This document shows, piece by piece, positions 1-64,000 of a stretch of DNA of 64,000 nucleotides. Position numbers and translations under genes: made by a program. The notes below the pieces were generated by a model. That model saw only the letters and a list, made by a program, of their open reading frames with translations. It ran no database searches and had not been told where the DNA came from. Location of the stretch: NCBI GenBank assembly GCA_031177985.1, contig JAPSJW010000001.1, positions 929,534-993,533 of the forward strand. The letters are read 5' to 3'. Positions within the stretch are counted from its first letter, which is position 1. Every line of letters starts with the position of its first letter. The DNA comes from Microbacteriaceae bacterium. Lineage in GTDB: Bacteria; Actinomycetota; Actinomycetes; Actinomycetales; Microbacteriaceae.

Positions 1-1
1 G

Positions 2-1090
2 CTGCAGGCCCGCACGGGCCTCTCCCGGTCGACCGTCGCCGCCCGCGTCGACCAGCTGCTGCGCGAGGGGCTCATCCGAGAGGGCGGCGTCGACGCCAAC
101 CTGCGTGGACGCCCGTCGACGGCGCTCGTCTTCGACGAGACCCGCGGAGCCGTGCTCGCGGCCGATCTCGGCGCCACCCACGCACGCGCGGCGGTGTGCG
201 ACCTCGGCGGACGCATCCTCGCCGAGCACGCGCAGGGCTTCGACATCCGTCAGGGGCCGGAGGCGTCGCTCGCCTGGCTCGAGGCCACCTGGCGGCAGCT
301 GGCGTCCTCGGCGGGCGAGCCGCGGATCCTCGGTGTCGGCCTCGGGGTCCCCGGTCCGGTGGACTTCACGAGCGGCCGACCCGAGAACCCGCCGATCATG
401 CCCGGCTGGCACGGCTATCCGGTGCGCGACGAGCTCGTGCGGCGCTTCGGCGTGCCCGCGTTCGTCGAGAACGACGCGAACGTCATGGCGCTCGGCGAGT
501 TCCATGCCGGCTTCAGCGGTGTGCCGTCGTTCCTGTTCGTCAAGGTGTCGACGGGCATCGGGGCGGGGATGGTCGTAGGCGGCGAGCTGCTGCGCGGCGC
601 CGACGGAGGCTCGGGCGACATCGGTCACATCCGGCTCGGGCATCCGGAGACCGGGCCGGTGTGCGCCTGCGGCGCTCGCGGATGCCTCGCGGCGTCGGCG
701 AGCGGAGGCGCGCTGGTGCGCAGGCTGTGCGAGGCCGGGCTCGACGCGACGACGACGCGGGATGCGGTGGAGCTCGCGCGCGGCGGCGAACCGCAGGCCG
801 TCGCGCTCGTCCGCGAGGCGGGGCTGCTGATCGGCGACGTGCTCGCAACGGCGGTGAGCCTGCTCAACCCGCGGGTGCTGGTTGTGGGGGGAGAGCTCGT
901 GCGCGCTCAGGACCACTTCATGTCGAGCCTGCGGGAGCGTCTGTACCAGCGCACTCAGCCGCTCGCGACGCGAAACCTGCGCATCCTGCCGAGCGCCCTC
1001 GGCACCAGGGCGGGAGTGATCGGCGCTGCGCGGCTGGGCATCGAGGAGCTCTTCTCACCCGAGGCCGTCGACCGCGCCCTCGCGGGCTGA
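2..1090 (+). CDS. ROK family transcriptional regulator, 5'-truncated by window edge
   Basis: The reading frame is open from base 2, so the true start lies outside the window; 362 residues are visible. The first visible residues are the end of a winged helix-turn-helix (TGLSRSTVAARVDQLL), followed by a ROK sugar-kinase-like domain. Seen motifs are the nucleotide-binding AADLGATHARAAV, the NDAN segment with the catalytic-position Asp, and the ROK zinc cluster CACGARGC. ROK repressors of this size usually sense a sugar or sugar phosphate. It is a clear paralogue of the complete ROK gene at 32295-33482 (both share NPPIMPGW). Its target genes are probably upstream and not visible. Confidence 0.9.
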   Translation: MQARTGLSRSTVAARVDQLLREGLIREGGVDANLRGRPSTALVFDETRGAVLAADLGATHARAAVCDLGGRILAEHAQGFDIRQGPEASLAWLEATWRQLASSAGEPRILGVGLGVPGPVDFTSGRPENPPIMPGWHGYPVRDELVRRFGVPAFVENDANVMALGEFHAGFSGVPSFLFVKVSTGIGAGMVVGGELLRGADGGSGDIGHIRLGHPETGPVCACGARGCLAASASGGALVRRLCEAGLDATTTRDAVELARGGEPQAVALVREAGLLIGDVLATAVSLLNPRVLVVGGELVRAQDHFMSSLRERLYQRTQPLATRNLRILPSALGTRAGVIGAARLGIEELFSPEAVDRALAG

Positions 1091-1156
1091 CGCCCGCACA
1101 CGCTGCGCCCTGTCAAGTGCGCGACGCGGCACCCGCCCGCAGGGCAGGCTCGTGCT

Positions 1157-1963
1157 GTGAGTCAGACAGCCAGAGATACCGCTTCGCGTGCCCAGGACTC
1201 GACCGCATTCCGGGTCGCCGCGCGACTCGGCTACGCCGTCAACGGGCTGCTCAACATCGTGATCGGCGGAATCGCACTCTCCGTCGCCGGCACCGGCGCC
1301 ACCGGTTCGGCGAATCCGGACGGCGCCCTAACCGGGCTCGCCGAGGCTCCAGGCGGGCAGGTGCTCATCTGGGTCATCGCCGTGGGAACGGCTGCGCTCG
1401 GTCTGTGGGAGCTGGCTTCGGCCATCCTCAGGCGCTCCTCGGGGGGCAAGCGCGCGTGGGCCGATCGTGCCAAGCACATCGGCAAGGCGATCACCTACTT
1501 GGCGATCTCCTCGATCGCGGTGCGGGTCGCCCTCAGCGGGTCCGGTGGCGGCGGCTCCCAGGAGGAGGACCTCACGTCGACGATCCTCGCGAACCCCGGC
1601 GGCGTCGTGCTCGTCGTCCTGATAGGCCTGCTCGCCCTCGGCGTCGGGGGCTACATGGTGGCCAAGGGTGCTCGCCGTAAGTTCCTCCAGGACGTCGCCC
1701 CGCCGGCCGGGGCGGCGCGGAAGGCGACGACCGCGCTCGGAATCGTCGGCTACATCGCACGCGGGATCGCGATCGCCGTCATCGGCATCCTCTTCATCAC
1801 CGCCGGCTTCACCGCGAATGCATCCGAAGCGGGCGGACTGGACGACGCACTCGCCGCGCTCGCGGCGCTCCCCTTCGGCCAGATCATCCTCGTCTGCATT
1901 GGAATCGGCTTCATCGCCTACGGCATCTACAGCGTCGTGCGCGCCCGGTACGCGAGGCTCTGA
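1157..1963 (+). CDS. DUF1206 domain-containing membrane protein
   Basis: A 268-residue integral membrane protein beginning at GTG. It carries three related units of about 75-80 residues, each with two membrane helices and a small Gly-rich turn, which is the organisation of DUF1206 proteins of actinobacteria. Six membrane segments are predicted by eye, with a Gly/Ser/Glu-rich loop near residues 130-140. There is no catalytic motif and the biochemical role is unknown. It stands alone: upstream lies the ROK gene on the same strand, and a short hairpin lies just downstream. Assignment to the family rests on the repeat pattern. Confidence 0.85.
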   Translation: MSQTARDTASRAQDSTAFRVAARLGYAVNGLLNIVIGGIALSVAGTGATGSANPDGALTGLAEAPGGQVLIWVIAVGTAALGLWELASAILRRSSGGKRAWADRAKHIGKAITYLAISSIAVRVALSGSGGGGSQEEDLTSTILANPGGVVLVVLIGLLALGVGGYMVAKGARRKFLQDVAPPAGAARKATTALGIVGYIARGIAIAVIGILFITAGFTANASEAGGLDDALAALAALPFGQIILVCIGIGFIAYGIYSVVRARYARL

Positions 1964-1993
1964 ACATGCTCGTCCTCTGCTTCAGCGAGCGGA

Positions 1994-2008
1994 GGGCTTG
2001 CGAAGCCC
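1994..2008 (+). terminator. Short hairpin after the DUF1206 gene
   Basis: Six-base arms GGGCTT (1994-1999) and AAGCCC (2003-2008) close a GCG loop. It lies 31 bases after the DUF1206 stop codon. There is no T-run, so it is a weak candidate terminator. Confidence 0.4.
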
Positions 2009-2025
2009 CAACGCGGGGACGTCGC

Positions 2026-2055
2026 GCATAGGAAGCCCGCAGGTGAGGCATAGGA
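2026..2055 (+). promoter_or_regulatory. Two GCATAGGA direct repeats, 22 bp apart
   Basis: GCATAGGA occurs at 2026-2033 and again at 2048-2055, exactly 22 bp apart, so on the same face of the helix. It lies 33 bp before the DUF3500 start. Phased direct repeats are typical sites for OmpR-type regulators. The same CATAG/CTATG core recurs, with 11 and 22 bp phasing, upstream of the OmpR-type gene at 37848 in this window. Confidence 0.45.
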
Positions 2056-2087
2056 GACGCATCGCGCGCTCGCAGAGCATCGTCGTC

Positions 2088-3344
2088 ATGAACCCACGAC
2101 ACCCCTTCCTCGGCCTCGGCATACCAGCGTCCGATGTCCCTTCGAGCCGCAGCAGCCGCGCCGGCCTCGCCATCGCCGCGGGGGCGACCACGCTCGCTCT
2201 CATGCTCACCAGCTGCGCGGGCGGAGCGTCCGTCGACGGCGGGAGCGCGACAACGACCTCCGCCGCGGCGACGCCCACCATCGCCAGCAGCGACGAGAAC
2301 ACCTCGACGACGACCGCCGAGACTCTCGCGGAGACGGCAGCAGCCGCACAACGCCTGCTGGAGACGTTGAGCGAGGAACAGCGCGAGCAGCTGCTTCATG
2401 ACTACGACGACGCCACCAGAACCACATCGTGGTCGAACTTCCCCGTCACGTTCGTGGAGCGCGCCGGACTCAACCTCTCGGAGCTGACGGGGGAGCAGCG
2501 CTCGGCCGCCATGGGGGTGCTCGCGGCGCTGCTGAGCCAGGACGCCTACGAGACCGTAGTCGGCATCATGGAGGGCGACGCCTACCTCCTCGAGAACAGC
2601 TCGAGCGGCGAGACGTCGCTCGGGCAGTACTACATCGCCTTCTTCGGCGACCCGACGGATGCCGATGCCTGGGAACTGCAGTTCGGCGGACACCACCTCG
2701 GCATCAACGCCACCCTCGACGGCGACGAGGAGGCGATCACGTTCGCCCCGACGCATCTCGGTGTGCAGCCCGCGGTCTATGCGAGCGCCGAGGGGGCGGA
2801 GGTGCAGCCGTTCTCGGGCATCTACGAGACGGCGTTCGCGTTCTACGACAGCCTCACCGACGAGCAGAAGGCCGACCTCTACCAGGGGTCGGAGATCGCG
2901 AGCATGGTGTGCGCCCCGGGTGACACGTGCTCCTACCCGACTGGCACCGGCCTCGCGGGTTCCGAGCTGACCGACGAGCAGAAGCAGCTGCTGCTCGACG
3001 TCATCGCGAACTGGGCAGGTCTCGCAGACGAGCAGACGACGGCCGACGCGCTCGCGGCGATCGCCGAAACACTCGACGAGACCTACATCGACTGGTCCGG
3101 CGCGACGGTCTACGACATGACGCAGGGGAACGGCATCTACTTCCAGATCTCGGGTCCTGACGTCTACATCGAGTTCGCCTCGCAGAAGGGATCAGCGGGC
3201 GCAGACGTCGACGGCGTCATCACGGCGGGGTGGGGCCACGTGCACACCATCTACCGCGACCCCTCGAACGACTACGCCGACAGTGTCGAGCAGCAGGAGG
3301 CCAGTGGGCTGGGCGGCCCCGGTGGCGGCCCCGCGGGCGGGTGA
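2088..3344 (+). CDS. DUF3500 domain-containing lipoprotein
   Basis: The 418-residue product starts at ATG 2088. An N-terminal segment with Arg followed by a hydrophobic helix ends in a lipobox-like LTSC near residues 40-43, so it is probably a secreted lipoprotein. A Ser/Thr/Ala-rich linker follows to about residue 75. The rest matches the DUF3500 architecture: helices with repeated LTxEQ segments, the FGGHHLGIN motif near residue 205, and a C-terminal GWGHVHTIYRDPSNDY motif. Family members are extracytoplasmic proteins of unknown activity; the conserved His pairs could bind a metal (inference). No convincing ribosome-binding site precedes the ATG. It ends with a Gly/Pro-rich tail. Confidence 0.85.
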   Translation: MNPRHPFLGLGIPASDVPSSRSSRAGLAIAAGATTLALMLTSCAGGASVDGGSATTTSAAATPTIASSDENTSTTTAETLAETAAAAQRLLETLSEEQREQLLHDYDDATRTTSWSNFPVTFVERAGLNLSELTGEQRSAAMGVLAALLSQDAYETVVGIMEGDAYLLENSSSGETSLGQYYIAFFGDPTDADAWELQFGGHHLGINATLDGDEEAITFAPTHLGVQPAVYASAEGAEVQPFSGIYETAFAFYDSLTDEQKADLYQGSEIASMVCAPGDTCSYPTGTGLAGSELTDEQKQLLLDVIANWAGLADEQTTADALAAIAETLDETYIDWSGATVYDMTQGNGIYFQISGPDVYIEFASQKGSAGADVDGVITAGWGHVHTIYRDPSNDYADSVEQQEASGLGGPGGGPAGG

Positions 3345-3472
3345 ATCCACGGTCGGATCGATTCTCGCGAGTCGCTGTCAGACGCTTCCTACGGCTGCGC
3401 GCCGGCACGGATGTCAGTGGTCGCGTCTACGTTGGAAGAAAACGTGCGACACGCCGAAACACTAGATGTAGG

Positions 3473-3494
3473 GGAATGACACGACTGTCATTCC
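3473..3494. promoter_or_regulatory. Perfect 9-4-9 operator palindrome
   Basis: GGAATGACA (3473-3481), spacer CGAC, then TGTCATTCC (3486-3494) form a perfect inverted repeat. The left arm contains the -35 hexamer of the peptide-gene promoter and the right arm fills the spacer, so a protein bound here would block RNA polymerase. Two further TGTCA half-sites lie upstream at 3376 and 3412. The cognate regulator is not identifiable from this window. Confidence 0.75.
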
Positions 3495-3505
3495 GGTTAT
3501 ATAGT
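3476..3505 (+). promoter_or_regulatory. Sigma-70-type promoter of the small peptide gene
   Basis: The -35 is ATGACA (3476-3481, five of six to consensus), the spacer is 18 bp, and the -10 is TATAGT (3500-3505, five of six). This is the best consensus promoter in the window. Transcription is expected to start near 3512, leaving a leader of about 40 bases with a strong ribosome-binding site. Confidence 0.8.
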
Positions 3506-3552
3506 GGGACGCACCGCAGAAGCGGTACTCGACAGACTTAGAGGAGGATCAG

Positions 3553-3636
3553 GTGGACAACGAGAACGACACCGTCGGCGGCTACGCAGTTCCGGTCGAC
3601 CCGATGGATCTCCTGCAGTGCGACAGCTGCCAGTAG
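3553..3636 (+). CDS. Small orphan peptide, 27 residues, C-terminal CxxC
   Basis: A GTG start at 3553 is preceded at good spacing by GGAGG in a purine-rich leader (3541-3552), and a TAG stop follows 27 codons later. The peptide is acidic at the N-terminus, has a GGYAVPVDP middle and ends DPMDLLQCDSCQ, with cysteines at positions 23 and 26. It is a separate transcription unit: a near-consensus promoter with a perfect operator lies upstream, and a strong hairpin terminator lies 34 bases after the stop. I do not recognise the family. It could be a ribosomally made peptide precursor, a metal- or thiol-binding micropeptide, or a Cys-rich leader peptide. No maturation enzyme, transporter or protease gene is adjacent, and the next gene downstream encodes only a 75-residue membrane protein. 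Confidence 0.7.
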   Translation: MDNENDTVGGYAVPVDPMDLLQCDSCQ

Positions 3637-3668
3637 GCACCTCCCGCACTCGCGAGATTTAGCGCAGG

Positions 3669-3699
3669 AGCCCCCGACACCGAGAAGGTGCCGGGGGCT
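3669..3699 (+). terminator. Strong intrinsic terminator of the peptide gene
   Basis: A 13-base left arm (3669-3681) pairs with 3687-3699 with one A-C mismatch; the loop is GAGAA. A TCTTC tract follows. This is one of the strongest hairpins in the window. GGCACC at 3636-3641, overlapping the peptide stop codon, could alternatively pair with GGTGCC at 3687-3692. Confidence 0.85.
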
Positions 3700-3773
3700 T
3701 CTTCATGTCCCGCAACCCCTCGCGCGGTTCACGAGCTGCTGCCTACCGTGGATCAGGAAACGAGGGAGGAACC

Positions 3774-4001
3774 GTGCGCGGGAAGACGGTCATCATCGTC
3801 GGGGCGATTCTGTTCGTGCTGGGCGTCACGGCGCCGATCTGGCTGCCTTTCGTGGTCCCGGCGGCGAGCGACGACATCGAGGGGGCGGTGCGCGGCGCGT
3901 CGCTCTGGATCGCCGCGATCCTGGGGGCAGGTGGCGCGTCCCTCGCCGTCTGGGGTGTCGTCGGGATGAGGCGCAGCCGCGCGGAGCGCGACGGGCGCTG
4001 A
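3774..4001 (+). CDS. Small two-helix membrane protein
   Basis: A 75-residue hypothetical protein starting at GTG 3774, chosen because GGAGG lies six bases upstream. Hydrophobic segments at about residues 4-24 and 42-64 predict two membrane helices, with a short outside loop (PAASDDIEG) and a basic C-terminal tail (MRRSRAERDGR). No family is recognised. The gene follows the terminator of the small peptide gene, so any link to that gene would depend on read-through. It is convergent with the ABC permease gene downstream. Confidence 0.65.
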   Translation: MRGKTVIIVGAILFVLGVTAPIWLPFVVPAASDDIEGAVRGASLWIAAILGAGGASLAVWGVVGMRRSRAERDGR

Positions 4002-4047
4002 GCTGCGACAGCAAGAGGCCCGGTCGCGCTGAGGACGACAGGCCCCA

Positions 4048-4824
4048 TCACCGGGAGAGGTTCCGGTAGGCGTGCGCCGACAGGGGCAGCAGCACTGCCG
4101 TGAGCGCGAGCGGCCAGAGCAGGGCGAGGGGAAGCGCCCACTCCGCGAGGATGCCGCCCGAGACGCCGGTCGGGTTGCCGAACAGCTGGCGCACCGCCGT
4201 GGCGGTGGCCGACAGCGGGTTCCACTCCGCCACCGCCGCGAGCCCGGCAGGCAGCCGCTCCGGTGAGACGAAGACGGTCGACACGAAGCCGACCGGCCAC
4301 ATCACCATCCCGATGGCGACCTGCGCGGGCCCCTTGAGCGTCAGCGCGAAGAACACGCCGACCCACAGCAGGGCGAAGCGGAGCCAGAGGAGCAGCAGCA
4401 GCCCCAGGAGGATCGCCGCGGGTGAGGCGGATGCCCGCCAGCCGAGCAGGAGACCCACGGCCAGCAGCAGTGCGAACTCGATCGCCGACATCAGCAGATC
4501 GGCGCCCCCTCGCCCGAGCACGATGCCCGAACTGTTCATCGGCATGGCGCGGAGGCGGTCGGTGATGCCGCGCGTCGCATCCGCCGTCATCGCCGTCTGC
4601 GTGGAGCTCAAGCCGAACAGCACAGTGAGGGTGAGCAGGCCAGGCACCAGGTAGCCGATGTAGTCGTCGCCCCCGGGCACGACGATCGAGCCGCCGAACA
4701 GCACACCGAAGATCAGCAGCTGCATGACGGAGAAGACCAGGTTCAGCAGGGGTGTCGCGGGCTGGCGGATCCAGCGGAGCAGCTCCCGCTGGGTGAGCAG
4801 GCCGCCTGAGCGGAGGGCGTTCAT
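4048..4824 (-). CDS. ABC-2 type transporter permease
   Basis: A 258-residue permease with about six membrane helices and the ABC-2 arrangement seen in daunorubicin-type exporters: a cytoplasmic N-terminus (LLTQRELLRWIRQPATPLLN), a first helix pair, a cytoplasmic MTADATRGITDRLRAMPMN segment, then four helices. It pairs with the ATPase gene at 4821, and the two overlap by four bases (ATGA), so they are translationally coupled. Predicted role is export of a drug-like or lipid substrate at the cytoplasmic membrane. The substrate cannot be inferred. A divergent MerR-type gene upstream of the ATPase is the likely regulator. Confidence 0.88.
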   Translation of the reverse strand: MNALRSGGLLTQRELLRWIRQPATPLLNLVFSVMQLLIFGVLFGGSIVVPGGDDYIGYLVPGLLTLTVLFGLSSTQTAMTADATRGITDRLRAMPMNSSGIVLGRGGADLLMSAIEFALLLAVGLLLGWRASASPAAILLGLLLLLWLRFALLWVGVFFALTLKGPAQVAIGMVMWPVGFVSTVFVSPERLPAGLAAVAEWNPLSATATAVRQLFGNPTGVSGGILAEWALPLALLWPLALTAVLLPLSAHAYRNLSR

Positions 4825-5765
4825 CGGAGTTCCTTGTCTGTCAGGGCGAGGAAGACCTCGTCGAGAGTGGGGCGACGCAGCAGCACGTCCTCCGGCGTCA
4901 CGCCGCTGCGTTCGAGTGCCGCGAGCACTGCGAGGAGAGTGCGCGGACCGCCGGAGGCGTCCACCGTCGCCGTCGAGCGCTCCGCGTCGACGGACGTGCC
5001 GTCGAAACCCTCGAGCGCTGCCTCCGCGGTGTCGAGGGATCCGGCGGGCAGAGTGACGACGATCCGGTCGGGCCCGAGCCTGCGCTTGAGGGTGTCCGGC
5101 GCATCCGAGGCGAGCACCCGGCCGGCGCCGAGCACCGTGATGCGATCGGCGAGGTGGTCCGCCTCATCGAGGTACTGGGTGGTGAGCAGCACCGCGGTGC
5201 CGTCGTGGGCGATCCTGCGTACCGCCGACCACACCTCGGCTCTCGCCCGCGGGTCGAGCCCCGTGGTCGGCTCGTCGAGGAACAGCAGCGCCGGACGCCG
5301 CAGCAGCGTCACGGCGATGTCGAGCTTGCGCCTCATGCCGCCCGAGTAGGTCGACACGGAGCGGTCCGCGGCGTCCTCCAGGTCGAATCGGCCGAGCAGC
5401 TCAGTCGCTCGGCGAGTCGCGTCCCCGCGAGAGACTCCGCCGAGCCGGGCGAACAGCACGAGGTTCTGGCGGCCGCTCAGCACCTCGTCGACGGCCGCGG
5501 TCTGCCCGACCAGCCCGATCGCCGAGCGGACGCCGCGCGCATCGGTGAGCAGGTCGTGCCCGGCGATCGTCGCGCGCCCTGCGTCCGGTCGCAGCAGGGT
5601 CGCGAGCACCCGTACCGCCGTGCTCTTGCCTGCCCCGTTCGGCCCGAGCAGTCCGTGGATGCTTCCGGCTGGAAGGGTGAGATCGAGGCCATCGAGGGCC
5701 GGCACGCCTCGATACCTCTTCGTGAGTCCTACTGCGTCGAGTACATCGGTCATGCCTTCAACCAT
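4821..5765 (-). CDS. ABC transporter ATP-binding protein (DrrA-like)
   Basis: A 314-residue ATPase. Walker A is GLLGPNGAGKST, the signature is YSGGMRRK, and Walker B is LLFLDEPTTGLD, followed by the H-loop-region LLTTQYLDEADHLADRI. The C-terminal extension of about 90 residues is typical of DrrA-type subunits of antibiotic and lipid exporters. Start 5765 was chosen because AAGGAGG lies nine bases upstream; an internal ATG at 5753 is a possible alternative. It forms an operon with the permease gene and is divergent from the double-MerR gene at 5853. Confidence 0.9.
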   Translation of the reverse strand: MVEGMTDVLDAVGLTKRYRGVPALDGLDLTLPAGSIHGLLGPNGAGKSTAVRVLATLLRPDAGRATIAGHDLLTDARGVRSAIGLVGQTAAVDEVLSGRQNLVLFARLGGVSRGDATRRATELLGRFDLEDAADRSVSTYSGGMRRKLDIAVTLLRRPALLFLDEPTTGLDPRARAEVWSAVRRIAHDGTAVLLTTQYLDEADHLADRITVLGAGRVLASDAPDTLKRRLGPDRIVVTLPAGSLDTAEAALEGFDGTSVDAERSTATVDASGGPRTLLAVLAALERSGVTPEDVLLRRPTLDEVFLALTDKELR

Positions 5766-5852
5766 TCCATTGAACCTCCTTGTGGAGAGTTGGCCGGCGC
5801 AAGTGCTGAAGCGCGACGCCGCAACCCTCCAATCGGGGTGCAGACTGTCGGC

Positions 5853-6551
5853 ATGAAGACCACCGAGGTCGCCGCTGCCGTGGGCGTCTCGCCCCAGCAG
5901 ATCCGCAACTACCTCGATGAGCGCGTGCTGCCGCCCGCACCCCGCACCGCATCCGGCTATCGAGTGCTCGATGACCGGCATGTCGCCGCGGGGCTCGCCC
6001 TCCGCGCGCTCGGCGCCGCCTACGGCTGGCGTCTCGCGAAGCTGCTGATGGTCGCGATTCACGACGGGCGCCTCGCCGAGGGTCTCGTCGCGCTCGATGA
6101 GAGCGTCGCCGCCCTGCATTCCGAGCGGATGCGCATCGCCGAGACGATGGACGCCTTCGAACGACTCCGTGACCAGCCCCGCGAGCCGGTGCGCGGCGGA
6201 CCCCTCTCGATCGGCGAGCTGGCCGGGCGGCTGCGGCTGCGTCGCTCCGCACTGCGGGTCTGGGAGAGGGAGGGGCTGCTGCGCCCGCAGAAGGACCCGC
6301 GGACCGGGTACCGCTTCTACACCGCGGATGACGTGCGTGACGCGCAGACGGTGCTGCTGCTGCGAGGCGGCGGCTACCGGCTCGCCGCCATCGCCGCGGT
6401 GCTCGAGGGGCTGCGTCGCGGGGGCGGTCAACAGAGGGTCCGCGAGGCGCTCGAGCGCCGACGGGAGGCGCTGCTCGCAGTGAGCGCCGCCCGGCTTCGG
6501 GCATCCGCCCTGCTGGCGCGCTACCTGGAACTAGCTGATATTGAACTATGA
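5853..6551 (+). CDS. MerR family regulator with two MerR domains
   Basis: A 232-residue protein with two MerR-type DNA-binding domains in one chain. The first spans residues 1-70 (TEVAAAVGVSPQQIRNYLDE ... GYRVLDDRH). The second begins near residue 117 (LSIGELAGRLRLRRSALRVW ... GYRFYTADDVRDAQ) and runs to about 185, followed by an Arg-rich C-terminal helix. MerR proteins normally have one such domain plus a dimerisation helix. It is divergent from the DrrA-type exporter operon, which it probably controls. A CAGACT hexamer ends six bases before the ATG, which suggests a leaderless transcript. Confidence 0.85.
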   Translation: MKTTEVAAAVGVSPQQIRNYLDERVLPPAPRTASGYRVLDDRHVAAGLALRALGAAYGWRLAKLLMVAIHDGRLAEGLVALDESVAALHSERMRIAETMDAFERLRDQPREPVRGGPLSIGELAGRLRLRRSALRVWEREGLLRPQKDPRTGYRFYTADDVRDAQTVLLLRGGGYRLAAIAAVLEGLRRGGGQQRVREALERRREALLAVSAARLRASALLARYLELADIEL

Positions 6552-6585
6552 GGTTCACTATGCAATAGTGAACCTTATGGTTCAA
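6541..6585. promoter_or_regulatory. 45-bp near-perfect dyad over the ArsR start codon
   Basis: The core AGGTTCACTAT (6551-6561), spacer GCA, ATAGTGAACCT (6565-6575) is perfect. The symmetry continues outward to TTGAAC (6541-6546) and GTTCAA (6580-6585) with only two mismatched pairs (6547/6579 and 6550/6576). The element contains four GGTTCA-type half-sites and includes the ATG at 6577 of the ArsR-type gene, so repressor binding would stop its own transcription. Confidence 0.8.
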
Positions 6586-6912
6586 CAAGTCGAACTCGAC
6601 CGCACCTTCGCGGCTCTCGCCGACTCGACGCGGCGCGACATCCTGATGCGCCTCGGTGAGGGGCCGGCGACCGTCGGCGAGCTCGCCGAGCCCACCGGGA
6701 TGACGATCACCGGACTCGCCAAGCACGTGCGCGTGCTCGAAGAGGCAGGGCTCGTCGAGACCGAGAAGGTCGGACGCACACGGCAGTGCCGCCTCGGCGC
6801 CGCGCGATTGGAGGACGCCATGACCTGGATCGCGTACTACCAGCGTCTCTGGGAGCGCCGGCTCGACGGGCTCGACGCCTACTTCACCCTCAAGAAAGGA
6901 ACCGAACAATGA
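6577..6912 (+). CDS. ArsR-family winged-helix regulator
   Basis: A 111-residue helix-turn-helix protein. The recognition region is TVGELAEPTGMTITGLAKHV, followed by the wing LVETEKVGRTRQCRL. There is no ArsR metal-binding CxC motif, so it is of the metal-independent type often paired with SRPBCC proteins. ATG 6577 was chosen because it starts the conserved LDRTFAALADSTRRDIL segment. A 45-bp palindrome covers the start region and implies autorepression. The gene overlaps the following SRPBCC gene by ATGA. Confidence 0.88.
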   Translation: MVQQVELDRTFAALADSTRRDILMRLGEGPATVGELAEPTGMTITGLAKHVRVLEEAGLVETEKVGRTRQCRLGAARLEDAMTWIAYYQRLWERRLDGLDAYFTLKKGTEQ

Positions 6913-7382
6913 CGACCGAGACCACCCACAGCCTGCGCCTCGAGCGCTTCCTGCCCGCGACGCCCGAGGAGGTGTTCGACGCCTACACCGACCCCGAGCA
7001 GCAGAAGATCTGGTTCAGCATCCTCGACGAGGAGCCGGGCGTCGTGGAGATCGACGTCGACCTCCGGGTCGGCGGCAAGCAGCACTCCGTCTGGGGGCCG
7101 AGCCGCGATCACCTGTACACCGAGACGAACGTCTTCGAGCTCATCGAGCGGCCGCATCGGATCGTCGCCACCTCCACGGGCACGGCCCCCGAGATGCCCG
7201 GCGTGGAGATGGAGACCCACATCGACGTGACGTTCGAGGAGAAGGACGGCGGCACCCTCATGACCGTCGTGCAGACCGGCTTCCCGACCGAGGAACTGCG
7301 CGACTTCTTCTCGGGCATGGTCTGGATCGGCGCCTTCGACCGCATCGAGGCATACCTGGTGCGACGCAGAGCGGAGGCATGA
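6909..7382 (+). CDS. SRPBCC (AHSA1-like) domain protein
   Basis: A 157-residue single-domain protein of the START/Bet v1-like SRPBCC fold. The N-terminal LERFLPATPEEVFDAYTDPE and the C-terminal GGTLMTVVQTGFP ... GAFDRIEAYL are the typical first strand/helix and last long helix of AHSA1-type proteins. The fold usually binds a hydrophobic ligand; no catalytic residues can be assigned. It overlaps the ArsR gene before it and the DUF998 gene after it (ATGA at both junctions), so the three genes form one coupled operon. ArsR/SRPBCC pairs are common in actinobacteria. Confidence 0.85.
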   Translation: MTTETTHSLRLERFLPATPEEVFDAYTDPEQQKIWFSILDEEPGVVEIDVDLRVGGKQHSVWGPSRDHLYTETNVFELIERPHRIVATSTGTAPEMPGVEMETHIDVTFEEKDGGTLMTVVQTGFPTEELRDFFSGMVWIGAFDRIEAYLVRRRAEA

Positions 7383-7972
7383 CGACCGTGACGGCGGCGC
7401 GCACCGACGCGCGCCGCCTCCCTCTCCTGATGGCTCAGACCGTTGCGGTGGCTGCGGCCGCACTGCTCGCCGTGCTGCATGCGGTCCAGCCCGGGCTCGA
7501 TCCCGGCTGGAGCGTCGTGAGCCAGTACGCCCTCGGCGAGCACGGCTGGCTCATGGCGGCCGTCTTCGTGCTGCTCGCAGTCGCCTGCGCCGGCCTACTG
7601 CTCGGCCTGCCGGCGGAGCGGCTGCGCCGCGCGGGGCGGTTCGGACGAGTGCTCCTCGGCGTGGCCGCGGCGGGACTTCTTCTCGCGGCGGTCTTCGTCG
7701 TCGGTGACCCGCTGCACGAGGTGGGCTCCCTGCTCGGCAACCTCGGACTCGCCGTCGGCGCCGTGCTCGTCGGGCGGGATCTGCGGAGAGACGCCGGCAC
7801 CCGCATCCGCCGGTGGTCGGCCGTCGCCGCGCACGCGCCCTGGTTGCTCGCCGTCGTCATGGCCGCCCTGATCGTCACCGCCACCTGGGGCGTCGGCCTC
7901 GCCAATCGGCTGGTCGTGCTCGCGTACTGCGTGTGGCTCGTGGTGGCCGCGCGCCAGGCCGCCCGCAGCTAG
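7379..7972 (+). CDS. DUF998 family membrane protein
   Basis: A 197-residue membrane protein with about six helices. The conserved DUF998 features are visible: an early loop with LDPGWSVVSQYALGEHGW and a later VVGDPLHEVGSLLGNLG segment between helices. It is the third gene of the ArsR/SRPBCC operon with a four-base overlap. Function is unknown. A second, distant DUF998 protein is encoded at 28961. Confidence 0.8.
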   Translation: MTTVTAARTDARRLPLLMAQTVAVAAAALLAVLHAVQPGLDPGWSVVSQYALGEHGWLMAAVFVLLAVACAGLLLGLPAERLRRAGRFGRVLLGVAAAGLLLAAVFVVGDPLHEVGSLLGNLGLAVGAVLVGRDLRRDAGTRIRRWSAVAAHAPWLLAVVMAALIVTATWGVGLANRLVVLAYCVWLVVAARQAARS

Positions 7973-7993
7973 ACCCGGGAAACGTACTCCGGT

Positions 7994-8015
7994 GGGAGTA
8001 GTGCGCACTACTCCC
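7994..8015. promoter_or_regulatory. Perfect 22-bp palindrome
   Basis: GGGAGTAGTGC (7994-8004) is followed directly by its complement GCACTACTCCC (8005-8015). CGG and CCG flanks extend the symmetry after one mismatch. It lies 45 bases before the downstream gene start, where a -35 region would be, and has no T-run, so it is an operator candidate rather than a terminator. Confidence 0.65.
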
Positions 8016-8047
8016 GCCGCCGGACGTGCTCGTCTCCGTTCCGGCCA

Positions 8048-8053
8048 TACCGT
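8048..8053 (+). promoter_or_regulatory. -10-like TACCGT, leaderless start
   Basis: TACCGT ends exactly six bases before the ATG at 8060 and no ribosome-binding site is present. This is consistent with a leaderless transcript starting at or next to the ATG. The palindrome at 7994-8015 lies just upstream. Confidence 0.5.
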
Positions 8054-8059
8054 CGGCCC

Positions 8060-8491
8060 ATGACCGACACCGCCGCCTCGCCCGCCGCCGTTTCACGGCC
8101 CCGCACCCTTCGTGCGCTCCTCCTCGTCCTCACGGGTGTCGCGGCGTCCGCCGCCGCGACGACGCACCTCGCGGTCCTGGCGACGCTGATGGGCGCGGGG
8201 TTCGCTCCCCTCGAGCCGCTGCCCATCCTCACCTTCGCGATCGTGGGCACTCTGCTGGCGATCGCGGGATGGGTGCTCGTCGTCCGCTTCGTGAAGCGCT
8301 CGGCGCCCGTGCTTCGGGTGCTGGTGCCCGCGCTGGTCGCCGCGTCGCTCATCCCCGACGTCATCCTTCTCGCGACCGGCTTCATCCCCGGCACGACGCC
8401 GCTCGGCGTCGTCGCCCTCATGCTGATGCACGTCGTCGTCGCCGCGTCCGCGGTCGCCGTCGGGCGCCGGATAGCCCCTCCCCGAGGGTGA
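8060..8491 (+). CDS. DUF6069-like four-helix membrane protein
   Basis: A 143-residue protein with four predicted membrane helices (about residues 18-40, 52-75, 85-108 and 115-138). A PD pair (SLIPDVILLATGF) lies in helix three and a conserved His (LMLMHVVVA) in helix four, which fits the DUF6069 family. The family is uncharacterised and widespread in actinobacteria. The upstream 22-bp palindrome suggests a dedicated repressor. Confidence 0.7.
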   Translation: MTDTAASPAAVSRPRTLRALLLVLTGVAASAAATTHLAVLATLMGAGFAPLEPLPILTFAIVGTLLAIAGWVLVVRFVKRSAPVLRVLVPALVAASLIPDVILLATGFIPGTTPLGVVALMLMHVVVAASAVAVGRRIAPPRG

Positions 8492-8537
8492 GTGCGAGGC
8501 GGCGCTCGCGCGAGGGCGCCGCCTAGACTCGTGTCCC

Positions 8538-8987
8538 GTGCCAGTCAATCCCGAGCTCGTGGGCCGCACGTATCCGCCCACCGCCCCCTACCTCGTCGGC
8601 CGCGAGAAGGTGCGCGAGTTCTCCCGTGCCGTGTTCGCCACCGACCCGAAGAGCCTCGACGTCGAGGCGGCCCGCGCCGCGGGTCATGCAGACCTCGTCG
8701 CGCCGCCGACCTTCGCCGTCGTCGTGCAGGAGCACACCCTCGCGCAGCTGCTCGCCGACCCCGAGGCGGGCATCGACTTCTCCCGCGTCGTGCACGGTGA
8801 CCAGCGCTTCACGTTCTCCCGTCCGATCGTCGCAGGCGACGAGCTGACGGCGACGCTGACCATCACGAGCGTCAAGAGCCTCGGCGGCAACTCGATGGTC
8901 ACCGCCGAGTCGTCGATCACGGGCGCCGACGGCGAGCACGTGGTGACCGCCACCTCGACCCTCGTCGTCAGAGGAGAGGACGCATGA
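8538..8987 (+). CDS. MaoC-like N-terminal dehydratase subunit (HadA-type)
   Basis: A 149-residue hot-dog fold protein (MaoC dehydratase N-terminal type, formerly UPF0336). The segments VGRTYPPTAPYLVGREKVREF, AGHADLVAPPTFAVVV and VVHGDQRFTFSRPIVAGDEL are diagnostic. It probably pairs with the next gene product as a heterodimeric (3R)-hydroxyacyl thioester dehydratase, as HadA does with HadB in mycobacteria; here the substrate is unknown. Start is GTG. TAGACT lies eight bases upstream of it, so a leaderless transcript is possible. It overlaps the next gene by ATGA. Confidence 0.85.
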   Translation: MPVNPELVGRTYPPTAPYLVGREKVREFSRAVFATDPKSLDVEAARAAGHADLVAPPTFAVVVQEHTLAQLLADPEAGIDFSRVVHGDQRFTFSRPIVAGDELTATLTITSVKSLGGNSMVTAESSITGADGEHVVTATSTLVVRGEDA

Positions 8988-9391
8988 CCCAGCTCACCGT
9001 CGGAGAGACCGTCGCCGAGCGCACCGTCGAGCTCAGCCGCGACTCGCTCGTGCGCTACGCCGGCGCCTCGGGCGACTTCAACCCGATCCACTACCGGGAC
9101 GACGTCGCCGCCTCGGTCGGCCTACCCGGAGTGCTCGCGCACGGGATGCTGACGATGGGTCTCGCCGTGCAGCCGGTCGTCGAGTGGGCGGGCGGCGCCG
9201 ACCGCATCCTCGACTACCAGGTGCGGTTCACCCGGCCGGTCGTCGTCGATGCGGCGAGCGGAACATCCGTCGGCGTCTCGGCTAAGGTCGGAGCGCTCGA
9301 GGAGGGCGTCGCCCGCATCGACCTCACCGTGACCGTCGACGGCCAGACGGTGCTCGGCAAGGCGCAGGTGCGCGTGCGCCTGGATGCGTGA
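8984..9391 (+). CDS. MaoC-like catalytic dehydratase subunit (HadB-type)
   Basis: A 135-residue hot-dog protein with the hydratase-2 motif: YAGASGDFNPIHYRDD contains the catalytic Asp/His pair, and GVLAHGMLTMGL follows. This is the catalytic half missing from the preceding HadA-type subunit, so together they should dehydrate or hydrate acyl thioesters. A strong GAGGAGAGGA ribosome-binding site and a four-base overlap couple the two genes. Neighbourhood with murB, and further on tRNA-Trp-secE-nusG-rplK-rplA, matches the conserved actinobacterial order. Confidence 0.87.
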   Translation: MTQLTVGETVAERTVELSRDSLVRYAGASGDFNPIHYRDDVAASVGLPGVLAHGMLTMGLAVQPVVEWAGGADRILDYQVRFTRPVVVDAASGTSVGVSAKVGALEEGVARIDLTVTVDGQTVLGKAQVRVRLDA

Positions 9392-9401
9392 AGCGGGCCG
9401 G

Positions 9402-10493
9402 ATGACGACCGCCGCCTTCGCCGACTTCACGACCCTGCGCGTCGGAGGTCCCATCGCGAAACTCGAGCGCGCCCGGCACTCGCGCGAGCTCGTCGGGCTC
9501 CTCCGCCGGGCCTGGGAGCAGGACGAGCCGTGGATGGCGCTCGGCGGCGGCTCCAACCTGCTGGCATCTGACGACGGCTACGACGGCACGGTCGTCCTCG
9601 TCGAGACCAAGGGCATCGAGACGCGGCGGGACGGCGACGGCGTCGTGCTCCGAGTTCAGGCGGGGGAGTCGTGGGATGCCGTGGTCGCCTACTCGGTGCA
9701 GCGCGGGCTCGCGGGCATGGAGGCGCTGAGCGGCATCCCGGGCACCATGGGAGCCGCTCCCGTGCAGAACATCGGCGCCTACGGCCAGGAGCTCTCGGAC
9801 ACCCTCGTCGCGGTCGAGCTCTTCGACGCGACGACCGGTGAGGTCGAGCAGGTGCCGGCGGCCGAGCTCGAGCTGGGGTACCGCAGCTCCGCCCTGAAGC
9901 ACGGCCGGGATGCGGTGGTCACAGCGGTCGAGGTGCGCCTGCGCGACGACGGCGGACGTGCGGGACCGCTGCGCTACGCGCAGCTCGCCTCGGCGCTCGG
10001 CCGCGGTCAGGACGACGCGGCAACCGTCCGCGAGGTGCGGGACGCGGTGCTGCGCCTGCGCGGCAGCAAGGGGATGGTGCTCGACCCCGACGACCCCGAC
10101 ACCCGCAGTGCCGGCTCGTTCTTCACGAATCCGATCGTCGACGAGCACGTCGCGCGCACACTTCCCGCCGACGCCCCGCGCTTCCCGGTGGCGCCCGAGC
10201 CCGAGCCGCTCGTGCTCCCGCTGGGCTCGGAGCCGGTCGCGCCGCCCGCCGCGCCGACCGAGGTGAAGTTGAGCGCTGCCTGGCTCATCGAGCGCTCCGG
10301 CGTCTCGCGCGGCTTCCGGCTTCCCGGGTCCCGCGCGGCCGTGTCGTCGAAGCACACGCTCGCCCTCACCAACACCGGGGGCGCGACCGCCGAGGAGGTG
10401 GTCGAGCTCGCACGCTTCGTGCAGACGAGGGTGTTCGCCGAGTTCGGCGTGCGCCTCCAGCCCGAGCCGACCCTGCTCGGCATCCAGCTCTGA
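9402..10493 (+). CDS. murB: UDP-N-acetylmuramate dehydrogenase
   Basis: A 363-residue FAD enzyme that reduces enolpyruvyl-UDP-GlcNAc to UDP-MurNAc in cytoplasmic peptidoglycan synthesis. The FAD-binding segment FTTLRVGGP is near the N-terminus, and LGGGSNLLASDDGY and SGIPGTMGAAPVQNIGAYGQE follow. The catalytic Ser lies in SAGSFFTNPI near residue 240, and the conserved Glu is in the final QPEPTLLG. ATG 9402 starts right before the conserved region; ATG 9384, overlapping the previous stop, is an alternative. The stop codon lies inside the 83-bp repeat copy shared with 12146-12235. Confidence 0.93.
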   Translation: MTTAAFADFTTLRVGGPIAKLERARHSRELVGLLRRAWEQDEPWMALGGGSNLLASDDGYDGTVVLVETKGIETRRDGDGVVLRVQAGESWDAVVAYSVQRGLAGMEALSGIPGTMGAAPVQNIGAYGQELSDTLVAVELFDATTGEVEQVPAAELELGYRSSALKHGRDAVVTAVEVRLRDDGGRAGPLRYAQLASALGRGQDDAATVREVRDAVLRLRGSKGMVLDPDDPDTRSAGSFFTNPIVDEHVARTLPADAPRFPVAPEPEPLVLPLGSEPVAPPAAPTEVKLSAAWLIERSGVSRGFRLPGSRAAVSSKHTLALTNTGGATAEEVVELARFVQTRVFAEFGVRLQPEPTLLGIQL

Positions 10494-10568
10494 CGACTGG
10501 AGCAGCCCGCATCGCCCGGGTGACCGCGGGTGCGGTCCGGCACCTCGAGCTTCTCGAAGACGTGCAGC
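10486..10568. repeat. Repeat copy A: remnant of a NarL-type regulator 3' end
   Basis: This stretch matches 12146-12235 at about 80 of 83 aligned bases, with deletions of 5 and 2 bases. Copy B encodes the last 26 codons of the response regulator at 12157-12774. In copy A the frame is broken and the stop codon is changed (CTG for CTA at 10497-10499), so it is a dead fragment. The first bases also form the end of murB. The two copies flank a module of a LuxR-type gene and a small membrane protein gene. Confidence 0.85.
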
Positions 10569-10578
10569 GGCCGAGCAG

Positions 10579-11589
10579 TCAGTCCCGGACCGCCCGGAGG
10601 TAGGCGACGACGGCCGCGACCCGGCGGTGCCGCTCCGGCTCCGGACGAAGGTCGAGCTTGCCGAAGATCGCCGTGACGTGCTTCTCCACGGCGGACACCG
10701 AGATGTGCAACTGCCGCCCGATCGCCGGGTTGCTGTGCCCCTGTGCCATGAGGTCGAGCACCTCGCGCTCCCGCGGCGTGAGCGTCGAGAGCTGCAGGTC
10801 GGATGCGTGCACGAGACCGCCGATCTGCAGTGCCGACGGCCCGGCGACGGGTCGGCTGCCGGCGACGAGGGCCACCGGCAGCAGCGGCGCCGCGACGAGG
10901 AAGAGCGCGGTGGCGAGCCCGGACCCATCGGGCGGGATGAGCGAGCCGGCGAGCACGAGGACAGCGAACGCGGCGAGCGCGGCGAGTGGAAGGGTCAGGC
11001 GGCCACGGAGCTCCCGCCCACCTCGCACCATGCGCGTCACGGCGACCGCCACGGCGACCGCGGGAAGCGCGAACACGATGACTGCGGCATCCGCGACCCA
11101 CATCGGCAGCACGGCCGCTATCGGTCCGAATCCGGCTGTCGCCTCGCCCGCGGCCGACCCGCTCGCGAGCACGGCAGGGGTCCGATCGGACAACGCGGCG
11201 AGCACCGGGACGAGACAGAAGGCGCCCGGGACGATCCACCACCTGCTGGCGGCGGGGCCGTCCGGATAACCGGCGGCTAGAGGCACGAGGCATCCGAACC
11301 CTGCGACGAACAGCAGCTGCGACGCAGTGTGCCACCACGCCGTGCCGGGCAGCGTCGGCGCGAGCGCCGAGAGCGCCAAGGCGAGCGAATGCAAGGCGCC
11401 CACGGCGACGGTCAGTCGGCACGTGAAGCGGGCGGCCGACCACACCGGACCCAGCAGCCCGACGACCACGAACAGCGCAGGCACGGTGAGCGCCTGCTCG
11501 GCGCCCGGCGCGCTGAACGCCGTCCACACCGCGGCAGTCAACCCGGCGACACCCAGGGCGGTCGCGCCGAGATCGAGGCGGGGGAGCAT
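10579..11589 (-). CDS. Membrane-anchored LuxR-type regulator
   Basis: A 336-residue protein with about eight hydrophobic segments over residues 10-255 and a C-terminal LuxR/NarL helix-turn-helix (LTPREREVLDLMAQGHSNPAIGRQL ... VEKHVTAIFGKLDL) near residues 268-325. There is no receiver domain or kinase motif, so it resembles one-component membrane-bound regulators. ATG 11589 was chosen at the start of the first hydrophobic stretch. It is divergent from a small membrane protein gene with a long dyad between them. The pair is bracketed by 83/90-bp direct repeats. Confidence 0.8.
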   Translation of the reverse strand: MLPRLDLGATALGVAGLTAAVWTAFSAPGAEQALTVPALFVVVGLLGPVWSAARFTCRLTVAVGALHSLALALSALAPTLPGTAWWHTASQLLFVAGFGCLVPLAAGYPDGPAASRWWIVPGAFCLVPVLAALSDRTPAVLASGSAAGEATAGFGPIAAVLPMWVADAAVIVFALPAVAVAVAVTRMVRGGRELRGRLTLPLAALAAFAVLVLAGSLIPPDGSGLATALFLVAAPLLPVALVAGSRPVAGPSALQIGGLVHASDLQLSTLTPREREVLDLMAQGHSNPAIGRQLHISVSAVEKHVTAIFGKLDLRPEPERHRRVAAVVAYLRAVRD

Positions 11590-11649
11590 GCGCTCAGTAT
11601 CGCGCCGCCGACGCCCGGCGGCGCGGCTTCCATCGACGCCGGACGAGAA

Positions 11650-11687
11650 ATGCGGTCGACCACACCCCACTGTGCGGGCGACCGCAT
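11650..11687. promoter_or_regulatory. Inverted repeat in divergent promoter region
   Basis: ATGCGGTCG (11650-11658) and CGACCGCAT (11679-11687) are perfect arms separated by 20 bases; inside, CACA and TGTG give further symmetry. It lies between the divergent LuxR-type gene (11589) and the small membrane protein gene (11757), so it could serve both promoters. Confidence 0.5.
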
Positions 11688-11756
11688 CCCGTCGCCGACC
11701 CCCTCCGCCGTAGCGTCGGCCCGCCGGCGACGAGCGCCGAACCGAAGGGATCCGAC

Positions 11757-12146
11757 ATGACGACCACGACCACCACAGCCTCCGCCGCGCCGACGTCGGC
11801 CCCCATCCGCCTGGGAGCCCGCGCCCGAACCGGGCAGATCGTTCTCACCGTGCTGTTCGTGCTCTGCGGGATGATCGCGCTGAGCACCGCCTTCGCCCCC
11901 GACCCGTTCGAGCGCGAGGCGGTCGTGCTCATCGCCTCGTTTGGCGTGCTCGCCGCTGCACTGGGCGTCGCCGCGGTGTGGGGCGCCATCCGCTCCCGCA
12001 CCATCCAGGTCGCCGTCTGGGCGCTGCCTCTCTTCCTCATCTCCCACGTCGCCGCGCTCGGCACGTGGGTGCCGGACGCGGTGCTCGCCCTCGTCGCCGG
12101 GATCGGCTGCGCGCTCGTGGTCGGCGCTGGGCGACGGGGTGCGTGA
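11757..12146 (+). CDS. Hypothetical four-helix membrane protein
   Basis: A 129-residue protein with a Thr/Ala-rich N-terminus (about 25 residues) and four predicted helices at roughly residues 30-50, 57-80, 84-103 and 106-125. No family is recognised. It is divergent from the membrane LuxR-type regulator and is likely its target or sensory partner (inference). GAAGGGAT upstream may serve as ribosome-binding site. Its stop codon touches repeat copy B. Confidence 0.65.
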   Translation: MTTTTTTASAAPTSAPIRLGARARTGQIVLTVLFVLCGMIALSTAFAPDPFEREAVVLIASFGVLAAALGVAAVWGAIRSRTIQVAVWALPLFLISHVAALGTWVPDAVLALVAGIGCALVVGAGRRGA

Positions 12147-12235
12147 GCTCTGACGACTAGAGCAGCCCGAGCTCCATCGCCCGGGTGACGGCACGGGTGC
12201 GGTCCGACACCTCGAGCTTCTCGAAGACGTGCAGC
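12146..12235. repeat. Repeat copy B: intact 3' end of response regulator
   Basis: This is the intact partner of copy A at 10486-10568. It contains the last codons of the NarL-type response regulator (12157-12774) plus 11 bases beyond its stop. The match starts with AGCTCTGACGACT in both copies, which at copy A is the end of murB. Confidence 0.85.
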
Positions 12236-12774
12236 AGGTGCGTCTTGACCGTCGCCTCGCCGAGGTACAGCGCCTTGGCGATCTCGGGATTCGAGAGCCC
12301 GCGCGCGACGAGGGCGAGCACCTCCCGCTCGCGCGGGCTGAGGCTGGGGCGCGCGGGTGCGCGCATTCGGCTGACGAGCTTCGCGGCGATCGAGGGTGCG
12401 AGGGCGACCTCGCCCCTGGCGACCGAGCGCACCCCGGCGACGATCTCGTCCTGCGGTGCGGCCTTCAGCAGGTAGCCGCTGGCCCCCGCCTCGATCGCGG
12501 TCAGGATGCTGTCGTCGGTCTCGTAGGTCGTGAGCACGACGATGCGGATGCCGGGGCGCTCGGCGAGGATGCGCGCCGTGGCCTCGTCGCCTTCGATCCC
12601 GGGCATCCTCAGGTCCATGAGCACCACGTCCGGTTCGAGCTCGAGGGCGAGGGCGACCGCCTCGGTGCCGTCCGACGCCTCGGCGACGACCTCGAGGTCG
12701 GGCTCGGCGGACAGCAGGCCGACGATGCCGCTGCGCACGATCGGGTGGTCGTCGGCCACGAGCACCCGGATCAC
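12157..12774 (-). CDS. NarL/FixJ-type response regulator
   Basis: A 205-residue two-domain regulator. The receiver domain (residues 1-120) shows VADDHPIVRSG, the phosphoacceptor in VVLMDLRMPG near residue 54, VVLTTYETDD and GYLLKAAP. The LuxR-type helix-turn-helix is at about 140-200 (LSPREREVLALVARGLSNPEIAKAL). The GTG start at 12774 overlaps the histidine kinase stop, so the pair is coupled. It should control the co-operonic ABC-2 exporter. The 3' end is duplicated near murB. Confidence 0.92.
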   Translation of the reverse strand: MIRVLVADDHPIVRSGIVGLLSAEPDLEVVAEASDGTEAVALALELEPDVVLMDLRMPGIEGDEATARILAERPGIRIVVLTTYETDDSILTAIEAGASGYLLKAAPQDEIVAGVRSVARGEVALAPSIAAKLVSRMRAPARPSLSPREREVLALVARGLSNPEIAKALYLGEATVKTHLLHVFEKLEVSDRTRAVTRAMELGLL

Positions 12775-13904
12775 GATGCGTCTCCCTGCGGCAGCTCGAC
12801 CCGGAGCACGGTGCCCGACGCGCCGCTCTCGACCGAGAGCGTGCCGCCCGCCAGGGTCACCCGGTCGCGCATGCCGGCGATGCCGAACCCGGTGGACGGC
12901 GCCGCGGGGTCGAAGCCACGGCCGTCGTCGCTGACCGTCAGAACCGTTCCCGCGAGCACGAGTCGAGCCGAGCGTGCCGCGGCGTGCTTGCGGATGTTCG
13001 CGAGCGCCTCCTGAGCGCACCGCAGCATCACGACCTCCGCCTCCCGGTCGAGCCCGGGTGTCCCTTCGACCTCGACCCGCACGTCGAGCCCCGACTCCCT
13101 CGAGAAGCGCTCCCCGAGCCGGCGGAGCGCCTGCTCGATGCCGCCGCCCTCGACGGGGGCGCTCGCCGCGACGAGCGTGCGAGTCTCGACCAGCGCATCC
13201 CGGGCGTTCTCCTCGAGCACCGCGAGGCGCTCGGCCGCGGCCTGCGCATCGCCGCGATCGAGATCCCGGCGCACCGTCTGCACGAGCATCACGAGCCCGG
13301 TGAGCCCCTGCGCGATCCCGTCGTGCAGCTCGCGCGACATCCGCTCCCGCTCAGCGGCCTGACCGGCCTCGCGGTTGGCGACGGCAAGCTGCTCCTGCGC
13401 GGCCTGCAGTTCGTCGAGCAGCTGCTTCGACCGCTCGCCCTCGAGGGCGATGCCCGAGATCCAGAGGCCGAGCGCCAGGCTGAAGCCGAGCGAGACCCCC
13501 TGGACCGCGGTCGCCTGGGCGACCGCCCCTTGCGACGTGCCCGTGCTGAGAAGGAACCCGACGAACACGGCGACCGCGAGCACGACGTTGGCGATCACGG
13601 CGCCGCGGATCGTGCGGGCGAGGGCCCAGATCAGTGGGAAGGCGACGCTCTGGAAGGTCGCCATAGACGGATTCAGGGCCGTGCCGATCCCGGTGGCCGC
13701 GATCACCGAGCCGGAGACGACGAAGCCGACGGCGTCGCTGCGCCACGCCGCCCAGCCCAGCGAATACCAGACCACGGCGAAGGCGGCGAGCACGCCGAGC
13801 GGACCCCAGAGCTCGAGGCCCTCCGCGCCGGTGGTCGCGAGGATCGCGACGAGGAAGACGGTCCCCGCCGCGACCGCGACATGCCACCAGCGCGGAGTCT
13901 CCAT
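12771..13904 (-). CDS. NarL-family sensor histidine kinase
   Basis: A 377-residue kinase with an N-terminal membrane region of about six helices (residues 8-155), a short coiled-coil, the HisKA_3 dimerisation box SRELHDGIAQGLTGL with the phosphoacceptor His near 192, and a C-terminal ATPase domain (QEALANIRKHAAARSA, VSDDGRGFDP, GFGIAGMRDRV). It lacks a large extracellular sensor domain, so it belongs to the intramembrane-sensing or DesK-like type. It lies immediately downstream of the ABC permease gene, whose stop is one base before its start, and overlaps the response regulator gene. Confidence 0.92.
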   Translation of the reverse strand: METPRWWHVAVAAGTVFLVAILATTGAEGLELWGPLGVLAAFAVVWYSLGWAAWRSDAVGFVVSGSVIAATGIGTALNPSMATFQSVAFPLIWALARTIRGAVIANVVLAVAVFVGFLLSTGTSQGAVAQATAVQGVSLGFSLALGLWISGIALEGERSKQLLDELQAAQEQLAVANREAGQAAERERMSRELHDGIAQGLTGLVMLVQTVRRDLDRGDAQAAAERLAVLEENARDALVETRTLVAASAPVEGGGIEQALRRLGERFSRESGLDVRVEVEGTPGLDREAEVVMLRCAQEALANIRKHAAARSARLVLAGTVLTVSDDGRGFDPAAPSTGFGIAGMRDRVTLAGGTLSVESGASGTVLRVELPQGDAS

Positions 13905-14768
13905 TCAGCTATCCTTCCGGATCCAGCGGAAGGTGAGGCGGCAGAAGATCAGGCCGATCACGAGCCAGAGCAGCGTCACGAGGGCGACGCCGGGCAGGTC
14001 CCAGGTCTCGCCCCGCTCGAGCACCTCGAAGCCTTCGGGCAGGAAGACGCTGCGCATGCCCTGCGCCAGCCACTTGAGCGGGAACACCGAGGCGACGTTC
14101 TGCAGCCACTCGGGCAGGTCGCTGAACGCGAGGTAGACGCCCGAGATGAACTGCAGCACGAGCACGATCGGGATGATGACGGCCGTCGCGCTCTTGCCCG
14201 TGCGAGGCACGGCCGAGAGTGCGATGCCCAGAATGGCGCAGGTGGTGACGCCCAGCAGGAACACCCAGGCGAACACGAGCCAGCGCTCGGGCTCGGTGGG
14301 CAGCTCGACGCCGAAGGCGAAGCGCGCCACGAGCAGCAGAAGCGCCGCCTGCAGCAGCCCGGTGACGAGCACCTGCCCGATCTTGCCGATGAAGTAGCTG
14401 ACGACCGGCAGCGGGGTGCCGGCGAGACGCTTGAGGGTGCCGTCGCCCTTCTCCAGGGCGATGTCGATCGACATGTTCTGCAGTCCGCTCAGCAGCACGC
14501 CGGCCGCGAGCATCCCCGGCAGGTAGAACTCGGCGGCCGTCAGTGCGGCGCCCGCCTCGTCGAAGCCGAACTCGCTCTCGCCGAACGCGACCGAGAAGAT
14601 CGACAGCATCAGCAGCGGGAACAGGAACGTGAAGAACACGCTGTCGCCCTGGCGGAAGTAGCCGCGCACCTCGTAGCCGACCCGGCTCACGCCGAGCCGG
14701 AGGGTGCGGGCGAGGCCGAAGCCCGCCGTGTCGGTCGTCGTGGTGGTCATGGTGGTCATGGTGGTCAT
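13905..14768 (-). CDS. ABC-2 type transporter permease
   Basis: A 287-residue permease with about six helices in the ABC-2 pattern. A short N-terminal helix region (YFRQGDSVFFTFLFPLLML) is followed by the conserved GTLKRLAGTPLPVVSYFIGK segment and FISGVYLAFSDLPEWLQ near the end. The N-terminus is a nine-base tandem repeat giving three in-frame ATG codons at 14768, 14759 and 14750; the first overlaps the ATPase stop codon (ATGA). It exports an unknown substrate with the ATPase encoded at 14765-15640, and is co-transcribed with a kinase/regulator pair. Confidence 0.9.
   Translation of the reverse strand: MTTMTTMTTTTTDTAGFGLARTLRLGVSRVGYEVRGYFRQGDSVFFTFLFPLLMLSIFSVAFGESEFGFDEAGAALTAAEFYLPGMLAAGVLLSGLQNMSIDIALEKGDGTLKRLAGTPLPVVSYFIGKIGQVLVTGLLQAALLLLVARFAFGVELPTEPERWLVFAWVFLLGVTTCAILGIALSAVPRTGKSATAVIIPIVLVLQFISGVYLAFSDLPEWLQNVASVFPLKWLAQGMRSVFLPEGFEVLERGETWDLPGVALVTLLWLVIGLIFCRLTFRWIRKDS
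14748..14768 (-). repeat. Nine-base tandem repeat carrying three start codons
   Basis: On the minus strand the unit ATGACCACC occurs twice and then begins a third time, followed by ACG codons. Each unit carries an in-frame ATG (14768, 14759, 14750). Gain or loss of a unit would keep frame but move the initiation site relative to the overlapping ATPase stop. Confidence 0.7.
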
Positions 14769-15640
14769 GCGGCTGCTCCTTCGTGGGCGCGCTCCGCCGA
14801 GTGCTCGGCGATGAGGGTCAGGTAGATGTCCTCGAGACTCGGACGCACGATCTCGACCGACTCGGGCTCGCCCGCTGCCGCGAGCCGCGCGACGAAGGTG
14901 CCGGGCGTGGTCGTGCGCTCCTCGCGCAGCACCCCGGCCTCCCGCCAGCGCACGATCGGCACGCGCGACTGGGCGTCGCCCAGCTCGTCGATGCGACCGA
15001 GGGCCACGAGCCGGCCGTTCGCGATCACGCCGGCGCGGTCGCCCAGTTGAGCGGCCTCGTCGAGGTAGTGCGTGGTCAGCAGGATCGTCGTGCCCTCGTC
15101 CTTCAACGACCGGATGAGCTGCCAGAACTGCCGCCGCGCCTCGGGGTCGAAGCCCGTCGTCGGCTCGTCGAGGAAGAGCAGCTCGGGCCGCCCGATGATG
15201 CCGAGCGCCACGTCGACGCGTCGCCGCTGGCCCCCCGAGAGCTTGCGGATGCGGGTGCCCGCCTTCTCCTCGAGGCCGACCGCGGCGATCACCTCGTCGA
15301 CGTCGCGCGGGCGCGGGTAGTAGCCGGCGAAGTGGCTCAGCTGCTCGCGCACGGTGGCGTTCGGCGACTCCCCGGTGTTCTGCAGCACGATGCCCAGCCG
15401 GGCCTTCCAGGGGATGCCGGCGCGCTGCGGGTCCTCGCCGAGCACCCGCACCTCCCCGCCGGTGCGGTCGCGGTAGCCCTCGAGGATCTCGATGGTCGTG
15501 CTCTTGCCCGCCCCGTTCGGTCCGAGCAGCGCGAAGGTCTCTCCGCGACGGATGTCGAAGGTCACCCCGTCAACGGCGGCGAAGGCGCCGTAGGTCTTGC
15601 GCAGTCCGCGCACCTCGACGGCGTTGGAGTTGTCTGTCAT
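14765..15640 (-). CDS. ABC transporter ATP-binding protein
   Basis: A 291-residue ATPase: Walker A LLGPNGAGKST, signature KLSGGQRRR, Walker B LLFLDEPTTGFD, and H-loop LLTTHYLDEAAQLGDRAGV, with a C-terminal extension of about 80 residues. It is the first gene of a four-gene operon (ATPase, permease, histidine kinase, response regulator) joined by stop/start overlaps or one-base spacing. This cassette layout is known for exporters that respond to envelope-active compounds (family knowledge); the actual substrate is not shown by the sequence. Confidence 0.92.
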   Translation of the reverse strand: MTDNSNAVEVRGLRKTYGAFAAVDGVTFDIRRGETFALLGPNGAGKSTTIEILEGYRDRTGGEVRVLGEDPQRAGIPWKARLGIVLQNTGESPNATVREQLSHFAGYYPRPRDVDEVIAAVGLEEKAGTRIRKLSGGQRRRVDVALGIIGRPELLFLDEPTTGFDPEARRQFWQLIRSLKDEGTTILLTTHYLDEAAQLGDRAGVIANGRLVALGRIDELGDAQSRVPIVRWREAGVLREERTTTPGTFVARLAAAGEPESVEIVRPSLEDIYLTLIAEHSAERAHEGAAA

Positions 15641-15785
15641 GGCTCCATGCTGGCCGTGAGCGCTCGCCGGCGGCAGCCGTCATCCGTTGGGAATCGGGGT
15701 CAACCGGTCGGTGGATGGCTAGGGACGTCCGGCGAGTCGGTCCGCGACGGTCTGCACCAGAGCCGCCGACCGCCGGCGGTGAGGG

Positions 15786-16040
15786 TCAGGTGCGCTCGGT
15801 CCCGCGACGCTGCAACCGCCTGATGACGCCGAGCAGGCCGAGCAGCAGCAGAAGTCCGCCGAGGGCGAGCACCGCGAGGATGCCGTAGTCGGGGCCGTCG
15901 AGGCTGCGCAGCCAGTAGCCAAAAGCGTCGCGGCGGCCCAGGTCGAGCACGAGGAGCAGGGTGACGAGGGCGAGCGTTGAGACGATCACTCCCCAGGCGA
16001 TGGCTCCGGCGCGGATGCGAGGCGCGGGTTCGGTGGGCAT
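15786..16040 (-). CDS. Small two-helix membrane protein
   Basis: An 84-residue protein with two hydrophobic helices (about residues 12-33 and 53-75) and a basic C-terminus (RRLQRRGTERT). No family is recognised. It begins three bases after the stop of the PspC-domain gene (16044-17489) on the same strand, so the two are co-transcribed; a role in the same envelope-stress unit is inferred from position only. Confidence 0.7.
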   Translation of the reverse strand: MPTEPAPRIRAGAIAWGVIVSTLALVTLLLVLDLGRRDAFGYWLRSLDGPDYGILAVLALGGLLLLLGLLGVIRRLQRRGTERT

Positions 16041-16043
16041 GGT

Positions 16044-17489
16044 CTAGTCCTCCTCGGGGACGGTGGAGAAGTGGGTGATGTCGATGGGCCCGTCCTCGTG
16101 GATGACCCGCACCTCCGAGACGGGCAGGGATTCGTCGCCGAACTCCAGGTCGTAGCGACCCGTGCCCTGCGTCGGCAGCACGTCCTCGCCTTCCCCGGTG
16201 CGGCTGTCGAACACCGAGATGCTGTCCGCGTCGGTCTCGATCACCAACCGCACGTGCGCCTCCGAGACCAGGTTGATGAAGACGCCGCCCCGAGGCTGCT
16301 CGATCACGGCCCCGTCGCTGCCTTCGGTGATCACGTACATCTGGACCGACGCCAACGACATGTACTTGGTATCGCCGGCCACGAGCTGGGAACCGCCTCC
16401 GAAGAGAAGGACCGTGTCCTTCGGCACCAGCGCGGCGGCGAGCATCCCGATCACCGCGATGGCCGCCAGGAAGCCGACAAAGCCGTTGCGGCGGCGGGCG
16501 ATCCCGCTCCCGATCATTCCGAGGCCGAGCACGAGCGCGGCGGCGGCGAACCCGATGGGCACTTCCCAGCCGGTGAGGGCAGCGTCCGATGCCGCGACAG
16601 CGGCCGCGATGCCGCCCGCGATGACCGCGGTCCCGATGATGATCGCGGCGATTCCGGCACCGATCGTCGGGTTCTCTGCGAGGTACCGCCGCCGGTGCTC
16701 CTCCGCGACCGCGCGCGCCGTCTCGGCGCGGGCCCTGCGCTCGGCCGCGCGCTGCTCGCGGATCTGACTGTCGGTGGCCGCCTGGGCCGCAGCGTACTCT
16801 GCCCGCTCCCGCCGCCACTCGTCGTGGCGCCGCTTCCAGGCGGCGACCTCCTCGGCGCTCGCTCCGGCGGCGGGTTCGACCGGGGGAGCTCCGGGATTTG
16901 GGGAGGCCGTGCGTGGCGCAGCCGCGGCACCCGCGGCGACGGTCGGCTGCGCGACAATCGGCACAGCGGCGGCGGCCGACGCCGCCGGACCGTCCGGCTG
17001 CTGCTCCGACCGGTTCGCCACAGCCACCACGATGACGATCGCGATCACGAGGAGAGCACCCACCCATAGCGCACGGCCGATCGACATCGACCAGTCGGGC
17101 GAGCCCCAGTACGCCGCCCCGACGAACCAGAAGCCCTGCGCGACCGGCATCAGCGAGAGCAGGAAGACGACCGCCGATCCGGCGACGCCTCGAACCACCC
17201 GTCCGGCCACGAGCTCCTCTGCTTGGATATGGTCGTCGGCATCCGGGAGCAGGAACCAGGCGAGGGCGTAGAGCAGCAGCGCGGGACCGCCGAGCACGGC
17301 CACGACGACGACGATGCCGCGGACGATCGCCACGTCGATCCCCAGCCGGTCGGCGAGCCCGGCGCAGACGCCGCCGAGCCAGCCGGGCGCTCGGCGCGCG
17401 CTGAGGGTGCGCAACCAGCCGAAGAATCGGTCGCGCGGGGGCGGTGCCGGCGGAACTGGGTCGACTGTCGGCGGTGCGGTGTCGGTCAT
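16044..17489 (-). CDS. PspC domain-containing membrane protein
   Basis: A 481-residue protein. After a Pro-rich start, a PspC domain spans about residues 30-90 (LGGVCAGLADRLGIDVAIVRGI ... LLYALAWFLLPD). Further helices follow, then a charged Ala/Arg-rich coiled coil (about 215-275, EEVAAWKRRHDEWRRERAEY), more helices, and a C-terminal beta-rich domain (about 370-481) that carries many acidic residues. PspC proteins act in envelope stress sensing. It is divergent from a PspC-containing histidine kinase, a layout common in this group. Confidence 0.87.
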   Translation of the reverse strand: MTDTAPPTVDPVPPAPPPRDRFFGWLRTLSARRAPGWLGGVCAGLADRLGIDVAIVRGIVVVVAVLGGPALLLYALAWFLLPDADDHIQAEELVAGRVVRGVAGSAVVFLLSLMPVAQGFWFVGAAYWGSPDWSMSIGRALWVGALLVIAIVIVVAVANRSEQQPDGPAASAAAAVPIVAQPTVAAGAAAAPRTASPNPGAPPVEPAAGASAEEVAAWKRRHDEWRRERAEYAAAQAATDSQIREQRAAERRARAETARAVAEEHRRRYLAENPTIGAGIAAIIIGTAVIAGGIAAAVAASDAALTGWEVPIGFAAAALVLGLGMIGSGIARRRNGFVGFLAAIAVIGMLAAALVPKDTVLLFGGGSQLVAGDTKYMSLASVQMYVITEGSDGAVIEQPRGGVFINLVSEAHVRLVIETDADSISVFDSRTGEGEDVLPTQGTGRYDLEFGDESLPVSEVRVIHEDGPIDITHFSTVPEED

Positions 17490-17536
17490 GGTCCCGATGA
17501 TGGCCTCAACTCGTTCGGGCCCGCCATGGGGCCTTC

Positions 17537-17576
17537 CCCTGATCCCACCCTGATCCCTTCCCGAGGGACCTCAGGG
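17537..17576. promoter_or_regulatory. CCCTGATCCC direct repeats and dyad in divergent PspC promoter region
   Basis: CCCTGATCCC occurs at 17537-17546 and 17548-17557, exactly 11 bp apart. The second copy's CCCTGA is also inverted as TCAGGG at 17571-17576. The element sits between the divergent PspC genes and is a candidate site for the NarL-type regulator encoded at 18750. Confidence 0.5.
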
Positions 17577-17604
17577 CGGCGGCCGTGCGTGCTTGGATGC
17601 AGGG

Positions 17605-18753
17605 GTGACGACCGCAACCGCACGACCGCCGCTCGCAAGGCCGCGTACCGTGCTCGTCGCCGGGGTGTGCGCAGCGGTCGCCCGGCATCTCGGGTTGCGG
17701 GTGCGCTCGGTGCGCCTGCTCGCCCTCGTGCTGACGCTGGCGGGTGGCTCCGGCCCGCTGCTCTACGGCTGGCTGTGGGCCTTCACCCCGCACGAGCCAG
17801 CAGCCACCCCCGCCGAGGCGGACACCGGCGCCCGGCGGGAGGTCCCCGGCGCGGCGCTGCTGTTGGTGCTCGCCGTCGCCGCCGCACTCCTCACCCTGAT
17901 CGCTGCGCCCTCCGCCGGCGAGAGGCTCCCCGGCGGAGCGCTCGAGACGATCGTCGCGAGCTCGGCCGCGGTCGCCTGGAGCCTCGGGCTCGACCGCGGC
18001 GACCCCACGCGCAGCGCGCGATACGGGTTCGTCGTGCGCACCGCATCCGCTGCTCTGCTGCTGCTCGTCGGTACTGCTCTGCTGCTGCAGCAGCCGTGGG
18101 TGCTCACGACCATCGCCGCGGTGCTGATGCTGACCCTCGGGGTCGTCGTGCTGCTCATCCCTCGGGTCGTCGAACTGTGGAGCGAGGTCATCGCCGAGCG
18201 GTCGGGGCGGGTGCGCGAGGAGCAGCGGGCCGAGATCGCGGCGCACCTGCACGACTCCGTTCTGCAGACGCTCGCGCTGATCCAGAACCGCGCTGAGCCG
18301 CAGAGCGAGATCGCCCGCCTCGCGCGCGCCCAGGAGCGGGAGCTGCGCGAATGGCTCTTCGCCGAGCCGGGCGTCGACCCGGGCGACCTCGCCGTCGAGT
18401 TGCAGCGCTATGCCGCCGAGCTCGAGCTCGAGTACCCGGTGCGCTTCGAGGTGGTCACCGTCGGCGAGGCCGCCCTGAGCAGCGGGGCGCTCGCCGGGGC
18501 TGCCCGCGAGGCGATGCTGAACGCGGCGAGGCACGCCGGCGGGGAGGTGTCGGTGTACCTCGAGGCCTCGCCGGAGGAGCTCACGGTGTTCATCCGCGAC
18601 CACGGCCCCGGCTTCGATCCGGCGGTGGTGGAGGAGGGGAGGCTCGGGGTGCGCGAGTCGATCATCGGGCGCATGACGAGGTCCGGCGGGGCTGCCGCCG
18701 TGCGGTCGAGCGTGGACGGCACCGAGATCGAGCTGAGGGGGCCCCGCGCATGA
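17605..18753 (+). CDS. PspC-domain sensor histidine kinase
   Basis: A 382-residue kinase. The N-terminal PspC domain (residues 12-60: LVAGVCAAVARHLGLRVRSV) precedes about four or five more membrane helices. The dimerisation box EIAAHLHDSVLQTLALIQ holds the phosphoacceptor His near residue 215, and a HATPase domain follows (AREAMLNAARHAGG, IRDHGPGFDP). GTG 17605 was chosen; TTGGAT lies six bases upstream, which fits a leaderless transcript. The stop codon overlaps the response regulator start (ATGA). Confidence 0.88.
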   Translation: MTTATARPPLARPRTVLVAGVCAAVARHLGLRVRSVRLLALVLTLAGGSGPLLYGWLWAFTPHEPAATPAEADTGARREVPGAALLLVLAVAAALLTLIAAPSAGERLPGGALETIVASSAAVAWSLGLDRGDPTRSARYGFVVRTASAALLLLVGTALLLQQPWVLTTIAAVLMLTLGVVVLLIPRVVELWSEVIAERSGRVREEQRAEIAAHLHDSVLQTLALIQNRAEPQSEIARLARAQERELREWLFAEPGVDPGDLAVELQRYAAELELEYPVRFEVVTVGEAALSSGALAGAAREAMLNAARHAGGEVSVYLEASPEELTVFIRDHGPGFDPAVVEEGRLGVRESIIGRMTRSGGAAAVRSSVDGTEIELRGPRA

Positions 18754-19394
18754 GAGTGCTGATCGTCGACGACCATTCGATCTTCCGGTCGGGGCTCCGG
18801 GCCGACCTGGATGAAGGGATCGAGGTCGTGGGGGAGGCGGCGGATGTCGACGGCGCGGTGCGCGCGATCCAGGCCCTCGAACCCCATGTCGTGCTGCTCG
18901 ACGTGCACCTGCCCGGCGGGGAGGGCGGCGGAGGGGCTGAGGTCCTCCGGCGCAGCGGACGCCTGCTCGACCGCGTGCGGTTCCTCGCCCTCAGCGTCTC
19001 GGATTCCGCCGAGGACGTGGTAGGCGTCATCCGAGCCGGAGCGCGCGGATACATCACGAAGGGCAGTTCCGGTGCCGACGTGAGCCGCGCCGTTCGAGCG
19101 GTGGCCGACGGAGACGCGGTGTTCTCGCCGCGGCTCGCGGGTTTCGTCCTCGACGCCTTCGGCGCGGCGGCGGGGGAGCAGGCGGAGCGCGACGAGGAGC
19201 TCGACCGGCTCACCGCCCGCGAGCGCGAGGTGATGCGGCTCATCGCCAGGGGCTACGCCTACAAGGAGGTGGCGAGCCGACTCTTCATCTCGATCAAGAC
19301 CGTCGAGTCGCATGTCTCGGCGGTGCTCCGCAAGCTTCAGCTCTCCTCGCGTCACGAGCTCGCCGCCTGGGCCCTGGCACGGCGTCTGCTGTAG
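18750..19394 (+). CDS. NarL/LuxR-type response regulator
   Basis: A 214-residue response regulator. Receiver features are IVDDHSIFRSG, the phosphoacceptor in VVLLDVHLPGG near residue 50, and GYITKGSS. The C-terminal LuxR helix-turn-helix is at about 150-208 (LTAREREVMRLIARGYAYKEVASRL ... VESHVSAVLRKL). It is coupled to the PspC-type kinase by a four-base overlap and probably acts on the repeat-rich region between the divergent PspC genes. Confidence 0.92.
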   Translation: MRVLIVDDHSIFRSGLRADLDEGIEVVGEAADVDGAVRAIQALEPHVVLLDVHLPGGEGGGGAEVLRRSGRLLDRVRFLALSVSDSAEDVVGVIRAGARGYITKGSSGADVSRAVRAVADGDAVFSPRLAGFVLDAFGAAAGEQAERDEELDRLTAREREVMRLIARGYAYKEVASRLFISIKTVESHVSAVLRKLQLSSRHELAAWALARRLL

Positions 19395-19441
19395 AGAACG
19401 CGCGGCCCCTAGACTGCGAGCCATCCGACGAGGAGGTTCGC

Positions 19442-19870
19442 ATGGTCCCCGAGATCAACTACTGGGCGGTGCTCGCAGCGACGCTCGCGAGCATGCTCGT
19501 GGGCGCCATCTGGTACGCCCAGAAGGTGTTCGGCTCCTACTGGATGCGCGCGGCGAGGGTGGAGAGGAACGACGACCGCAGCCCGGTCGCTCCGATGATC
19601 ATCAGCCTGGTCGCGGGTTTCGTCACCGCGCTCGTGCTCGCGGGGGCGGTGTACCTCTCCTGGGATTTCTATGGCGGCAGCTACCTCGTGAACGGCCTGC
19701 TGACCGCGATCATCCTCTGGGCGGGGCTCACCGCGGCGCGGTTCATCACCCACGACGCCTTCGAGGGGCGACCGCGAGGGCTCACGTTGGTCACTCTCGG
19801 CTACGAGTTCACGACCATCCTGCTCATGGGTTTCATCATCGGCATCTGGCCGCCGGCGGGGCTCGGCTGA
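19442..19870 (+). CDS. DUF1761 family membrane protein
   Basis: A 142-residue membrane protein with four helices. The N-terminal NYWAVLAATLASMLVGAIWY followed by FGSYWMRAAR, and the central GGSYLVNGLLTAIILWAGL, are typical for DUF1761. Function is unknown. A GAGGAGG ribosome-binding site lies before the ATG, and TAGACT about 30 bases upstream of the start is a -10 candidate. It is a single-gene unit. Confidence 0.85.
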   Translation: MVPEINYWAVLAATLASMLVGAIWYAQKVFGSYWMRAARVERNDDRSPVAPMIISLVAGFVTALVLAGAVYLSWDFYGGSYLVNGLLTAIILWAGLTAARFITHDAFEGRPRGLTLVTLGYEFTTILLMGFIIGIWPPAGLG

Positions 19871-19915
19871 CCCCACCGCCTCCACGTCGGGACCCCTCAA
19901 CATCGCCTGACGGAG

Positions 19916-19921
19916 TAAGGT
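19916..19921 (+). promoter_or_regulatory. -10-like TAAGGT, leaderless start
   Basis: TAAGGT ends six bases before the ATG at 19928, and there is no ribosome-binding site between them. This fits a leaderless transcript for the DUF5302 gene. Confidence 0.5.
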
Positions 19922-19927
19922 CGGCAC

Positions 19928-20125
19928 ATGCCAGATCAGCCCACGGACCAGACACCGTCCAACGAGTCACCGGCGGACGAGGCGAAGCGCAAGTTCCGCG
20001 AGGCCCTCGACCGCAAGAAGGAAGCCCAGCAGAACCGCCCCGGCCACCTCGACGCGGGATCCGCCATCCACGGCGCCCAGTCGAAGGCCGGCGGCAAGCG
20101 CGAGTTCCGTCGCAAGAGCGGCTAG
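19928..20125 (+). CDS. DUF5302 family small protein
   Basis: A 65-residue, highly charged soluble protein. The DEAKRKFREALDRKKEA helix and the HLDAGSAIHGAQSKAGGKREFRRK tail are characteristic of DUF5302. Members are short and conserved across actinobacteria; the basic C-terminus suggests nucleic acid or ribosome contact (inference). It is a single-gene unit between DUF1761 and the ECF sigma factor gene. Confidence 0.85.
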   Translation: MPDQPTDQTPSNESPADEAKRKFREALDRKKEAQQNRPGHLDAGSAIHGAQSKAGGKREFRRKSG

Positions 20126-20190
20126 CCGCTCGGGCCGCATCGGGTCCGGGACTTCTGTAACGGACGCTCGTCCCGAGGCATGTCCTGAGT

Positions 20191-20748
20191 ATGAGCCCAC
20201 CCTCCGAGGTCCTGGATCGGGAGCGACGCTTCTCCGATCTGTATGACGACGCGTATGCCGACGTGTTGCGATTCGTGCGGCGCCGATCTCCGGCCGACGC
20301 GGCGGAGGACATTGCCCACGAGGCATTCCTCGTCGCCTGGAGGCGCCTCGACGACCTCCCCATCGGTCGCGACGATGCGCGCGCCTGGTTGTTCGGTGTT
20401 GCGCGCAATTGCCTGCTGAGCGACCACAGAGCGCGGCAGCGATACGAGCAGCTCGGCGTGCGCATCGCCCTGGCGGCGCCCGCTTCGCGCACGGGGAGCG
20501 CCGAGGCCGCGTCCATCGGTCTCGACCTCGTCGCCGCCTGGCAGCTGCTCAGCGTCGCCCAACAGGAGGTGCTCTCCCTCGCCCTGTGGGAGGAGCTTCC
20601 CGCCGCCGCAGCGGGAAAGGCTCTCGGCATCACCGCCGCTGCCTACCGCATCCGGCTGCATCGAGCCCGGATGGCGCTCAGGCGAAACCTCGACCCGTCC
20701 CCGACCACGACACTGGCCCCTGCTACCACGACGGAGATGCCCGCATGA
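20191..20748 (+). CDS. ECF-type RNA polymerase sigma factor
   Basis: A 185-residue sigma-70 family protein with region 2 (about residues 15-80: FSDLYDDAYADVLRFVRRR ... AWLFGVARNCL) and region 4 (about 115-165: LSVAQQEVLSLALWEELPAA ... IRLHRARMALRR). The linker is short. A TGTAACG element at 20156-20162, upstream of the start, resembles ECF-type -35 sequences and could indicate autoregulation, but no clear -10 was identified. The stop overlaps the next gene, the expected anti-sigma partner. Confidence 0.9.
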   Translation: MSPPSEVLDRERRFSDLYDDAYADVLRFVRRRSPADAAEDIAHEAFLVAWRRLDDLPIGRDDARAWLFGVARNCLLSDHRARQRYEQLGVRIALAAPASRTGSAEAASIGLDLVAAWQLLSVAQQEVLSLALWEELPAAAAGKALGITAAAYRIRLHRARMALRRNLDPSPTTTLAPATTTEMPA

Positions 20749-21557
20749 ACGACCGCGATCTGACACTGCTCGTGAAGAGCTTCGATGCCGCTCCGCACGC
20801 GGAGGTGAGCGACGACGTGCGGGAGCGCGCAGCGGCCCGCAAGGCGGAGATCATCGCCACCGCAGAGCCCGCTCCGCTCGCGCCTGCCCTGGGGACTCGC
20901 CGATCCCGCCGGTGGGCGCTCGCCGTGACAGGGCTCGCCGCCGCCTCGGTGACCGGCCTGTTCGCCGCGGACGCTCTCGCACCGGCGCCGGCCTACGCCT
21001 CCTGGACGCCGACTCCGACAGCAGTGACGTCGGCAGAGCTGGCCATCGCCGCCGACGCGTGCACGACGGTCATGGGGGAGACCGACGCCGACGTCATCCT
21101 GGCCGAGCGCCGCGGCGACTGGATCGGGCTTGCCGCCGTCACGCCCAACCCGCTCACGATCAGCTGCATGCTCTACCTCCCGACCGGCGCGACCCGGGCC
21201 GAGCACGTCTCAGCGGCCGCGAGCGGGGGGCAGGGCGCAGTTCCCACCGGGGGCCAGTTCACCGAGGGGTCGATCTCCGAGTTCTCGGGAAGGGGGTTAC
21301 TGGGCATCCGAACAGGTCCCCCGGCCGCGTTCAACGTCGGCGACGTCGGCCCTGGAGTCACAGCCGTCGACATCACCACGGCGGACGGCGAGCTCGTCCA
21401 CGCGACCGTGGAGGACGGGCGCTTCATCGCCTGGTGGCCCGGCCGTGCCTTCGGCGACGAGACGGAGGGCAACGGCGGCCCAGCGCCTGACCTGAGCTAC
21501 CGGATCACCCTCACCGACGGGACGGTGATCGAGGACGCACAGCCGGTGCTGCCGTGA
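20745..21557 (+). CDS. Putative membrane-bound partner of the ECF sigma factor
   Basis: A 270-residue protein. Residues 1-45 are cytoplasmic and charged (LTLLVKSFDAAPHAEVSDDV), a single membrane helix lies at about 58-80, and the remaining 190 residues are extracytoplasmic with two cysteines (ADACTTVMG and ISCMLYLP). It overlaps the sigma gene by ATGA. The position and topology fit an anti-sigma factor, but there is no HxxxCxxC zinc motif in the cytoplasmic part, so the mode of sigma binding is not the usual one. It could also be a secreted-domain effector. Confidence 0.75.
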   Translation: MNDRDLTLLVKSFDAAPHAEVSDDVRERAAARKAEIIATAEPAPLAPALGTRRSRRWALAVTGLAAASVTGLFAADALAPAPAYASWTPTPTAVTSAELAIAADACTTVMGETDADVILAERRGDWIGLAAVTPNPLTISCMLYLPTGATRAEHVSAAASGGQGAVPTGGQFTEGSISEFSGRGLLGIRTGPPAAFNVGDVGPGVTAVDITTADGELVHATVEDGRFIAWWPGRAFGDETEGNGGPAPDLSYRITLTDGTVIEDAQPVLP

Positions 21558-21579
21558 GCGGTCGGCTCACCCGGCGGCG

Positions 21580-22797
21580 TCAGCCCGCGAAGAACTCCTG
21601 CAGCCGGCGCACGCCCTCGGCGAGGTCGTCGTCGCCCAGCGCGTAGCTCAGGCGCAGGAAGCCGGTCGGCCCGAACGCCTCGCCCGGCACCGTCGCGACC
21701 TCGGTCTTCTCGAGGATGAGGTCGGCGAGCTCGAGCGAGGTCACCGGCGTGACGCCGTGCCACTCCTGACCGAGCAGCAGGTTCACATCGGGGTACACGT
21801 AGAAGGCGCCCTGGGGGCCCGGTACGCGCACACCCTCGATCGCGCTGAGGCCGGCGACGATCGTCTGACGGCGGCGGTCGAACGCCTGCCGCATCGTCTC
21901 CACCTCGTCCTGCGGGCCGGTGAGCGCCGCGATCGCCGCACGCTGGCTGACGTTCGAGACGTTGCTGGAGAGGTGCGACTGCAGGTTGGCCGCCGCCTTC
22001 ATCGCGTCGGCCGGTCCGACCATCCAGCCGAGGCGCCATCCGGTCATCGCGTAGGACTTCGCGACGCCGTTCACGAGGATCGTGCGGTCGGCGAGCTCGG
22101 GCACGGCCTCCACGATCGAGGTGGCGCGGTAGGAGCCGTCGGATGCGGGGGAGTAGACCAGGTTCTGGTAGATCTCGTCGCTGATGACCCAGAGTCCGTG
22201 CTCGAGCGCCCACTCGCCGATCGCCTTCGTCTGCTCGGGCGAGTAGACCGCTCCGGTGGGGTTCGAGGGGCTCACGAAGAGCAGCACCTTGGTGCGCTCG
22301 GTGCGGGCGGCCTCGAGCTGCTCCACGGTGACGAGGTAGTCCTGGTCGGCGCCGGCGAACACCTGCACCGGCAGCCCGCCGGCGAGCTTGATCGCCTCGG
22401 GGTAGGTGGTCCAGAACGGCGAGGGCACGAGAACCTCGTCGCCCGGGTCGAGCAGGGTCGCGAACGACTGGTAGACGGCCTGCTTGCCGCCGTTCGTCAC
22501 GATGACCTGGCCGGGCGAGACCTCGAGGCGGCTGTCGCGCAGCGTCTTCGCGGCGACCGCCTCCCGCAGCTCGGGAAGGCCCGCGGCGGGCGTGTAGCGG
22601 TGGTTGCGGGGGTCGCGCGCCGCCTCGACGGCGGCATCGACGATGAACGACGGGGTGGGGAAGTCGGGCTCCCCGGCGGCGTAGCTGATGACGGCCTTGC
22701 CCTCGGCCTTGAGGGCCTTCGCCTTGGCATCGACCTTCAGCGTCGCGGACTCGCTGATGGCGGCGATACGGCTGGAGATGCGGGAGGTGTTCGACAC
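21580..22797 (-). CDS. aspC: Aspartate aminotransferase (class I/II, PLP)
   Basis: A 405-residue PLP enzyme interconverting aspartate/2-oxoglutarate and oxaloacetate/glutamate. Seen features are the N-terminal [19 protein letters not shown] typical of subgroup Ib enzymes, [19 protein letters not shown] with substrate and cofactor Asn, [11 protein letters not shown], and the PLP lysine in [16 protein letters not shown] near residue 236. The C-terminal Arg for substrate carboxylate is in [12 protein letters not shown] 22797 was preferred; TTG 22806 is possible. It is divergent from tRNA-Trp and belongs to the conserved block. Confidence 0.93.
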
Positions 22798-22984
22798 GCC
22801 ATCCAACCTACCCGCCGAGCGGCCGGCGACCGCGGAATGCAGTGCATCAGGGTCATGCCCTACACTGGGGCAGGTAGTTGGAATCCGCCATGCTTCGGCG
22901 CGCCTTCATCCGGCATTCAAGCCCGCATCCGTTGTCGCTCGAACGTGTCCGATTCCGACTCGGTCCGGCGTCAGCGTCGGGCGA

Positions 22985-23057
22985 AGGGCGGTGGCTCAAG
23001 TGGTAGAGCAGCGGTCTCCAAAACCGCAGGTTGCAGGTTCGAGTCCTGTCCGCCCTG
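22985..23057 (+). tRNA. tRNA-Trp (anticodon CCA)
   Basis: A 73-nt tRNA. The acceptor stem AGGGCGG pairs with CCGCCCT, the anticodon loop CTCCAAA gives CCA, and the T-arm contains GGTTCGAGTCC. The 3' CCA is not encoded. Position directly before secE-nusG matches the conserved actinobacterial order. TACACT at 22861 is a possible -10, and ATGCAGTGCAT at 22837-22847 is a small palindrome near the -35 position. Confidence 0.95.
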
Positions 23058-23118
23058 CAAGTCCCCTCGTCACCGCGAGGAGACCCGCACCATCGACCAC
23101 GGTCGGAAGGTAAGGAAA

Positions 23119-23403
23119 GTGGCCAGGAAAGTCATCGACGAGCCCAATGAGGACATCGTCGCCAACGCGAAGAAGGAACGTGCCGAACGGCGCGGACCGT
23201 TCGCGCGCCTTGCCCTCTTCCTCCGTCAGGTCGTGGGCGAGCTTCGGAAGGTCGTCACTCCGACCCGCCGGGAGCTGCTGAGCTACACGGGAGTCGTGCT
23301 GGTGTTCGTGGTCATCATGATGGCCCTCGTCTCCGGTCTCGACTACGGCTTCAGCTACCTGGTCTCCGTCGTCTTCGGCGACGGCACCATCTCCGGAAGC
23401 TGA
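23119..23403 (+). CDS. secE: Preprotein translocase subunit SecE
   Basis: A 94-residue subunit of the SecYEG channel. A charged cytoplasmic N-terminus (about 35 residues) leads into the conserved amphipathic [20 protein letters not shown] and one membrane helix (about 53-80), the single-helix form found in most bacteria. Start is GTG with AGGTAAGGAAA upstream. It lies between tRNA-Trp and nusG. Confidence 0.95.
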
Positions 23404-23452
23404 CGAAGGCGGGGCGCACGGCCCCGCGACATACGAACGGAAGAATCACCAA

Positions 23453-24466
23453 GTGCCTGACAACCCGCGCGACGACATCGATCTGTCGACCGCTGCCGAG
23501 CAGTCCAGCGAAGTCGACGAGGTCCAGGAGGGCGACACCGCCGCCCAGGAGATCCACGGCTCCGACGCCGCAGAGCACACCGCGATCCACGTCGAGAGCG
23601 CGAACGCGGAGGCCGACCTCGAGGGTCTGCTGAACGCGCTCGACGCCGCCGAAGACCCCGAGGCCGACGCGATCGTCGACGACGCCCTCGACATCGACTC
23701 CGCCGACGAGGCGGATGCCGCTGTCGCCGCCACCGACGACGAGCTCGAGGTCGACGGCCCGGTCGAGGTCCCCACGGACAACGTGGCGCCCTACGAGGGC
23801 GACGAGCCCGACGCGGATGCGGCCGCCGACGAGGAGCCGGCCGAGGTCGACCCCTACGAGGAGTTCAAGACCGAGCTGCGCAGCAAGCCGGGCAAGTGGT
23901 ACGTCATCCACTCCTACGCCGGCTTCGAGAAGCGCGTGAAGTCGAACATCGAGAGCCGCCGTCAGTCGATGGGCATGGAGGACTACGTCTTCGAGGTCCA
24001 GGTGCCGATGGAGGACGTCGTCGAGATCAAGAACGGCCAGCGCAAGCTCGTCAACCGCGTGCGCATCCCCGGCTACGTGCTGGTGCGCATGGACCTCAAC
24101 GAGGACAGCTGGTCGGTCGTGCGCCACACCCCGGGCGTCACCGGCTTCGTCGGCAACTCGCACAACCCGACTCCGCTGCGTTTCGACGAGGCGTTCAACA
24201 TGCTCAAGAGCCTCGTGCAGCCCGTCGAGGCCCCCGCGGCCGCCAAGGGCGCCGGAGGCAAGGGCAAGACCGCAGCGCGCGTCATCCCCGCCGAGGTCGA
24301 CTTCGAGATCGGCGAGACCATCACGATCAAGGAGGGCTCGTTCGCGGGTCTTCCCGGCACGATCAGCGAGATCAAGCCCGAGAGTGGCAAACTCACTGTG
24401 CTCGTCTCGCTGTTCGAGCGCGAGACGCCGGTCGAGCTCAGCTTCGACCAGGTCACCAAGCTCTAA
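23453..24466 (+). CDS. nusG: Transcription termination/antitermination protein NusG
   Basis: A 337-residue NusG. The NGN domain starts near residue 145 ([20 protein letters not shown]), continues through [22 protein letters not shown] and ends near 255; the KOW domain is at about 280-337 ([20 protein letters not shown]). The first 140 residues are an acidic, low-complexity extension rich in Asp, Glu and Ala, about twice the length of the Escherichia coli core upstream of NGN. Extensions are common in actinobacterial NusG. Start is GTG. Confidence 0.95.
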
Positions 24467-24486
24467 GCATTTCCCAGTCCACCGCG

Positions 24487-24534
24487 CCCCGGAGAAGCCG
24501 GGGAGGCGGGAGAGCATCCGGTAGGCGGATGCTC
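24487..24534 (+). promoter_or_regulatory. Two stem-loops in the nusG-rplK spacer
   Basis: CCCCGG (24487-24492) pairs with CCGGGG (24498-24503). GAGCATCCG (24512-24520) pairs perfectly with CGGATGCTC (24526-24534) around a GTAGG loop, 18 bases before the rplK start. Neither is followed by T residues. In bacteria L1 represses the L11 operon through its leader RNA, so these are candidates for that control (inference). Confidence 0.45.
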
Positions 24535-24552
24535 GAACAGAAAGAAGGAACA

Positions 24553-24984
24553 ATGGCACCGAAGAAGAAGGTCACGGGTCTGATCAAGCTGCAGATCCAG
24601 GCCGGCGCCGCCAACCCCGCCCCGCCCATCGGCCCGGCGCTCGGTCAGCACGGCGTCAACATCATGGAGTTCTGCAAGGCGTACAACGCCGCGACGGAGT
24701 CGCAGCGCGGCAACGTCATCCCCGTCGAGATCACCGTGTACGAGGACCGCTCGTTCACCTTCGTGCTCAAGACCCCGCCGGCCGCCGAGCTGATCAAGAA
24801 GGCCGCCGGAGTCGCGAAGGGCTCGGCGACGCCGCACACCGCCAAGGTCGGCAAGCTGACCAAGGAGGCCCTGCGCTCGATCGCCGAGCAGAAGCAGGTC
24901 GACCTCAACGCGAACTCGGTCGAGGCCGCGGAGAAGATCATCGCCGGCACCGCCCGCTCCATGGGCATCACGATCGAGGCCTAG
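24553..24984 (+). CDS. rplK: 50S ribosomal protein L11
   Basis: A 143-residue protein, the usual length. The conserved [20 protein letters not shown] proline-rich N-terminal segment and the C-terminal [11 protein letters not shown] rRNA-binding segment are present. It binds the GTPase-associated region of 23S rRNA. AGAAGGAA lies upstream of the ATG. It is followed by rplA after a 92-base spacer. Confidence 0.97.
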
Positions 24985-25006
24985 TCCTCGTTCTTCACGA
25001 ACTCAC

Positions 25007-25021
25007 GGCTCCCTAGGAGCC
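25007..25021 (+). promoter_or_regulatory. Small hairpin in the rplK-rplA spacer
   Basis: GGCTCC (25007-25012) and GGAGCC (25016-25021) form a perfect six-base stem around CTA, 56 bases before rplA. It has no T-run. It could be an L1 contact site or only a processing site. Confidence 0.35.
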
Positions 25022-25076
25022 ATCAGCGGGAGAGCCGGCCAGGCTCGACAACCGCGAATCCCGTCAGGAGACACAC

Positions 25077-25766
25077 ATGGCACAGAAGTCCAAGGCCTAC
25101 CGGGCCGCCGCCGAGCGCATCGAGCCCGGCAAGCTGTACACCCCCGCCGAGGCCATCGCGGTCGCGAAGGACACCGGGTCGAAGAAGTTCGACTCCACCG
25201 TCGAGGTCGCGCTGAAGCTCGGCGTCGACCCCCGCAAGGCGGACCAGATGGTGCGCGGCACCGTCAACCTGCCGCACGGCACCGGAAAGACCGCGCGCGT
25301 CGTCGTCTTCGCGACCGGCGCCGCCGCCGAGGCGGCTCTCGCCGCGGGTGCGGATGAGGTCGGCGGCTCCGACCTCATCGAGAAGGTCGCGGGCGGCTAC
25401 ACCGCGTTCGACGCGGCCGTCGCCACCCCCGAGCTCATGGGCCAGGTCGGTCGCCTCGGAAAGGTGCTGGGCCCCCGCGGTCTCATGCCGAACCCGAAGA
25501 CCGGCACCGTCACGCCCGACACCGCGAAGGCCGTTCGCGACATCAAGGGCGGCAAGATCGAGTTCCGCGTCGACAAGCACGGCAACCTGCACTTCATCGT
25601 GGGCAAGGCCGGCTTCAGCGAGGACCAGCTCAACGAGAACATGAAGGCCGCGCTCGACGAGATCCAGCGTGCGAAGCCGTCCAGCTCGAAGGGCCGCTAC
25701 ATCACGAAGGGCGTCGTCACGACGACCTTCGGCCCGGGCATCCCGCTCGACGTCGCAAGCCTGTAG
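25077..25766 (+). CDS. rplA: 50S ribosomal protein L1
   Basis: A 229-residue protein of usual length. Conserved segments are the [21 protein letters not shown]-terminal motif, [16 protein letters not shown] and the C-terminal [15 protein letters not shown]. It forms the L1 stalk of the 50S subunit and is the classical autorepressor of the L11 operon. GGAGACACAC precedes the ATG. A strong hairpin downstream ends the unit. Confidence 0.97.
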
Positions 25767-25881
25767 TTTCTGTGGCGCCGCCGCCCTGAGCCGGCTGGTG
25801 CGCCGCCGCCTCTGCGGCGCACTGGCGCGAAGGGCGCCGTACACGCCGCCGCCCTTCGCGGGCAGTGGCGATCATCATCAC

Positions 25882-25911
25882 GGAAAGGGCCCGCTCCGGC
25901 GGGCCCTTTCC
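25882..25911 (+). terminator. Terminator of the rplK-rplA operon
   Basis: Perfect 13-base arms (25882-25894 and 25899-25911, starting GGAAAGGGC) close a four-base loop. The spacer before it (25767-25880) is rich in GCCGCC runs and contains no gene. No T-run follows, as is common in high-GC genomes. Confidence 0.75.
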
Positions 25912-25927
25912 CGTTCCCGGAGGACCT

Positions 25928-26452
25928 GTGACCATCCGCCCCGCCCGCCCCGGTGACGAAGCCGCGCTGCACGAGGTCGCCACCGAGACGTTCCCGCATG
26001 CGTGCCCGCCCGGCACGAGCCCGAAGGCGATCGCGCAGTTCATCCGCACCACCCTGTCCGTCGAGCGCTTCGCGGAGTACCTGGCCGACCCGGCTCGCGC
26101 CGTTCTCGCCGCCGACGGCGACGGGCGCCTCGACGGCTACACGCTGCTCGTCGTCGGCGAGCCGACGGATGCGGATGTCGCCGCCGCGATCACGACCCGT
26201 CCCACGGCGGAGCTGAGCAAGCTCTACGTGCGCCCGGACGTGCGCGGCGCGGGACTCGCCGCTCGTCTCGTCGACGCGACGATCGCCGAGGCGGCCGAAC
26301 GCGGAGCATCCGCCGTCTGGCTCGGGGTCAACCAACGGAACGAGCGCGCCAACCGCTTCTACGACAAGAACCGGTTCGCGAAGATCGGCACCAAGCGCTT
26401 CCTCGTCGGGGACGAGTGGCACGACGACTTCGTGCGGGAGCGGGTGCTGTAG
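25928..26452 (+). CDS. GNAT family N-acetyltransferase
   Basis: A 174-residue acetyltransferase. The N-terminal VTIRPARPGDEAALHEV starts the fold, and the acetyl-CoA-binding motif A is LYVRPDVRGAGLAARLVDAT with the R-G-A-G loop. WLGVNQRNERANRFYDKNRF near the C-terminus is the motif B region. Start GTG 25928 was chosen because GGAGG lies six bases upstream. The acceptor substrate is unknown. It is the first accessory gene inserted between rplA and rplJ. Confidence 0.9.
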   Translation: MTIRPARPGDEAALHEVATETFPHACPPGTSPKAIAQFIRTTLSVERFAEYLADPARAVLAADGDGRLDGYTLLVVGEPTDADVAAAITTRPTAELSKLYVRPDVRGAGLAARLVDATIAEAAERGASAVWLGVNQRNERANRFYDKNRFAKIGTKRFLVGDEWHDDFVRERVL

Positions 26453-26502
26453 CCGCGCCCGGCTGGCCCCGAACGCTGGCCCCGTCGCGGTCGTCGGTGC
26501 GC

Positions 26503-26578
26503 AACGGAGGTGACCGCGGCCCGCCACGCCGATCGGGCACCGGTGCACGGGCGTGTCCCGCGCCCGAGTACCTCCGTT
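26503..26578. repeat. Spaced inverted repeat between convergent genes
   Basis: AACGGAGGT (26503-26511) is repeated inverted as ACCTCCGTT (26570-26578), with 58 bases between them. It lies between the stop codons of the convergent GNAT and oxidoreductase genes. A second imperfect hairpin, CTGCCGG to CGCCGGCAG near 26610-26632, may terminate transcription. It shares general architecture with elements at 35503, 40015, 41025 and 50772. Confidence 0.5.
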
Positions 26579-26640
26579 TCGACCGAAGGAGTTCCGGCGT
26601 ACGGGGAGCTGCCGGGCGCCGCGCGCCGGCAGACCCGGCC

Positions 26641-27606
26641 TCAGCCCGCGACCGAGAGGACGAGCTTGCCGCGGGTGTGGCCCTTCTCGAGGATGCGGTG
26701 GGCGTCTCCGGCGGCGTCGAGGTCGTACACCCCGTCCACGAACACCCGCACGTCGCCCGACTCGAGCAGACGGGAGATCACGGCGAGGGTGGAGCCGTCG
26801 GGCGAGACCTTGAAGGTCGTGGCCCGCACTCCGGCCGCCGCCGCCTCCTCGAGCAGGGTGGGCCAGCTGCCGGTCGGCGCGTTGACGATCAGCCCGCCCG
26901 GCCGCAGCGCCGAGAGCGAGCGGCTGCCGGTGTCGTCCTGCACGTTGCCGATGAGGTCGATGACGACGTCGACGTCGCGCACCGCATCCTCGAAGCGGGT
27001 GCTGGTGTGGTCGATCGCCTCGTGCGCTCCGAGCTCGCGCAGCCAGCTCACGTTGCGGCTGGAGCCGGTCGCGATGACGTAGGCGCCGAAGTAGCGGGCG
27101 AACTGCACCGCGAAGTGACCGACGCCGCCGGCGCCGGCGTGGATGAGCATCCGCTGCCCCTCGTGCGCCTTCGCGATCTCCACCACCATGCCCCACGCGG
27201 TCAGCGCGGCGAGCGGCACGCCTGCCGCCTCGACGTGCGACAGCGACCGCGGCTTGCGCGCGATCGACAGGCTCGGAACCGTCACGTACTCGGCGTAGCT
27301 GCCGCTCAGCCGGGGCACCATGAGCATGCCGTAGACCTCGTCGCCCGGTTTGATGGCGTGCGCCTCGTATGGCGACTCCACCACGACGCCGCTGAAGTCG
27401 TTCCCGAGGATCGCGGGGTAGCTCGGAATCGCCGCCGAGACGCCGCGACCGCTCCGGGTCTTCGCATCGATCGGGTTCACCCCTGCCGCGTGCACCTTGA
27501 CCAGGAACTCCGCGTTGACCTTCAGCGGCACGTCGACCTCTGCGGGGCTGAGCATCTCGGGGCCGCCCGTGCCGGTCATAACGATGGCGCGCATCGTCGT
27601 CGTCAT
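26641..27606 (-). CDS. Zinc-independent quinone/NADP oxidoreductase
   Basis: A 321-residue medium-chain dehydrogenase/reductase. The N-terminal GroES-like domain shows MRAIVMTGTGGPEML and ILGNDFSGVVVE. The Rossmann region contains HAGAGGVGHFAVQFARYFGA near residue 150 for NADPH. The catalytic-zinc Cys/His residues of alcohol dehydrogenases are missing, so it belongs to the quinone oxidoreductase (zeta-crystallin) group. Substrate is unknown. It is divergent from the gene at 27721. Confidence 0.9.
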   Translation of the reverse strand: MTTTMRAIVMTGTGGPEMLSPAEVDVPLKVNAEFLVKVHAAGVNPIDAKTRSGRGVSAAIPSYPAILGNDFSGVVVESPYEAHAIKPGDEVYGMLMVPRLSGSYAEYVTVPSLSIARKPRSLSHVEAAGVPLAALTAWGMVVEIAKAHEGQRMLIHAGAGGVGHFAVQFARYFGAYVIATGSSRNVSWLRELGAHEAIDHTSTRFEDAVRDVDVVIDLIGNVQDDTGSRSLSALRPGGLIVNAPTGSWPTLLEEAAAAGVRATTFKVSPDGSTLAVISRLLESGDVRVFVDGVYDLDAAGDAHRILEKGHTRGKLVLSVAG

Positions 27607-27708
27607 CCCTGGCCTCCCCGCCTCGTGGTCACAGTCAAGACGGTCAATGAGTCGCCGGTGTTACGGCGGCGTCAAGAGGATGCTAACTCGCCTTCGCACG
27701 CGGCCCGG

Positions 27709-27714
27709 TACCAT
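27709..27714 (+). promoter_or_regulatory. -10-like TACCAT, leaderless start
   Basis: TACCAT ends six bases before the ATG at 27721, with no ribosome-binding site. A leaderless transcript is likely for the Pr6Pr-type gene and the genes coupled to it. Confidence 0.5.
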
Positions 27715-27720
27715 GCGAGC

Positions 27721-28353
27721 ATGCCGATCCACCTGTTCATCGCGAGGATCGCGGTGGCCGGGCTGGTCTTCGCCGCGGTCGTGGCCACGCTGTTCGACAC
27801 CGCGGGGCGCACGCCGGTCAATCCGTTCAACTTCTTCGGCTACTTCACCATCCAGTCGAACATCGCCCTCGCCGTCGTGCTGGTCCTCTCGGTGATCGCG
27901 GGCTCGCGCGGCCGAGGATCCTCTGAGGCGCTGCAGCTCGCACGGGCGTCGGTGACCACCTACATCGCCGTCGTCGGCCTGGTCTACGCGCTCCTGCTCG
28001 CCCCGCTGGGTGCTGCGGGCGGTGTGCCGGTGCCGTGGGCGAACGTCGTCATGCACATCGTCACCCCGCTCTACGGCGTGGCCGACTGGCTGCTCTCGGC
28101 CGACCGCCGCACGGCGCCCTGGAACCGCTTCTGGGTGGTCCTCGTCTACCCGCTGGTCTGGATCGCCGTCGTGCTGGTGCGAGGCGCGACCGACGGCTGG
28201 GTGCCCTATCCGTTCCTCGATCCGGCGCAGGGCTACGGCATCGTCGCGCTCTACTGCCTCGGCATCGCCGCGACGATCGGCGCGGCGGGCGCCCTCGTGT
28301 GGGCGGCGTCGCGCCTGCCGGTGCTCGGGGCGAGGAAGGCGGCGACGGCGTGA
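27721..28353 (+). CDS. Pr6Pr family integral membrane protein
   Basis: A 210-residue protein with six predicted helices. NPFNFFGYFTIQSNIAL in the second loop, VMHIVTPLYGVADWLL in the middle and WVPYPFLDPAQGYG before the last helix are the conserved features of the Pr6Pr (FAR-17a/AIG1-like) group. In eukaryotic relatives the equivalent polar residues catalyse fatty-acid ester hydrolysis; this is not shown for bacterial members. It overlaps the NudK-like gene by four bases (GTGA). Confidence 0.82.
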   Translation: MPIHLFIARIAVAGLVFAAVVATLFDTAGRTPVNPFNFFGYFTIQSNIALAVVLVLSVIAGSRGRGSSEALQLARASVTTYIAVVGLVYALLLAPLGAAGGVPVPWANVVMHIVTPLYGVADWLLSADRRTAPWNRFWVVLVYPLVWIAVVLVRGATDGWVPYPFLDPAQGYGIVALYCLGIAATIGAAGALVWAASRLPVLGARKAATA

Positions 28354-28964
28354 GGCGGTGGATGGCGGAGCATCCGCCCGCTCGCAACCCCCAGGTGCGC
28401 GTGACGGATGTGCGGCTGCTGAGCGACAACTGGTACCGACTGCACACCACGGCGTTCGAGATCCAGGGTCCGGATGGGTCGTGGTCGACCCAGCACCGGG
28501 AGACCTACGATCGCGGCAACGGCGCGACGATCCTGCTCTACGACCGCGAGCGGCGCACGGTGCTGCTGACGAAGCAGTTCCGCTACCCGGCCTACGTCAA
28601 CGACCATCCCGACGGCGTGCTGCTCGAGACTGCCGCAGGGCTCCTCGACGACGACGAGCCGGAGGCGGCGATCCGCCGTGAGGCGATGGAGGAGACCGGT
28701 CACCGAGTGGGCGAGGTGCAGCACGTCTTCGACGCCTACATGAGCCCGGGATCCGTCACCGAGCGCCTGCACTTCTATGCAGCCCCCTACGACGCTTCGA
28801 CGCGCGAGCACGACGGCGGCGGGGTCGCCGAGGAGGGAGAGCACATCGAGCTGGTGGAGCTCACGATCGACGACGCCCTCGCGGCGATCGACGACGGCCG
28901 CATCCAGGACGCGAAGACGATCATGCTGCTGCAGTGGTCGGTGCTGAAGGGACCGTTCCGGTGA
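28350..28964 (+). CDS. nudK: NudK-like Nudix hydrolase (GDP-mannose type)
   Basis: A 204-residue Nudix enzyme. The Nudix region is AAGLLDDDEPEAAIRREAME followed by ETG, with the one-residue-shorter spacing seen in Escherichia coli NudK, and the downstream YMSPGSVTERLHFYAA segment is also NudK-like. NudK hydrolyses GDP-mannose and related nucleotide sugars (family knowledge). Start is GTG 28350, overlapping the preceding stop; the last codons overlap the DUF998-type gene start. Confidence 0.85.
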   Translation: MRRWMAEHPPARNPQVRVTDVRLLSDNWYRLHTTAFEIQGPDGSWSTQHRETYDRGNGATILLYDRERRTVLLTKQFRYPAYVNDHPDGVLLETAAGLLDDDEPEAAIRREAMEETGHRVGEVQHVFDAYMSPGSVTERLHFYAAPYDASTREHDGGGVAEEGEHIELVELTIDDALAAIDDGRIQDAKTIMLLQWSVLKGPFR

Positions 28965-29659
28965 GTCGCCGTCTCGACTTCGCCGCCGCATCCGTCGGCG
29001 TGCTGCTGCTCGCCGGAGCGCTCGGCATCATCTGGGGCGCCAGATGGACGGTGCCCCGCGACCTCTACGTGAGCGAGCTGGGTGCCGAGGGCGAGCCGAC
29101 CGCCGAGTGGTTCCGAGGCGCGCTCCTGCTCATCGTCGCGGGCAGCGTGCTGATCGGCTGGGCGGGGCGCTCGGTGCGCTCCGCCGCGCCGATCCTGTCG
29201 CTCTGGACCCCCAGCGTGTCGCTCTGGATCGGCGCAGCCTGCTTCCTCGTCGCCAGCCAGGTCACCTGCACGAGCGGATGCCCGCTGCCGGTGGGCGACA
29301 CCTTCACGGTGCAGGACTTCGTGCACACCCTCGCCGCGGTGCTCGCCTTCGCCGCCGGATGCTGGGCGATGCTGCAGGCCTCGTTCACCCGCGGGCGGCG
29401 GGCACTCTCGCTCTTCTCCCTGATCTCGGCCTCGTCGGTGGCGGTAATCGCGGCGACCGGCGGCATCCTCTCGCTGCTGGAGTGGCAGGCGGAGTTCGGC
29501 TCGCGGCTGGAGCTCGTGGCGACGACCATCGGCCTGCTGTGGATCCTGGTCTTCGGCACGGTGCTCGCGGTGCGCGCGAGGGCGGATGCCGCGGTCGACC
29601 CCGCGATCAGCACGCCCGTGGAGGCCGCCGAGGAGGAGCGGATGCCGCTGGGTCGCTGA
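28961..29659 (+). CDS. DUF998-like membrane protein
   Basis: A 232-residue membrane protein with about six to seven helices. The first loop has RDLYVSELGAEGEPTAEWF and the middle TCTSGCPLPVGDTFTVQDFV segment sits between helices, as in DUF998 proteins. Start GTG overlaps the NudK stop. The C-terminal tail is acidic. It is the third gene of the coupled operon beginning at 27721. Function is unknown. Confidence 0.75.
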   Translation: MSRRLDFAAASVGVLLLAGALGIIWGARWTVPRDLYVSELGAEGEPTAEWFRGALLLIVAGSVLIGWAGRSVRSAAPILSLWTPSVSLWIGAACFLVASQVTCTSGCPLPVGDTFTVQDFVHTLAAVLAFAAGCWAMLQASFTRGRRALSLFSLISASSVAVIAATGGILSLLEWQAEFGSRLELVATTIGLLWILVFGTVLAVRARADAAVDPAISTPVEAAEEERMPLGR

Positions 29660-29693
29660 CGCTCGCTACGATGCCCAACGAGGAGGTCGACGG

Positions 29694-30923
29694 ATGATCG
29701 AGCAGGGCGGTCTCAGAGCGCGGCTGCTGAGGGCGCGCACCTCCGACGAATCGCACCGCGTCACGACGTTCGAGCTGTTCTTCGACCTCGTGTTCGTCTT
29801 CGCGTTCACCCAGGTGACGCAGTACATGGCGCATGAGCACACGGCGATCGGAGTGTTCGAGGCGCTCGTCATGCTCGGCGTGCTCTGGTGGTCGTGGACC
29901 TCGTACAGCTGGCTCGCGAATCAGACCTTCGTCGACGAGGGTCTCGTGCGGATCGGCATGAGCGTCGCCATGGCGGCGATGTTCGTCGTGGGGCTCGTGA
30001 TCCCCGAGGCGTTCCACGACCTCGAGGGCGGCCTCTCCGGCCCCCTCGTGTTCGTCGCGGCCTACGCGGTCGTGCGCGTGGTGCATCTCGCTCTGTACCT
30101 CGTCGCCGCGGGCGACGATGGGGGGCTGCGGCGGCAGGTGATCGTCAGCGTCCTGCCGCTCGTGCTCGGCGTCGGGCTGCTGCTGCTCGGCGTGCTCATC
30201 GGCGGCGAGGCGCAGCTCCCGATCTGGGCGGCGGCCATGGTGATCGACCTTGGCGTGACCTACCTGCTCGCGAGGAACGGCAGCTGGCGTCTCCACTCCC
30301 CAGCGCACTGGTCGGAGCGGTACGGGCTCATCGTCATCCTCGCGCTCGGCGAGTCGATCGTGGCGATCGGCGTCGGCGCCTCCGAGCTGCCGATCTCGAC
30401 CCCGCTGCTGCTCGGCTCACTGCTGGCCGTCGCGCTGTCGGTGCTGCTCTGGTGGCTCTACTTCGACGTGCTCTCGATCGCCGCGGAGCATGAGCTCGCG
30501 CACCGGCAGGGTTCCCGGCGCGCGCAGCTCGCCGTCGAGGGGTACACCTACCTGCACCTCTTCCTCATCGCGGGCGTCGTGATCAGCGCTCTCGGAGTGG
30601 AAGAGGTCATCGCGCACGTCGACGGTGCCGAGCCGCTGGGCACCTTCGGCTCCGTCGCGCTGCTCGGCGGAACCTCGCTGTACCTCGCGGCGCACGCCTT
30701 CTTCTGGCGTCGCACCGGCGGCACCTGGAAGTGGTGGCGCCTCATCACCGGCACGGCGCTCCTCGCGCTGATCCCGGTGGCGGCGCAGCTGCATCCGCTC
30801 GGGGCGCTCGTGCTCGTGGTGGCCGTCACCGCCGTGCCGGTCGTCATCGAGACGGTGCGATACCGCGAGCACCGCGCGGGCGTGCGCGCCGGCTTGCACC
30901 GGCCGCAGGGGAGCGGGTCCTAG
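29694..30923 (+). CDS. ltrA: Low temperature requirement protein A
   Basis: A 409-residue membrane protein with about eleven helices. The N-terminal HRVTTFELFFDLVFVFAFTQ motif, the WWSWTSYSWLANQ segment and the central ERYGLIVILALGESIVAIGV motif are diagnostic for LtrA (PF06772). The name comes from Listeria mutants unable to grow in the cold; molecular function is unclear. GAGGAGG lies before the ATG, and TACGAT is a possible -10. Confidence 0.92.
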   Translation: MIEQGGLRARLLRARTSDESHRVTTFELFFDLVFVFAFTQVTQYMAHEHTAIGVFEALVMLGVLWWSWTSYSWLANQTFVDEGLVRIGMSVAMAAMFVVGLVIPEAFHDLEGGLSGPLVFVAAYAVVRVVHLALYLVAAGDDGGLRRQVIVSVLPLVLGVGLLLLGVLIGGEAQLPIWAAAMVIDLGVTYLLARNGSWRLHSPAHWSERYGLIVILALGESIVAIGVGASELPISTPLLLGSLLAVALSVLLWWLYFDVLSIAAEHELAHRQGSRRAQLAVEGYTYLHLFLIAGVVISALGVEEVIAHVDGAEPLGTFGSVALLGGTSLYLAAHAFFWRRTGGTWKWWRLITGTALLALIPVAAQLHPLGALVLVVAVTAVPVVIETVRYREHRAGVRAGLHRPQGSGS

Positions 30924-30954
30924 CGCCGCATCGCGCAGCCCCGCTTTCAGGCGC

Positions 30955-30970
30955 TGCGGCTAGCGCCGCA
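30955..30970. terminator. Short palindrome between convergent genes
   Basis: TGCGGC (30955-30960) TAGC GCCGCA (30965-30970) is a small perfect hairpin at the end of the nuclease gene. TAGCGCCGCAT is also directly repeated at 30921-30931 and 30961-30971, so the stop codons of both convergent genes lie in copies of the same 11-mer. Weak bidirectional terminator candidate. Confidence 0.35.
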
Positions 30971-31565
30971 TAGCCTCGAGCACCCGGTTGGCGCGGTGCA
31001 CGAGCACGTGGATCTCGTTCTCGTCGCGCTCCACCCAGCGGCACTTCGGCTCGGCGGCGACGGGCACGAACTCGTCGTGCTGCTCCCAGACGACGAGGGT
31101 GCGCTCCGCGCCCAGCACGTACTGCTGCCACCACACCTGTCGCAGGTACGACCGGGGGATGCCGCGCCACGAGTGCGCGGTCGTCTTGATCTCGCAGAGC
31201 AGCAGCGTGCCGTCCTTCACGACGAGGCCGTCGGGCGTCGCGAGGTGCCGGGCATCCGTCGCCGCGTGGTACAGGTGTTCGCTCGGAGAGATGCCGTGCT
31301 CGCGCTCGACCCAGCGTGCGATCTCGGGCTCACGGGCGCGGCCGTGGTCGGTGAAGCGGTTGCCGCTGAATCCCGAGCCGATCAGCTTCTCCATGGCCAC
31401 GACGCGGATGCTGGCCTCGCTCGAGAGGCGCGCGGCGTCGGTGGCGGTCACGCCGCGACTGCGCGCCTTGACCCAGGCGACGCGATCGGAGACTCTCGCG
31501 ACGATGCGCGAGGAGTGGTCGGCGGCCGGCTCGTCCCAGAGGGAGAGCATCGGCTGCACGAACAT
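30960..31565 (-). CDS. YqaJ-like recombinase/exonuclease domain protein
   Basis: A 201-residue protein of the YqaJ viral recombinase type (PD-(D/E)XK fold). It contains EKLIGSGFSGNRFTDHGRAR, ATPDGLVVKDGTLLLCEIKT with the metal-binding D and E-x-K triad, and a C-terminal QVWWQQYVLGAERTLVVWEQ segment that fits the conserved QxQxQ-type helix position. Such nucleases are normally phage or mobile-element genes, yet here the gene starts five bases after thuA-like 31571-32284, inside a sugar-related operon. No other phage gene is near. Confidence 0.82.
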   Translation of the reverse strand: MFVQPMLSLWDEPAADHSSRIVARVSDRVAWVKARSRGVTATDAARLSSEASIRVVAMEKLIGSGFSGNRFTDHGRAREPEIARWVEREHGISPSEHLYHAATDARHLATPDGLVVKDGTLLLCEIKTTAHSWRGIPRSYLRQVWWQQYVLGAERTLVVWEQHDEFVPVAAEPKCRWVERDENEIHVLVHRANRVLEAMRR

Positions 31566-31570
31566 GTCTT

Positions 31571-32284
31571 CTATTCTGCGTGCACCACCGACGGTGCGGC
31601 GCCAACCCCGTCGCGTGGCGCTATCCACTCGACGGCATTCGCGAGCACGCGACGCACTCCGGCGTTGTAGTAGACCGGATACTCCTGGTCGCCGGGGGAG
31701 AAGTAGAACACCTTGCCCTTGCCGCGCTTGTAGGTGAGACCCGAGCGGAACAGCTCGCCGCCCTCGAAGCGGCTGATGAAGATCAGCTCGTCGGGGGTCG
31801 GCACGTCGAAGAACTCGCCGTACATCTCCTGCGCCTCGATCGTGAGCGGCTGGTCGACGCCGCGGGCGATCGGATGCGACGGGTCGACGGTCCAGACCAG
31901 CTCGCGCTTGCCGTCGTTGCGCCAGGCCAGCGAGCAGGTCGTCCCCATCAGGGTCTTGAAGATCTTCGAGAAGTGACCGGAGTGCAGCACGATGATGCCC
32001 ATTCCGCCGAGCACCCGCTCCTGCACCCGTGCGACGACCGCGTCGTCGACTCGATCGTGGGCGATGTGGCCCCACCACAGCAGGACGTCCGTCTCGGCGA
32101 GGGTCTGCTCGTCGAGGCCGTGCTCGGGGTCGGCCAAGGTGGCGGTGCGCACAATCACGGCGTCGCCGAGCAGCTCGGTGAGGCCTTCCGCGATCGCGCC
32201 GTGGATGCCGTCGGGATAGATCGCCGCGATCTCGGGCTGGGTGGTCTCGTGGACGCCTTCGTTCCACACGGTGACTCTGATCAT
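31571..32284 (-). CDS. ThuA domain-containing protein
   Basis: A 237-residue glutamine-amidotransferase-like protein of the ThuA (trehalose utilisation) family. The N-terminal [11 protein letters not shown], the [14 protein letters not shown] segment, [19 protein letters not shown], and [18 protein letters not shown] are conserved. ThuA proteins act in disaccharide 3-keto metabolism together with ThuB-type dehydrogenases; a Gfo/Idh/MocA dehydrogenase gene is divergent at 34378. It follows the ROK gene by 10 bases. Confidence 0.9.
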
Positions 32285-32294
32285 CCGTTCGAGC

Positions 32295-33482
32295 CTATCC
32301 CGCGAGGAGCGCGTCGATACCGGCCGGACTCAACGCGGAATCGATCGCGAGCACGCTCGCGCCGATCACGGCGGCGTCCTGCGCCGCGACCGACTGGACG
32401 ATCGAGAGGTGCTCGGTGGCGAGGGGCAGCGAGCCGGTGTACACGACCTCGCGCACTCCGGCCAGCAGGTGCTCGCCGACCTGCGCCATCGAGCCGCCCA
32501 GCACGATCACCGACGGGTTGAGCAGGCTCACGCACACGGTCAGCACCTCGCCGATGTCGCGTCCGGCCTGGCGCACCGCACGGATCGCGTCGACGTCGCC
32601 GGCGCGCACCAGGTCGACCACCTGCTGGCCCGTCTCGACCTCGACTCCTGCCTCGCGCAGCTGGCGCGCGATGGCGGGGCCCGAGGCCATCGCCTCGAGG
32701 CATCCGGTGTTGCCGCAGGTGCACACGACTCCCGCGCCGCGGGGGAGCCGGACGTGGCCGATGTCACCGGCCGAGCCCTGGGCTCCGCGCTGCAGCACGC
32801 CTCCGGAGATGATGCCGCTGCCGACGCCCGTCGCGACCTTGACGAACAGCAGGTGCTCGACGTCGCGGAAGGCGAGGCGGTGCTCGCCCATGGCCATGAT
32901 GTTGACGTCGTTGTCGACGAGCGCGGGGATGCCGAGGTGGCGGTCGATCCACTCGGGCACGTCGAAGCCGTCCCAGCCGGGCATGATCGGCGGGTTGATG
33001 GCGCGACCGGTGTCGTGCTCGACCGGGCCGGGCAGGCCGATGCCGATGGCGAGCACGTCGTCGAGGTCGCGGTCGAGGCCCTTGAGCAGCTGCGTGCTCG
33101 ACGTCACGACGGCTTCGAGCACGGGCTCGGGCCCCTCGGCGATCGGCCGGCGCTCCTGGGAACGGGCGAGGATCGTGCCCGTGAGGTCGGAGACGACGAC
33201 GGTCGCGTGGCTCGCCCCCAGGTCGGCCGCGAGCACCAGCCGGGCGCTCGGCGCCAGGGCGAACTGCGAGGGCGGGCGTCCGCCGCTCGAGATGCTCTCG
33301 CCCACCGGTTCGACGAGGCCGAGTTCCCGCAGCGCATCGACCCGCAGACCGACCGTCGACCGGGCAAGCCCCGTCAGCGCCGCGAGCTCCGCCCGCGTGC
33401 GCGGGCGCCCGTCCCGCAGCAGCTGGAAGAGGTCGCTCGCTCCTGCCGCACCGGAGACGGCGACCGTGCGGGGCGCGGTCAT
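32295..33482 (-). CDS. ROK family transcriptional repressor
   Basis: A 395-residue regulator. The winged helix-turn-helix is at about residues 20-80 ([20 protein letters not shown]), followed by the ROK domain with [26 protein letters not shown] and the zinc cluster [11 protein letters not shown] preceded by IGHVR. ATG 33482 was chosen; a further in-frame ATG at 33533 would lie inside the operator region. It is divergent from the isomerase/dehydrogenase operon and heads the thuA/YqaJ operon, and probably represses both through the dyads at 33528-33566. Confidence 0.92.
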
Positions 33483-33527
33483 CCCGTCATCCAACCACAC
33501 CCGGTCGAGCCGGTGGACACTAAGCAA

Positions 33528-33566
33528 CGTCATATGACGGACTTTCGATTGGCGCTCGACGAAAGT
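33528..33566. promoter_or_regulatory. Two operator dyads in the ROK divergent region
   Basis: CGTCATATGACG (33528-33539) is a perfect 12-bp palindrome. ACTTTCG (33541-33547) is repeated inverted as CGAAAGT (33560-33566). They sit between the ROK gene and the isomerase gene. A TTTCG/CGAAA core is typical of actinobacterial ROK sites, so the second is the stronger ROK candidate. Confidence 0.6.
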
Positions 33567-33634
33567 TCTCCTAGGCTGGGGGAGGCCTTCTGGCGGCGTC
33601 AGCCGTCATCCGTTCTCTCAGCGAGGAGAAACTC

Positions 33635-34381
33635 GTGACGCAAGCCCCCGTGTCCGTGCAGCTCTACACCGTGCGCGACACCGTCGCCTCCGACCTCTCG
33701 ACCGCCCTCGAGCGGCTCGCAGGGCTCGGCTTCCGCAACGTCGAGCTGTTCGGCTTCGTCGACCGCGCCGACGAGTACGCCGAGCTGCTGCCCCGTTTCG
33801 GGCTCAGCGCTCCGACGGCGCACGCATCACTCGTGAACGGCGACGTCGACGCGACCTTCGCCGCGGCGAAGAAGGTCGGCGTGCAGACGGTGATCGACCC
33901 GCACATCCCGGCAGAGAAGTGGCGGACCCGCGAGGACGTCGAGGCGACCGCCTCCGCCCTCGCCTCCATCGCGACGCGCGCAGCCGACCACGGACTGAAG
34001 GTCGGCTACCACAACCACTGGTGGGAGCTCGAGGAGCGGATCGACGGCACGCCCGCGCTCGAGGTGCTCGCAGACGCTCTCCCCGCCGAGGTCGTGCTCG
34101 AGCTCGACACCTACTGGTCGGAGGTCGGCGGAGTGCCGGCGGCCGACCTGCTGAAGCGACTCGGCGACCGCGTCGTCGCGATCCACGTCAAGGACGGCCC
34201 CGTCAGCCGCGACAACAAGCAGCAGAAGGCCGTCGGCGGCGGCTCCGTCGACGTGCTCGGCATCCTCGAGGCGGCGCCGCAGGCCCTGCGCGTCGTCGAG
34301 CTCGACGACTACGACGGCGAGGTCTGGGACGCCCTCGCCGCGAGCGTCGTCTTCCTGCGCGAGAACGGCGTCGAGCTGTGA
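33635..34381 (+). CDS. Sugar phosphate isomerase/epimerase (TIM barrel)
   Basis: A 248-residue AP-endonuclease-2-like TIM barrel. Conserved parts are VSVQLYTVRDTV at strand one, GFRNVELFGF, the metal-ligand region GLKVGYHNHWWELE, VVLELDTYW and VVAIHVKDGP, and VVELDDYDGE near the end. It probably isomerises a keto-sugar intermediate. Start is GTG with AGCGAGGAGAAA upstream. It overlaps the following dehydrogenase gene by four bases. Confidence 0.9.
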   Translation: MTQAPVSVQLYTVRDTVASDLSTALERLAGLGFRNVELFGFVDRADEYAELLPRFGLSAPTAHASLVNGDVDATFAAAKKVGVQTVIDPHIPAEKWRTREDVEATASALASIATRAADHGLKVGYHNHWWELEERIDGTPALEVLADALPAEVVLELDTYWSEVGGVPAADLLKRLGDRVVAIHVKDGPVSRDNKQQKAVGGGSVDVLGILEAAPQALRVVELDDYDGEVWDALAASVVFLRENGVEL

Positions 34382-35484
34382 CCGGCACCGGACGCGTCGG
34401 CGTCGGCGTCATCGGCGCCGGGGTCATCAGCACGCAGTACCTCGACAACCTGACGACCTTCCCCGACGTCGAGGTGCTCTTCATCGCCGACCTCGATGTC
34501 ACCCGCGCTCGGGCGCAGGCCGAGAAGTACGGCGTCCCCGGTTTCGGCACGACCGAGGAGCTGCTCGCGCACCCCGACGTCGAGATCGTCGTGAACCTGA
34601 CGATCCCGGCCGCGCACGTCGAGGTGGCGCTGCAGGCGCTCGCCGCCGGCAAGCACGTGTGGAGCGAGAAGCCCTTCGCCCTCGACCGCGGGAGCGGCCG
34701 CCGCCTGCTCGAGGAGTCGAAGCGCACCGGCCTGCGCGTCGCGACGGCACCCGACACCTTCCTCGGCGCGGGTCTGCAGACCGGCAAGCGCCTGATCGCC
34801 GAGGGGCGCATCGGCCAGCCGCTCACCGCCCTGACGCTGTTCCAGGCCTCGGGTCCGGAGTCCTGGCACCCGAACCCCGACTTCCTCTACGCCGTCGGTG
34901 CCGGCCCGCTCTTCGACATGGGTCCGTACTACCTGACGACCCTCGTGCAGAACCTCGGGCCCGTGAAGCGCGTCGCGGCCACCGCATCGACGTCGCGCGA
35001 GACCCGCATCATCGGGTCGGGCCCCCGCGCGGGCGAGAGCTTCCCCGTCGAGGTGCCCACCCACGTCAGCGCCCTCATCGAGTTCGAGAGCGGGGCATCC
35101 GCCCAGAGCGTCTTCAGCTTCCAGTCCAGCGTGCGCCGGTCGGGCTTCGTGGAGATCGCGGGAACCGACGGCACGATCGTCTTCCCCGACCCCAACACCT
35201 TCGACGGCGACCTGCAGATCTGGCGCGACAACGTCGAAGAAGCGGAGGTCGTCCCCGCCGAAGGGCCCGTCTTCGGACGCGGCATGGGCGTGCTCGACCT
35301 GGCCCGCGCGATCCGCGCCGGCGTGCCCGAGCGGGCCACCGGCGAGCAGGCGTTCCACGTGCTCGACGTCATGGTGTCGATCGCCGAGGCGGCCGAGCGC
35401 GGCGAGTTCGTCGAGGTGGAGAGCACCGTGACGGTCGCCGACGCTCTCGACGAGAACTGGGACCCCACGGCCGCGACCCTGTAG
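34378..35484 (+). CDS. Gfo/Idh/MocA family oxidoreductase
   Basis: A 368-residue NAD(P)-dependent sugar dehydrogenase. The Rossmann motif is VGVIGAGVIST near the N-terminus, the catalytic region is GKHVWSEKPFALD with the conserved EKP, and the C-terminal alpha/beta domain has VGAGPLFDMGPYYLTTL with the catalytic-position Asp and Tyr. Coupled by a GTGA overlap to the isomerase gene; with the divergent ThuA gene this resembles ThuA/ThuB-like sugar oxidation loci. Substrate is not determined. Confidence 0.92.
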   Translation: MTGTGRVGVGVIGAGVISTQYLDNLTTFPDVEVLFIADLDVTRARAQAEKYGVPGFGTTEELLAHPDVEIVVNLTIPAAHVEVALQALAAGKHVWSEKPFALDRGSGRRLLEESKRTGLRVATAPDTFLGAGLQTGKRLIAEGRIGQPLTALTLFQASGPESWHPNPDFLYAVGAGPLFDMGPYYLTTLVQNLGPVKRVAATASTSRETRIIGSGPRAGESFPVEVPTHVSALIEFESGASAQSVFSFQSSVRRSGFVEIAGTDGTIVFPDPNTFDGDLQIWRDNVEEAEVVPAEGPVFGRGMGVLDLARAIRAGVPERATGEQAFHVLDVMVSIAEAAERGEFVEVESTVTVADALDENWDPTAATL

Positions 35485-35502
35485 CGCGGCTTCCGGCGCT
35501 GT

Positions 35503-35570
35503 CGAGCGCTGAGGTCCGCGTCGAGCGCTGAGAACCAGACCTCAGCACTCGCGCGGAACCTCAGCGCTCG
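35503..35570. repeat. Nested inverted repeats between convergent genes
   Basis: Outer arms CGAGCGCTGAGGT (35503-35515) and ACCTCAGCGCTCG (35558-35570) are perfect over 13 bp. Inner arms CGAGCGCTGAG (35522-35532) and CTCAGCACTCG (35541-35551) match with one mismatch. The same CGAGCGCTGAG word is thus used four times. It probably terminates the dehydrogenase operon and the ABC operon from both sides. Confidence 0.75.
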
Positions 35571-35573
35571 CGG

Positions 35574-36242
35574 TCACCGTTCGGTGAGGCGCCCCTGCTT
35601 GATGTGCAGCCGGCGCTCCGCACGCCTCGCCACCGCGGTGTCGTGCGTGACGATCACGACCGTCAGGCCCCGGTCGCGCCAGAGGCCCTCGAGCAGCTCC
35701 ATGATGTCGTCGCGGGTCTCCTCGTCCAGGTTGCCGGTCGGCTCGTCCGCGAGCAGCACCTCGGGCTCCTTCACGAGGGCCCTGGCAATGGCGACGCGCT
35801 GCTGCTGACCGCCCGAGAGCTCCGCCGGCAGGTGCCCGCCGCGATCGCCGAGGCCCACCGACTCGAGGGACTCGCGCGCACGCCGCCTGCGCGCATCCGT
35901 CTTCAGCCGGAACGGCTCGAGCGCCGTCTCGACGTTCTCCTGGGCGGTGAGGGTCGGGATCAGGTTGAAGCCCTGGAAGACGAAGCCGATCTGGTGCGAC
36001 CGCACCTTGGCGAGCCTGCGGTCGGCGAGCGACGAGAGCACTGATGATCCGAGCCCGATCGAGCCGCTCGTGGGGCGCTCGAGCGCCCCGAGCAGCTGCA
36101 GCAGCGTGGACTTGCCGCCGCCCGTCGGGCCCTGGATCGCGACGAGCTGCCCCTGCGGGATGACGAGGTCGACGTCCTTGAGAGCGGTGACGGTGCGCTG
36201 GCCCTGGCGATAGGTCTTGCCGACCTTGGTGAGCGTGTACAT
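35574..36242 (-). CDS. MacB/LolD-type ABC ATP-binding protein
   Basis: A 222-residue ATPase. Walker A is QGPTGGGKSTLLQ, the signature is LSGGQQQRVAIARAL, and Walker B is VLLADEPTGNLD with H-loop IVTHDTAV. The LADEPTGNLD form is typical for the MacB/LolD group that works with FtsX-type permeases in mechanotransmission rather than classical transport. It follows the permease gene by 25 bases. A bidirectional inverted repeat lies just downstream. Confidence 0.92.
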   Translation of the reverse strand: MYTLTKVGKTYRQGQRTVTALKDVDLVIPQGQLVAIQGPTGGGKSTLLQLLGALERPTSGSIGLGSSVLSSLADRRLAKVRSHQIGFVFQGFNLIPTLTAQENVETALEPFRLKTDARRRRARESLESVGLGDRGGHLPAELSGGQQQRVAIARALVKEPEVLLADEPTGNLDEETRDDIMELLEGLWRDRGLTVVIVTHDTAVARRAERRLHIKQGRLTER

Positions 36243-36267
36243 GGGATGTCCTTTCGAGTGGGGTCGG

Positions 36268-37701
36268 TCAGGCGACGCTGCGGAGAGCCTCGGCGGGGCG
36301 GAGTCGCGCAGCGCGCCACCCGCCGAAGGCCCCGGCGAGCAGCCCGCCGAGCACCGCGAGGCCCACGGCGAGCAGCAGCACGATGGGGGTGACGGATGCG
36401 GACAGCGTCACGGTGGTCTCCGCGGCCGTCTCGGTCATCGGCCCCGACGGACCGACGAGCCCGCCGAGCGGGGACTCGCCCGCGGTGAGGCTGGGAGCTG
36501 CGAGGTTGATCGCGAGCACGGCGGCGAACCCCAGCGCGATGCCGAGCGCCCCGCCGAGCAGCCCCTGCACGAGGGATTCCCCGGCGACCTGGCGCACGAT
36601 GCGGCCGTTGCTCCAGCCGATCGCCTTGAGCGTGCCGAACTCGCGGGTGCGACGGGTCACGCCCGAGATGGTGAAGAGGATGGCGAGCAGGAAGGCCGCC
36701 GCCAGCACGAGGAGCGAGAGCCAGGCGCCGAGGTTCGCGATGAGGGTCGATGCGGTCGACAGCGAGCCGGAGACGTTCGAGGCGAGGTCGGCCTGGGTGC
36801 TGACCGTCGCATCCGGCAGCTCGCTCTCGAGAGCGGTGCTGACAGCGTCGACGGATGATGCGCTGTCGGCCTGCACGTAGACGGTCGTCACCTGGTCATC
36901 GAGGTCGGCGAGCTCCTGTGCGACATCGAGCGGGATGTACGCGTCGGAGGCGGTCGCCGCATCGGCCGTCGCCGAGGCGACGATCCCCACGACCTCGAAC
37001 TCCTCGCCCGCGATCGTGACCGTGTCGCCCACAGCGAGGTCCTCGCTCGAGGCATAGGTCTGGTCGAGCACGGCGACCGGGGCTCCGGCGTCGGAGTCCT
37101 CGAGCATCCGGCCGTCGACGAGCTCGGTCGCGCTCAGCGGACCGACCTCGACGGAGTCGACGCCCTCCACCGAGAAGGTGTCGACCCCGAACTCGCTGCC
37201 GCCGGCGCCATCCGCCCCGCCGGTGCCCGGCACAGCCGGAGCCACCATGTCCTGGGTGACCTCGCCGTCGTCCGAGGCGGCGGGCATCGCGCCGCTGAAG
37301 GTCATGTTCTCGAGCGAGAGGGTGCCGGCCGCCGACGCGACGCCGTCGACCGACGCCACCGTCTCGATCGTCGAGGCGTCCATCGCCACGGATCCGCGGG
37401 CGGTCACGAGGCGCGACTGCGAGAGCTCTGTGGTGCCCTCGGCGGTCTCTCCGTCGTCCCGTCCGAACGTGAACGTCTGCGGGCCCGTGCCGCCCTCGCC
37501 GGGTTCGAACGTGCCGGTGACGGTTAGGTCCGTGCCCACACCGTAGATCGACTCGAGCACGCGGGACTGCGCCTCGCGCACGCCGGCCGAGACGGCGTTG
37601 AGCACGACGACGAGGGCGATGGCTAGTGCCATCCCGATGGCGATGATGGTGGTCTGCTTGCGGCGATTCGCCAGTTCGCGCAGCAGGTAGGTGCCGAACA
37701 T
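36268..37701 (-). CDS. FtsX-like ABC permease (MacB type)
   Basis: A 477-residue permease with four membrane helices: one at about residues 18-40 (TTIIAIGMALAIALVVVLNA), then a large periplasm-side domain (about 45-345, acidic and Gly-rich), and three helices within 350-470 (LLVLAAAFLLAILFTISGV; RRTREFGTLKAIGWSNGRIV between). This is the MacB/FtsX topology. ATG 37701 has AAGGAG upstream. The divergent OmpR-type two-component system at 37848 is the likely regulator. Confidence 0.9.
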   Translation of the reverse strand: MFGTYLLRELANRRKQTTIIAIGMALAIALVVVLNAVSAGVREAQSRVLESIYGVGTDLTVTGTFEPGEGGTGPQTFTFGRDDGETAEGTTELSQSRLVTARGSVAMDASTIETVASVDGVASAAGTLSLENMTFSGAMPAASDDGEVTQDMVAPAVPGTGGADGAGGSEFGVDTFSVEGVDSVEVGPLSATELVDGRMLEDSDAGAPVAVLDQTYASSEDLAVGDTVTIAGEEFEVVGIVASATADAATASDAYIPLDVAQELADLDDQVTTVYVQADSASSVDAVSTALESELPDATVSTQADLASNVSGSLSTASTLIANLGAWLSLLVLAAAFLLAILFTISGVTRRTREFGTLKAIGWSNGRIVRQVAGESLVQGLLGGALGIALGFAAVLAINLAAPSLTAGESPLGGLVGPSGPMTETAAETTVTLSASVTPIVLLLAVGLAVLGGLLAGAFGGWRAARLRPAEALRSVA

Positions 37702-37752
37702 GCGGTGCTCCTTCGGTCGACGTTGAGTGTCGGCCCGACGGTAGGGATCGGC

Positions 37753-37791
37753 GCTATGGCTGCCGTAGTCGGCGGCTATGTCTTCGCTATG
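37753..37791. promoter_or_regulatory. Three phased GCTATG direct repeats
   Basis: GCTATG lies at 37753-37758, 37775-37780 and 37786-37791, spaced 22 and 11 bp, so all on one helix face. CATAGG at 37820-37825 adds an inverted half-site. The region is between the divergent FtsX permease gene and the OmpR-type regulator gene, and the pattern fits OmpR-family binding. Confidence 0.6.
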
Positions 37792-37834
37792 CGAGCTCCG
37801 ATGCCGCACACAGAATGCGCATAGGAAACGCTCG

Positions 37835-37840
37835 GATACT
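37835..37840 (+). promoter_or_regulatory. -10-like GATACT, probably leaderless
   Basis: GATACT ends seven bases before the ATG at 37848. No -35 consensus and no ribosome-binding site are present, which fits an activated, leaderless promoter. The phased repeats just upstream would be the activator sites. Confidence 0.45.
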
Positions 37841-37847
37841 GCTGACC

Positions 37848-38579
37848 ATGACGATTCCGACCGCGCAGCCGCGCCTTACGAGGCCAGATGGCTCACCCAT
37901 CCGCGCTGTCGTCGTCGACGACGAGGACTCGCTCACCGACCTGCTCTCGATGGCGCTGCGCTACGAGGGCTGGGAGGTGAAGACGGCGGATGCGGGGCAG
38001 CGGGCCCTCTCGCTCATCCGCGACTTCAGGCCCGACGTCATCGTGCTCGACATCATGCTCCCCGACATCGACGGGATGACGGTGCTGAGCCGGCTGCGCA
38101 GCGACGGCAACCAGACGCCCATCCTGTTCCTCACCGCGAAGGACTCGCTCGACGACCGCATCGCGGGGCTCACCGTCGGCGGCGACGACTACGTGACGAA
38201 GCCGTTCAGCCTGGAGGAGCTCGTCGCGCGCCTGAGGGGCCTCATCCGCCGTTCGGCGCTCGCGGTCGGGGCTCCCGAGACGGTGCTGCGGGTCGGCGAC
38301 CTCGAGCTCGACGAGGAGAGCTTCGAGGTGCGCAGGGGCGAGACGCCGATCGAGCTCACCGCGACCGAGTTCGAGCTGCTGCGCTACCTGATGCGCAACC
38401 CGCGGCGCGTGCTCTCGAAGGCGCAGATCCTCGACCGGGTCTGGAGCTACGACTTCGGCGGCAAGTCGAGCGTCGTCGAGCTCTACATCTCCTACCTGCG
38501 CAAGAAGGTCGACTCCCTCGGCGCCCCGATGATCCACACCGTGCGCGGTGTCGGCTACGTGCTGAAGCCGGCACCCTGA
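37848..38579 (+). CDS. OmpR/PhoB-type response regulator
   Basis: A 243-residue regulator. The receiver domain shows VVVDDEDSLTD, the phosphoacceptor in DVIVLDIMLPDIDG near residue 68, FLTAKDSLDD and YVTKPFSLEEL. The winged-helix output domain is at about 145-240 (LTATEFELLRYLMRNPRRVL ... YLRKKVDSLG ... TVRGVGYVL). ATG 37848 was chosen over ATG 37815. It overlaps the kinase gene (stop TGA shares A with ATG). Confidence 0.93.
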   Translation: MTIPTAQPRLTRPDGSPIRAVVVDDEDSLTDLLSMALRYEGWEVKTADAGQRALSLIRDFRPDVIVLDIMLPDIDGMTVLSRLRSDGNQTPILFLTAKDSLDDRIAGLTVGGDDYVTKPFSLEELVARLRGLIRRSALAVGAPETVLRVGDLELDEESFEVRRGETPIELTATEFELLRYLMRNPRRVLSKAQILDRVWSYDFGGKSSVVELYISYLRKKVDSLGAPMIHTVRGVGYVLKPAP

Positions 38580-39991
38580 TGCGCCCGTGGACGCTGCGGA
38601 CACGGCTCGTCGCGACGATCGTCGCGCTGCTCGCGGCGGCAGCGGTCGTGATCGGCGCGGTCAGCGTGGTGGCGCTGCGCAGCATCCTCGTGGAGCGGGT
38701 GGACGAGGATCTGCGCGGCAGCGTGCAGCAGGTGCAGCACCTGGTCGACGGCCCGCCCGCCGGCCCCGGCCAGTTCTTCACGCCCGGCCAGCCGCTCGAG
38801 ACCCTGCTCGCCGTGCGCGAGGACGACCGCATCCAGGCGAACCTGCTCGCCGTCGCCGACCGTCCGTCCGTCTCCGGCGCCGGCGCGCTGGCGGCGCTCG
38901 CCGACGTGCCCGCAGACGGGCTCCCGCACACCGTCGCCCTCGGCGACCTGGGCGAGTACCGCATCACGGTCGCCGCCTCGTCGGGTCAGACGGACATCCT
39001 GGTGGGCCTGCCGCTCTCCGGCGTGCAGCAGACGACGTCGCAGCTCACCCTCGTCGTGGTGCTCGTCGCGCTGCTCGGCGTGCTCGCGGCCGGGGCCGCG
39101 GCATCCGTCTCGGTGCGGCTGGCGCTGCGACCGCTCGACCGGGTCGCGGCGACCGCCTCCCACGTCGCCGGGCTGCCGCTCGACCGCGGCGACGTGTCGC
39201 TCGCGGTGCGGGTGCCGGAGCAGGACACGGACGAACGCACCGAGGTCGGACGCGTCGGCGCCGCCTTCAACCGGATGCTCGGGCACGTCTCGCGCTCGCT
39301 GCAGGCCCGCGAGGCGAGCGAGCGCAAGGTGCGCACGTTCGTGGCGGATGCGAGTCACGAGCTGCGCACGCCGCTCGCGTCGATCCGCGGCTACTCGGAG
39401 CTCACCCGCCGCAGCGGCCACGAGCTGCCGCCGGACATCGTGCACGCTCTCGGACGCATAGAGTCCGAGTCGACACGCATGACCTCCCTCGTGGAGGACC
39501 TGCTGCTGCTCGCCCGCCTCGATGAGGGGCGGGAGCTCGCCCGCGACCCCGTCGACCTCTCCGCACTGGCGGCGGATGCGCTGAGCGACGCGGCCGCCGC
39601 CGGTCCGGACCACGAGTGGCTGCTGTCGATCCCCGACTCACCGGTCGTCGTGCCGGGCGACGCGGCCCGCCTGCACCAGGTGCTCGCCAACCTGCTCGCG
39701 AACGCGCGCGTGCACACCCCCGCAGGGACGACGGTGACCTGCTCGGTGTCGCTCTCGGGCCCCTCCGCCGTGCTCTCGGTCGCCGACGACGGCCCGGGCA
39801 TCGACCCCGCCGTGCGCGACACCGTCTTCGAGCGCTTCGTGCGCGGCGACTCCTCCCGCTCCCGCAGTGCCGGCTCCACCGGGCTCGGACTCGCGATCGT
39901 GCAGGCGGTCGTCGCCGCGCACGGCGGCACCGTGACGGTGGACTCCGGTCCCTCGGGCACGGTGTTTCGGGTGACCCTGCCGCAGGGCTGA
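38579..39991 (+). CDS. OmpR-family sensor histidine kinase
   Basis: A 470-residue kinase: helix one at about residues 10-32, an extracytoplasmic sensor region of about 115 residues, helix two at about 155-178, a HAMP linker, the dimerisation box FVADASHELRTPLASIRGYS with His near 260, and the HATPase domain (HQVLANLLANARVHTP, VADDGPGIDP, GSTGLGLAIVQAVVAAHGG). It should sense an envelope signal and phosphorylate the regulator encoded just before it, which likely drives the MacB-type ABC operon. Confidence 0.93.
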   Translation: MRPWTLRTRLVATIVALLAAAAVVIGAVSVVALRSILVERVDEDLRGSVQQVQHLVDGPPAGPGQFFTPGQPLETLLAVREDDRIQANLLAVADRPSVSGAGALAALADVPADGLPHTVALGDLGEYRITVAASSGQTDILVGLPLSGVQQTTSQLTLVVVLVALLGVLAAGAAASVSVRLALRPLDRVAATASHVAGLPLDRGDVSLAVRVPEQDTDERTEVGRVGAAFNRMLGHVSRSLQAREASERKVRTFVADASHELRTPLASIRGYSELTRRSGHELPPDIVHALGRIESESTRMTSLVEDLLLLARLDEGRELARDPVDLSALAADALSDAAAAGPDHEWLLSIPDSPVVVPGDAARLHQVLANLLANARVHTPAGTTVTCSVSLSGPSAVLSVADDGPGIDPAVRDTVFERFVRGDSSRSRSAGSTGLGLAIVQAVVAAHGGTVTVDSGPSGTVFRVTLPQG

Positions 39992-40014
39992 CCCGTTCGC
40001 GGGCATCCGTTCCA

Positions 40015-40073
40015 TCGAGTCGGGAGTAGTTGGGCTTATCCGCGCCCCGAGACCCCGACTACTCCCGACTCGA
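40015..40073. repeat. Long inverted repeat, copy 1 of the GTCGGGAGTA family
   Basis: Left arm TCGAGTCGGGAGTAGT (40015-40030) and right arm ACTACTCCCGACTCGA (40058-40073) are perfect over 16 bp; with one G-T pair the stem extends to 20 bp. The right arm supplies the stop codon and last codons of the DUF559 gene. The element is related in sequence to the one at 41025-41081. Confidence 0.8.
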
Positions 40074-40967
40074 GAAAGAGAGGGCGCCGCGGATGCGGCG
40101 TTCTAGCCGGTCGAACCGGATGAGGTGGTCGCCGGTCGCACGGAGGTGGGTCCACCCGGCGTCGCGATACCGCTCGCCGCGCTCCACGTCATCCCGAAAG
40201 GTGTGCCGGTCCGTGCGGTGCACGTCGCCGTCGTAGTCGAGCGCAACCCGCTGCTCCGGCCAAGCCAGGTCGGGAACTCCCACGAAGAACCCGCCGGAGT
40301 CGAAGACCCGGTGACCGATGATCGGCTCGGGGAGCCCAGCGCGGAGGACGAGCAGACGCAGCCTCGTCTCGGCGGGCGAATCGGTGCCGGGGCGGACGAG
40401 CTCGAGGGCGGCCCGCAGCCGCTTCGCGCCTGGACGCCGCTCCGCGCGTCGCACCGCGTCCGCCAGCCGCTCGACTGTCGCAAGCGGATGCGTCCTCCGG
40501 AGGAGCCCGTCGCCTGCGATGACCAACGCTTCCAGTCCCACCTCGGAGGCCGCCTGCACCCAGGCGTCGATGGGGGCGGAGCAGCGGATGCCGCGGACGG
40601 TCGCCACGGGAACTGGCCGCGAGAGGCGGTGGCCGGTCACTCCGGCGACCTGCGGCGGGAAGCGCGGCGTCGCCACCGAGACGTGGAGGGTTCGAGGGTC
40701 GGCGTCGACCGGGATCCCATGCAGAAGGAGAGCCGTTGAGTGGCTGAAGAACTCGTCGTTCCCGGCGTGCACCAGGTAGGCGCGGCATCTGGCGATGAGT
40801 TCGCCGTACTGCGAGGCAGCGGGCACGGGGAGGACGCGGACTCCACGATGCGGCGCTACGAGGTCGGTGCCGCGCAGTCGATCCGGGGTGAGCCCGGCGC
40901 CCAGGCCCTCGGTAGTGGAGAAGGGGCGTCCGAGTAGGTCGGCCGGGAGAGCACCGGGGCGTCGCAT
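40059..40967 (-). CDS. DUF559-type protein, PD-(D/E)XK-like
   Basis: A 302-residue protein. The N-terminal two thirds resemble AbiEi-like antitoxin proteins (LTPDRLRGTDLVAPHRGVRV, STALLLHGIPV, VRGIRCSAPIDAWVQAA), and the C-terminal DUF559 region has SPAETRLRLLVLRAGL, VPDLAWPEQRVALDYDGDVH and a final LRATGDHL, which is a Vsr-like nuclease core. This architecture is frequent in Microbacteriaceae and of unknown function. The last codons lie inside an inverted repeat, and a second copy of that repeat lies upstream. Confidence 0.8.
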   Translation of the reverse strand: MRRPGALPADLLGRPFSTTEGLGAGLTPDRLRGTDLVAPHRGVRVLPVPAASQYGELIARCRAYLVHAGNDEFFSHSTALLLHGIPVDADPRTLHVSVATPRFPPQVAGVTGHRLSRPVPVATVRGIRCSAPIDAWVQAASEVGLEALVIAGDGLLRRTHPLATVERLADAVRRAERRPGAKRLRAALELVRPGTDSPAETRLRLLVLRAGLPEPIIGHRVFDSGGFFVGVPDLAWPEQRVALDYDGDVHRTDRHTFRDDVERGERYRDAGWTHLRATGDHLIRFDRLERRIRGALSFSSRE

Positions 40968-41024
40968 CCGCCCAGCGTGCCCAGCCGCGCGCGCCGCCGT
41001 CGCCGATCCTCCACAGCCATCCGA

Positions 41025-41081
41025 CGAGTCGGGAGTAATCGGGGTTTTCCGGCGTACATAAGACCGACAACTCCCGACTCG
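41025..41081. repeat. Long inverted repeat, copy 2 of the GTCGGGAGTA family
   Basis: CGAGTCGGGAGT (41025-41036) pairs with ACTCCCGACTCG (41070-41081), and TCGG (41039-41042) with CCGA (41064-41067) after two mismatches. It is clearly related to the element at 40015-40073 and lies between the divergent DUF559 and epimerase genes, so it is not simply a terminator. Confidence 0.75.
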
Positions 41082-41164
41082 ATGAATTGCGGGGGAGAAA
41101 CACGGAGAAGAACCGAACCGACGCAGGGCAGCGCAACCCCGACCGCGGGGAACGGATCCGGTGC

Positions 41165-41170
41165 GACACT
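41165..41170 (+). promoter_or_regulatory. -10-like GACACT, leaderless start
   Basis: GACACT ends six bases before the ATG at 41177. There is no ribosome-binding site in the six bases, so a leaderless transcript is likely. Confidence 0.45.
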
Positions 41171-41176
41171 GAACGG

Positions 41177-42010
41177 ATGCGCATCGGGGTCACCGGAGGT
41201 ACGGGCAAGCTCGGCAGGGTCGTCGTCGACCACCTGCGGAACGAGGGACACGACGTCACCGTGTTCGACGTCGCCGTCGAGCGGGGGAGCGGAGTCCGGG
41301 TGGACCTGACCGACTACGGGCAGGTCGTCGACGCCTTCGCCGGGGTGGACGAGCACCATACGGGGCTCGACGCGATCGTGCACCTCGCGGCGATCCCCGC
41401 ACCCGGCATCCTCAGCGACGTAGCGACGTTCTCGAACAACCTCCCGGCGACCTTCCATGTGTTCCAAGCCGCCCGGCGTCTCGGCATCAAGCGCATCGTG
41501 TACGCGTCGAGCGAGACGGTGCTGGGGCTGCCGTTCGAGACGCCGCCGCCGTACATCCCGGTCGACGAGGAGTACGACACCCGCCCTGAGTCGACCTACT
41601 CGCTCGTGAAGCACCTCGAGGAGGAGCTCGCCCGCAAGCTCGTGCGCTGGGACCCCGAACTCAGCATCACCGCGCTGCGCTTCAGCAACGTGATGACCCC
41701 CGACGACTACCCGGGCTTCGCCGAATTCACCCCCGAGAGCCGCAAGTGGAACCTGTGGGGCTACATCGACGCCCGCGATGGTGCCCAGGCCGTGCTGAAG
41801 GCGCTCGAGACCCGCGAGCCCGGGTTCGAGGCCTTCATCATCGCCGCCGCAGACATCGCACTCGACACCCCGAGCACCGAGCTCGTCGAGCGGTTCTTCC
41901 CCGGGGTCGAGTACCGCCCGGTCGAGGGACGTGGGACGCTGCTCTCGGTCGACAAAGCACGACGGATGCTGGGCTACGACCCGCAGCACAGCTGGCGCGA
42001 TCCCGCCTGA
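41177..42010 (+). CDS. NAD(P)-dependent epimerase/dehydratase (extended SDR)
   Basis: A 277-residue short-chain dehydrogenase fold. The cofactor motif is VTGGTGKLGRVV at the N-terminus, IVHLAAIPAP follows, the catalytic Ser is in IVYASSETVLGL, and the active-site Tyr and Lys are in STYSLVKHLEEE (YxxxK). It likely acts on a nucleotide sugar or related carbohydrate. Single-gene unit immediately upstream of the rplJ promoter. Confidence 0.9.
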   Translation: MRIGVTGGTGKLGRVVVDHLRNEGHDVTVFDVAVERGSGVRVDLTDYGQVVDAFAGVDEHHTGLDAIVHLAAIPAPGILSDVATFSNNLPATFHVFQAARRLGIKRIVYASSETVLGLPFETPPPYIPVDEEYDTRPESTYSLVKHLEEELARKLVRWDPELSITALRFSNVMTPDDYPGFAEFTPESRKWNLWGYIDARDGAQAVLKALETREPGFEAFIIAAADIALDTPSTELVERFFPGVEYRPVEGRGTLLSVDKARRMLGYDPQHSWRDPA

Positions 42011-42011
42011 G

Positions 42012-42040
42012 TTGCGACTCGGCAGGTCGTCGTCTACGCT
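42012..42040 (+). promoter_or_regulatory. Promoter of the rplJ-rplL operon
   Basis: TTGCGA (42012-42017), a 17-bp spacer and TACGCT (42035-42040) form a good sigma-70-type promoter directly after the epimerase stop. Transcription should start near 42047 and produce a long structured leader. Confidence 0.75.
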
Positions 42041-42046
42041 TGTCGA

Positions 42047-42180
42047 GGCCGTAGACCGCCGGTCTCGTGTGCTTGCACTCGAGCTAAGTCCCGCAAGGGA
42101 GCCTGCGCAGGTGCAGAGACTTGCTCCCTCGAATGAGGAATCAACGCTCCGTGCGCTTGCGCCGGGGCGTTTTTCGGTTT
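42047..42180 (+). ncRNA. L10 leader RNA of rplJ-rplL
   Basis: The region between the promoter and rplJ resembles the L10 leader, in which L10(L12)4 binds its own mRNA. GCCTGCGCAGGTGCAGAGAC at 42101-42120 is the likely binding-core stem region. An attenuator hairpin follows at 42144-42170. Confidence 0.65.
42144..42174 (+). terminator. Attenuator hairpin upstream of rplJ
   Basis: ACGCTCCG (42144-42151) pairs with CGGGGCGT (42163-42170, one G-T pair), and GCGC pairs with GCGC inside. TTTTT follows. It lies 53 bases before rplJ within the leader, so it can act as a conditional terminator. Confidence 0.8.
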
Positions 42181-42226
42181 CCGGATGCTCTTCAGCGTCC
42201 GGGACGACCATTCGATTAGGAGAGCC

Positions 42227-42742
42227 ATGGCGAACAAGGAAGCATCGGTCGCCGAGCTCACGGAGAAGTTCCGTAGCTCGAACGCCGTCCTGCTCACCGA
42301 GTATCGCGGTCTCACTGTCGCGCAGCTCAAGGATCTGCGCCGCACCATCAGTGAGCACGCCACCTACGCCGTGGTGAAGAACACGCTGACCAAGATTGCC
42401 GCCAACGCGGCCGGTATCTCGTCGTTCGACGACGAGCTCGCCGGTCCGTCTGCGGTCGCGTTCGTGCACGGTGACCCTGTCGCCGTCGCGAAGGCGCTGC
42501 GTGACTTCGCCAAGGCGAACCCTCTGCTCGTGGTGAAGAGCGGTTACTTCGACGGTAACCCCCTGACCCAGGCCGAGGTCACCAAGCTCGCCGATCTCGA
42601 GACCCGCGAAGTGCTCCTGGCGAAGTTCGCCGGCGCTGCGAAGGCCTCGCTGTTCGGTGCCGCCTACCTGTTCAACGCACCGCTGGCCTCGGCCGCGCGT
42701 GCTGCGGACGCCCTGCGTCAGAAGCAGGAGTCCGCGCAGTAA
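42227..42742 (+). CDS. rplJ: 50S ribosomal protein L10
   Basis: A 171-residue protein. [50 protein letters not shown] and the C-terminal helix that carries L12 dimers ([20 protein letters not shown]) are present. ATG 42227 has a TTAGGAGAG ribosome-binding site. It forms the ribosomal stalk base with L12 and autoregulates through the leader upstream. Confidence 0.96.
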
Positions 42743-42784
42743 CGCGGGCTCGAACCGACAGAACCGAATCCAAGGAGAATCACA

Positions 42785-43177
42785 ATGGCAAAGCTCACTG
42801 CTGACGAGCTCATCGAGGCCTTCAAGGAGCTCACCCTCATCGAGCTCAGCGACTTCGTGAAGAAGTTCGAGGAGACCTTCGAGGTCACCGCCGCCGCCCC
42901 CGTCGCCGTCGCCGCTGCCCCGGCAGCCGGTGGTGCTGGTGGCGCCGCTGAGGAGGTCGAGGAGAAGGATTCCTTCGACGTCGTCCTCGAGGCCGCCGGT
43001 GACAAGAAGATCCAGGTCATCAAGGAGGTCCGCGCGCTCACGAGCCTCGGCCTCGGCGAGGCCAAGGCCCTGGTCGACGGCGCCCCCGGCACCGTCCTCG
43101 AGGGTGCGAACAAGGAGACCGCCGAGAAGGCGAAGGCTCAGCTCGAGGGCGCCGGCGCGACCGTCACCCTCAAGTAG
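42785..43177 (+). CDS. rplL: 50S ribosomal protein L7/L12
   Basis: A 130-residue protein with the N-terminal dimerisation helix ([20 protein letters not shown]), an Ala/Gly hinge near residues 38-60, and the C-terminal factor-binding domain ([40 protein letters not shown]). It recruits translational GTPases. AAGGAGAA precedes the ATG. A terminator hairpin follows. Confidence 0.97.
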
Positions 43178-43203
43178 TACCCGCGCTCCTCAGGAGCGTT
43201 TCG

Positions 43204-43235
43204 AAGGGCGCCGTTCCGTCAGGGGCGGCGCCCTT
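43204..43235 (+). terminator. Terminator of rplJ-rplL
   Basis: AAGGGCGCCG (43204-43213) and CGGCGCCCTT (43226-43235) form a perfect 10-bp stem 26 bases after the rplL stop, followed by TCGC. Confidence 0.8.
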
Positions 43236-43538
43236 TCGCATCTCCGCAATCGCGGACGGATGCTCCGCAGAGTGAGAGGGCGGGCCGCCGGGTAACCAGC
43301 CCGCGGCCCGCCCTCATCCGCCTTCGGCAGCCAGTGGGATCAGGAACACTGGGGCCGTCATCTCACCCGCTCGCTCGGCGACGGGAGCGCTGGCTTGTGC
43401 GCGCTTCGATAGGGGGATGCGCGACTTATTCGGGTGTTTGCCAGGTGTTTCTCTCGACGGCTCCTGCTTGCGCAGTCGGGTTGAACCGTCTCCTCAAGGA
43501 GAACACGAGACTCCCCCGTTCGGGGGGTGAGATGCGGG
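43236..43538. other. Gene-free region with hairpins
   Basis: No supported gene is seen in these 303 bases. They hold a strong hairpin (43276-43315), a CTCCTCAAGGAG palindrome near 43490, and a CCCCC-GTTC-GGGGG hairpin at 43513-43526 that would end the LuxR-type gene on the minus strand. A 72-codon open frame on the plus strand has no recognisable content or start signal. Confidence 0.5.
43276..43315. terminator. Strong GC hairpin
   Basis: Perfect 13-bp arms 43276-43288 (GAGGGCGGGCCGC) and 43303-43315, with a 14-base loop. It lies after the rplL terminator and before the convergent LuxR-type gene end. It may be a back-up bidirectional terminator. Confidence 0.6.
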
Positions 43539-45140
43539 TTAACGGCGGGTGATATCCGCCTGCAGCCCGAGTTCCCTCGACCGCCGCAGCGCATCCTCTC
43601 GGGAGGACGCTCCGAGCTTGCGGTAGATGCTGCGCAGGTGCGTCTTGACGGTGTTGTTCGAGATGTAGAGGTGCGAGGCGATCTCCGCCACGGTCATGTC
43701 GCGGCCGAGGTACTGCACGATGTCCCGCTCGCGCTCGCTCAGTGGCTCGAGGTCCGACCAGCCGTGCCGACTCGGACTGCCCTGCACGTCGGCGAGGATG
43801 TCGAGCACCTCGGGCGGCTGCGGACGGGAGGCGGCGCTCTCGAACAGCCGCTTCGCGGCGCGTTCGGGAAGCAGGCGGAAAGGCAGCCGCATCCCGTTCT
43901 TGGCGGCGAGGAGCAGGCCGCGGTCGATCGCCACCTCGGCGACGACCGGGTTGCCGAGCTCGGCGTGCGCGGCGCCCTTCAGAAGCAGCACATCGACGTA
44001 GGTGCGCGACGAGTGCTGCTCGCCGAGCTGCTCGCAGCTCTGCAGCGCCGCGAGCGCGCCCCTCGCGTCTCCCGTGGAGAAGCGGAGTGAGGCGATGAAC
44101 CGGGCGGGACAGTTCGCATGATGCTGGGTCGGCTCGAGCGAGCCGAAGAGGCTCCATGCTGTCTCGGTGTCGCCGAGACGCAGCAGGTAGGTCGCGCGCA
44201 GGCCCTCGGCGACGGTGTGCACGAAGCCCGGGCGCGGCCATCCGCTGTACAGCTGGGAGGCCCGGCGCAGCAGGTCGATGCCCTGCACGTACTCGCCCGT
44301 GATGACGCTCACGGTGGCCGTCGCGTAGTGGCCAAGCGCCTCCCACTCGCTGCGCGCGGTGGCGCGCGGCAGCTCCGCCGTCCTCGCCCGGGCATCGCCC
44401 AGTCGGCTCTTCTCGACGCTCAGCAGGGTCTCACAGATGAGCGTTCCGGCACCGAAGGGAGTCGCCGCGAGATCGGTGCCTGCGGCGAGCCGGTGCGCTT
44501 CCTCGGTGTAGCGCTGGGCCGCGGCGAACTCCCCTCGGGAGTACTCGACGAGTGCCAATACCGACAGGCATTCGAGCTGCTCGGTGCGGGTGAGGTTCGC
44601 ACCGGCGAGTCCCGCAGAGATGCGCAGGAGGCGCTTCGCCTCGTCGAAGTCGCCGAGGTGGTAGACGGCGATGCCGCGCTGCAGCGCGAGCCGCGTCTCC
44701 AGGCGGATGCGCATCCCTAGTGTCTCGGTCGTGTCGCTGTCGAGCGCGGCTACCGCAGCCTCGAGCCGGGCGATCGCGTCGTCGAAGCGGCCGAGGGAGC
44801 GCAGCGCTGCCGCGTGATGCAGACCCGTGACGGCCGCCAGTGCAGGTGCCGGTGGCCGACGCGAGTCGAGCATCCGTTCGGCTGCATCGAAGTAGGGGAG
44901 GGCCGCGGACCTGCTGGCTGTGCCGACGCAGCGGTAGGAGGCGGCGAAGGCGGTGACGAGCTCCGGGTCGTCCTGCCAGAGTTCCGGGGAGAGGCTCTCG
45001 AGCATGCCGCGGATCTCGACGCCGTGCTCGGCGACGTGATCCTGCCAGTGCGCGCGCAGCGCGTCGAGCGCGACGACGTCCTCACCCGCGTCGCAGGCTG
45101 CTGTCACGGCACTCTTGAGCGACGGCCAGTCCGTCGTCAC
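43539..45140 (-). CDS. Large LuxR-type regulator with TPR-like sensor region
   Basis: A 533-residue protein. The C-terminal LuxR helix-turn-helix is at about residues 465-525 (LSERERDIVQYLGRDMTVAE ... VKTHLRSIYRKLGASSREDA). The long N-terminal part is helical with repeated Ala/Leu-rich pairs like tetratricopeptide repeats (GRFDDAIARLEAAVAALD, GDFDEAKRLLRISAGL). It looks like a MalT/LAL regulator without the ATPase domain, since no Walker motif is seen. GTG 45140 was chosen because AAGGGGAG lies upstream; an in-frame start at 45245 is possible. Confidence 0.83.
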   Translation of the reverse strand: MTTDWPSLKSAVTAACDAGEDVVALDALRAHWQDHVAEHGVEIRGMLESLSPELWQDDPELVTAFAASYRCVGTASRSAALPYFDAAERMLDSRRPPAPALAAVTGLHHAAALRSLGRFDDAIARLEAAVAALDSDTTETLGMRIRLETRLALQRGIAVYHLGDFDEAKRLLRISAGLAGANLTRTEQLECLSVLALVEYSRGEFAAAQRYTEEAHRLAAGTDLAATPFGAGTLICETLLSVEKSRLGDARARTAELPRATARSEWEALGHYATATVSVITGEYVQGIDLLRRASQLYSGWPRPGFVHTVAEGLRATYLLRLGDTETAWSLFGSLEPTQHHANCPARFIASLRFSTGDARGALAALQSCEQLGEQHSSRTYVDVLLLKGAAHAELGNPVVAEVAIDRGLLLAAKNGMRLPFRLLPERAAKRLFESAASRPQPPEVLDILADVQGSPSRHGWSDLEPLSERERDIVQYLGRDMTVAEIASHLYISNNTVKTHLRSIYRKLGASSREDALRRSRELGLQADITRR

Positions 45141-45275
45141 GGGTCTCCCCTTCGCCGTGGCGGGTACACCCTCGGCGGGCACCACGGCATACGCCCGGTT
45201 CCGCTGTTTCGGGTTCAGCGGGACGCAACCCGGCGCGGTGGTCACCCTAATCTCGGGCGACCGGTCTGTCCACCT

Positions 45276-45719
45276 TTAGGAGGACTCTTGCGGACGCGGC
45301 CACACGTACGGCAGATCCTCCGGGATGTCCCCGAATCTCGGTCGGTAGAACTCGGGGTCCTTGCGCAGGAGGTTCGATCGGTGGCTGAGATGGAACTCCT
45401 CGTCGCCGATCCAGGGCGGCAGCTCGAGCTCCGACTGCGGCACGCCGTCCACCTCGGGGGCGAACTCGAGCAGCTGTGGGCGCACCGCATCCGCGTAGCC
45501 GCGTGCGACCCACTCGTCGACCATGGCGATCCCGTAGCGCACGAGCGCCGGCAGATAGCCGCCCCACATCTTGGCCGCCGGATGATGCCGCCAGCCGTAC
45601 CCCGGCACGGTGTTCGCCCGCAGCAGCTGGAACGTCTCGACCCGCTGCTTGCCGAGTCGCGATGAGTCGAGCGCGCGAGCGCTCTCATCGAAGTCGGGGT
45701 AGGGGAGGAAGGTCTGCAT
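45276..45719 (-). CDS. MSMEG_6728 family protein
   Basis: A 147-residue protein. FLPYPDFDESARALDSSRLG, KQRVETFQLLRANTV, HHPAAKMWGGYLPALVRYG and the C-terminal LSHRSNLLRKDPEFYRPRF match the MSMEG_6728 family, distantly related to pyrimidine-dimer DNA glycosylase-type proteins. Function is not proven. It is a single gene on the minus strand between the LuxR-type gene and a gene-free stretch. Confidence 0.8.
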   Translation of the reverse strand: MQTFLPYPDFDESARALDSSRLGKQRVETFQLLRANTVPGYGWRHHPAAKMWGGYLPALVRYGIAMVDEWVARGYADAVRPQLLEFAPEVDGVPQSELELPPWIGDEEFHLSHRSNLLRKDPEFYRPRFGDIPEDLPYVWPRPQESS

Positions 45720-46063
45720 CGCATAGCCAGCCTCGTACGCGCCGTCCTCGACCGGAACGGGGTAGCGCGCGGGGGCCGAGCCGTCCTAGGACCTTCTTGC
45801 CGAGAGACCTTCGTGTCCGCCATAATGAGGACAACGCGCCCCCCAGCGTGCCAACCCGAATAACAGCATCGTCGCGATCGCGCACTGGACGTCCTTACCC
45901 TGCGGCCAGCGCGCCGGACCCCCTCCGAGCATCGCAACAACCGCCGCGGCGGCCTGGCGAAGGGCCCCACGGAACCGCTCTGCTGCAATCACACGGCGGG
46001 CGCCCCGATCCCCGAGGCGCCCGCCGGCTTCCTCCGGGCCCGTCGGGCGTCGTCGCTGGGCGT
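45720..46063. other. Gene-free region between two minus-strand genes
   Basis: Only the terminator at 45994-46026 could be supported here. Open frames in this stretch lack ribosome-binding sites and have arginine/alanine-rich shadow composition. AAGGTC occurs twice on the minus strand near 45790-45812, where the promoter of the MSMEG_6728-family gene should lie, but no good -35/-10 pair was identified. Confidence 0.5.
45994..46026 (-). terminator. Terminator of the LacI-type gene
   Basis: CGGCGGGCGCC (45994-46004) and GGCGCCCGCCG (46016-46026) form a perfect 11-bp stem with an 11-base loop, 37 bases past the stop codon of the minus-strand LacI gene. Confidence 0.75.
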
Positions 46064-47083
46064 TCAGACCCGCTGGGCGGCTGGAGCTGTCGTGCTCGTC
46101 CTGACCACGAGCTCGACCGGGAACGGCTCCCACCCGCCCCCTGGCGCGGCCTCTCCCTCGAGAGCCGCGAGCACCCGGCGTGCGGCCTCGGCGCCTTGAC
46201 GCCTCGGGTGCTGCGCGATCGTCGTGAGCCCGAACATGTCGGCGAGGTCGTGTCCGTCTATGCCGACGATCGAGAGCGAGCCGGGAACCGCGATGCCCAA
46301 CTGGCGCGCGGCCAGGATCGCGCCGATGCCGATCTCATCGCACGCCGCGACGATACCCGTCGGTCGGGTGCGGGGGTCGGCGAGCAGTGTGAGCGCTGCC
46401 GAGTAACCCGCCTCGATCGTGTAGAGGCATTCCCGGTGATCCCCCTGGCCGGCGAGTCCCGCATCCGCCAGCGCGTCGCGGAACCCGGCGAGGCGCTGGG
46501 CGTGGACATGGAAGTCGACCTCCGCATCCTGATTGCCGCCCAGGTGCAGGATCCGCTCGTGCCCGAGGCTGAGCAGATGCTCGGTCGCGAGGCGAGCGGC
46601 CGCGACGTCGTCGACTGAGAAGGTCGGGATGCCGTCCACCACGCCGCCGATGCCCACCGCGGGAGTGCCGAGGGTGTCGAGCAGCTCGATCTCGTGCAGC
46701 GTCAGCTCGATGCCGACGGCGACGAGGGCGTCGACGCGCTTGCGCACGAGGAAGTACTCGAAGACGCGCCGACGGTGTTCGGCGTCGGGGGGCAGCTGGT
46801 AGAGCGTGAGGTCGTAGCCGTCGGCGACGAGCGTGGACTCGATGCCCTCGAGCACCTCGCCGAAGAACCAGCGGTTGATGTAGGGGATGACGACGCCGAC
46901 GTTGCGGGTGCGGCCGGTCACGAGACTCGAGGCGTTCGACCACGGCACGTAGCCGATCGCCTTCGCGGCGTCGTTCACACGCTGCCGCGTCTCCTGGGAG
47001 ACGTAGCCGCGACCGCTGAGCGCTCGCGAGGCCGTCGCCTTCGAGACGCCGGCGAGGCGCGCGACGTCGGTGATCCCGCTCAC
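46064..47083 (-). CDS. LacI family transcriptional repressor
   Basis: A 339-residue repressor. The N-terminal helix-turn-helix and hinge (ITDVARLAGVSKATASRALS, then QRVNDAAKAIGYVPWSNA) are at residues 1-60. A periplasmic-binding-like effector domain follows (NVGVVIPYINRWFFGEVLEG, IVAACDEIGIGAILAARQLG, ISI-like VGIDGHDLADMFGLTTI). GTG 47083 was chosen at the start of the HTH with AGGGG upstream. It is divergent from the sugar ABC importer genes, which it should repress at the palindromes between 47104 and 47267. Confidence 0.93.
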   Translation of the reverse strand: MSGITDVARLAGVSKATASRALSGRGYVSQETRQRVNDAAKAIGYVPWSNASSLVTGRTRNVGVVIPYINRWFFGEVLEGIESTLVADGYDLTLYQLPPDAEHRRRVFEYFLVRKRVDALVAVGIELTLHEIELLDTLGTPAVGIGGVVDGIPTFSVDDVAAARLATEHLLSLGHERILHLGGNQDAEVDFHVHAQRLAGFRDALADAGLAGQGDHRECLYTIEAGYSAALTLLADPRTRPTGIVAACDEIGIGAILAARQLGIAVPGSLSIVGIDGHDLADMFGLTTIAQHPRRQGAEAARRVLAALEGEAAPGGGWEPFPVELVVRTSTTAPAAQRV

Positions 47084-47103
47084 TGGGCCCCTCCGTTGGG
47101 TAC

Positions 47104-47267
47104 GTGCTGGGAGCACAGTGTAGTCACCGTGTGGAACACATTCCAGAGGGCGGCCGACGCGACCGAGAGAGCGCTCCCACGGTCGTTGCCTTATCGTGTC
47201 CCGCCTCCGTCGCTAAGCGCTTGCAACAACGCGACTCCTGCCATAACCTGCGACTGGAACCGGTTCC
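47104..47267. promoter_or_regulatory. Cluster of LacI-type operator palindromes
   Basis: Candidate sites are GTGCT-GGG-AGCAC (47104-47116), TGGAA-CACA-TTCCA (47132-47145), GAGAGCGCTCCC (47167-47178), AAGCGCTT (47215-47222) and GGAACCGGTTCC (47256-47267). The last three have the central CG step and symmetry typical of LacI-family operators; AAGCGCTT overlaps the -35 of the importer promoter. Confidence 0.65.
47221..47249 (+). promoter_or_regulatory. Promoter of the sugar importer operon
   Basis: TTGCAA (47221-47226), a 17-bp spacer and TAACCT (47244-47249). It is overlapped upstream by AAGCGCTT and followed by GGAACCGGTTCC, so LacI-type repression would be direct. Confidence 0.55.
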
Positions 47268-47346
47268 CTATCGGCTCCCGAATTGCACCACCACCGCAGA
47301 ACGTCGTCGCCCTCGCAGGCGACCGACCTCAACGAGGAGGAGAACG

Positions 47347-48690
47347 ATGAGTTCCACCTTGCGCCGCCGCTTGCTGCTTCCGATCGCCGCAGCAGGCATC
47401 GTCGGTTTCGCACTCACCGGCTGTACCGGCGACATCGCCGCAGAAGGCCCCGACGACTGCTCCGACTACGAGGAGTACGGCACCTTCGAGGGCGCCGAAG
47501 TCAGCATCCAGGGCACCATCATCGAGGTCGAGGCCGACCGCCTCGTCGAGTCGTGGGCCGACTTCGAGGCCTGCACCGGCATCGAGATCCAGTACCAGGG
47601 CACCCAGGAGTTCGAGGCGAACATCGAGGTGCTCGCCGAGGGTGGCAACGCCCCCGACCTCGGCATCTTCCCGCAGCCCGGACTCTTTTCGCGCATCGCG
47701 CAGGCCGGCCACTTCGTCGAGGCGCCCGCCGCCGTCGAGGAGAACGTCGACGAGTTCTGGAACGAGGACTGGAAGGCCTACGGCACGGTCGACGACACCT
47801 TCTACGGCGCGCCGCTGATGGCGAGCATCAAGGGTTACGTCTGGTACTCGCCTGCGACCTTCGAGGAGAACGGCTGGGAGGTCCCCGAGGACCTGGACGG
47901 CCTCATGGAGCTCACCGCGCAGGTCGCCGAAGAGGGCGGTGACGACCTGAAGCCGTGGTGCTTCGGACTCGGCTCCGACGCGGCGACCGGCTGGCCGGGC
48001 ACCGACTGGGTCGAGGACATGGTCCTGCGCCTGCACGGACCCGAGGTCTACGACCAGTGGGTCGCTCACGAGATCCCCTTCAACGACCCGCAGATCGTCG
48101 AGGCATTCGACGCGGTCGGCGAGATCCTCAAGAACGAGGACTACGTGAACGGCGGCATCGGCGACGTGCGCTCCGCGCTCTCCACCCCCTTCGGCGAGGG
48201 CGGCCTGCCGATCCTCGACGGCGAGTGCGCGATGCACCACCAGGCCTCGTTCTACGAGGGCTTCTGGCCCGAGGGCACCGAGGTCGCTCCTGACGGCGAC
48301 GTCTGGGCGTTCATCACTCCTCCGGCCGACGCCAGCGGCGAGCAGGCCGTGACCGGCGGTGGCGAGATCGTCGGCGCGTTCGACGACCGTGAAGAGGTCG
48401 CCGCGGTGCAGGCCTACCTGTCCAGCGACCTGTGGGCGAACAACCGTGTCGCGCTCGGTGGTGTCATCTCCGCCAACAACGGACTCGACGCCAGCGTCGC
48501 CTCGAGCGAGCTGCTCACGCAGTCGATCGAGATCCTCCAGGGTGAGACGACCTTCCGGTTCGACGCATCCGACCTGATGCCGGCCGCGGTGGGCTCGAGC
48601 TCGTTCTTCACCGGCATCGTGGACTGGATCGGCGGAGACGACACCCAGTCCGTCGTCGACGCGATCGAAGACAGCTGGCCCGCCGAGTAG
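47347..48690 (+). CDS. ABC sugar-binding lipoprotein
   Basis: A 447-residue extracellular solute-binding protein. The signal (RRRLLLPIAAAGIVGFALTG) ends in lipobox LTGC near residue 26. The mature part follows the family-1 fold: FEGAEVSIQGTIIEVEADRL, FEANIEVLAEGGNAPDLGIF, and a C-terminal FRFDASDLMPAAVG. It resembles alpha-glucoside-type binding proteins, but the ligand cannot be fixed. GAGGAGGAGAACG precedes the ATG. It is the first gene of the LacI-controlled operon; a stem-loop separates it from the permease genes. Confidence 0.92.
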   Translation: MSSTLRRRLLLPIAAAGIVGFALTGCTGDIAAEGPDDCSDYEEYGTFEGAEVSIQGTIIEVEADRLVESWADFEACTGIEIQYQGTQEFEANIEVLAEGGNAPDLGIFPQPGLFSRIAQAGHFVEAPAAVEENVDEFWNEDWKAYGTVDDTFYGAPLMASIKGYVWYSPATFEENGWEVPEDLDGLMELTAQVAEEGGDDLKPWCFGLGSDAATGWPGTDWVEDMVLRLHGPEVYDQWVAHEIPFNDPQIVEAFDAVGEILKNEDYVNGGIGDVRSALSTPFGEGGLPILDGECAMHHQASFYEGFWPEGTEVAPDGDVWAFITPPADASGEQAVTGGGEIVGAFDDREEVAAVQAYLSSDLWANNRVALGGVISANNGLDASVASSELLTQSIEILQGETTFRFDASDLMPAAVGSSSFFTGIVDWIGGDDTQSVVDAIEDSWPAE

Positions 48691-48703
48691 CGGATCTCCT
48701 CCA

Positions 48704-48745
48704 GAGCGGGGGCGGAGGCCGGTTCGCCGGCTCCGCCCCCGGCTC
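48704..48745 (+). terminator. Intercistronic stem-loop after the binding-protein gene
   Basis: GGGGGCGGAG (48708-48717) pairs with CTCCGCCCCC (48731-48740), and CCGG with CCGG around a TTCG tetraloop; GAGC/GCTC extend the base. Only one base is bulged. It lies 13 bases past the stop. It would protect the binding-protein mRNA and reduce read-through to the permeases. Confidence 0.75.
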
Positions 48746-48769
48746 TTCGACGAAGAAGGGAGCCGGCGG

Positions 48770-49741
48770 ATGACCTCAGCCGACCTCATCGAGAAGATCG
48801 TTCAAGTCCTCATCGGCCTCGCTGTGTTCGCGGCGGTCGTGGGGCTCGTCATGTTCCTGGTCGACAGGGCGCCGAAGAAGCGCCGCGACGTCGTCCAGCT
48901 GATCGCGTTCCTCGCGCCCGCCGTCCTCCTCCTCGGTGCGGGCCTCGTCTGGCCCGCGCTGCGCACCACAGGGCTCGCGTTCACCAGTCGGAGCGGCGCC
49001 TTCGTCGGCTTCGAGAACTTCGCCTGGATCTTCACCCAGGAGGATGCGCTCATCACGGTGCGCAACACGATCATCTGGGTCGTGCTCGTGCCGCTGCTGT
49101 CGACCATCGTGGGGCTCGCCTACGCGGTGTTCATCGACAAGTCGCGCGGTGAGAAGTACTTCAAGGCGCTCGTGTTCATGCCGATGGCGATCTCGTTCGT
49201 CGGCGCGAGCATCATCTGGCGGTTCGTCTACGAGTACCGCCAGGCGGACGACCCGCAGATCGGACTCCTCAACGCGATCGTCACGGCGTTCGGCGCAGAA
49301 CCCGTGCGGTGGCTGCAGGAGCCGCCGGTCAACACGTTCCTGCTCATCATCGTGATGATCTGGATCCAGACCGGGTTCGCGATGGTCGTGCTCTCCGCGT
49401 CGATCAAGGGCATCCCGACGGAGCAGATCGAGGCGGCTCAGCTCGACGGCACCAACGCCTGGCAGCGCTTCCGCAACGTGACGCTCCCCGGCATCCGCGG
49501 ATCTCTCGTGGTCGTCGTGACGACGATCTCGATCGCGACGCTCAAGGTGTTCGACATCGTCCGCACGATGACCGCGGGCAACTACGACACGAGCGTCATC
49601 GCCAACGAGATGGTCACGCAGGCGTTCCGCGCCGGCGAACCCGGACGGGGCTCGGCGCTGGCCGTCGTGCTGTTCATCCTGGTTCTCCCGATCGTCATCT
49701 ACAACATCCGCATCCTGCGGCAGCAGAGGGAGATCCGATGA
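48770..49741 (+). CDS. Sugar ABC permease, MalF type
   Basis: A 323-residue permease with about seven or eight helices. The conserved EAA loop is EQIEAAQLDGTNAWQRFRNV followed by TLPGI, near residue 225. The first helix pair precedes LAPAVLLLGAGLVWPALR. It forms the channel with the MalG-type protein encoded next, and their genes overlap by four bases. No ATPase gene is in the operon. Confidence 0.93.
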   Translation: MTSADLIEKIVQVLIGLAVFAAVVGLVMFLVDRAPKKRRDVVQLIAFLAPAVLLLGAGLVWPALRTTGLAFTSRSGAFVGFENFAWIFTQEDALITVRNTIIWVVLVPLLSTIVGLAYAVFIDKSRGEKYFKALVFMPMAISFVGASIIWRFVYEYRQADDPQIGLLNAIVTAFGAEPVRWLQEPPVNTFLLIIVMIWIQTGFAMVVLSASIKGIPTEQIEAAQLDGTNAWQRFRNVTLPGIRGSLVVVVTTISIATLKVFDIVRTMTAGNYDTSVIANEMVTQAFRAGEPGRGSALAVVLFILVLPIVIYNIRILRQQREIR

Positions 49742-50712
49742 CCTCCACGACACCCAACGTCGCGGCCACCCTTCCGGCCGACAGCACGCGGGCCGACGAC
49801 ACCACCAAGGCGAAGCGGGTCAAGCGCCGCCTGACGTCGCGCGGCGCGACCATCGCCTCGCTCATCATCGCCATCATCTGGACGATCCCGACCTTCGGTC
49901 TCTTCGTCTCCTCGTTCCGTCCTCGCGAGGAGATCATCGAGAACGGATGGTGGACGATCTTCCAGAACTGGGGCCTGACGCTCGAGAACTACCAGGAGGT
50001 GCTGCTGTCGCCCTCGGTGTCGGCGCCGCAGCTCGGGTCGTACTTCGTCAACTCCATCGCGATCGCGATCCCGGCCACGATCTTCCCGCTCGTGATCGCG
50101 TCGATGGCGGCGTACGCGTTGGCCTGGATCAAGTTCAAGGGCGCGTCGACGATCTTCATCGTGATCTTCGCGCTGCAGATCGTGCCGCTGCAGATGGCGC
50201 TCATCCCGCTGCTGCAGATCTTCACCGGAGTCATCACGCCGGCGCAGAACTGGATCTCGGAGGTGCTGCCGTTCATCCCGACGAGCAACTACCTGCAGAT
50301 CTGGATCGCGCACACGATCTTCGCCCTGCCGTTGGCGATCTTCCTGCTGCACAACTTCATTTCGGAGATCCCCGGTGAGGTGATCGAGGCGGCCCGCGTC
50401 GACGGCGCGAGCCACAGCCAGGTGTTCTTCCGGATCGTGCTGCCGCTGGCGCTCCCCGCGCTCGCGAGCTTCGCGATCTTCCAGTTCCTCTGGGTGTGGA
50501 ACGACCTCCTGGTGGCGCTCATCTTCTCGGGCGGCACGTCGGAGGCGGCACCGCTGACCCAGCGTCTGGCGGAGCTGGTGGGCAGTCGCGGGCAGGAGTG
50601 GCAGCGCCTCACGGCCGCAGCGTTCGTGTCGCTCGTCATTCCGCTCATCGTGTTCTTCGGCCTGCAGCGCTACTTCGTGCGCGGCCTGCTGGCCGGGTCC
50701 ACGAAGGGATAG
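49738..50712 (+). CDS. Sugar ABC permease, MalG type
   Basis: A 324-residue permease with six helices after a charged cytoplasmic N-terminus of about 40 residues. The EAA loop is EVIEAARVDGASHSQVFFRI followed by VLPLALP. The order binding protein, MalF, MalG without an ATPase is typical for actinobacterial sugar importers served by a shared MsiK-type ATPase elsewhere (family knowledge). A terminator hairpin follows the stop. Confidence 0.93.
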   Translation: MTSTTPNVAATLPADSTRADDTTKAKRVKRRLTSRGATIASLIIAIIWTIPTFGLFVSSFRPREEIIENGWWTIFQNWGLTLENYQEVLLSPSVSAPQLGSYFVNSIAIAIPATIFPLVIASMAAYALAWIKFKGASTIFIVIFALQIVPLQMALIPLLQIFTGVITPAQNWISEVLPFIPTSNYLQIWIAHTIFALPLAIFLLHNFISEIPGEVIEAARVDGASHSQVFFRIVLPLALPALASFAIFQFLWVWNDLLVALIFSGGTSEAAPLTQRLAELVGSRGQEWQRLTAAAFVSLVIPLIVFFGLQRYFVRGLLAGSTKG

Positions 50713-50723
50713 CAGCAGAACGG

Positions 50724-50752
50724 AGGGGCGCCGGCCGCAGGTCGGCGCCCCT
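50724..50752 (+). terminator. Terminator of the sugar importer operon
   Basis: AGGGGCGCCG (50724-50733) pairs perfectly with CGGCGCCCCT (50743-50752), followed by TTCC. It lies 11 bases after the MalG-type stop. Confidence 0.8.
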
Positions 50753-50771
50753 TTCCGTTCCCCGCCCCCGA

Positions 50772-50831
50772 TGTCAGGTTTTCGGACCGACGAGCGGTTC
50801 GTGCCCCCGTCGCCGGTCCGAAAACCTGACA
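50772..50831. repeat. 18-bp-arm inverted repeat with a third degenerate copy
   Basis: TGTCAGGTTTTCGGACCG (50772-50789) and its complement at 50814-50831 are perfect over 18 bp with a 24-base loop. A further related word, GGCCCGAGAACCCGACA, follows at 50838-50854 in the orientation of the right arm. The element sits between two plus-strand genes, after a separate terminator, so it is not needed for termination. Confidence 0.8.
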
Positions 50832-50933
50832 ATCGCCGGCCCGAGAACCCGACAGGGGACGTCCGACATACCACCCGTTCCGCCGAGGGCGGACGCGCGG
50901 CGGCCGGTCGGCGGCCCGATCTAGGGTGAGGGA

Positions 50934-52808
50934 ATGAACGATCGCGGCGGCCAGTCCGGAAGGTTCGGCAAGCCGCGCACCCGCATCAGCGCCGACGACG
51001 CCGAGGCGCAGCGGGCCGCGAACGCCGCCGCACCGAAGATCCCCGACCTGCTGAGCCGCATCGGCGACCTCTTCAAGCCGCACCGCACCGCGCTGATCCT
51101 GACGATCGTGCTCGTGCTGGTGGGTGCCGCGCTCACCGTGCTTCCGCCGCTGCTCACCCAGCGGGCGTTCGACGAGGGGCTCTTCCCCGTGAACGGCGAC
51201 GGCCCGAACATGCCGGTGCTCGTCGAGCTCGTGTCGCTCATGGTGCTGCTCTTCATCGCGAGCGCGGCACTCGGGGTGTGGCAGACGTACCTCACCGCAT
51301 CCGTCGGCAACTCGGTGATGGGCGCCCTGCGGGTGCGGCTGTTCTCGCACCTGCAGCGGATGGAGCTCGGCTTCTTCACGCGCACGAAGACGGGCGTCAT
51401 CCAGTCGCGGCTGCAGAACGACGTCGGCGGCGTGGCGGGAGTGCTCACCAACACGATCTCGAGTGTGCTCGGCAACACCGTCACGGTCGCCGCCGCATTC
51501 GTGTCGATGCTCGTTCTGTCGTGGCAGCTCACCCTCGTGGCCGTCATCCTCATGCCGATCCTGGTGATCGCGCAGCGCAGGGTCGGTCAGGTGCGGGCGA
51601 AGATCGCGGCGCGCACGCAGGAGTCGCTGTCGGAGATGACCGCGATCACCCAGGAGACCCTGAGCGTCTCGGGCATCCTGCTCTCGAAGAGCTTCACCCG
51701 GCAGAACGCCGAGATCGAGCGCTACTCGAGCGAGAACCGCACGCAGATCCGGCTGCAGGTGCAGCAGCAGATGAGCGGGCAGTGGTTCTTCGCGATGGTG
51801 CAGATCTTCCTTGCGATCATCCCGGCGGTCGTCTACCTCGTGGCGGCCTGGCTGATCCTGCAGGAGGTGCCCGTCACCGCCGGCACGATCGTCGCCTTCA
51901 CGACGGTGCAGGCCCGGCTCATGTGGCCGCTGCTCGGGCTCATGCGGGTCGCTCTCGACCTGCAGACCTCGTCGGCGCTGTTCGCGCGCATCTTCGAATA
52001 CCTCGACCTGAAGCCGTCGATCTCCGACAAGCCGGGGGCGACGGATGTGGACCCCAGCCGGCTGGGCGAGGTCGCCTTCGAGGAGGTCCTGTTCCGGTAC
52101 CCCGACACTCCCGACGACGCGCCCGCGACCCTCAAGGGCGTCTCGTTCCGCATCGAGCCCGGCCAGTTCGCGGCCTTCGTCGGACCGTCGGGAGCAGGCA
52201 AGACGACGATCAGCTACCTCATCCCGCGGCTGCATGACGTGAGCGGCGGACGCGTGCTCTTCGCGGGCGACGACGTGCGCGACCTGCGCGGCGAGGATCT
52301 CGTGCGCCACATCGGCATCGTGAGCCAGGAGACCTACCTGTTCCACGCGTCGATCGCCGAGAACCTCCGCTACGCGAACCCCGAGGCGACGGATGCGGAC
52401 CTCGAGCGTGCGGCGCGCGCGGCGAACATCCACGAGACGATCGCCTCGTTCCCCGACGGCTACGACACCGTGGTGGGGGAGCGCGGCTACCGGCTGAGCG
52501 GCGGCGAGAAGCAGCGCATCGCGATCGCGCGGGTGCTGCTCAAGGACCCGGCCGTGCTCATCCTCGACGAGGCGACGAGCGCGCTCGACTCCATCTCGGA
52601 GCGCGTCGTGCAGCAGGCGCTCGAGGAGGCGAAGCGGGGGCGCACGACCATCGCGATCGCCCACCGGCTCTCGACGATCGTGGATGCGGATGTCGTCTTC
52701 GTCGTCGACGCGGGACGCATCGTCGAGTCGGGCACCCACGACGAGCTGCTCGAGCGGGGCGGCGTGTACGCACGGCTGTACGAGCAGCAGGCTCGGCTGA
52801 GCGCCTGA
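50934..52808 (+). CDS. ABC exporter, fused membrane and ATPase domains
   Basis: A 624-residue half-transporter of the type IV exporter class. Six helices lie within about residues 50-345, and the ATPase domain at about 375-610 has Walker A VGPSGAGKTT, signature LSGGEKQRIAIAR, Walker B VLILDEATSALD and H-loop IAHRLST. It should act as a dimer exporting lipids, peptides or drugs. The N-terminus is charged and about 45 residues long. It is a single-gene unit. Confidence 0.93.
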   Translation: MNDRGGQSGRFGKPRTRISADDAEAQRAANAAAPKIPDLLSRIGDLFKPHRTALILTIVLVLVGAALTVLPPLLTQRAFDEGLFPVNGDGPNMPVLVELVSLMVLLFIASAALGVWQTYLTASVGNSVMGALRVRLFSHLQRMELGFFTRTKTGVIQSRLQNDVGGVAGVLTNTISSVLGNTVTVAAAFVSMLVLSWQLTLVAVILMPILVIAQRRVGQVRAKIAARTQESLSEMTAITQETLSVSGILLSKSFTRQNAEIERYSSENRTQIRLQVQQQMSGQWFFAMVQIFLAIIPAVVYLVAAWLILQEVPVTAGTIVAFTTVQARLMWPLLGLMRVALDLQTSSALFARIFEYLDLKPSISDKPGATDVDPSRLGEVAFEEVLFRYPDTPDDAPATLKGVSFRIEPGQFAAFVGPSGAGKTTISYLIPRLHDVSGGRVLFAGDDVRDLRGEDLVRHIGIVSQETYLFHASIAENLRYANPEATDADLERAARAANIHETIASFPDGYDTVVGERGYRLSGGEKQRIAIARVLLKDPAVLILDEATSALDSISERVVQQALEEAKRGRTTIAIAHRLSTIVDADVVFVVDAGRIVESGTHDELLERGGVYARLYEQQARLSA

Positions 52809-52900
52809 CTCAACCTGAGTCGCGCTCGTTCGGGTGCGGTTCACCTTCGGGCAACGCGTCCTCTCTACCGTGAGCGGGCTCCGACCGACGAAGGACCCTC

Positions 52901-55900
52901 ATGCGCGCTCGCCCCCGTCCCCTCGCCCTCCTGCTGGCTCTCGCCGTGCTCGGCACGGGAGGGCTCGCCACCGCGGCTCCCGCTGCCGCGGCGCCGGAGA
53001 CCGGCGGGCTGAACCTCGAGGGCGCCGGCTCGGCGCTCCTGACCGCCGGAACCGAGGCGATCGCTCCCGGTCTCGATCTGACGTCGTTCCGCCGGCAGCA
53101 GCCGAACGGGTGGGTGTCGGGCCACGTGCTGGCGGCCGACCTCTCGACGCCGACCCTGTCGCTCGACGTGCTCGACTCCGGCACGGTCAGCGGCGGGGCC
53201 ACCGTGACCGATCAGATCGCGGGCACTGGCGCCGTCGCCGCGGTCAACGGCGACTACTTCGACATGAACGCCTCCGGCGCTCCGGTCGGCACCAACGTGT
53301 CGCCGAGCGGCGGCATCCGCTCGATCGCCGCCGACCCGCGGCAGACCTTCACGGTGAGCGACGGCATCGCCGCCGTCCGCGCGCTCGGCAGCGCCGCCTC
53401 CGTGACGATCGACGGGGCGCGCACCGACGTCGACGCGGTCAACGCGCCCGGCGTGCCGAGCGGGGCCATCGGCTACTACACCGCTGCGTGGGGAGCCCAC
53501 CCGCTCAGCCGTCCGCTGGGCGGGCCGGGCACGCTGCCCGATCGCATCGCCCGGGTGTCCGTCGTCGACGGCGTGGTCGCCTCGGTGAGTACCGACCCGG
53601 CGAGCGTGGCGGGCCCCACCGCCATCGGCGAGGGCGAGGGCGTGCTCGTCGGACGTGCGGCAGGAGCGGATCTGCTCGCCGGGCTGACCGTGGGCGAGCC
53701 GGTCTCGGTGGAGGTGTCGGTCGACGCGGACGTCGACCTCGCGGTCGGCGGCAGCGAGCGCCTGGTGCGCGACGGCGTGCCCGCCGAGACCGGCGCGGTG
53801 GATGCCAGCCGCACCGCGGTCGGCATCAGCCAGGACGGCACCCGCCTCTGGGTCGTCAGCATCGAGGGTCGTCAGGCGGACGCCAAGGGCATGACGATCA
53901 CCGACCTCGGCCAGTTCATGCTCGACCTGGGCGCATACAACGCCGTCAACCTCGACGGCGGCGGCTCGAGCGCACTGCTGGCCCGCGAGCCCGGCGAGAC
54001 CGAGGCGCAGCTCGTGAACCGCCCGTCGGATGGGACCGAGCGCGTGGTCGCGAACAGCCTGGCCTTCTTCTCGAGCGCGCCGCCCGCGACCGTGCGGGAC
54101 GTGCGAGTCGAGACGGAGCTGGAGACCGCTGACGCGGACGCGGTGCTGCCTGGCCTCGGCCGCACGGTCACCGGGGTCGGCCTCGACGCGAACTACACCG
54201 GCGTGCCGACCGACGGACGCTTCACGAACGGCGACGGTCGCCTGACCGTCGAGCAGCAGGACGGCGGGACGGCGCGGGTCGTCGGCGTCGCGCCCGGCGA
54301 CACGACGGTCTCCTACACAGCGGAGCGCAAGACGGCGTCTGCGCCACTGCGGGTGCTCGGCGAGCTCGTGCGGGTGCGCCCGAGCGAGACGGTGGTCTCC
54401 CTCGCCGACCCGGGCTCCACCGCGCTGGTGCGGCTCACGGGCCTGGACGGCGACGGCTTCGGCGCCCCGATCGAGGTCGCGGATGTCCAGGTCGAGTCGG
54501 GTGCGGACGTCACGGTGACTCCGTCAGGGCTCGACGGCTTCCTCATCACTCCCGCGGTGGACAGCGGCGCGGCGACGGTGACGTTCACGGTGCAGGGTGT
54601 CTCGGTCGATGTCGCCGTGACGGTCGGCTACCGCACGCAGAGCGTCGCGGACTTCGCCGACGGTGCGAGCTGGACGGCCGCTCACGACCGCGCACCGGGT
54701 GGCGCGCTCACGACCACCACCGGCCCGAACGGTGAGCCCGCGCTCGACCTCCGCTACGACTTCACCCAGAGCACGGGAACCCGTGGCTTCTACGCCGTCG
54801 TGCCCGAGGGTACGGCCGGCCGCGTGCTCGACGGGCAGCCTCGCGCGCTCACGCTCTGGATCAACGGCGACGGCACGGGGGTGTGGCCGCGCATCCAGCT
54901 GCGCACCGGCGCCGGCACCACCGTGAACCTCGACGGCCCGTTCGTCACCTGGGAGGGCTGGCAGCAGGCTCGCTTCACGGTTCCCGCGGGGACCCAGTAC
55001 CCGCTCACGCTGCAGCGCATCCGCTTCCTCGAGACGAAGGCCGCGGTGAGCTACCAGGGCCACCTGCAGATCGCCGGGCTCGAGGCGGTCGTGCCGCCGA
55101 CCGTCGAGCAGCCGAGCGAGCAGCGCGTTCACGATCCGGTGATCATCACCGACGGCACCGTCGACGACCGGCCGCAGCGCATCGCGGTGCTGAGCGACTC
55201 CCAGTTCGTCGGACGCAACCCCGACAGCGACATCGTCGCGGCCGCCCGTCGCGCCCTGCGGGAGATCGCCGCGGCGGAGCCCGACCTGCTCGTGATCGAC
55301 GGCGACTTCGTCGACGAGGCGGCGCCGATCGACTTCGAGCTGGCGCAGCGCGTTCTCGACGAGGAGGTCGGCGACGCGCTGCCGTACCTCTACGTACCCG
55401 GCAACCACGAGGTGATGGGCGGGGACATCAGCAACTTCGAGTCGTTCTTCGGCGACACCCGCCACTCGATCCGGGTGGGCAGCACCCAGATCGTCACGCT
55501 CAACAGCGCGAACGGCTCCTTCCGGGCGAGCGAGCCCGACCAGCTGCGGTGGTTCGAGCAGCAGCTCGATGAAGCCGCCGCGGACGACGAGGTGACCGGC
55601 GTGCTGGTCTTCGCGCACCACCCGGCCGATGACCCGCTGCCCAACAAGGCGAGCCAGCTGGGCGACCGCACGGAGGCGGCGGCGTTCACCGAGCGCCTCG
55701 GCGAGTTCCGCGCCGACACCGGCAAGTCGATCGCGGTGGTCAATGCGCATGTCGGCATGTTCCACGCGACGAGCACGGATGGCGTCTCGCGCCTCATCAA
55801 CGGCAACTCCGGCAAGTCGCCGTCGTCGACGCCTGCCGATGGCGGTTTCACCGGCTGGACGATGCTCGGCATCGACCCGGCGGAGGGGCTCGTCGGATCC

Positions 55901-56494
55901 GATCCGGTGACGGTGGAGGACCGCATCGACTGGATGCGCGCGGAGACCCAGGCCCGAGTGGACGAGCTGGTGCTCGACGCTCCGGTGGTGCTCGAGGTCG
56001 GCGAGCTCGTCCCGGTGTCGGCCACGCTGACGCAGGACGGGGGCCGCCAGGTGCCGGTCGCCTGGCCGGTCAGCGCGGACTGGGCGGGCGAGGGCGTCGT
56101 CGTGGATGCGGCGAGCGGGGCTCTCGAGGCCGCGGCCGGCGTGCTGCGCCTCAACCCCGCCACCGGTGAGCTGCTCGCGACAGCACCGGGCACAGCGACC
56201 CTCTCGGTGACCGTGAACGGCGTCAGCGCCGAGGTCGAGGTGACCGTGATCGGGCTGCCGGACGAGCCGGGCGAGGAGCCGGGCGGCCCGGGCGAGCCCG
56301 GTCCCGGTGAGCCGGGCCCGGGGACGGGTGACGGCGGCTCCGACCCGGGCGCGGGCGCCGGGGGCGACGGGGGCGACCTGGCCTCGACCGGAACCGACCC
56401 GAGCGGGCTGATCGCCTTCGCTCTCGTGGTGCTGCTGGGCGGGGCGGTGGCGCTCGTGGGCGCCCGCCGCGTCCGTTCGTCGCGGGCCGGGTAG
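52901..56494 (+). CDS. Wall-anchored phosphodiester glycosidase and metallophosphoesterase fusion
   Basis: A 1197-residue secreted multidomain protein. A signal peptide ends near residue 31 (AAPAAAAPE). The phosphodiester glycosidase (NAGPA-type) domain is at about 95-395, with AAVNGDYFDMNASGAPVGTN and the catalytic-region NLDGGGSSALL. Beta-sandwich and carbohydrate-binding-like regions follow (about 400-740). A calcineurin-like metallophosphoesterase lies at about 755-985, with VLSDSQF, VIDGDFVDE, PGNHEVMGG, FAHHPADD and NAHVGMFH. A Gly/Pro/Glu linker leads to LASTG near 1162, a helix and a basic tail, the sorting signal for class E sortases (LAxTG). It probably cleaves phospho-linked glycans at the cell surface (inference). 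Confidence 0.88.
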   Translation: MRARPRPLALLLALAVLGTGGLATAAPAAAAPETGGLNLEGAGSALLTAGTEAIAPGLDLTSFRRQQPNGWVSGHVLAADLSTPTLSLDVLDSGTVSGGATVTDQIAGTGAVAAVNGDYFDMNASGAPVGTNVSPSGGIRSIAADPRQTFTVSDGIAAVRALGSAASVTIDGARTDVDAVNAPGVPSGAIGYYTAAWGAHPLSRPLGGPGTLPDRIARVSVVDGVVASVSTDPASVAGPTAIGEGEGVLVGRAAGADLLAGLTVGEPVSVEVSVDADVDLAVGGSERLVRDGVPAETGAVDASRTAVGISQDGTRLWVVSIEGRQADAKGMTITDLGQFMLDLGAYNAVNLDGGGSSALLAREPGETEAQLVNRPSDGTERVVANSLAFFSSAPPATVRDVRVETELETADADAVLPGLGRTVTGVGLDANYTGVPTDGRFTNGDGRLTVEQQDGGTARVVGVAPGDTTVSYTAERKTASAPLRVLGELVRVRPSETVVSLADPGSTALVRLTGLDGDGFGAPIEVADVQVESGADVTVTPSGLDGFLITPAVDSGAATVTFTVQGVSVDVAVTVGYRTQSVADFADGASWTAAHDRAPGGALTTTTGPNGEPALDLRYDFTQSTGTRGFYAVVPEGTAGRVLDGQPRALTLWINGDGTGVWPRIQLRTGAGTTVNLDGPFVTWEGWQQARFTVPAGTQYPLTLQRIRFLETKAAVSYQGHLQIAGLEAVVPPTVEQPSEQRVHDPVIITDGTVDDRPQRIAVLSDSQFVGRNPDSDIVAAARRALREIAAAEPDLLVIDGDFVDEAAPIDFELAQRVLDEEVGDALPYLYVPGNHEVMGGDISNFESFFGDTRHSIRVGSTQIVTLNSANGSFRASEPDQLRWFEQQLDEAAADDEVTGVLVFAHHPADDPLPNKASQLGDRTEAAAFTERLGEFRADTGKSIAVVNAHVGMFHATSTDGVSRLINGNSGKSPSSTPADGGFTGWTMLGIDPAEGLVGSDPVTVEDRIDWMRAETQARVDELVLDAPVVLEVGELVPVSATLTQDGGRQVPVAWPVSADWAGEGVVVDAASGALEAAAGVLRLNPATGELLATAPGTATLSVTVNGVSAEVEVTVIGLPDEPGEEPGGPGEPGPGEPGPGTGDGGSDPGAGAGGDGGDLASTGTDPSGLIAFALVVLLGGAVALVGARRVRSSRAG

Positions 56495-56532
56495 GGGCGC
56501 TCGGGGAGCCGTAATACACAGCACCCCGCTGT

Positions 56533-56538
56533 TAGCGT
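56533..56538 (+). promoter_or_regulatory. -10-like TAGCGT, leaderless start
   Basis: TAGCGT ends six bases before the ATG at 56545 and no ribosome-binding site is present. A leaderless transcript is likely for the cbs-metB operon. Confidence 0.5.
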
Positions 56539-56544
56539 CTTCCT

Positions 56545-57909
<1,365 letters not shown>

Positions 57910-57932
57910 ACCACCTCCCCGGAAAGAAGCCC

Positions 57933-59087
57933 GTGTCCGATTCCCTCGGTTTCTCCACCCGCGCCGTCCACGCCGGTCAGGTGCCCGACGCCACCACCGG
58001 CTCTGTCACCCCGCCGCTGCACCTCACCTCCACCTTCCTGCAGGACGGCATCGGCGGCTTCCGCAGCGGCTACGAGTACGCCAGAGCGGCGAACCCCACG
58101 CGTGACGCGCTGCAGACCCAGCTCGCCGCGCTCGAAGGCGGCGCCCGCGCCTACAGCTTCGCGTCGGGACTCGCCGCAGAAGACACGCTGCTGCGCGCTC
58201 TGCTGAAGCCCGGCGACCACATCCTCATGGGCAACGACGTCTACGGCGGCACCCACCGGCTGGTGAACCGCGTGTTCGTGCCGTGGGGCATCTCGCTCTC
58301 CACCGCCGAGTTCGGCGACCTGGATGCGGTGCGCGCCGCCCTGCGACCCGACGCCACGAAGGTGCTCTGGGTCGAGACGCCGAGCAACCCGCTGATGAAG
58401 GTGACCGACATCGCCGCGCTCGTGGAGCTCGGGCACGAGGTGGGTGCGACGGTCGTGGTCGACAACACCTTCGCCTCGCCGTACCTGCAGCAGCCGCTCT
58501 CGCTCGGTGCCGACGTCGTCGTGCACTCCACGACGAAGTACCTGGGCGGTCACTCAGACGTGCTCGGCGGCGCCGTGGTCACGAGCGACGAGGAGATCGC
58601 GGAACGGGTCGGCTTCCTGCAGTTCGGCGTCGGCGCCGTCTCCGGACCGCTCGACGCCTGGCTCACGACCCGCGGCATCAAGACTCTCGCCGTGCGCATG
58701 GAGCGGCACTCCGACAACGCGGAGGCGGTCGTCGCCGCGCTCGAGGGTCACCCCAAGCTCGACGCGGTCTATTACCCCGGCCTGCCGACGCATCCCGGCC
58801 ACGACATCGCCAAGCGGCAGATGCGGCGCTTCGGCGGCATGATCTCGCTCGCGGTGAAGGGCGGTCCGGATGCGGCGCGTCGCCTCGCCGAGTCCACCTC
58901 GCTCTTCCTGCTGGCCGAGTCGCTGGGCGGGGTCGAGTCGCTCATCGGATACCCGTCGGAGATGACCCACGCCTCGGTGCGCGGCACCGCGCTGGAGGTG
59001 CCGGAGAACGTCGTGCGACTCTCCGTCGGCATCGAGGACGCAGACGACCTCGTCGCCGATCTGCTCGAGACGCTCGACCGCCTCTAG
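57933..59087 (+). CDS. metB: Cystathionine gamma-synthase/lyase
   Basis: A 384-residue Cys/Met-metabolism PLP enzyme. FSTRAVHAGQVPDATTGSVT starts the fold, YARAANPTRDALQTQLAALE and VETPSNPLMKVTDI follow, and the PLP lysine is in VVVHSTTKYLGGHSDVLGG near residue 202. GTG 57933 was chosen because GGAAAGAAG lies upstream. Sequence alone does not separate synthase from lyase; pairing with cbs suggests the lyase direction, homocysteine to cysteine. Confidence 0.9.
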   Translation: MSDSLGFSTRAVHAGQVPDATTGSVTPPLHLTSTFLQDGIGGFRSGYEYARAANPTRDALQTQLAALEGGARAYSFASGLAAEDTLLRALLKPGDHILMGNDVYGGTHRLVNRVFVPWGISLSTAEFGDLDAVRAALRPDATKVLWVETPSNPLMKVTDIAALVELGHEVGATVVVDNTFASPYLQQPLSLGADVVVHSTTKYLGGHSDVLGGAVVTSDEEIAERVGFLQFGVGAVSGPLDAWLTTRGIKTLAVRMERHSDNAEAVVAALEGHPKLDAVYYPGLPTHPGHDIAKRQMRRFGGMISLAVKGGPDAARRLAESTSLFLLAESLGGVESLIGYPSEMTHASVRGTALEVPENVVRLSVGIEDADDLVADLLETLDRL

Positions 59088-59160
59088 TCGGAGTGCGCGC
59101 CGTGCCGCACTGGCGGTTTTTCGTGTACCGCTGTCATCCCGCCACTGCCACAGTGGTGCG

Positions 59161-60489
59161 GTGACCAGCACCACCGACGCGTCCCCACCGGCAGAGGCGG
59201 GCGTCCGGTCGCCGACGCATGGTCGGCTGGGGCTCTGGCAGGCGTCCGCGCTCTACATCGCCGCGGTGCTCGGCACCGGCATCCTCGCGCTGCCCGGGCT
59301 CGCCGCAGCGGCGGCCGGTCCGGCATCCATCGTCGCGGTCGCGGCGGTCGTGGTGCTGTCCATTCCGCTCGCCAGCACCTTCGCCGCGCTCGCCTCCCGC
59401 TTTCCCGACGCCGGCGGCGTCGCGACCTTCGTGCGGCTGGCGCTCGGCGAGACCGCCGCGCGCGTGAGCGGCTACTGGTTCCTGTTCGGCGTGGCCTTCG
59501 GGGTGCCCGTCGTCTCCACCCTCGGCGCCGAGTACCTCGTCGCAGCCGTCGGCGGAACCCGCACGCAGGTGGTGGTGCTCTCGCTGACCTTCCTGGTGGT
59601 GCCGCTGCTCGTGAACCTCTTCGGACTCAGGGTGAGCGGCACCGTGCAGCTCGGGCTCACCGGTCTGCTCGTCGTGGTCGTGGTGGCGGTCGTCACCGCG
59701 ACCGCGCCCGAGACGCAGGCGGCGAACTTCGAGCCCTTCCTGCCGAACGGATGGTCGGGGGTCGGCACCGCGATCTCGCTCTTCGTGTGGGCGTTCGCCG
59801 GGTGGGAGGCCGTGACCCACATCGCGGGGGAGTTCCGCGATCCCCGCCGCACGATCCCGCTCGCCACGGCGATCGCGGTCGTCGTGGTGAGTGCGGCCTA
59901 CCTGGCCCTGCAGATCGTGACGGTCGGGGTGAACGGCGCTGCTGCCGGGGAGAGCGTCGTGCCGCTCATCGACCTGGTGGCCGTCGTCGCACCGGTGGTC
60001 GGGCCTCCCCTCGTCGCCGGCATCGCGGCGGTCGTGGTCGTCGGTGTGCTCAACGCCTACCTGCCGGCCTTCGCGAACCTCGCGGCAGCGCTCGGCCGCG
60101 ACGGGCACCTGCCGGCCTGGCTCGGCCGCGGAGCCGCGCCGGGCGAGGTGCCGCGCCGCGCGCTGCTGTTTGTGGGCGCGATGGTGCTCGGCTACTTCAC
60201 GCTGCTCGTCACCTCGGGGCCCGAGCTCGACCTGGAGCCGTTCATCCTCGTGCACACGAGCTCCATGGTGGCGGTGTACGCACTCGGCATGGTCGCGGCG
60301 GTGCGCCTGCTCGAGCGCTACAGCGTCGGCTGGTGGCTCGCCGTCGTATCGGTCGTGCTCGTCGCCGGGCTCGTGGTCCTCGCCGGACCGAATCTGCTCG
60401 TGCCGGCGGTGCTCGCGGCCGCCGCGCTCGCCGTGACCGTCTTCAGACGCATCCGTGCCCATGGCTTCCCGACGACAGGAGAACGATGA
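59161..60489 (+). CDS. APC family amino acid permease
   Basis: A 442-residue transporter with twelve predicted helices. GLWQASALYIAAVLGTGILA near residue 25 contains the unwound helix-one GTGIL motif of APC transporters, and WAFAGWEAVTHIAGEFRDPR is the helix six region. It resembles YjeH-type exporters or importers of neutral amino acids. Start is GTG. It overlaps the cyclase-family gene by four bases, so the transported compound may be related to that enzyme's substrate (inference). Confidence 0.88.
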   Translation: MTSTTDASPPAEAGVRSPTHGRLGLWQASALYIAAVLGTGILALPGLAAAAAGPASIVAVAAVVVLSIPLASTFAALASRFPDAGGVATFVRLALGETAARVSGYWFLFGVAFGVPVVSTLGAEYLVAAVGGTRTQVVVLSLTFLVVPLLVNLFGLRVSGTVQLGLTGLLVVVVVAVVTATAPETQAANFEPFLPNGWSGVGTAISLFVWAFAGWEAVTHIAGEFRDPRRTIPLATAIAVVVVSAAYLALQIVTVGVNGAAAGESVVPLIDLVAVVAPVVGPPLVAGIAAVVVVGVLNAYLPAFANLAAALGRDGHLPAWLGRGAAPGEVPRRALLFVGAMVLGYFTLLVTSGPELDLEPFILVHTSSMVAVYALGMVAAVRLLERYSVGWWLAVVSVVLVAGLVVLAGPNLLVPAVLAAAALAVTVFRRIRAHGFPTTGER

Positions 60490-61403
60490 TCGACTACCGT
60501 GCCGTGTTCGACGCCCGCGTGACCTTCGCCAACGGGGGAGGGCTGACGGCGCAGGGATTCCGGCTCGATCTGCCCTCTCGGAGCCTCGACAAGCGGGAGA
60601 TCGGTCGCCTGTTCGTGCAGCACCTCGGCCTCGCGATGGTCGGGTCGGTCGAGCTCGAGAACCTCGATATCGTCGAGGAGGCGCACAAGGGCAGTCGTGG
60701 GATCGATGCGCCCCCGCGCTGGGACGCGCCGCGGGTCGTCGACCTGAGCCACCGCATCCGGGAGGGTCTCGTCACCTACCCCGGCCTGCCGGCCCCCGTC
60801 ATCCGCCCGCACCTCACCCGCGAGGAGTCGCGCGGGCGCTACGCGCCGGGCACCGAGTTCCAGATGGATGTCATCGAGTTCATCGGCAACACCGGCACCT
60901 ACCTCGACTCGCCCTTCCACCGGTACGGCGACCGCCCCGATCTCGCCGGGCTCGACCTCGCGTCGCTCGTCGACCTGCCGACCGAGGTCTTCCATCTCGC
61001 CGACTTGGGCGAGCGTGGCATCCCTGCCGAGGTGTTCTGGGATCGCGACGTGCGCGGCAAGGCGGTGCTGCTGCACACCGGGTGGGACCGGCACTTCGGC
61101 ACGCCGGCCTACGGCACCGGGGCGCCGTTCCTGACGGCCGCGGGAGTCGAGCATCTCGTGCGGGAGGGTGCGGTGCTCGTCGGGATCGACTCGCTCAACA
61201 TCGACGACACCGAGTCGGGCGGCGAGCGTCCGGCGCACAGCGGGCTGCTGGCCGCAGGGGTGCACGTCGTGGAGCACCTGACGAGGCTCGAGGAGCTGCC
61301 GCCGAGCGGTGCGCGGTTCTTCTGCGCGCCTCCGGCCGTCGAGGGGTTCGGCACCTTCCCCGTGCGGGCGTTCGCGCTGCTCGGTCAGCCCTCGACCCAG
61401 TAG
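60486..61403 (+). CDS. Cyclase family protein with altered metal motif
   Basis: A 305-residue protein. An N-terminal extension of about 75 residues precedes the cyclase domain (VVDLSHRIREGLVTYPGLPA). The family metal motif, normally HxGTHxDxPxH as in kynurenine formamidase, reads NTGTYLDSPFHRY here, so the two first His ligands are Asn and Tyr. VLLHTGWDRHFG and GIDSLNIDDTESGGERPAHS are conserved. It overlaps the permease gene before it by ATGA, and its 3' end overlaps soxR convergently by 19 bases. Confidence 0.85.
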   Translation: MIDYRAVFDARVTFANGGGLTAQGFRLDLPSRSLDKREIGRLFVQHLGLAMVGSVELENLDIVEEAHKGSRGIDAPPRWDAPRVVDLSHRIREGLVTYPGLPAPVIRPHLTREESRGRYAPGTEFQMDVIEFIGNTGTYLDSPFHRYGDRPDLAGLDLASLVDLPTEVFHLADLGERGIPAEVFWDRDVRGKAVLLHTGWDRHFGTPAYGTGAPFLTAAGVEHLVREGAVLVGIDSLNIDDTESGGERPAHSGLLAAGVHVVEHLTRLEELPPSGARFFCAPPAVEGFGTFPVRAFALLGQPSTQ

Positions 61404-61855
61404 CGCGGGCCCGGACCACGCCTGCCCACCTCGTCCTGCGGGTTCTGCAGCGCGCAGACCCCGAGCGACAGGCAGCCGCATCCGATGCAGGCCGTCAGAT
61501 CGTCGCGAAGATGCTGCAGCTGGCGGATGCGGGCGTCGAGCTCTCCGCGCCACATCTCGCTGAGCCTGGCCCAGTCGTGGCGCGTGGGAGTGCGCGAGTC
61601 GGGCAGGGTGTCGAGGGCCGCGCGGATGTCGGCCAGAGCCATGCCGATCCGCTGGGCGGTGCGGATGAAGGCGACTCGTCGCAGCACCTCCCGCTTGTAG
61701 CGCCGCTGGTTGCCGGCGGTGCGGTCGCTGTGCAGCAGCCCCTGCCGCTCGTAGAAGTGCAGCGTCGACACGCTCACGCCGCTGCGGCGGGCGACCTCGC
61801 CGACGGTCAGAGTGGCGCGTGGTCCGCCCTCCAGGTGCACGTCGTGCTCGGTCAC
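61385..61855 (-). CDS. soxR: Redox-sensitive MerR-type activator SoxR
   Basis: A 156-residue regulator. The MerR helix-turn-helix is at about residues 15-50 (LTVGEVARRSGVSVSTLHFY), the dimerisation helix follows, and the iron-sulfur cluster motif is CIGCGCLSLGVC (C-x2-C-x-C-x5-C) near residue 123, with the typical CALQNPQDEVGRRGPGPR after it. GTG 61855 was chosen. A dyad at 61873-61892 lies in its promoter. Redox-active compounds are the usual signal. Confidence 0.94.
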   Translation of the reverse strand: MTEHDVHLEGGPRATLTVGEVARRSGVSVSTLHFYERQGLLHSDRTAGNQRRYKREVLRRVAFIRTAQRIGMALADIRAALDTLPDSRTPTRHDWARLSEMWRGELDARIRQLQHLRDDLTACIGCGCLSLGVCALQNPQDEVGRRGPGPRYWVEG

Positions 61856-61872
61856 GGCGCCCAGCCTATTCG

Positions 61873-61892
61873 ACCTCCACTTCCGTTGAGGT
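61873..61892. promoter_or_regulatory. SoxR-type operator dyad
   Basis: ACCTCCAC (61873-61880), TTCC, GTTGAGGT (61885-61892) is a 20-bp dyad with one mismatch and the CCTC/GAGG ends of SoxR boxes. It lies 18 bases before soxR and suggests autoregulation. Confidence 0.7.
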
Positions 61893-61916
61893 TTCAGGGC
61901 TGGCGCCGGCTCGTGG

Positions 61917-62789
61917 TCACGGTATGGGCAGCGCCGTGGCCTCGAGGACGCGGCGCAGGGTCGACTCGATCGGCGTCTCGCAACGCCGCAGGCGGTCGCC
62001 CCGCGGCTGCAGGATGCCCCGCTCACCGGCGCCGTAGAGCGCTGCGAGCTCACCGGCGAGATGCTCCGGCACGCCCGAGCCGATCATGGCGTCGATCCAG
62101 CCGATCTCTGGGATCGTCACGACCTGCAGCGGGCGCCCGAGCATGGCCGCGAGCCGGTCAGCGACCTCGCGCTCGGTGTACGACGGACCGTCCAGGTCGA
62201 CGACCTCGCTGGCGCCGGGGGGCGCCAGGAGGGCCTCGGCCGCGACGACGCCGATGTCCACCGTGGCGATCATCGGCATCGGCACGTCGGCGGACTCGCC
62301 GAACACCGGGTAGACCCCGTCAGCCAGCACCGTGGGCAGCAGGTCCTCGACCTTCTCCTGGAAGTGCCAGGAGCGGATCGCCGTCAGCACGACCCCGGTC
62401 TCCTGGAGGCGCTCCTCGAGGTGGTGGAGCCAACGGATGGGCCCCGTGCCGTCGGGCAGCTCGGCGCCGATCGAGGAGAGCAGGACGACGTGCGGGACGC
62501 CGCTGTCGCCCACCGCCCTCGCGATTCCGTCGGCGAGTCGGCGATGCTGGGCGTCGTCGCCCGACGGCATCGTGGGCAGCATGACGAACGCGCCCGTGCT
62601 GCCGCGGAGCGCCTCAGCGAGTCCGGCGGGATCGGCCAGATCCGCGATCGCCGTCGCGGCTCCGCGCGCCGCCCAGTCGCTGGCGCGTGCCGGGTCGCGG
62701 AGCACCGCGCGCGTGGGAGCGCGGCGTTCCAGCAGCGCGGCGGCGGTCGCACCGCCGACGTGCCCGGTCGATCCGATGATCGTGAACAT
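61917..62789 (-). CDS. NmrA-like NAD(P)-binding protein
   Basis: A 290-residue atypical short-chain dehydrogenase. TIIGSTGHVGGATAAALLER is the N-terminal cofactor motif, VVLLSSIGAELPDG and RSWHFQEKVEDLLPTVLADG follow, and the YxxxK catalytic pair is not seen at the usual place. NmrA-like proteins act as redox sensors or quinone reductases. It lies upstream of soxR on the same strand and is divergent from the AraC-type gene, which is its likely regulator. Confidence 0.88.
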   Translation of the reverse strand: MFTIIGSTGHVGGATAAALLERRAPTRAVLRDPARASDWAARGAATAIADLADPAGLAEALRGSTGAFVMLPTMPSGDDAQHRRLADGIARAVGDSGVPHVVLLSSIGAELPDGTGPIRWLHHLEERLQETGVVLTAIRSWHFQEKVEDLLPTVLADGVYPVFGESADVPMPMIATVDIGVVAAEALLAPPGASEVVDLDGPSYTEREVADRLAAMLGRPLQVVTIPEIGWIDAMIGSGVPEHLAGELAALYGAGERGILQPRGDRLRRCETPIESTLRRVLEATALPIP

Positions 62790-62892
62790 GGGTCCTCGTT
62801 CCCGCTCGCCCCTGTGGCGTGCTCGTTCTCAGTGAACCGGTCGCCGATGAGCCGATCCATGCCTGATCCGCGCCATTTCATGTCTCTGCGTC

Positions 62893-62898
62893 TAGCAT
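62893..62898 (+). promoter_or_regulatory. -10-like TAGCAT, leaderless start
   Basis: TAGCAT ends six bases before the ATG at 62905 and there is no ribosome-binding site in between. This fits leaderless expression of the AraC-type gene. Confidence 0.5.
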
Positions 62899-62904
62899 CG
62901 GGCC

Positions 62905-63867
62905 ATGGATCCGCTCGCAGACCTTCTCGATGGCGTTCGTGCGCGCACCGCTGCGTTCTGCCGCACGATCCTCGAGCCGCCCTGGGCGCTGCGCATCGCC
63001 GACGGCGCAGCGCTCGCGCTCGCGACGGCCGTGCGCGGAGAGGCGTGGATCGTCCCGGACCAGGGACCGCCCGTCCTCATGCGCACCGACGACGTGGTGA
63101 TCGTGAAGGGGCCGCATCCGTACACGGTCGCCGACCACCCGAGCACGAGGCCTGATGTCGTCGTCCACGCCGACAACCGTCTGACCGACTCGAGCGGCAC
63201 GGATGTCACCGACGCCTGGCAGCTCGGGTCGCGAACGAGCGGGCGCAGCCCCCAGGGGTCGACGATCCTGGCCAGCGGCACCTACCAGGTCCGCAACGAC
63301 GTGACGGGCAGGCTGCTGAGCGCGCTGCCCGACGTCGTGCTCGTGCCGGCCGCGCAGGGCCATCATCAGGTCATGAGGCTGCTGGCTCAGGAGGTCGGCG
63401 AGGAGGGGCCGGCTCAGCAGATCGTTCTCGACCGGCTGCTCGATATCGCCCTCGTCGCGACCCTTCGGGCCTGGTTCGCGCAGCCTGCCGCCGACACGCC
63501 CGGGTGGTACCTCGCGCAGAGCGACCCGCTCGCGGGGCCGGCGCTGCGGCTCATGCACGCCGGGCCCGGAAGGCCGTGGACCGTGGACGCGCTGGCTTCA
63601 GCGGTCGGCTGTTCCCGCGCCACCTTCGCGCGGCGATTCACGGAGCTGGTCGGCGAGCCGCCCATGACCTATCTCACGGGCTGGCGGATCGCGCTCGCTG
63701 CCGATCTTCTGCGCACCTCGGATCTCACCTTGGAGGCCATCGCGCAGCAGGTCGGCTATGCCAACGCCTTCGCTCTGAGCGTGGCGTTCAAGCGGATCCG
63801 CGGCGCATCGCCCAAGCGCTATCGAACCGAAGGGCCTGCCGCGCGCCAGGTCGTCCTGCAGACCTGA
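62905..63867 (+). CDS. AraC family transcriptional regulator
   Basis: A 320-residue regulator. The N-terminal cupin-like domain (about 1-180) begins DPLADLLDGVRARTAAFCRT and has WIVPDQGPPVLMRTDDVVIV. The C-terminal double helix-turn-helix is at about 215-305 (WTVDALASAVGCSRATFARR, then LEAIAQQVGYANAFALSVAF and GASPKRYR). The cupin type is common in regulators of short-chain dehydrogenases, fitting the divergent NmrA-like gene at 62789. Confidence 0.92.
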   Translation: MDPLADLLDGVRARTAAFCRTILEPPWALRIADGAALALATAVRGEAWIVPDQGPPVLMRTDDVVIVKGPHPYTVADHPSTRPDVVVHADNRLTDSSGTDVTDAWQLGSRTSGRSPQGSTILASGTYQVRNDVTGRLLSALPDVVLVPAAQGHHQVMRLLAQEVGEEGPAQQIVLDRLLDIALVATLRAWFAQPAADTPGWYLAQSDPLAGPALRLMHAGPGRPWTVDALASAVGCSRATFARRFTELVGEPPMTYLTGWRIALAADLLRTSDLTLEAIAQQVGYANAFALSVAFKRIRGASPKRYRTEGPAARQVVLQT

Positions 63868-63941
63868 CCCGGCCTCGTCATCCGCGGTGTGCATAATGGG
63901 TGCGTCCGGGGCGATCATCCGCGCCGGAGGGACGGGACGAC

Positions 63942-64000
63942 GTGAGCGCTGAGCAGGAGAAGGTCCGCGCGCCGAACATCCGCGACGTCGCGCGCCTCGC
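63942..64000 (+). CDS. LacI family regulator, 3'-truncated by window edge
   Basis: Only the first 19 codons are visible from GTG 63942. The frame reads APNIRDVARLA, the start of a LacI-type helix-turn-helix. GGAGGGACGGGAC precedes the start as ribosome-binding site. Target genes lie outside the window. Confidence 0.8.
   Translation, partial: MSAEQEKVRAPNIRDVARL

Follow-up and report, generated by a model that had tools for sequence, protein, structure and literature searches.

A 27-codon frame in the window, the whole 64-kb stretch of Microbacteriaceae DNA that was analysed, was found by sequence comparison to be homologous to the C-terminal CxxC tail of the class I R1 protein, the large, catalytic subunit of ribonucleotide reductase (RNR), which produces the building blocks of DNA. 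The terminal thiol pair is located on a polypeptide of its own and is absent from R1. We regard it as very probable that this free tail acts in trans, docking on a tail-less R1 (NrdA) and supplying its active-site disulfide with electrons that come from a thioredoxin-type reductant. In favour of this reading were the homology to fused tails, the lack of a tail in R1, the co-occurrence of R1 and peptide, the coding constraint on the peptide and the NrdR-like boxes shared with R1 promoters; further evidence came from genomes with a remote copy only and from phage records that contain the peptide and lack R1.

One small transcription unit, consisting of a promoter-like element, a dyad, a ribosome-binding site, a GTG frame and a hairpin, was detected within positions 3345-3773 of the window. 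The features of this region were as follows.

3412..3433, plus strand: RecA-NDp (PafBC-type) promoter motif, TGTCAGTG-N8-TACGTT
3459..3474, plus strand: NrdR-like box 1, ACACTAGATGTAGGGG, 12/16 to the NrdR consensus
3473..3494, strand not applicable: perfect 9-4-9 dyad, GGAATGACA-CGAC-TGTCATTCC, the centre of an NrdR-type site
3476..3505, plus strand: sigma-70-like promoter, ATGACA-N18-TATAGT, with the -10 element within NrdR-like box 2
3492..3507, plus strand: NrdR-like box 2, TCCGGTTATATAGTGG, 10/16 to the NrdR consensus and 17 bp from box 1
3542..3547, plus strand: ribosome-binding site AGGAGG, 5 bases 5' of the start codon, read from the sequence
3553..3636, plus strand: free-standing homologue of the R1 C-terminal redox tail, 27 amino acids, GTG start, ending LQCDSCQ
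3666..3702, plus strand: GC-rich hairpin, a likely terminator, -30.1 kcal/mol, z -4.3

The full 27-codon peptide is MDNENDTVGGYAVPVDPMDLLQCDSCQ, with the C-terminal part ...VPVDPMDLLQCDSCQ. An earlier note on this DNA had described a self-contained gene, placed behind an operator, that encodes a small CxxC peptide, and this description was right: the near-consensus promoter, the strong ribosome-binding site and the 27-codon frame with its C-terminal CxxC (CDSCQ) were all confirmed, as was the sequence of the perfect 9-4-9 operator over the promoter, which proved to be the middle of a longer NrdR-like site. The promoter was the sole sigma-70-like match in 3345-3773 (mean of 0.1 in shuffled sequences), and the dyad was unique in the 64 kb with up to two mismatches allowed and was not found in 100 shuffles. 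The claim of a strong terminator held in part; the hairpin is stable, but it is followed by a weak U-run and was not among the matches of the consensus terminator scan. The neighbouring genes look unrelated to the tail gene, with a DUF3500 protein followed by DUF1206 and ROK proteins upstream and a 75-amino-acid frame without a family and an ABC-2 permease downstream. As the earlier note had stated for the adjacent genes, no RiPP maturation gene was present among the five neighbouring frames scanned (ROK, DUF1206, DUF3500, ABC-2 permease and the family-less frame). Pfam and NCBIfam scans of the 27-amino-acid peptide gave no match above the cut-off, an Rfam scan of the window detected a single tRNA and nothing else, and database entries named the peptide 'hypothetical protein' in two of seven matches and gave no name in the others.

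Many matches to the tail peptide sat between two RNR genes. In the wider class, 13 of 246 genomes searched, besides that of the window (G000), matched the peptide profile. In 12 of these 13 loci the end of the R1 barrel, a GFG-containing linker and CP(V/I)DPQERLQCESCQ were in one frame, while at the thirteenth (L065) only the last 63 codons were visible. The fused R1 of other families of the class ends ...CPVDPQERLQCESCQ. As the tail core is fused to R1 in these families, the free peptide was interpreted as an R1 tail that is encoded apart.

The R1 of G000 (L031:2935-5415, 826 amino acids, at G000:C13) matched NF005101 at 1652 bits, against a cut-off of 988, as well as PF02867, of which it is the single match in the genome, and contains an ATP-cone. 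Its only cysteines are at positions 227, 305, 441 and 456. Cysteines 227, 441 and 456, which we take to be the equivalents of C225, C439 and C462 of Escherichia coli, lie in the motifs LANCFV, NLCTE and VCNL, and Cys 305 is the fourth. These three motifs aligned with the matching regions of Pseudomonas aeruginosa NrdA (5im3). The stop codon of R1 overlaps the start of a second tail frame (MNERTSFEEYYVPVDPMDDLQCDSCQ), after which R2 (PF00268) follows. The description of the window gene as an orphan was thus correct as to its position but not as to a partner, since the likely partner, the tail-less NrdA, is encoded elsewhere in the same genome.

The same arrangement was observed in other R1 loci. 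R1 ended before the tail in all 30 loci examined, with the tail in a separate frame and not a covalent part of the protein, and no cysteine followed the TTYYLH motif in any of the 30. A tail ORF lay directly downstream of R1 in 29 of them, mostly abutting or overlapping the R1 stop. All three frame relations to R1 occurred among these 29 loci, five ORFs being in frame and 24 not, and the start codon and spacing also varied. The tail cysteine was absent from 119 of 120 R1 proteins (the best 120 of 7889 database matches). The lone exception among them, P0066 (857 amino acids), shifts frame after the linker and runs into the tail ORF, and its tail is either a natural re-fusion or a sequencing error.

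Co-occurrence was examined in 150 genomes of the bacterial family. The R1 type and the peptide were both present in 69, the peptide alone in two and neither in 79, and there was no genome with this R1 alone. The 69 include two genomes (G060 and G123) in which R1 fragments fell below the family cut-off, leaving 67 above it. The peptide-only genomes were G135, which is 77% complete, and G163, whose peptide match had an E value of 1.8e-4. G163 was also the only one of 77 genomes with a weak match to the tail-less R1 family in which a peptide match was detected.

A DNA search with the window gene gave a match in 19 of 59 genomes, its own included; four of these matches (L016-L019) contained no such frame, and that in G057 was a tail fused to R1. 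The peptide profile matched in 71 of the 150 genomes. The profile, built from 20 peptides, had 12 invariant positions (M1, Y11, P14, D16, P17, M18, L21, Q22, C23, S25, C26 and Q27), and the C-terminal CxSCQ was present in all 20 aligned rows. In a named genome collection, 321 tail places were confirmed, and the best 80, which were kept, came from Galbitalea, Salinibacterium, Microcella, Leifsonia, Cryobacterium, Glaciihabitans, Humibacter, Rhodoglobus, Aurantimicrobium or unnamed actinobacterial assemblies. The tail gene of Salinibacterium amurskyense is L107. Because the scan utilized the pattern DPMDxLQC[DE], the conservation of these residues is in part a result of the search itself. Among 79 distinct orphan ends, many of them fetched by the DPMDxLQC pattern, 2320 non-synonymous and 11724 synonymous single-base codon differences were counted in pairs that are not independent, a ratio of 0.20 versus 4.1 for all possible single changes. 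Homologous frames and coding constraint, the absence of which the earlier note had named as evidence against its proposal, were therefore both detected. Some long open frames around the tail were rejected as fusions, being alternative GC-rich frames, as was shown for an 897-amino-acid frame of G028.

Most genomes looked at also carry an operon-linked tail, so the window copy may be dispensable there. Three genomes (G015, G075 and G160) had no tail frame in the R1-R2 junction. Each had one peptide match, remote from R1 and accompanied by NrdR-like boxes. G015 and G075 have one PF02867 match each and no PF13597 (NrdD) match, and the remote peptide is therefore the sole candidate to complete their R1, which is the strongest argument for action in trans. 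G160 provides weaker evidence, having two PF02867 matches, and its tail copy is identical in sequence to L142.

Further copies were observed at the ends of longer frames. The third tail copy of G000 (G000:C7:574310-574366; L032, about 3658-3870) is at the end of a longer frame whose upstream part has a weak likeness to SSB (PF00436, E 0.0066, below the cut-off), and no NrdR-like pair was detected at this copy (score 13). At L274 (3139-3486, minus strand), L275 (2816-3226, minus strand) and L284 (3064-3702, minus strand) the tail forms the C-terminal end of longer, unrelated frames, in genomes that hold five or six tail copies; the 93-amino-acid frame of L275 matched no Pfam family.

A conserved 49-bp site, bounded on each side by an NrdR-like box, has the 9-4-9 dyad at its centre. 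Boxes were scored against the 16-bp NrdR consensus. The window pair scored 22/32 with a spacer of 17 bp and was the only pair of at least 21 in the 64 kb; none of 2000 shuffles reached 22, a score that is below the threshold of 23 used for the counts. The spacers allowed in scoring were 14-17 bp, the range for NrdR binding in the accessible text of PMC12051234. Of the 109 orphan regions, 73 had a pair of at least 23/32, as did 22 of the 31 distinct R1 promoters; counted by rows, two of which (from G000 and G015) are doubles, the latter figure is 24 of 33. No such pair was detected in 38 operon-copy, 69 viral or 13 fused-R1 regions or in 545 shuffles of orphan regions. Lowering the threshold to 21 gave 95 orphan sites, 92 of which had a 17-bp spacer and the consensus ACACtAcATgTaGtGGAATGACAtgcgTGTcATTCccGtTATATAGTGg, and left 14 of the 109 orphan regions with none. 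In the 92 aligned orphan sites the dyad, measured at the offset taken from the window site, was perfect in 31 and had eight of nine pairs in 39. R1-promoter boxes were similar, were mostly 16 bp apart and had a different centre. The central dyad GGAATGACA-N4-TGTcATTCc is conserved in the 92 orphan-tail promoters, and other sequence lies between the boxes of the R1 promoters examined; this difference suggested that the dyad may serve a second DNA-binding protein.

The RecA-NDp motif at 3412-3433 was the only exact TGTCRGTG-N8-TAnnnT match in the 64 kb on either strand. The pattern searched was the consensus of PMC5656591, tTGTCRgtg-N8-TannnT, without requiring the first lower-case t, and the motif is a PafBC target according to the portions of PMC5656591 and PMC6789036 that were available. 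Exact matches were detected in 33 of 94 NrdR-type orphan regions and 8 of 32 R1-promoter rows, compared with none in 1880 and 640 shuffles, respectively, and were absent from 37 operon-copy, 14 box-less orphan and 68 viral regions. An NrdR-sized ATP-cone protein other than R1, encoded at G000:C14, is likely to be NrdR.

Searches of deposited phages with tblastn located the peptide in four phages. In Pontimonas phage phiPsal1 and Clavibacter phages CN1A and CMP1 it falls in gaps of the annotation (frames at L182 3001-3069, L183 3001-3072 and L184 3001-3060, respectively), and in Pseudanabaena phage Pan2 it is part of a protein annotated as 'hypothetical protein'. The E values were weak (0.01 to 1), but the matches were supported by the exact C-terminal end and by the hosts of phiPsal1, CN1A and CMP1, which presumably belong to the same bacterial family as the window genome. 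In IMG/VR, 302 tail places were confirmed and the best 80 were kept; a frame ending CxxCQ was present in all 84 viral loci, that is, these 80 of 302 and the four deposited phages. Ten neighbouring proteins from seven of the loci were tested, and nine of them matched PHROGs, including terminases, a portal protein, an endolysin and an R2. R1-like genes are common in phages (at least 5000 records listed), and the absence of R1 was therefore checked within the tail-bearing records themselves. For the 84 loci, 40 records were searched whole and 44 were read locally only. R1 was present in none of the 40 and R2 in four; IMG/VR records may be fragments, and phiPsal1, CN1A and CMP1 were deposited as complete genomes. 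Presence of the peptide in phages together with absence of R1 is the pattern predicted if the peptide serves the R1 of the host. Large phage contigs with the tail and R2 and without R1 were seen at L188 (3150-4130), L211 (4126-5115), L254 and L257, and at L211 a frame with a weak intein-splicing match, below the cut-off (3174-4106), lies between the tail and R2.

During turnover two active-site cysteines of R1 are oxidised and are re-reduced by the C-terminal pair, which is recharged by thioredoxin or glutaredoxin, according to the sections of PMC9669993 and PMC5704485 that were accessible. With an R1 that ends without a tail and a matching free frame, the tail would be likely to work as a separate small peptide. 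We infer that this peptide is translated, and likewise infer its abundance, binding to R1 and thiol-disulfide exchange. The reduced peptide would enter R1, exchange thiols and leave oxidised, to be recharged in solution. The tail core is conserved even in fused proteins, in which a variable linker precedes it, and this suggests that it would dock on R1 through its own sequence. An AlphaFold2 model of the naturally fused P0066 and close relatives (30 rows, with P0066 listed twice) had a pLDDT of 38 and lends docking no support. NrdR would repress the tail gene when dATP is high, and DNA damage would induce it through PafBC. A separate gene would let the cell set the ratio of tail to R1 independently, and during dNTP shortage or DNA damage the supply of tail would rise along with RNR. 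A tail copy of their own would allow phages to serve the host R1.

The presence of an operon-linked copy in G000, and the control of remote copies by sites of their own, would also fit a division of labour in which the operon-linked tail works and the remote window copy is a regulator, competing for the R1 dock or for thioredoxin and thereby tuning or inhibiting RNR. We consider this improbable: the remote copy is the only one in G015 and G075, operon-linked and remote copies have the same CxxC core, and phages, which need dNTPs, nevertheless carry the tail. The position of most tail ORFs, which abut or overlap the R1 stop, and the single database R1 (P0066) that runs into the tail ORF raised the alternative that R1 acquires its tail by programmed frameshifting or readthrough into the adjacent ORF, with remote copies as relics. 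Such a mechanism is very unlikely given that five of 29 ORFs are in frame and 24 are not, with variable start codons and spacing, that three genomes have no tail frame at the R1-R2 junction, and that remote and phage copies are conserved at the codon level.

The earlier note had suggested a modified peptide, a metal or thiol sensor or a signalling peptide. The small size, the C-terminal CxxC and the lack of an adjoining partner gene are compatible with a sensor, a signal or a post-translationally modified peptide, but the proposal was not supported. Against it stand the presence of a tail-less R1 in 69/69 genomes, the position between R1 and R2, the NrdR-like boxes, the five neighbouring frames without a maturation gene, and the homology of the peptide to fused R1 tails, that is, to the very redox tail that R1 lacks; a role of this kind has only the slightest probability.

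On a broader scale, and with more reserve, we think it somewhat probable that an essential enzyme has shed its catalytic redox tail. The tail would now be a peptide cofactor of some 26 residues, free to diffuse and open to supply by any genome present in the cell. The extra bacterial tail would be under the control of dNTPs and DNA damage. Phages of this bacterial family would carry the peptide, with or without R2, in order to commandeer the host R1 for the synthesis of phage DNA, which would make it perhaps the smallest phage gene of nucleotide metabolism. Tails found on unrelated frames of plasmid-like or phage-like type would likewise carry this thiol pair. So far the swinging tail of R1 has been considered a permanent component of class I RNR. 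The concentration of a detached tail could be titrated without mutating R1, and old questions would hence become directly testable, namely, how the tail reaches the active site, whether turnover is limited by re-reduction and whether a single tail can serve more than one R1 chain. A detached tail would also account for hundreds of small frames that lack annotation (321 confirmed places in genomes and 302 in viruses), would extend the predicted NrdR and PafBC regulons by one gene and would show that phages may boost the dNTP supply of the host with a gene of very small size.

No report of a detached class I tail was found in the literature searched, which was mostly without subscription papers and is not proof of absence; in the portion of PMC9669993 available, class I RNRs are described as 'almost exclusively' having the double cysteine. 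By analogy, the detached tail may be viewed as a variant of split RNR, with the split class II enzyme NrdJa/NrdJb of P. aeruginosa (PMC4520616 and PMC5704485, in the parts available) as the precedent. According to the accessible text of PMC4520616, the apparent Kd of NrdJb for NrdJa is 260 nM, and NrdJb, which mediates the exchange of disulfides, is required in vivo. In both systems the catalytic subunit and the terminal thiol pair are encoded separately, and disulfide exchange in trans is proposed here by analogy. NrdJa/NrdJb, as far as these sources extend, is a B12-dependent class II enzyme, and NrdJb is a folded, cysteine-rich zinc-finger domain from an nrdJab operon, whereas the system of the window is class I, with a peptide of 22-30 residues, one CxxC, and unlinked and phage copies. 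The G000 R1 is not a class II subunit of the NrdJa/NrdJb type, since it is an NF005101 protein with an ATP-cone and an adjacent R2 gene (PF00268). The fused class I tail, as presented in the available part of PMC9669993, shares with the free peptide the CxxC at the extreme C-terminus and a conserved core, but the window tail has its own start, ribosome-binding site and promoter and lies outside R1. In Facklamia ignava a glutaredoxin domain is fused to NrdB (PMC6187632, partial text), and there, too, the electron-feeding chain of RNR has been rearranged between polypeptides; in that case a reductant has been fused on, whereas here the R1 tail has been split off. Split RNR genes of phages likewise place coding parts of RNR on separate phage frames, but those described in the accessible text of PMC3653736 are broken by introns, inteins and homing genes, whereas 0/40 of the tail-bearing phage records contained R1.
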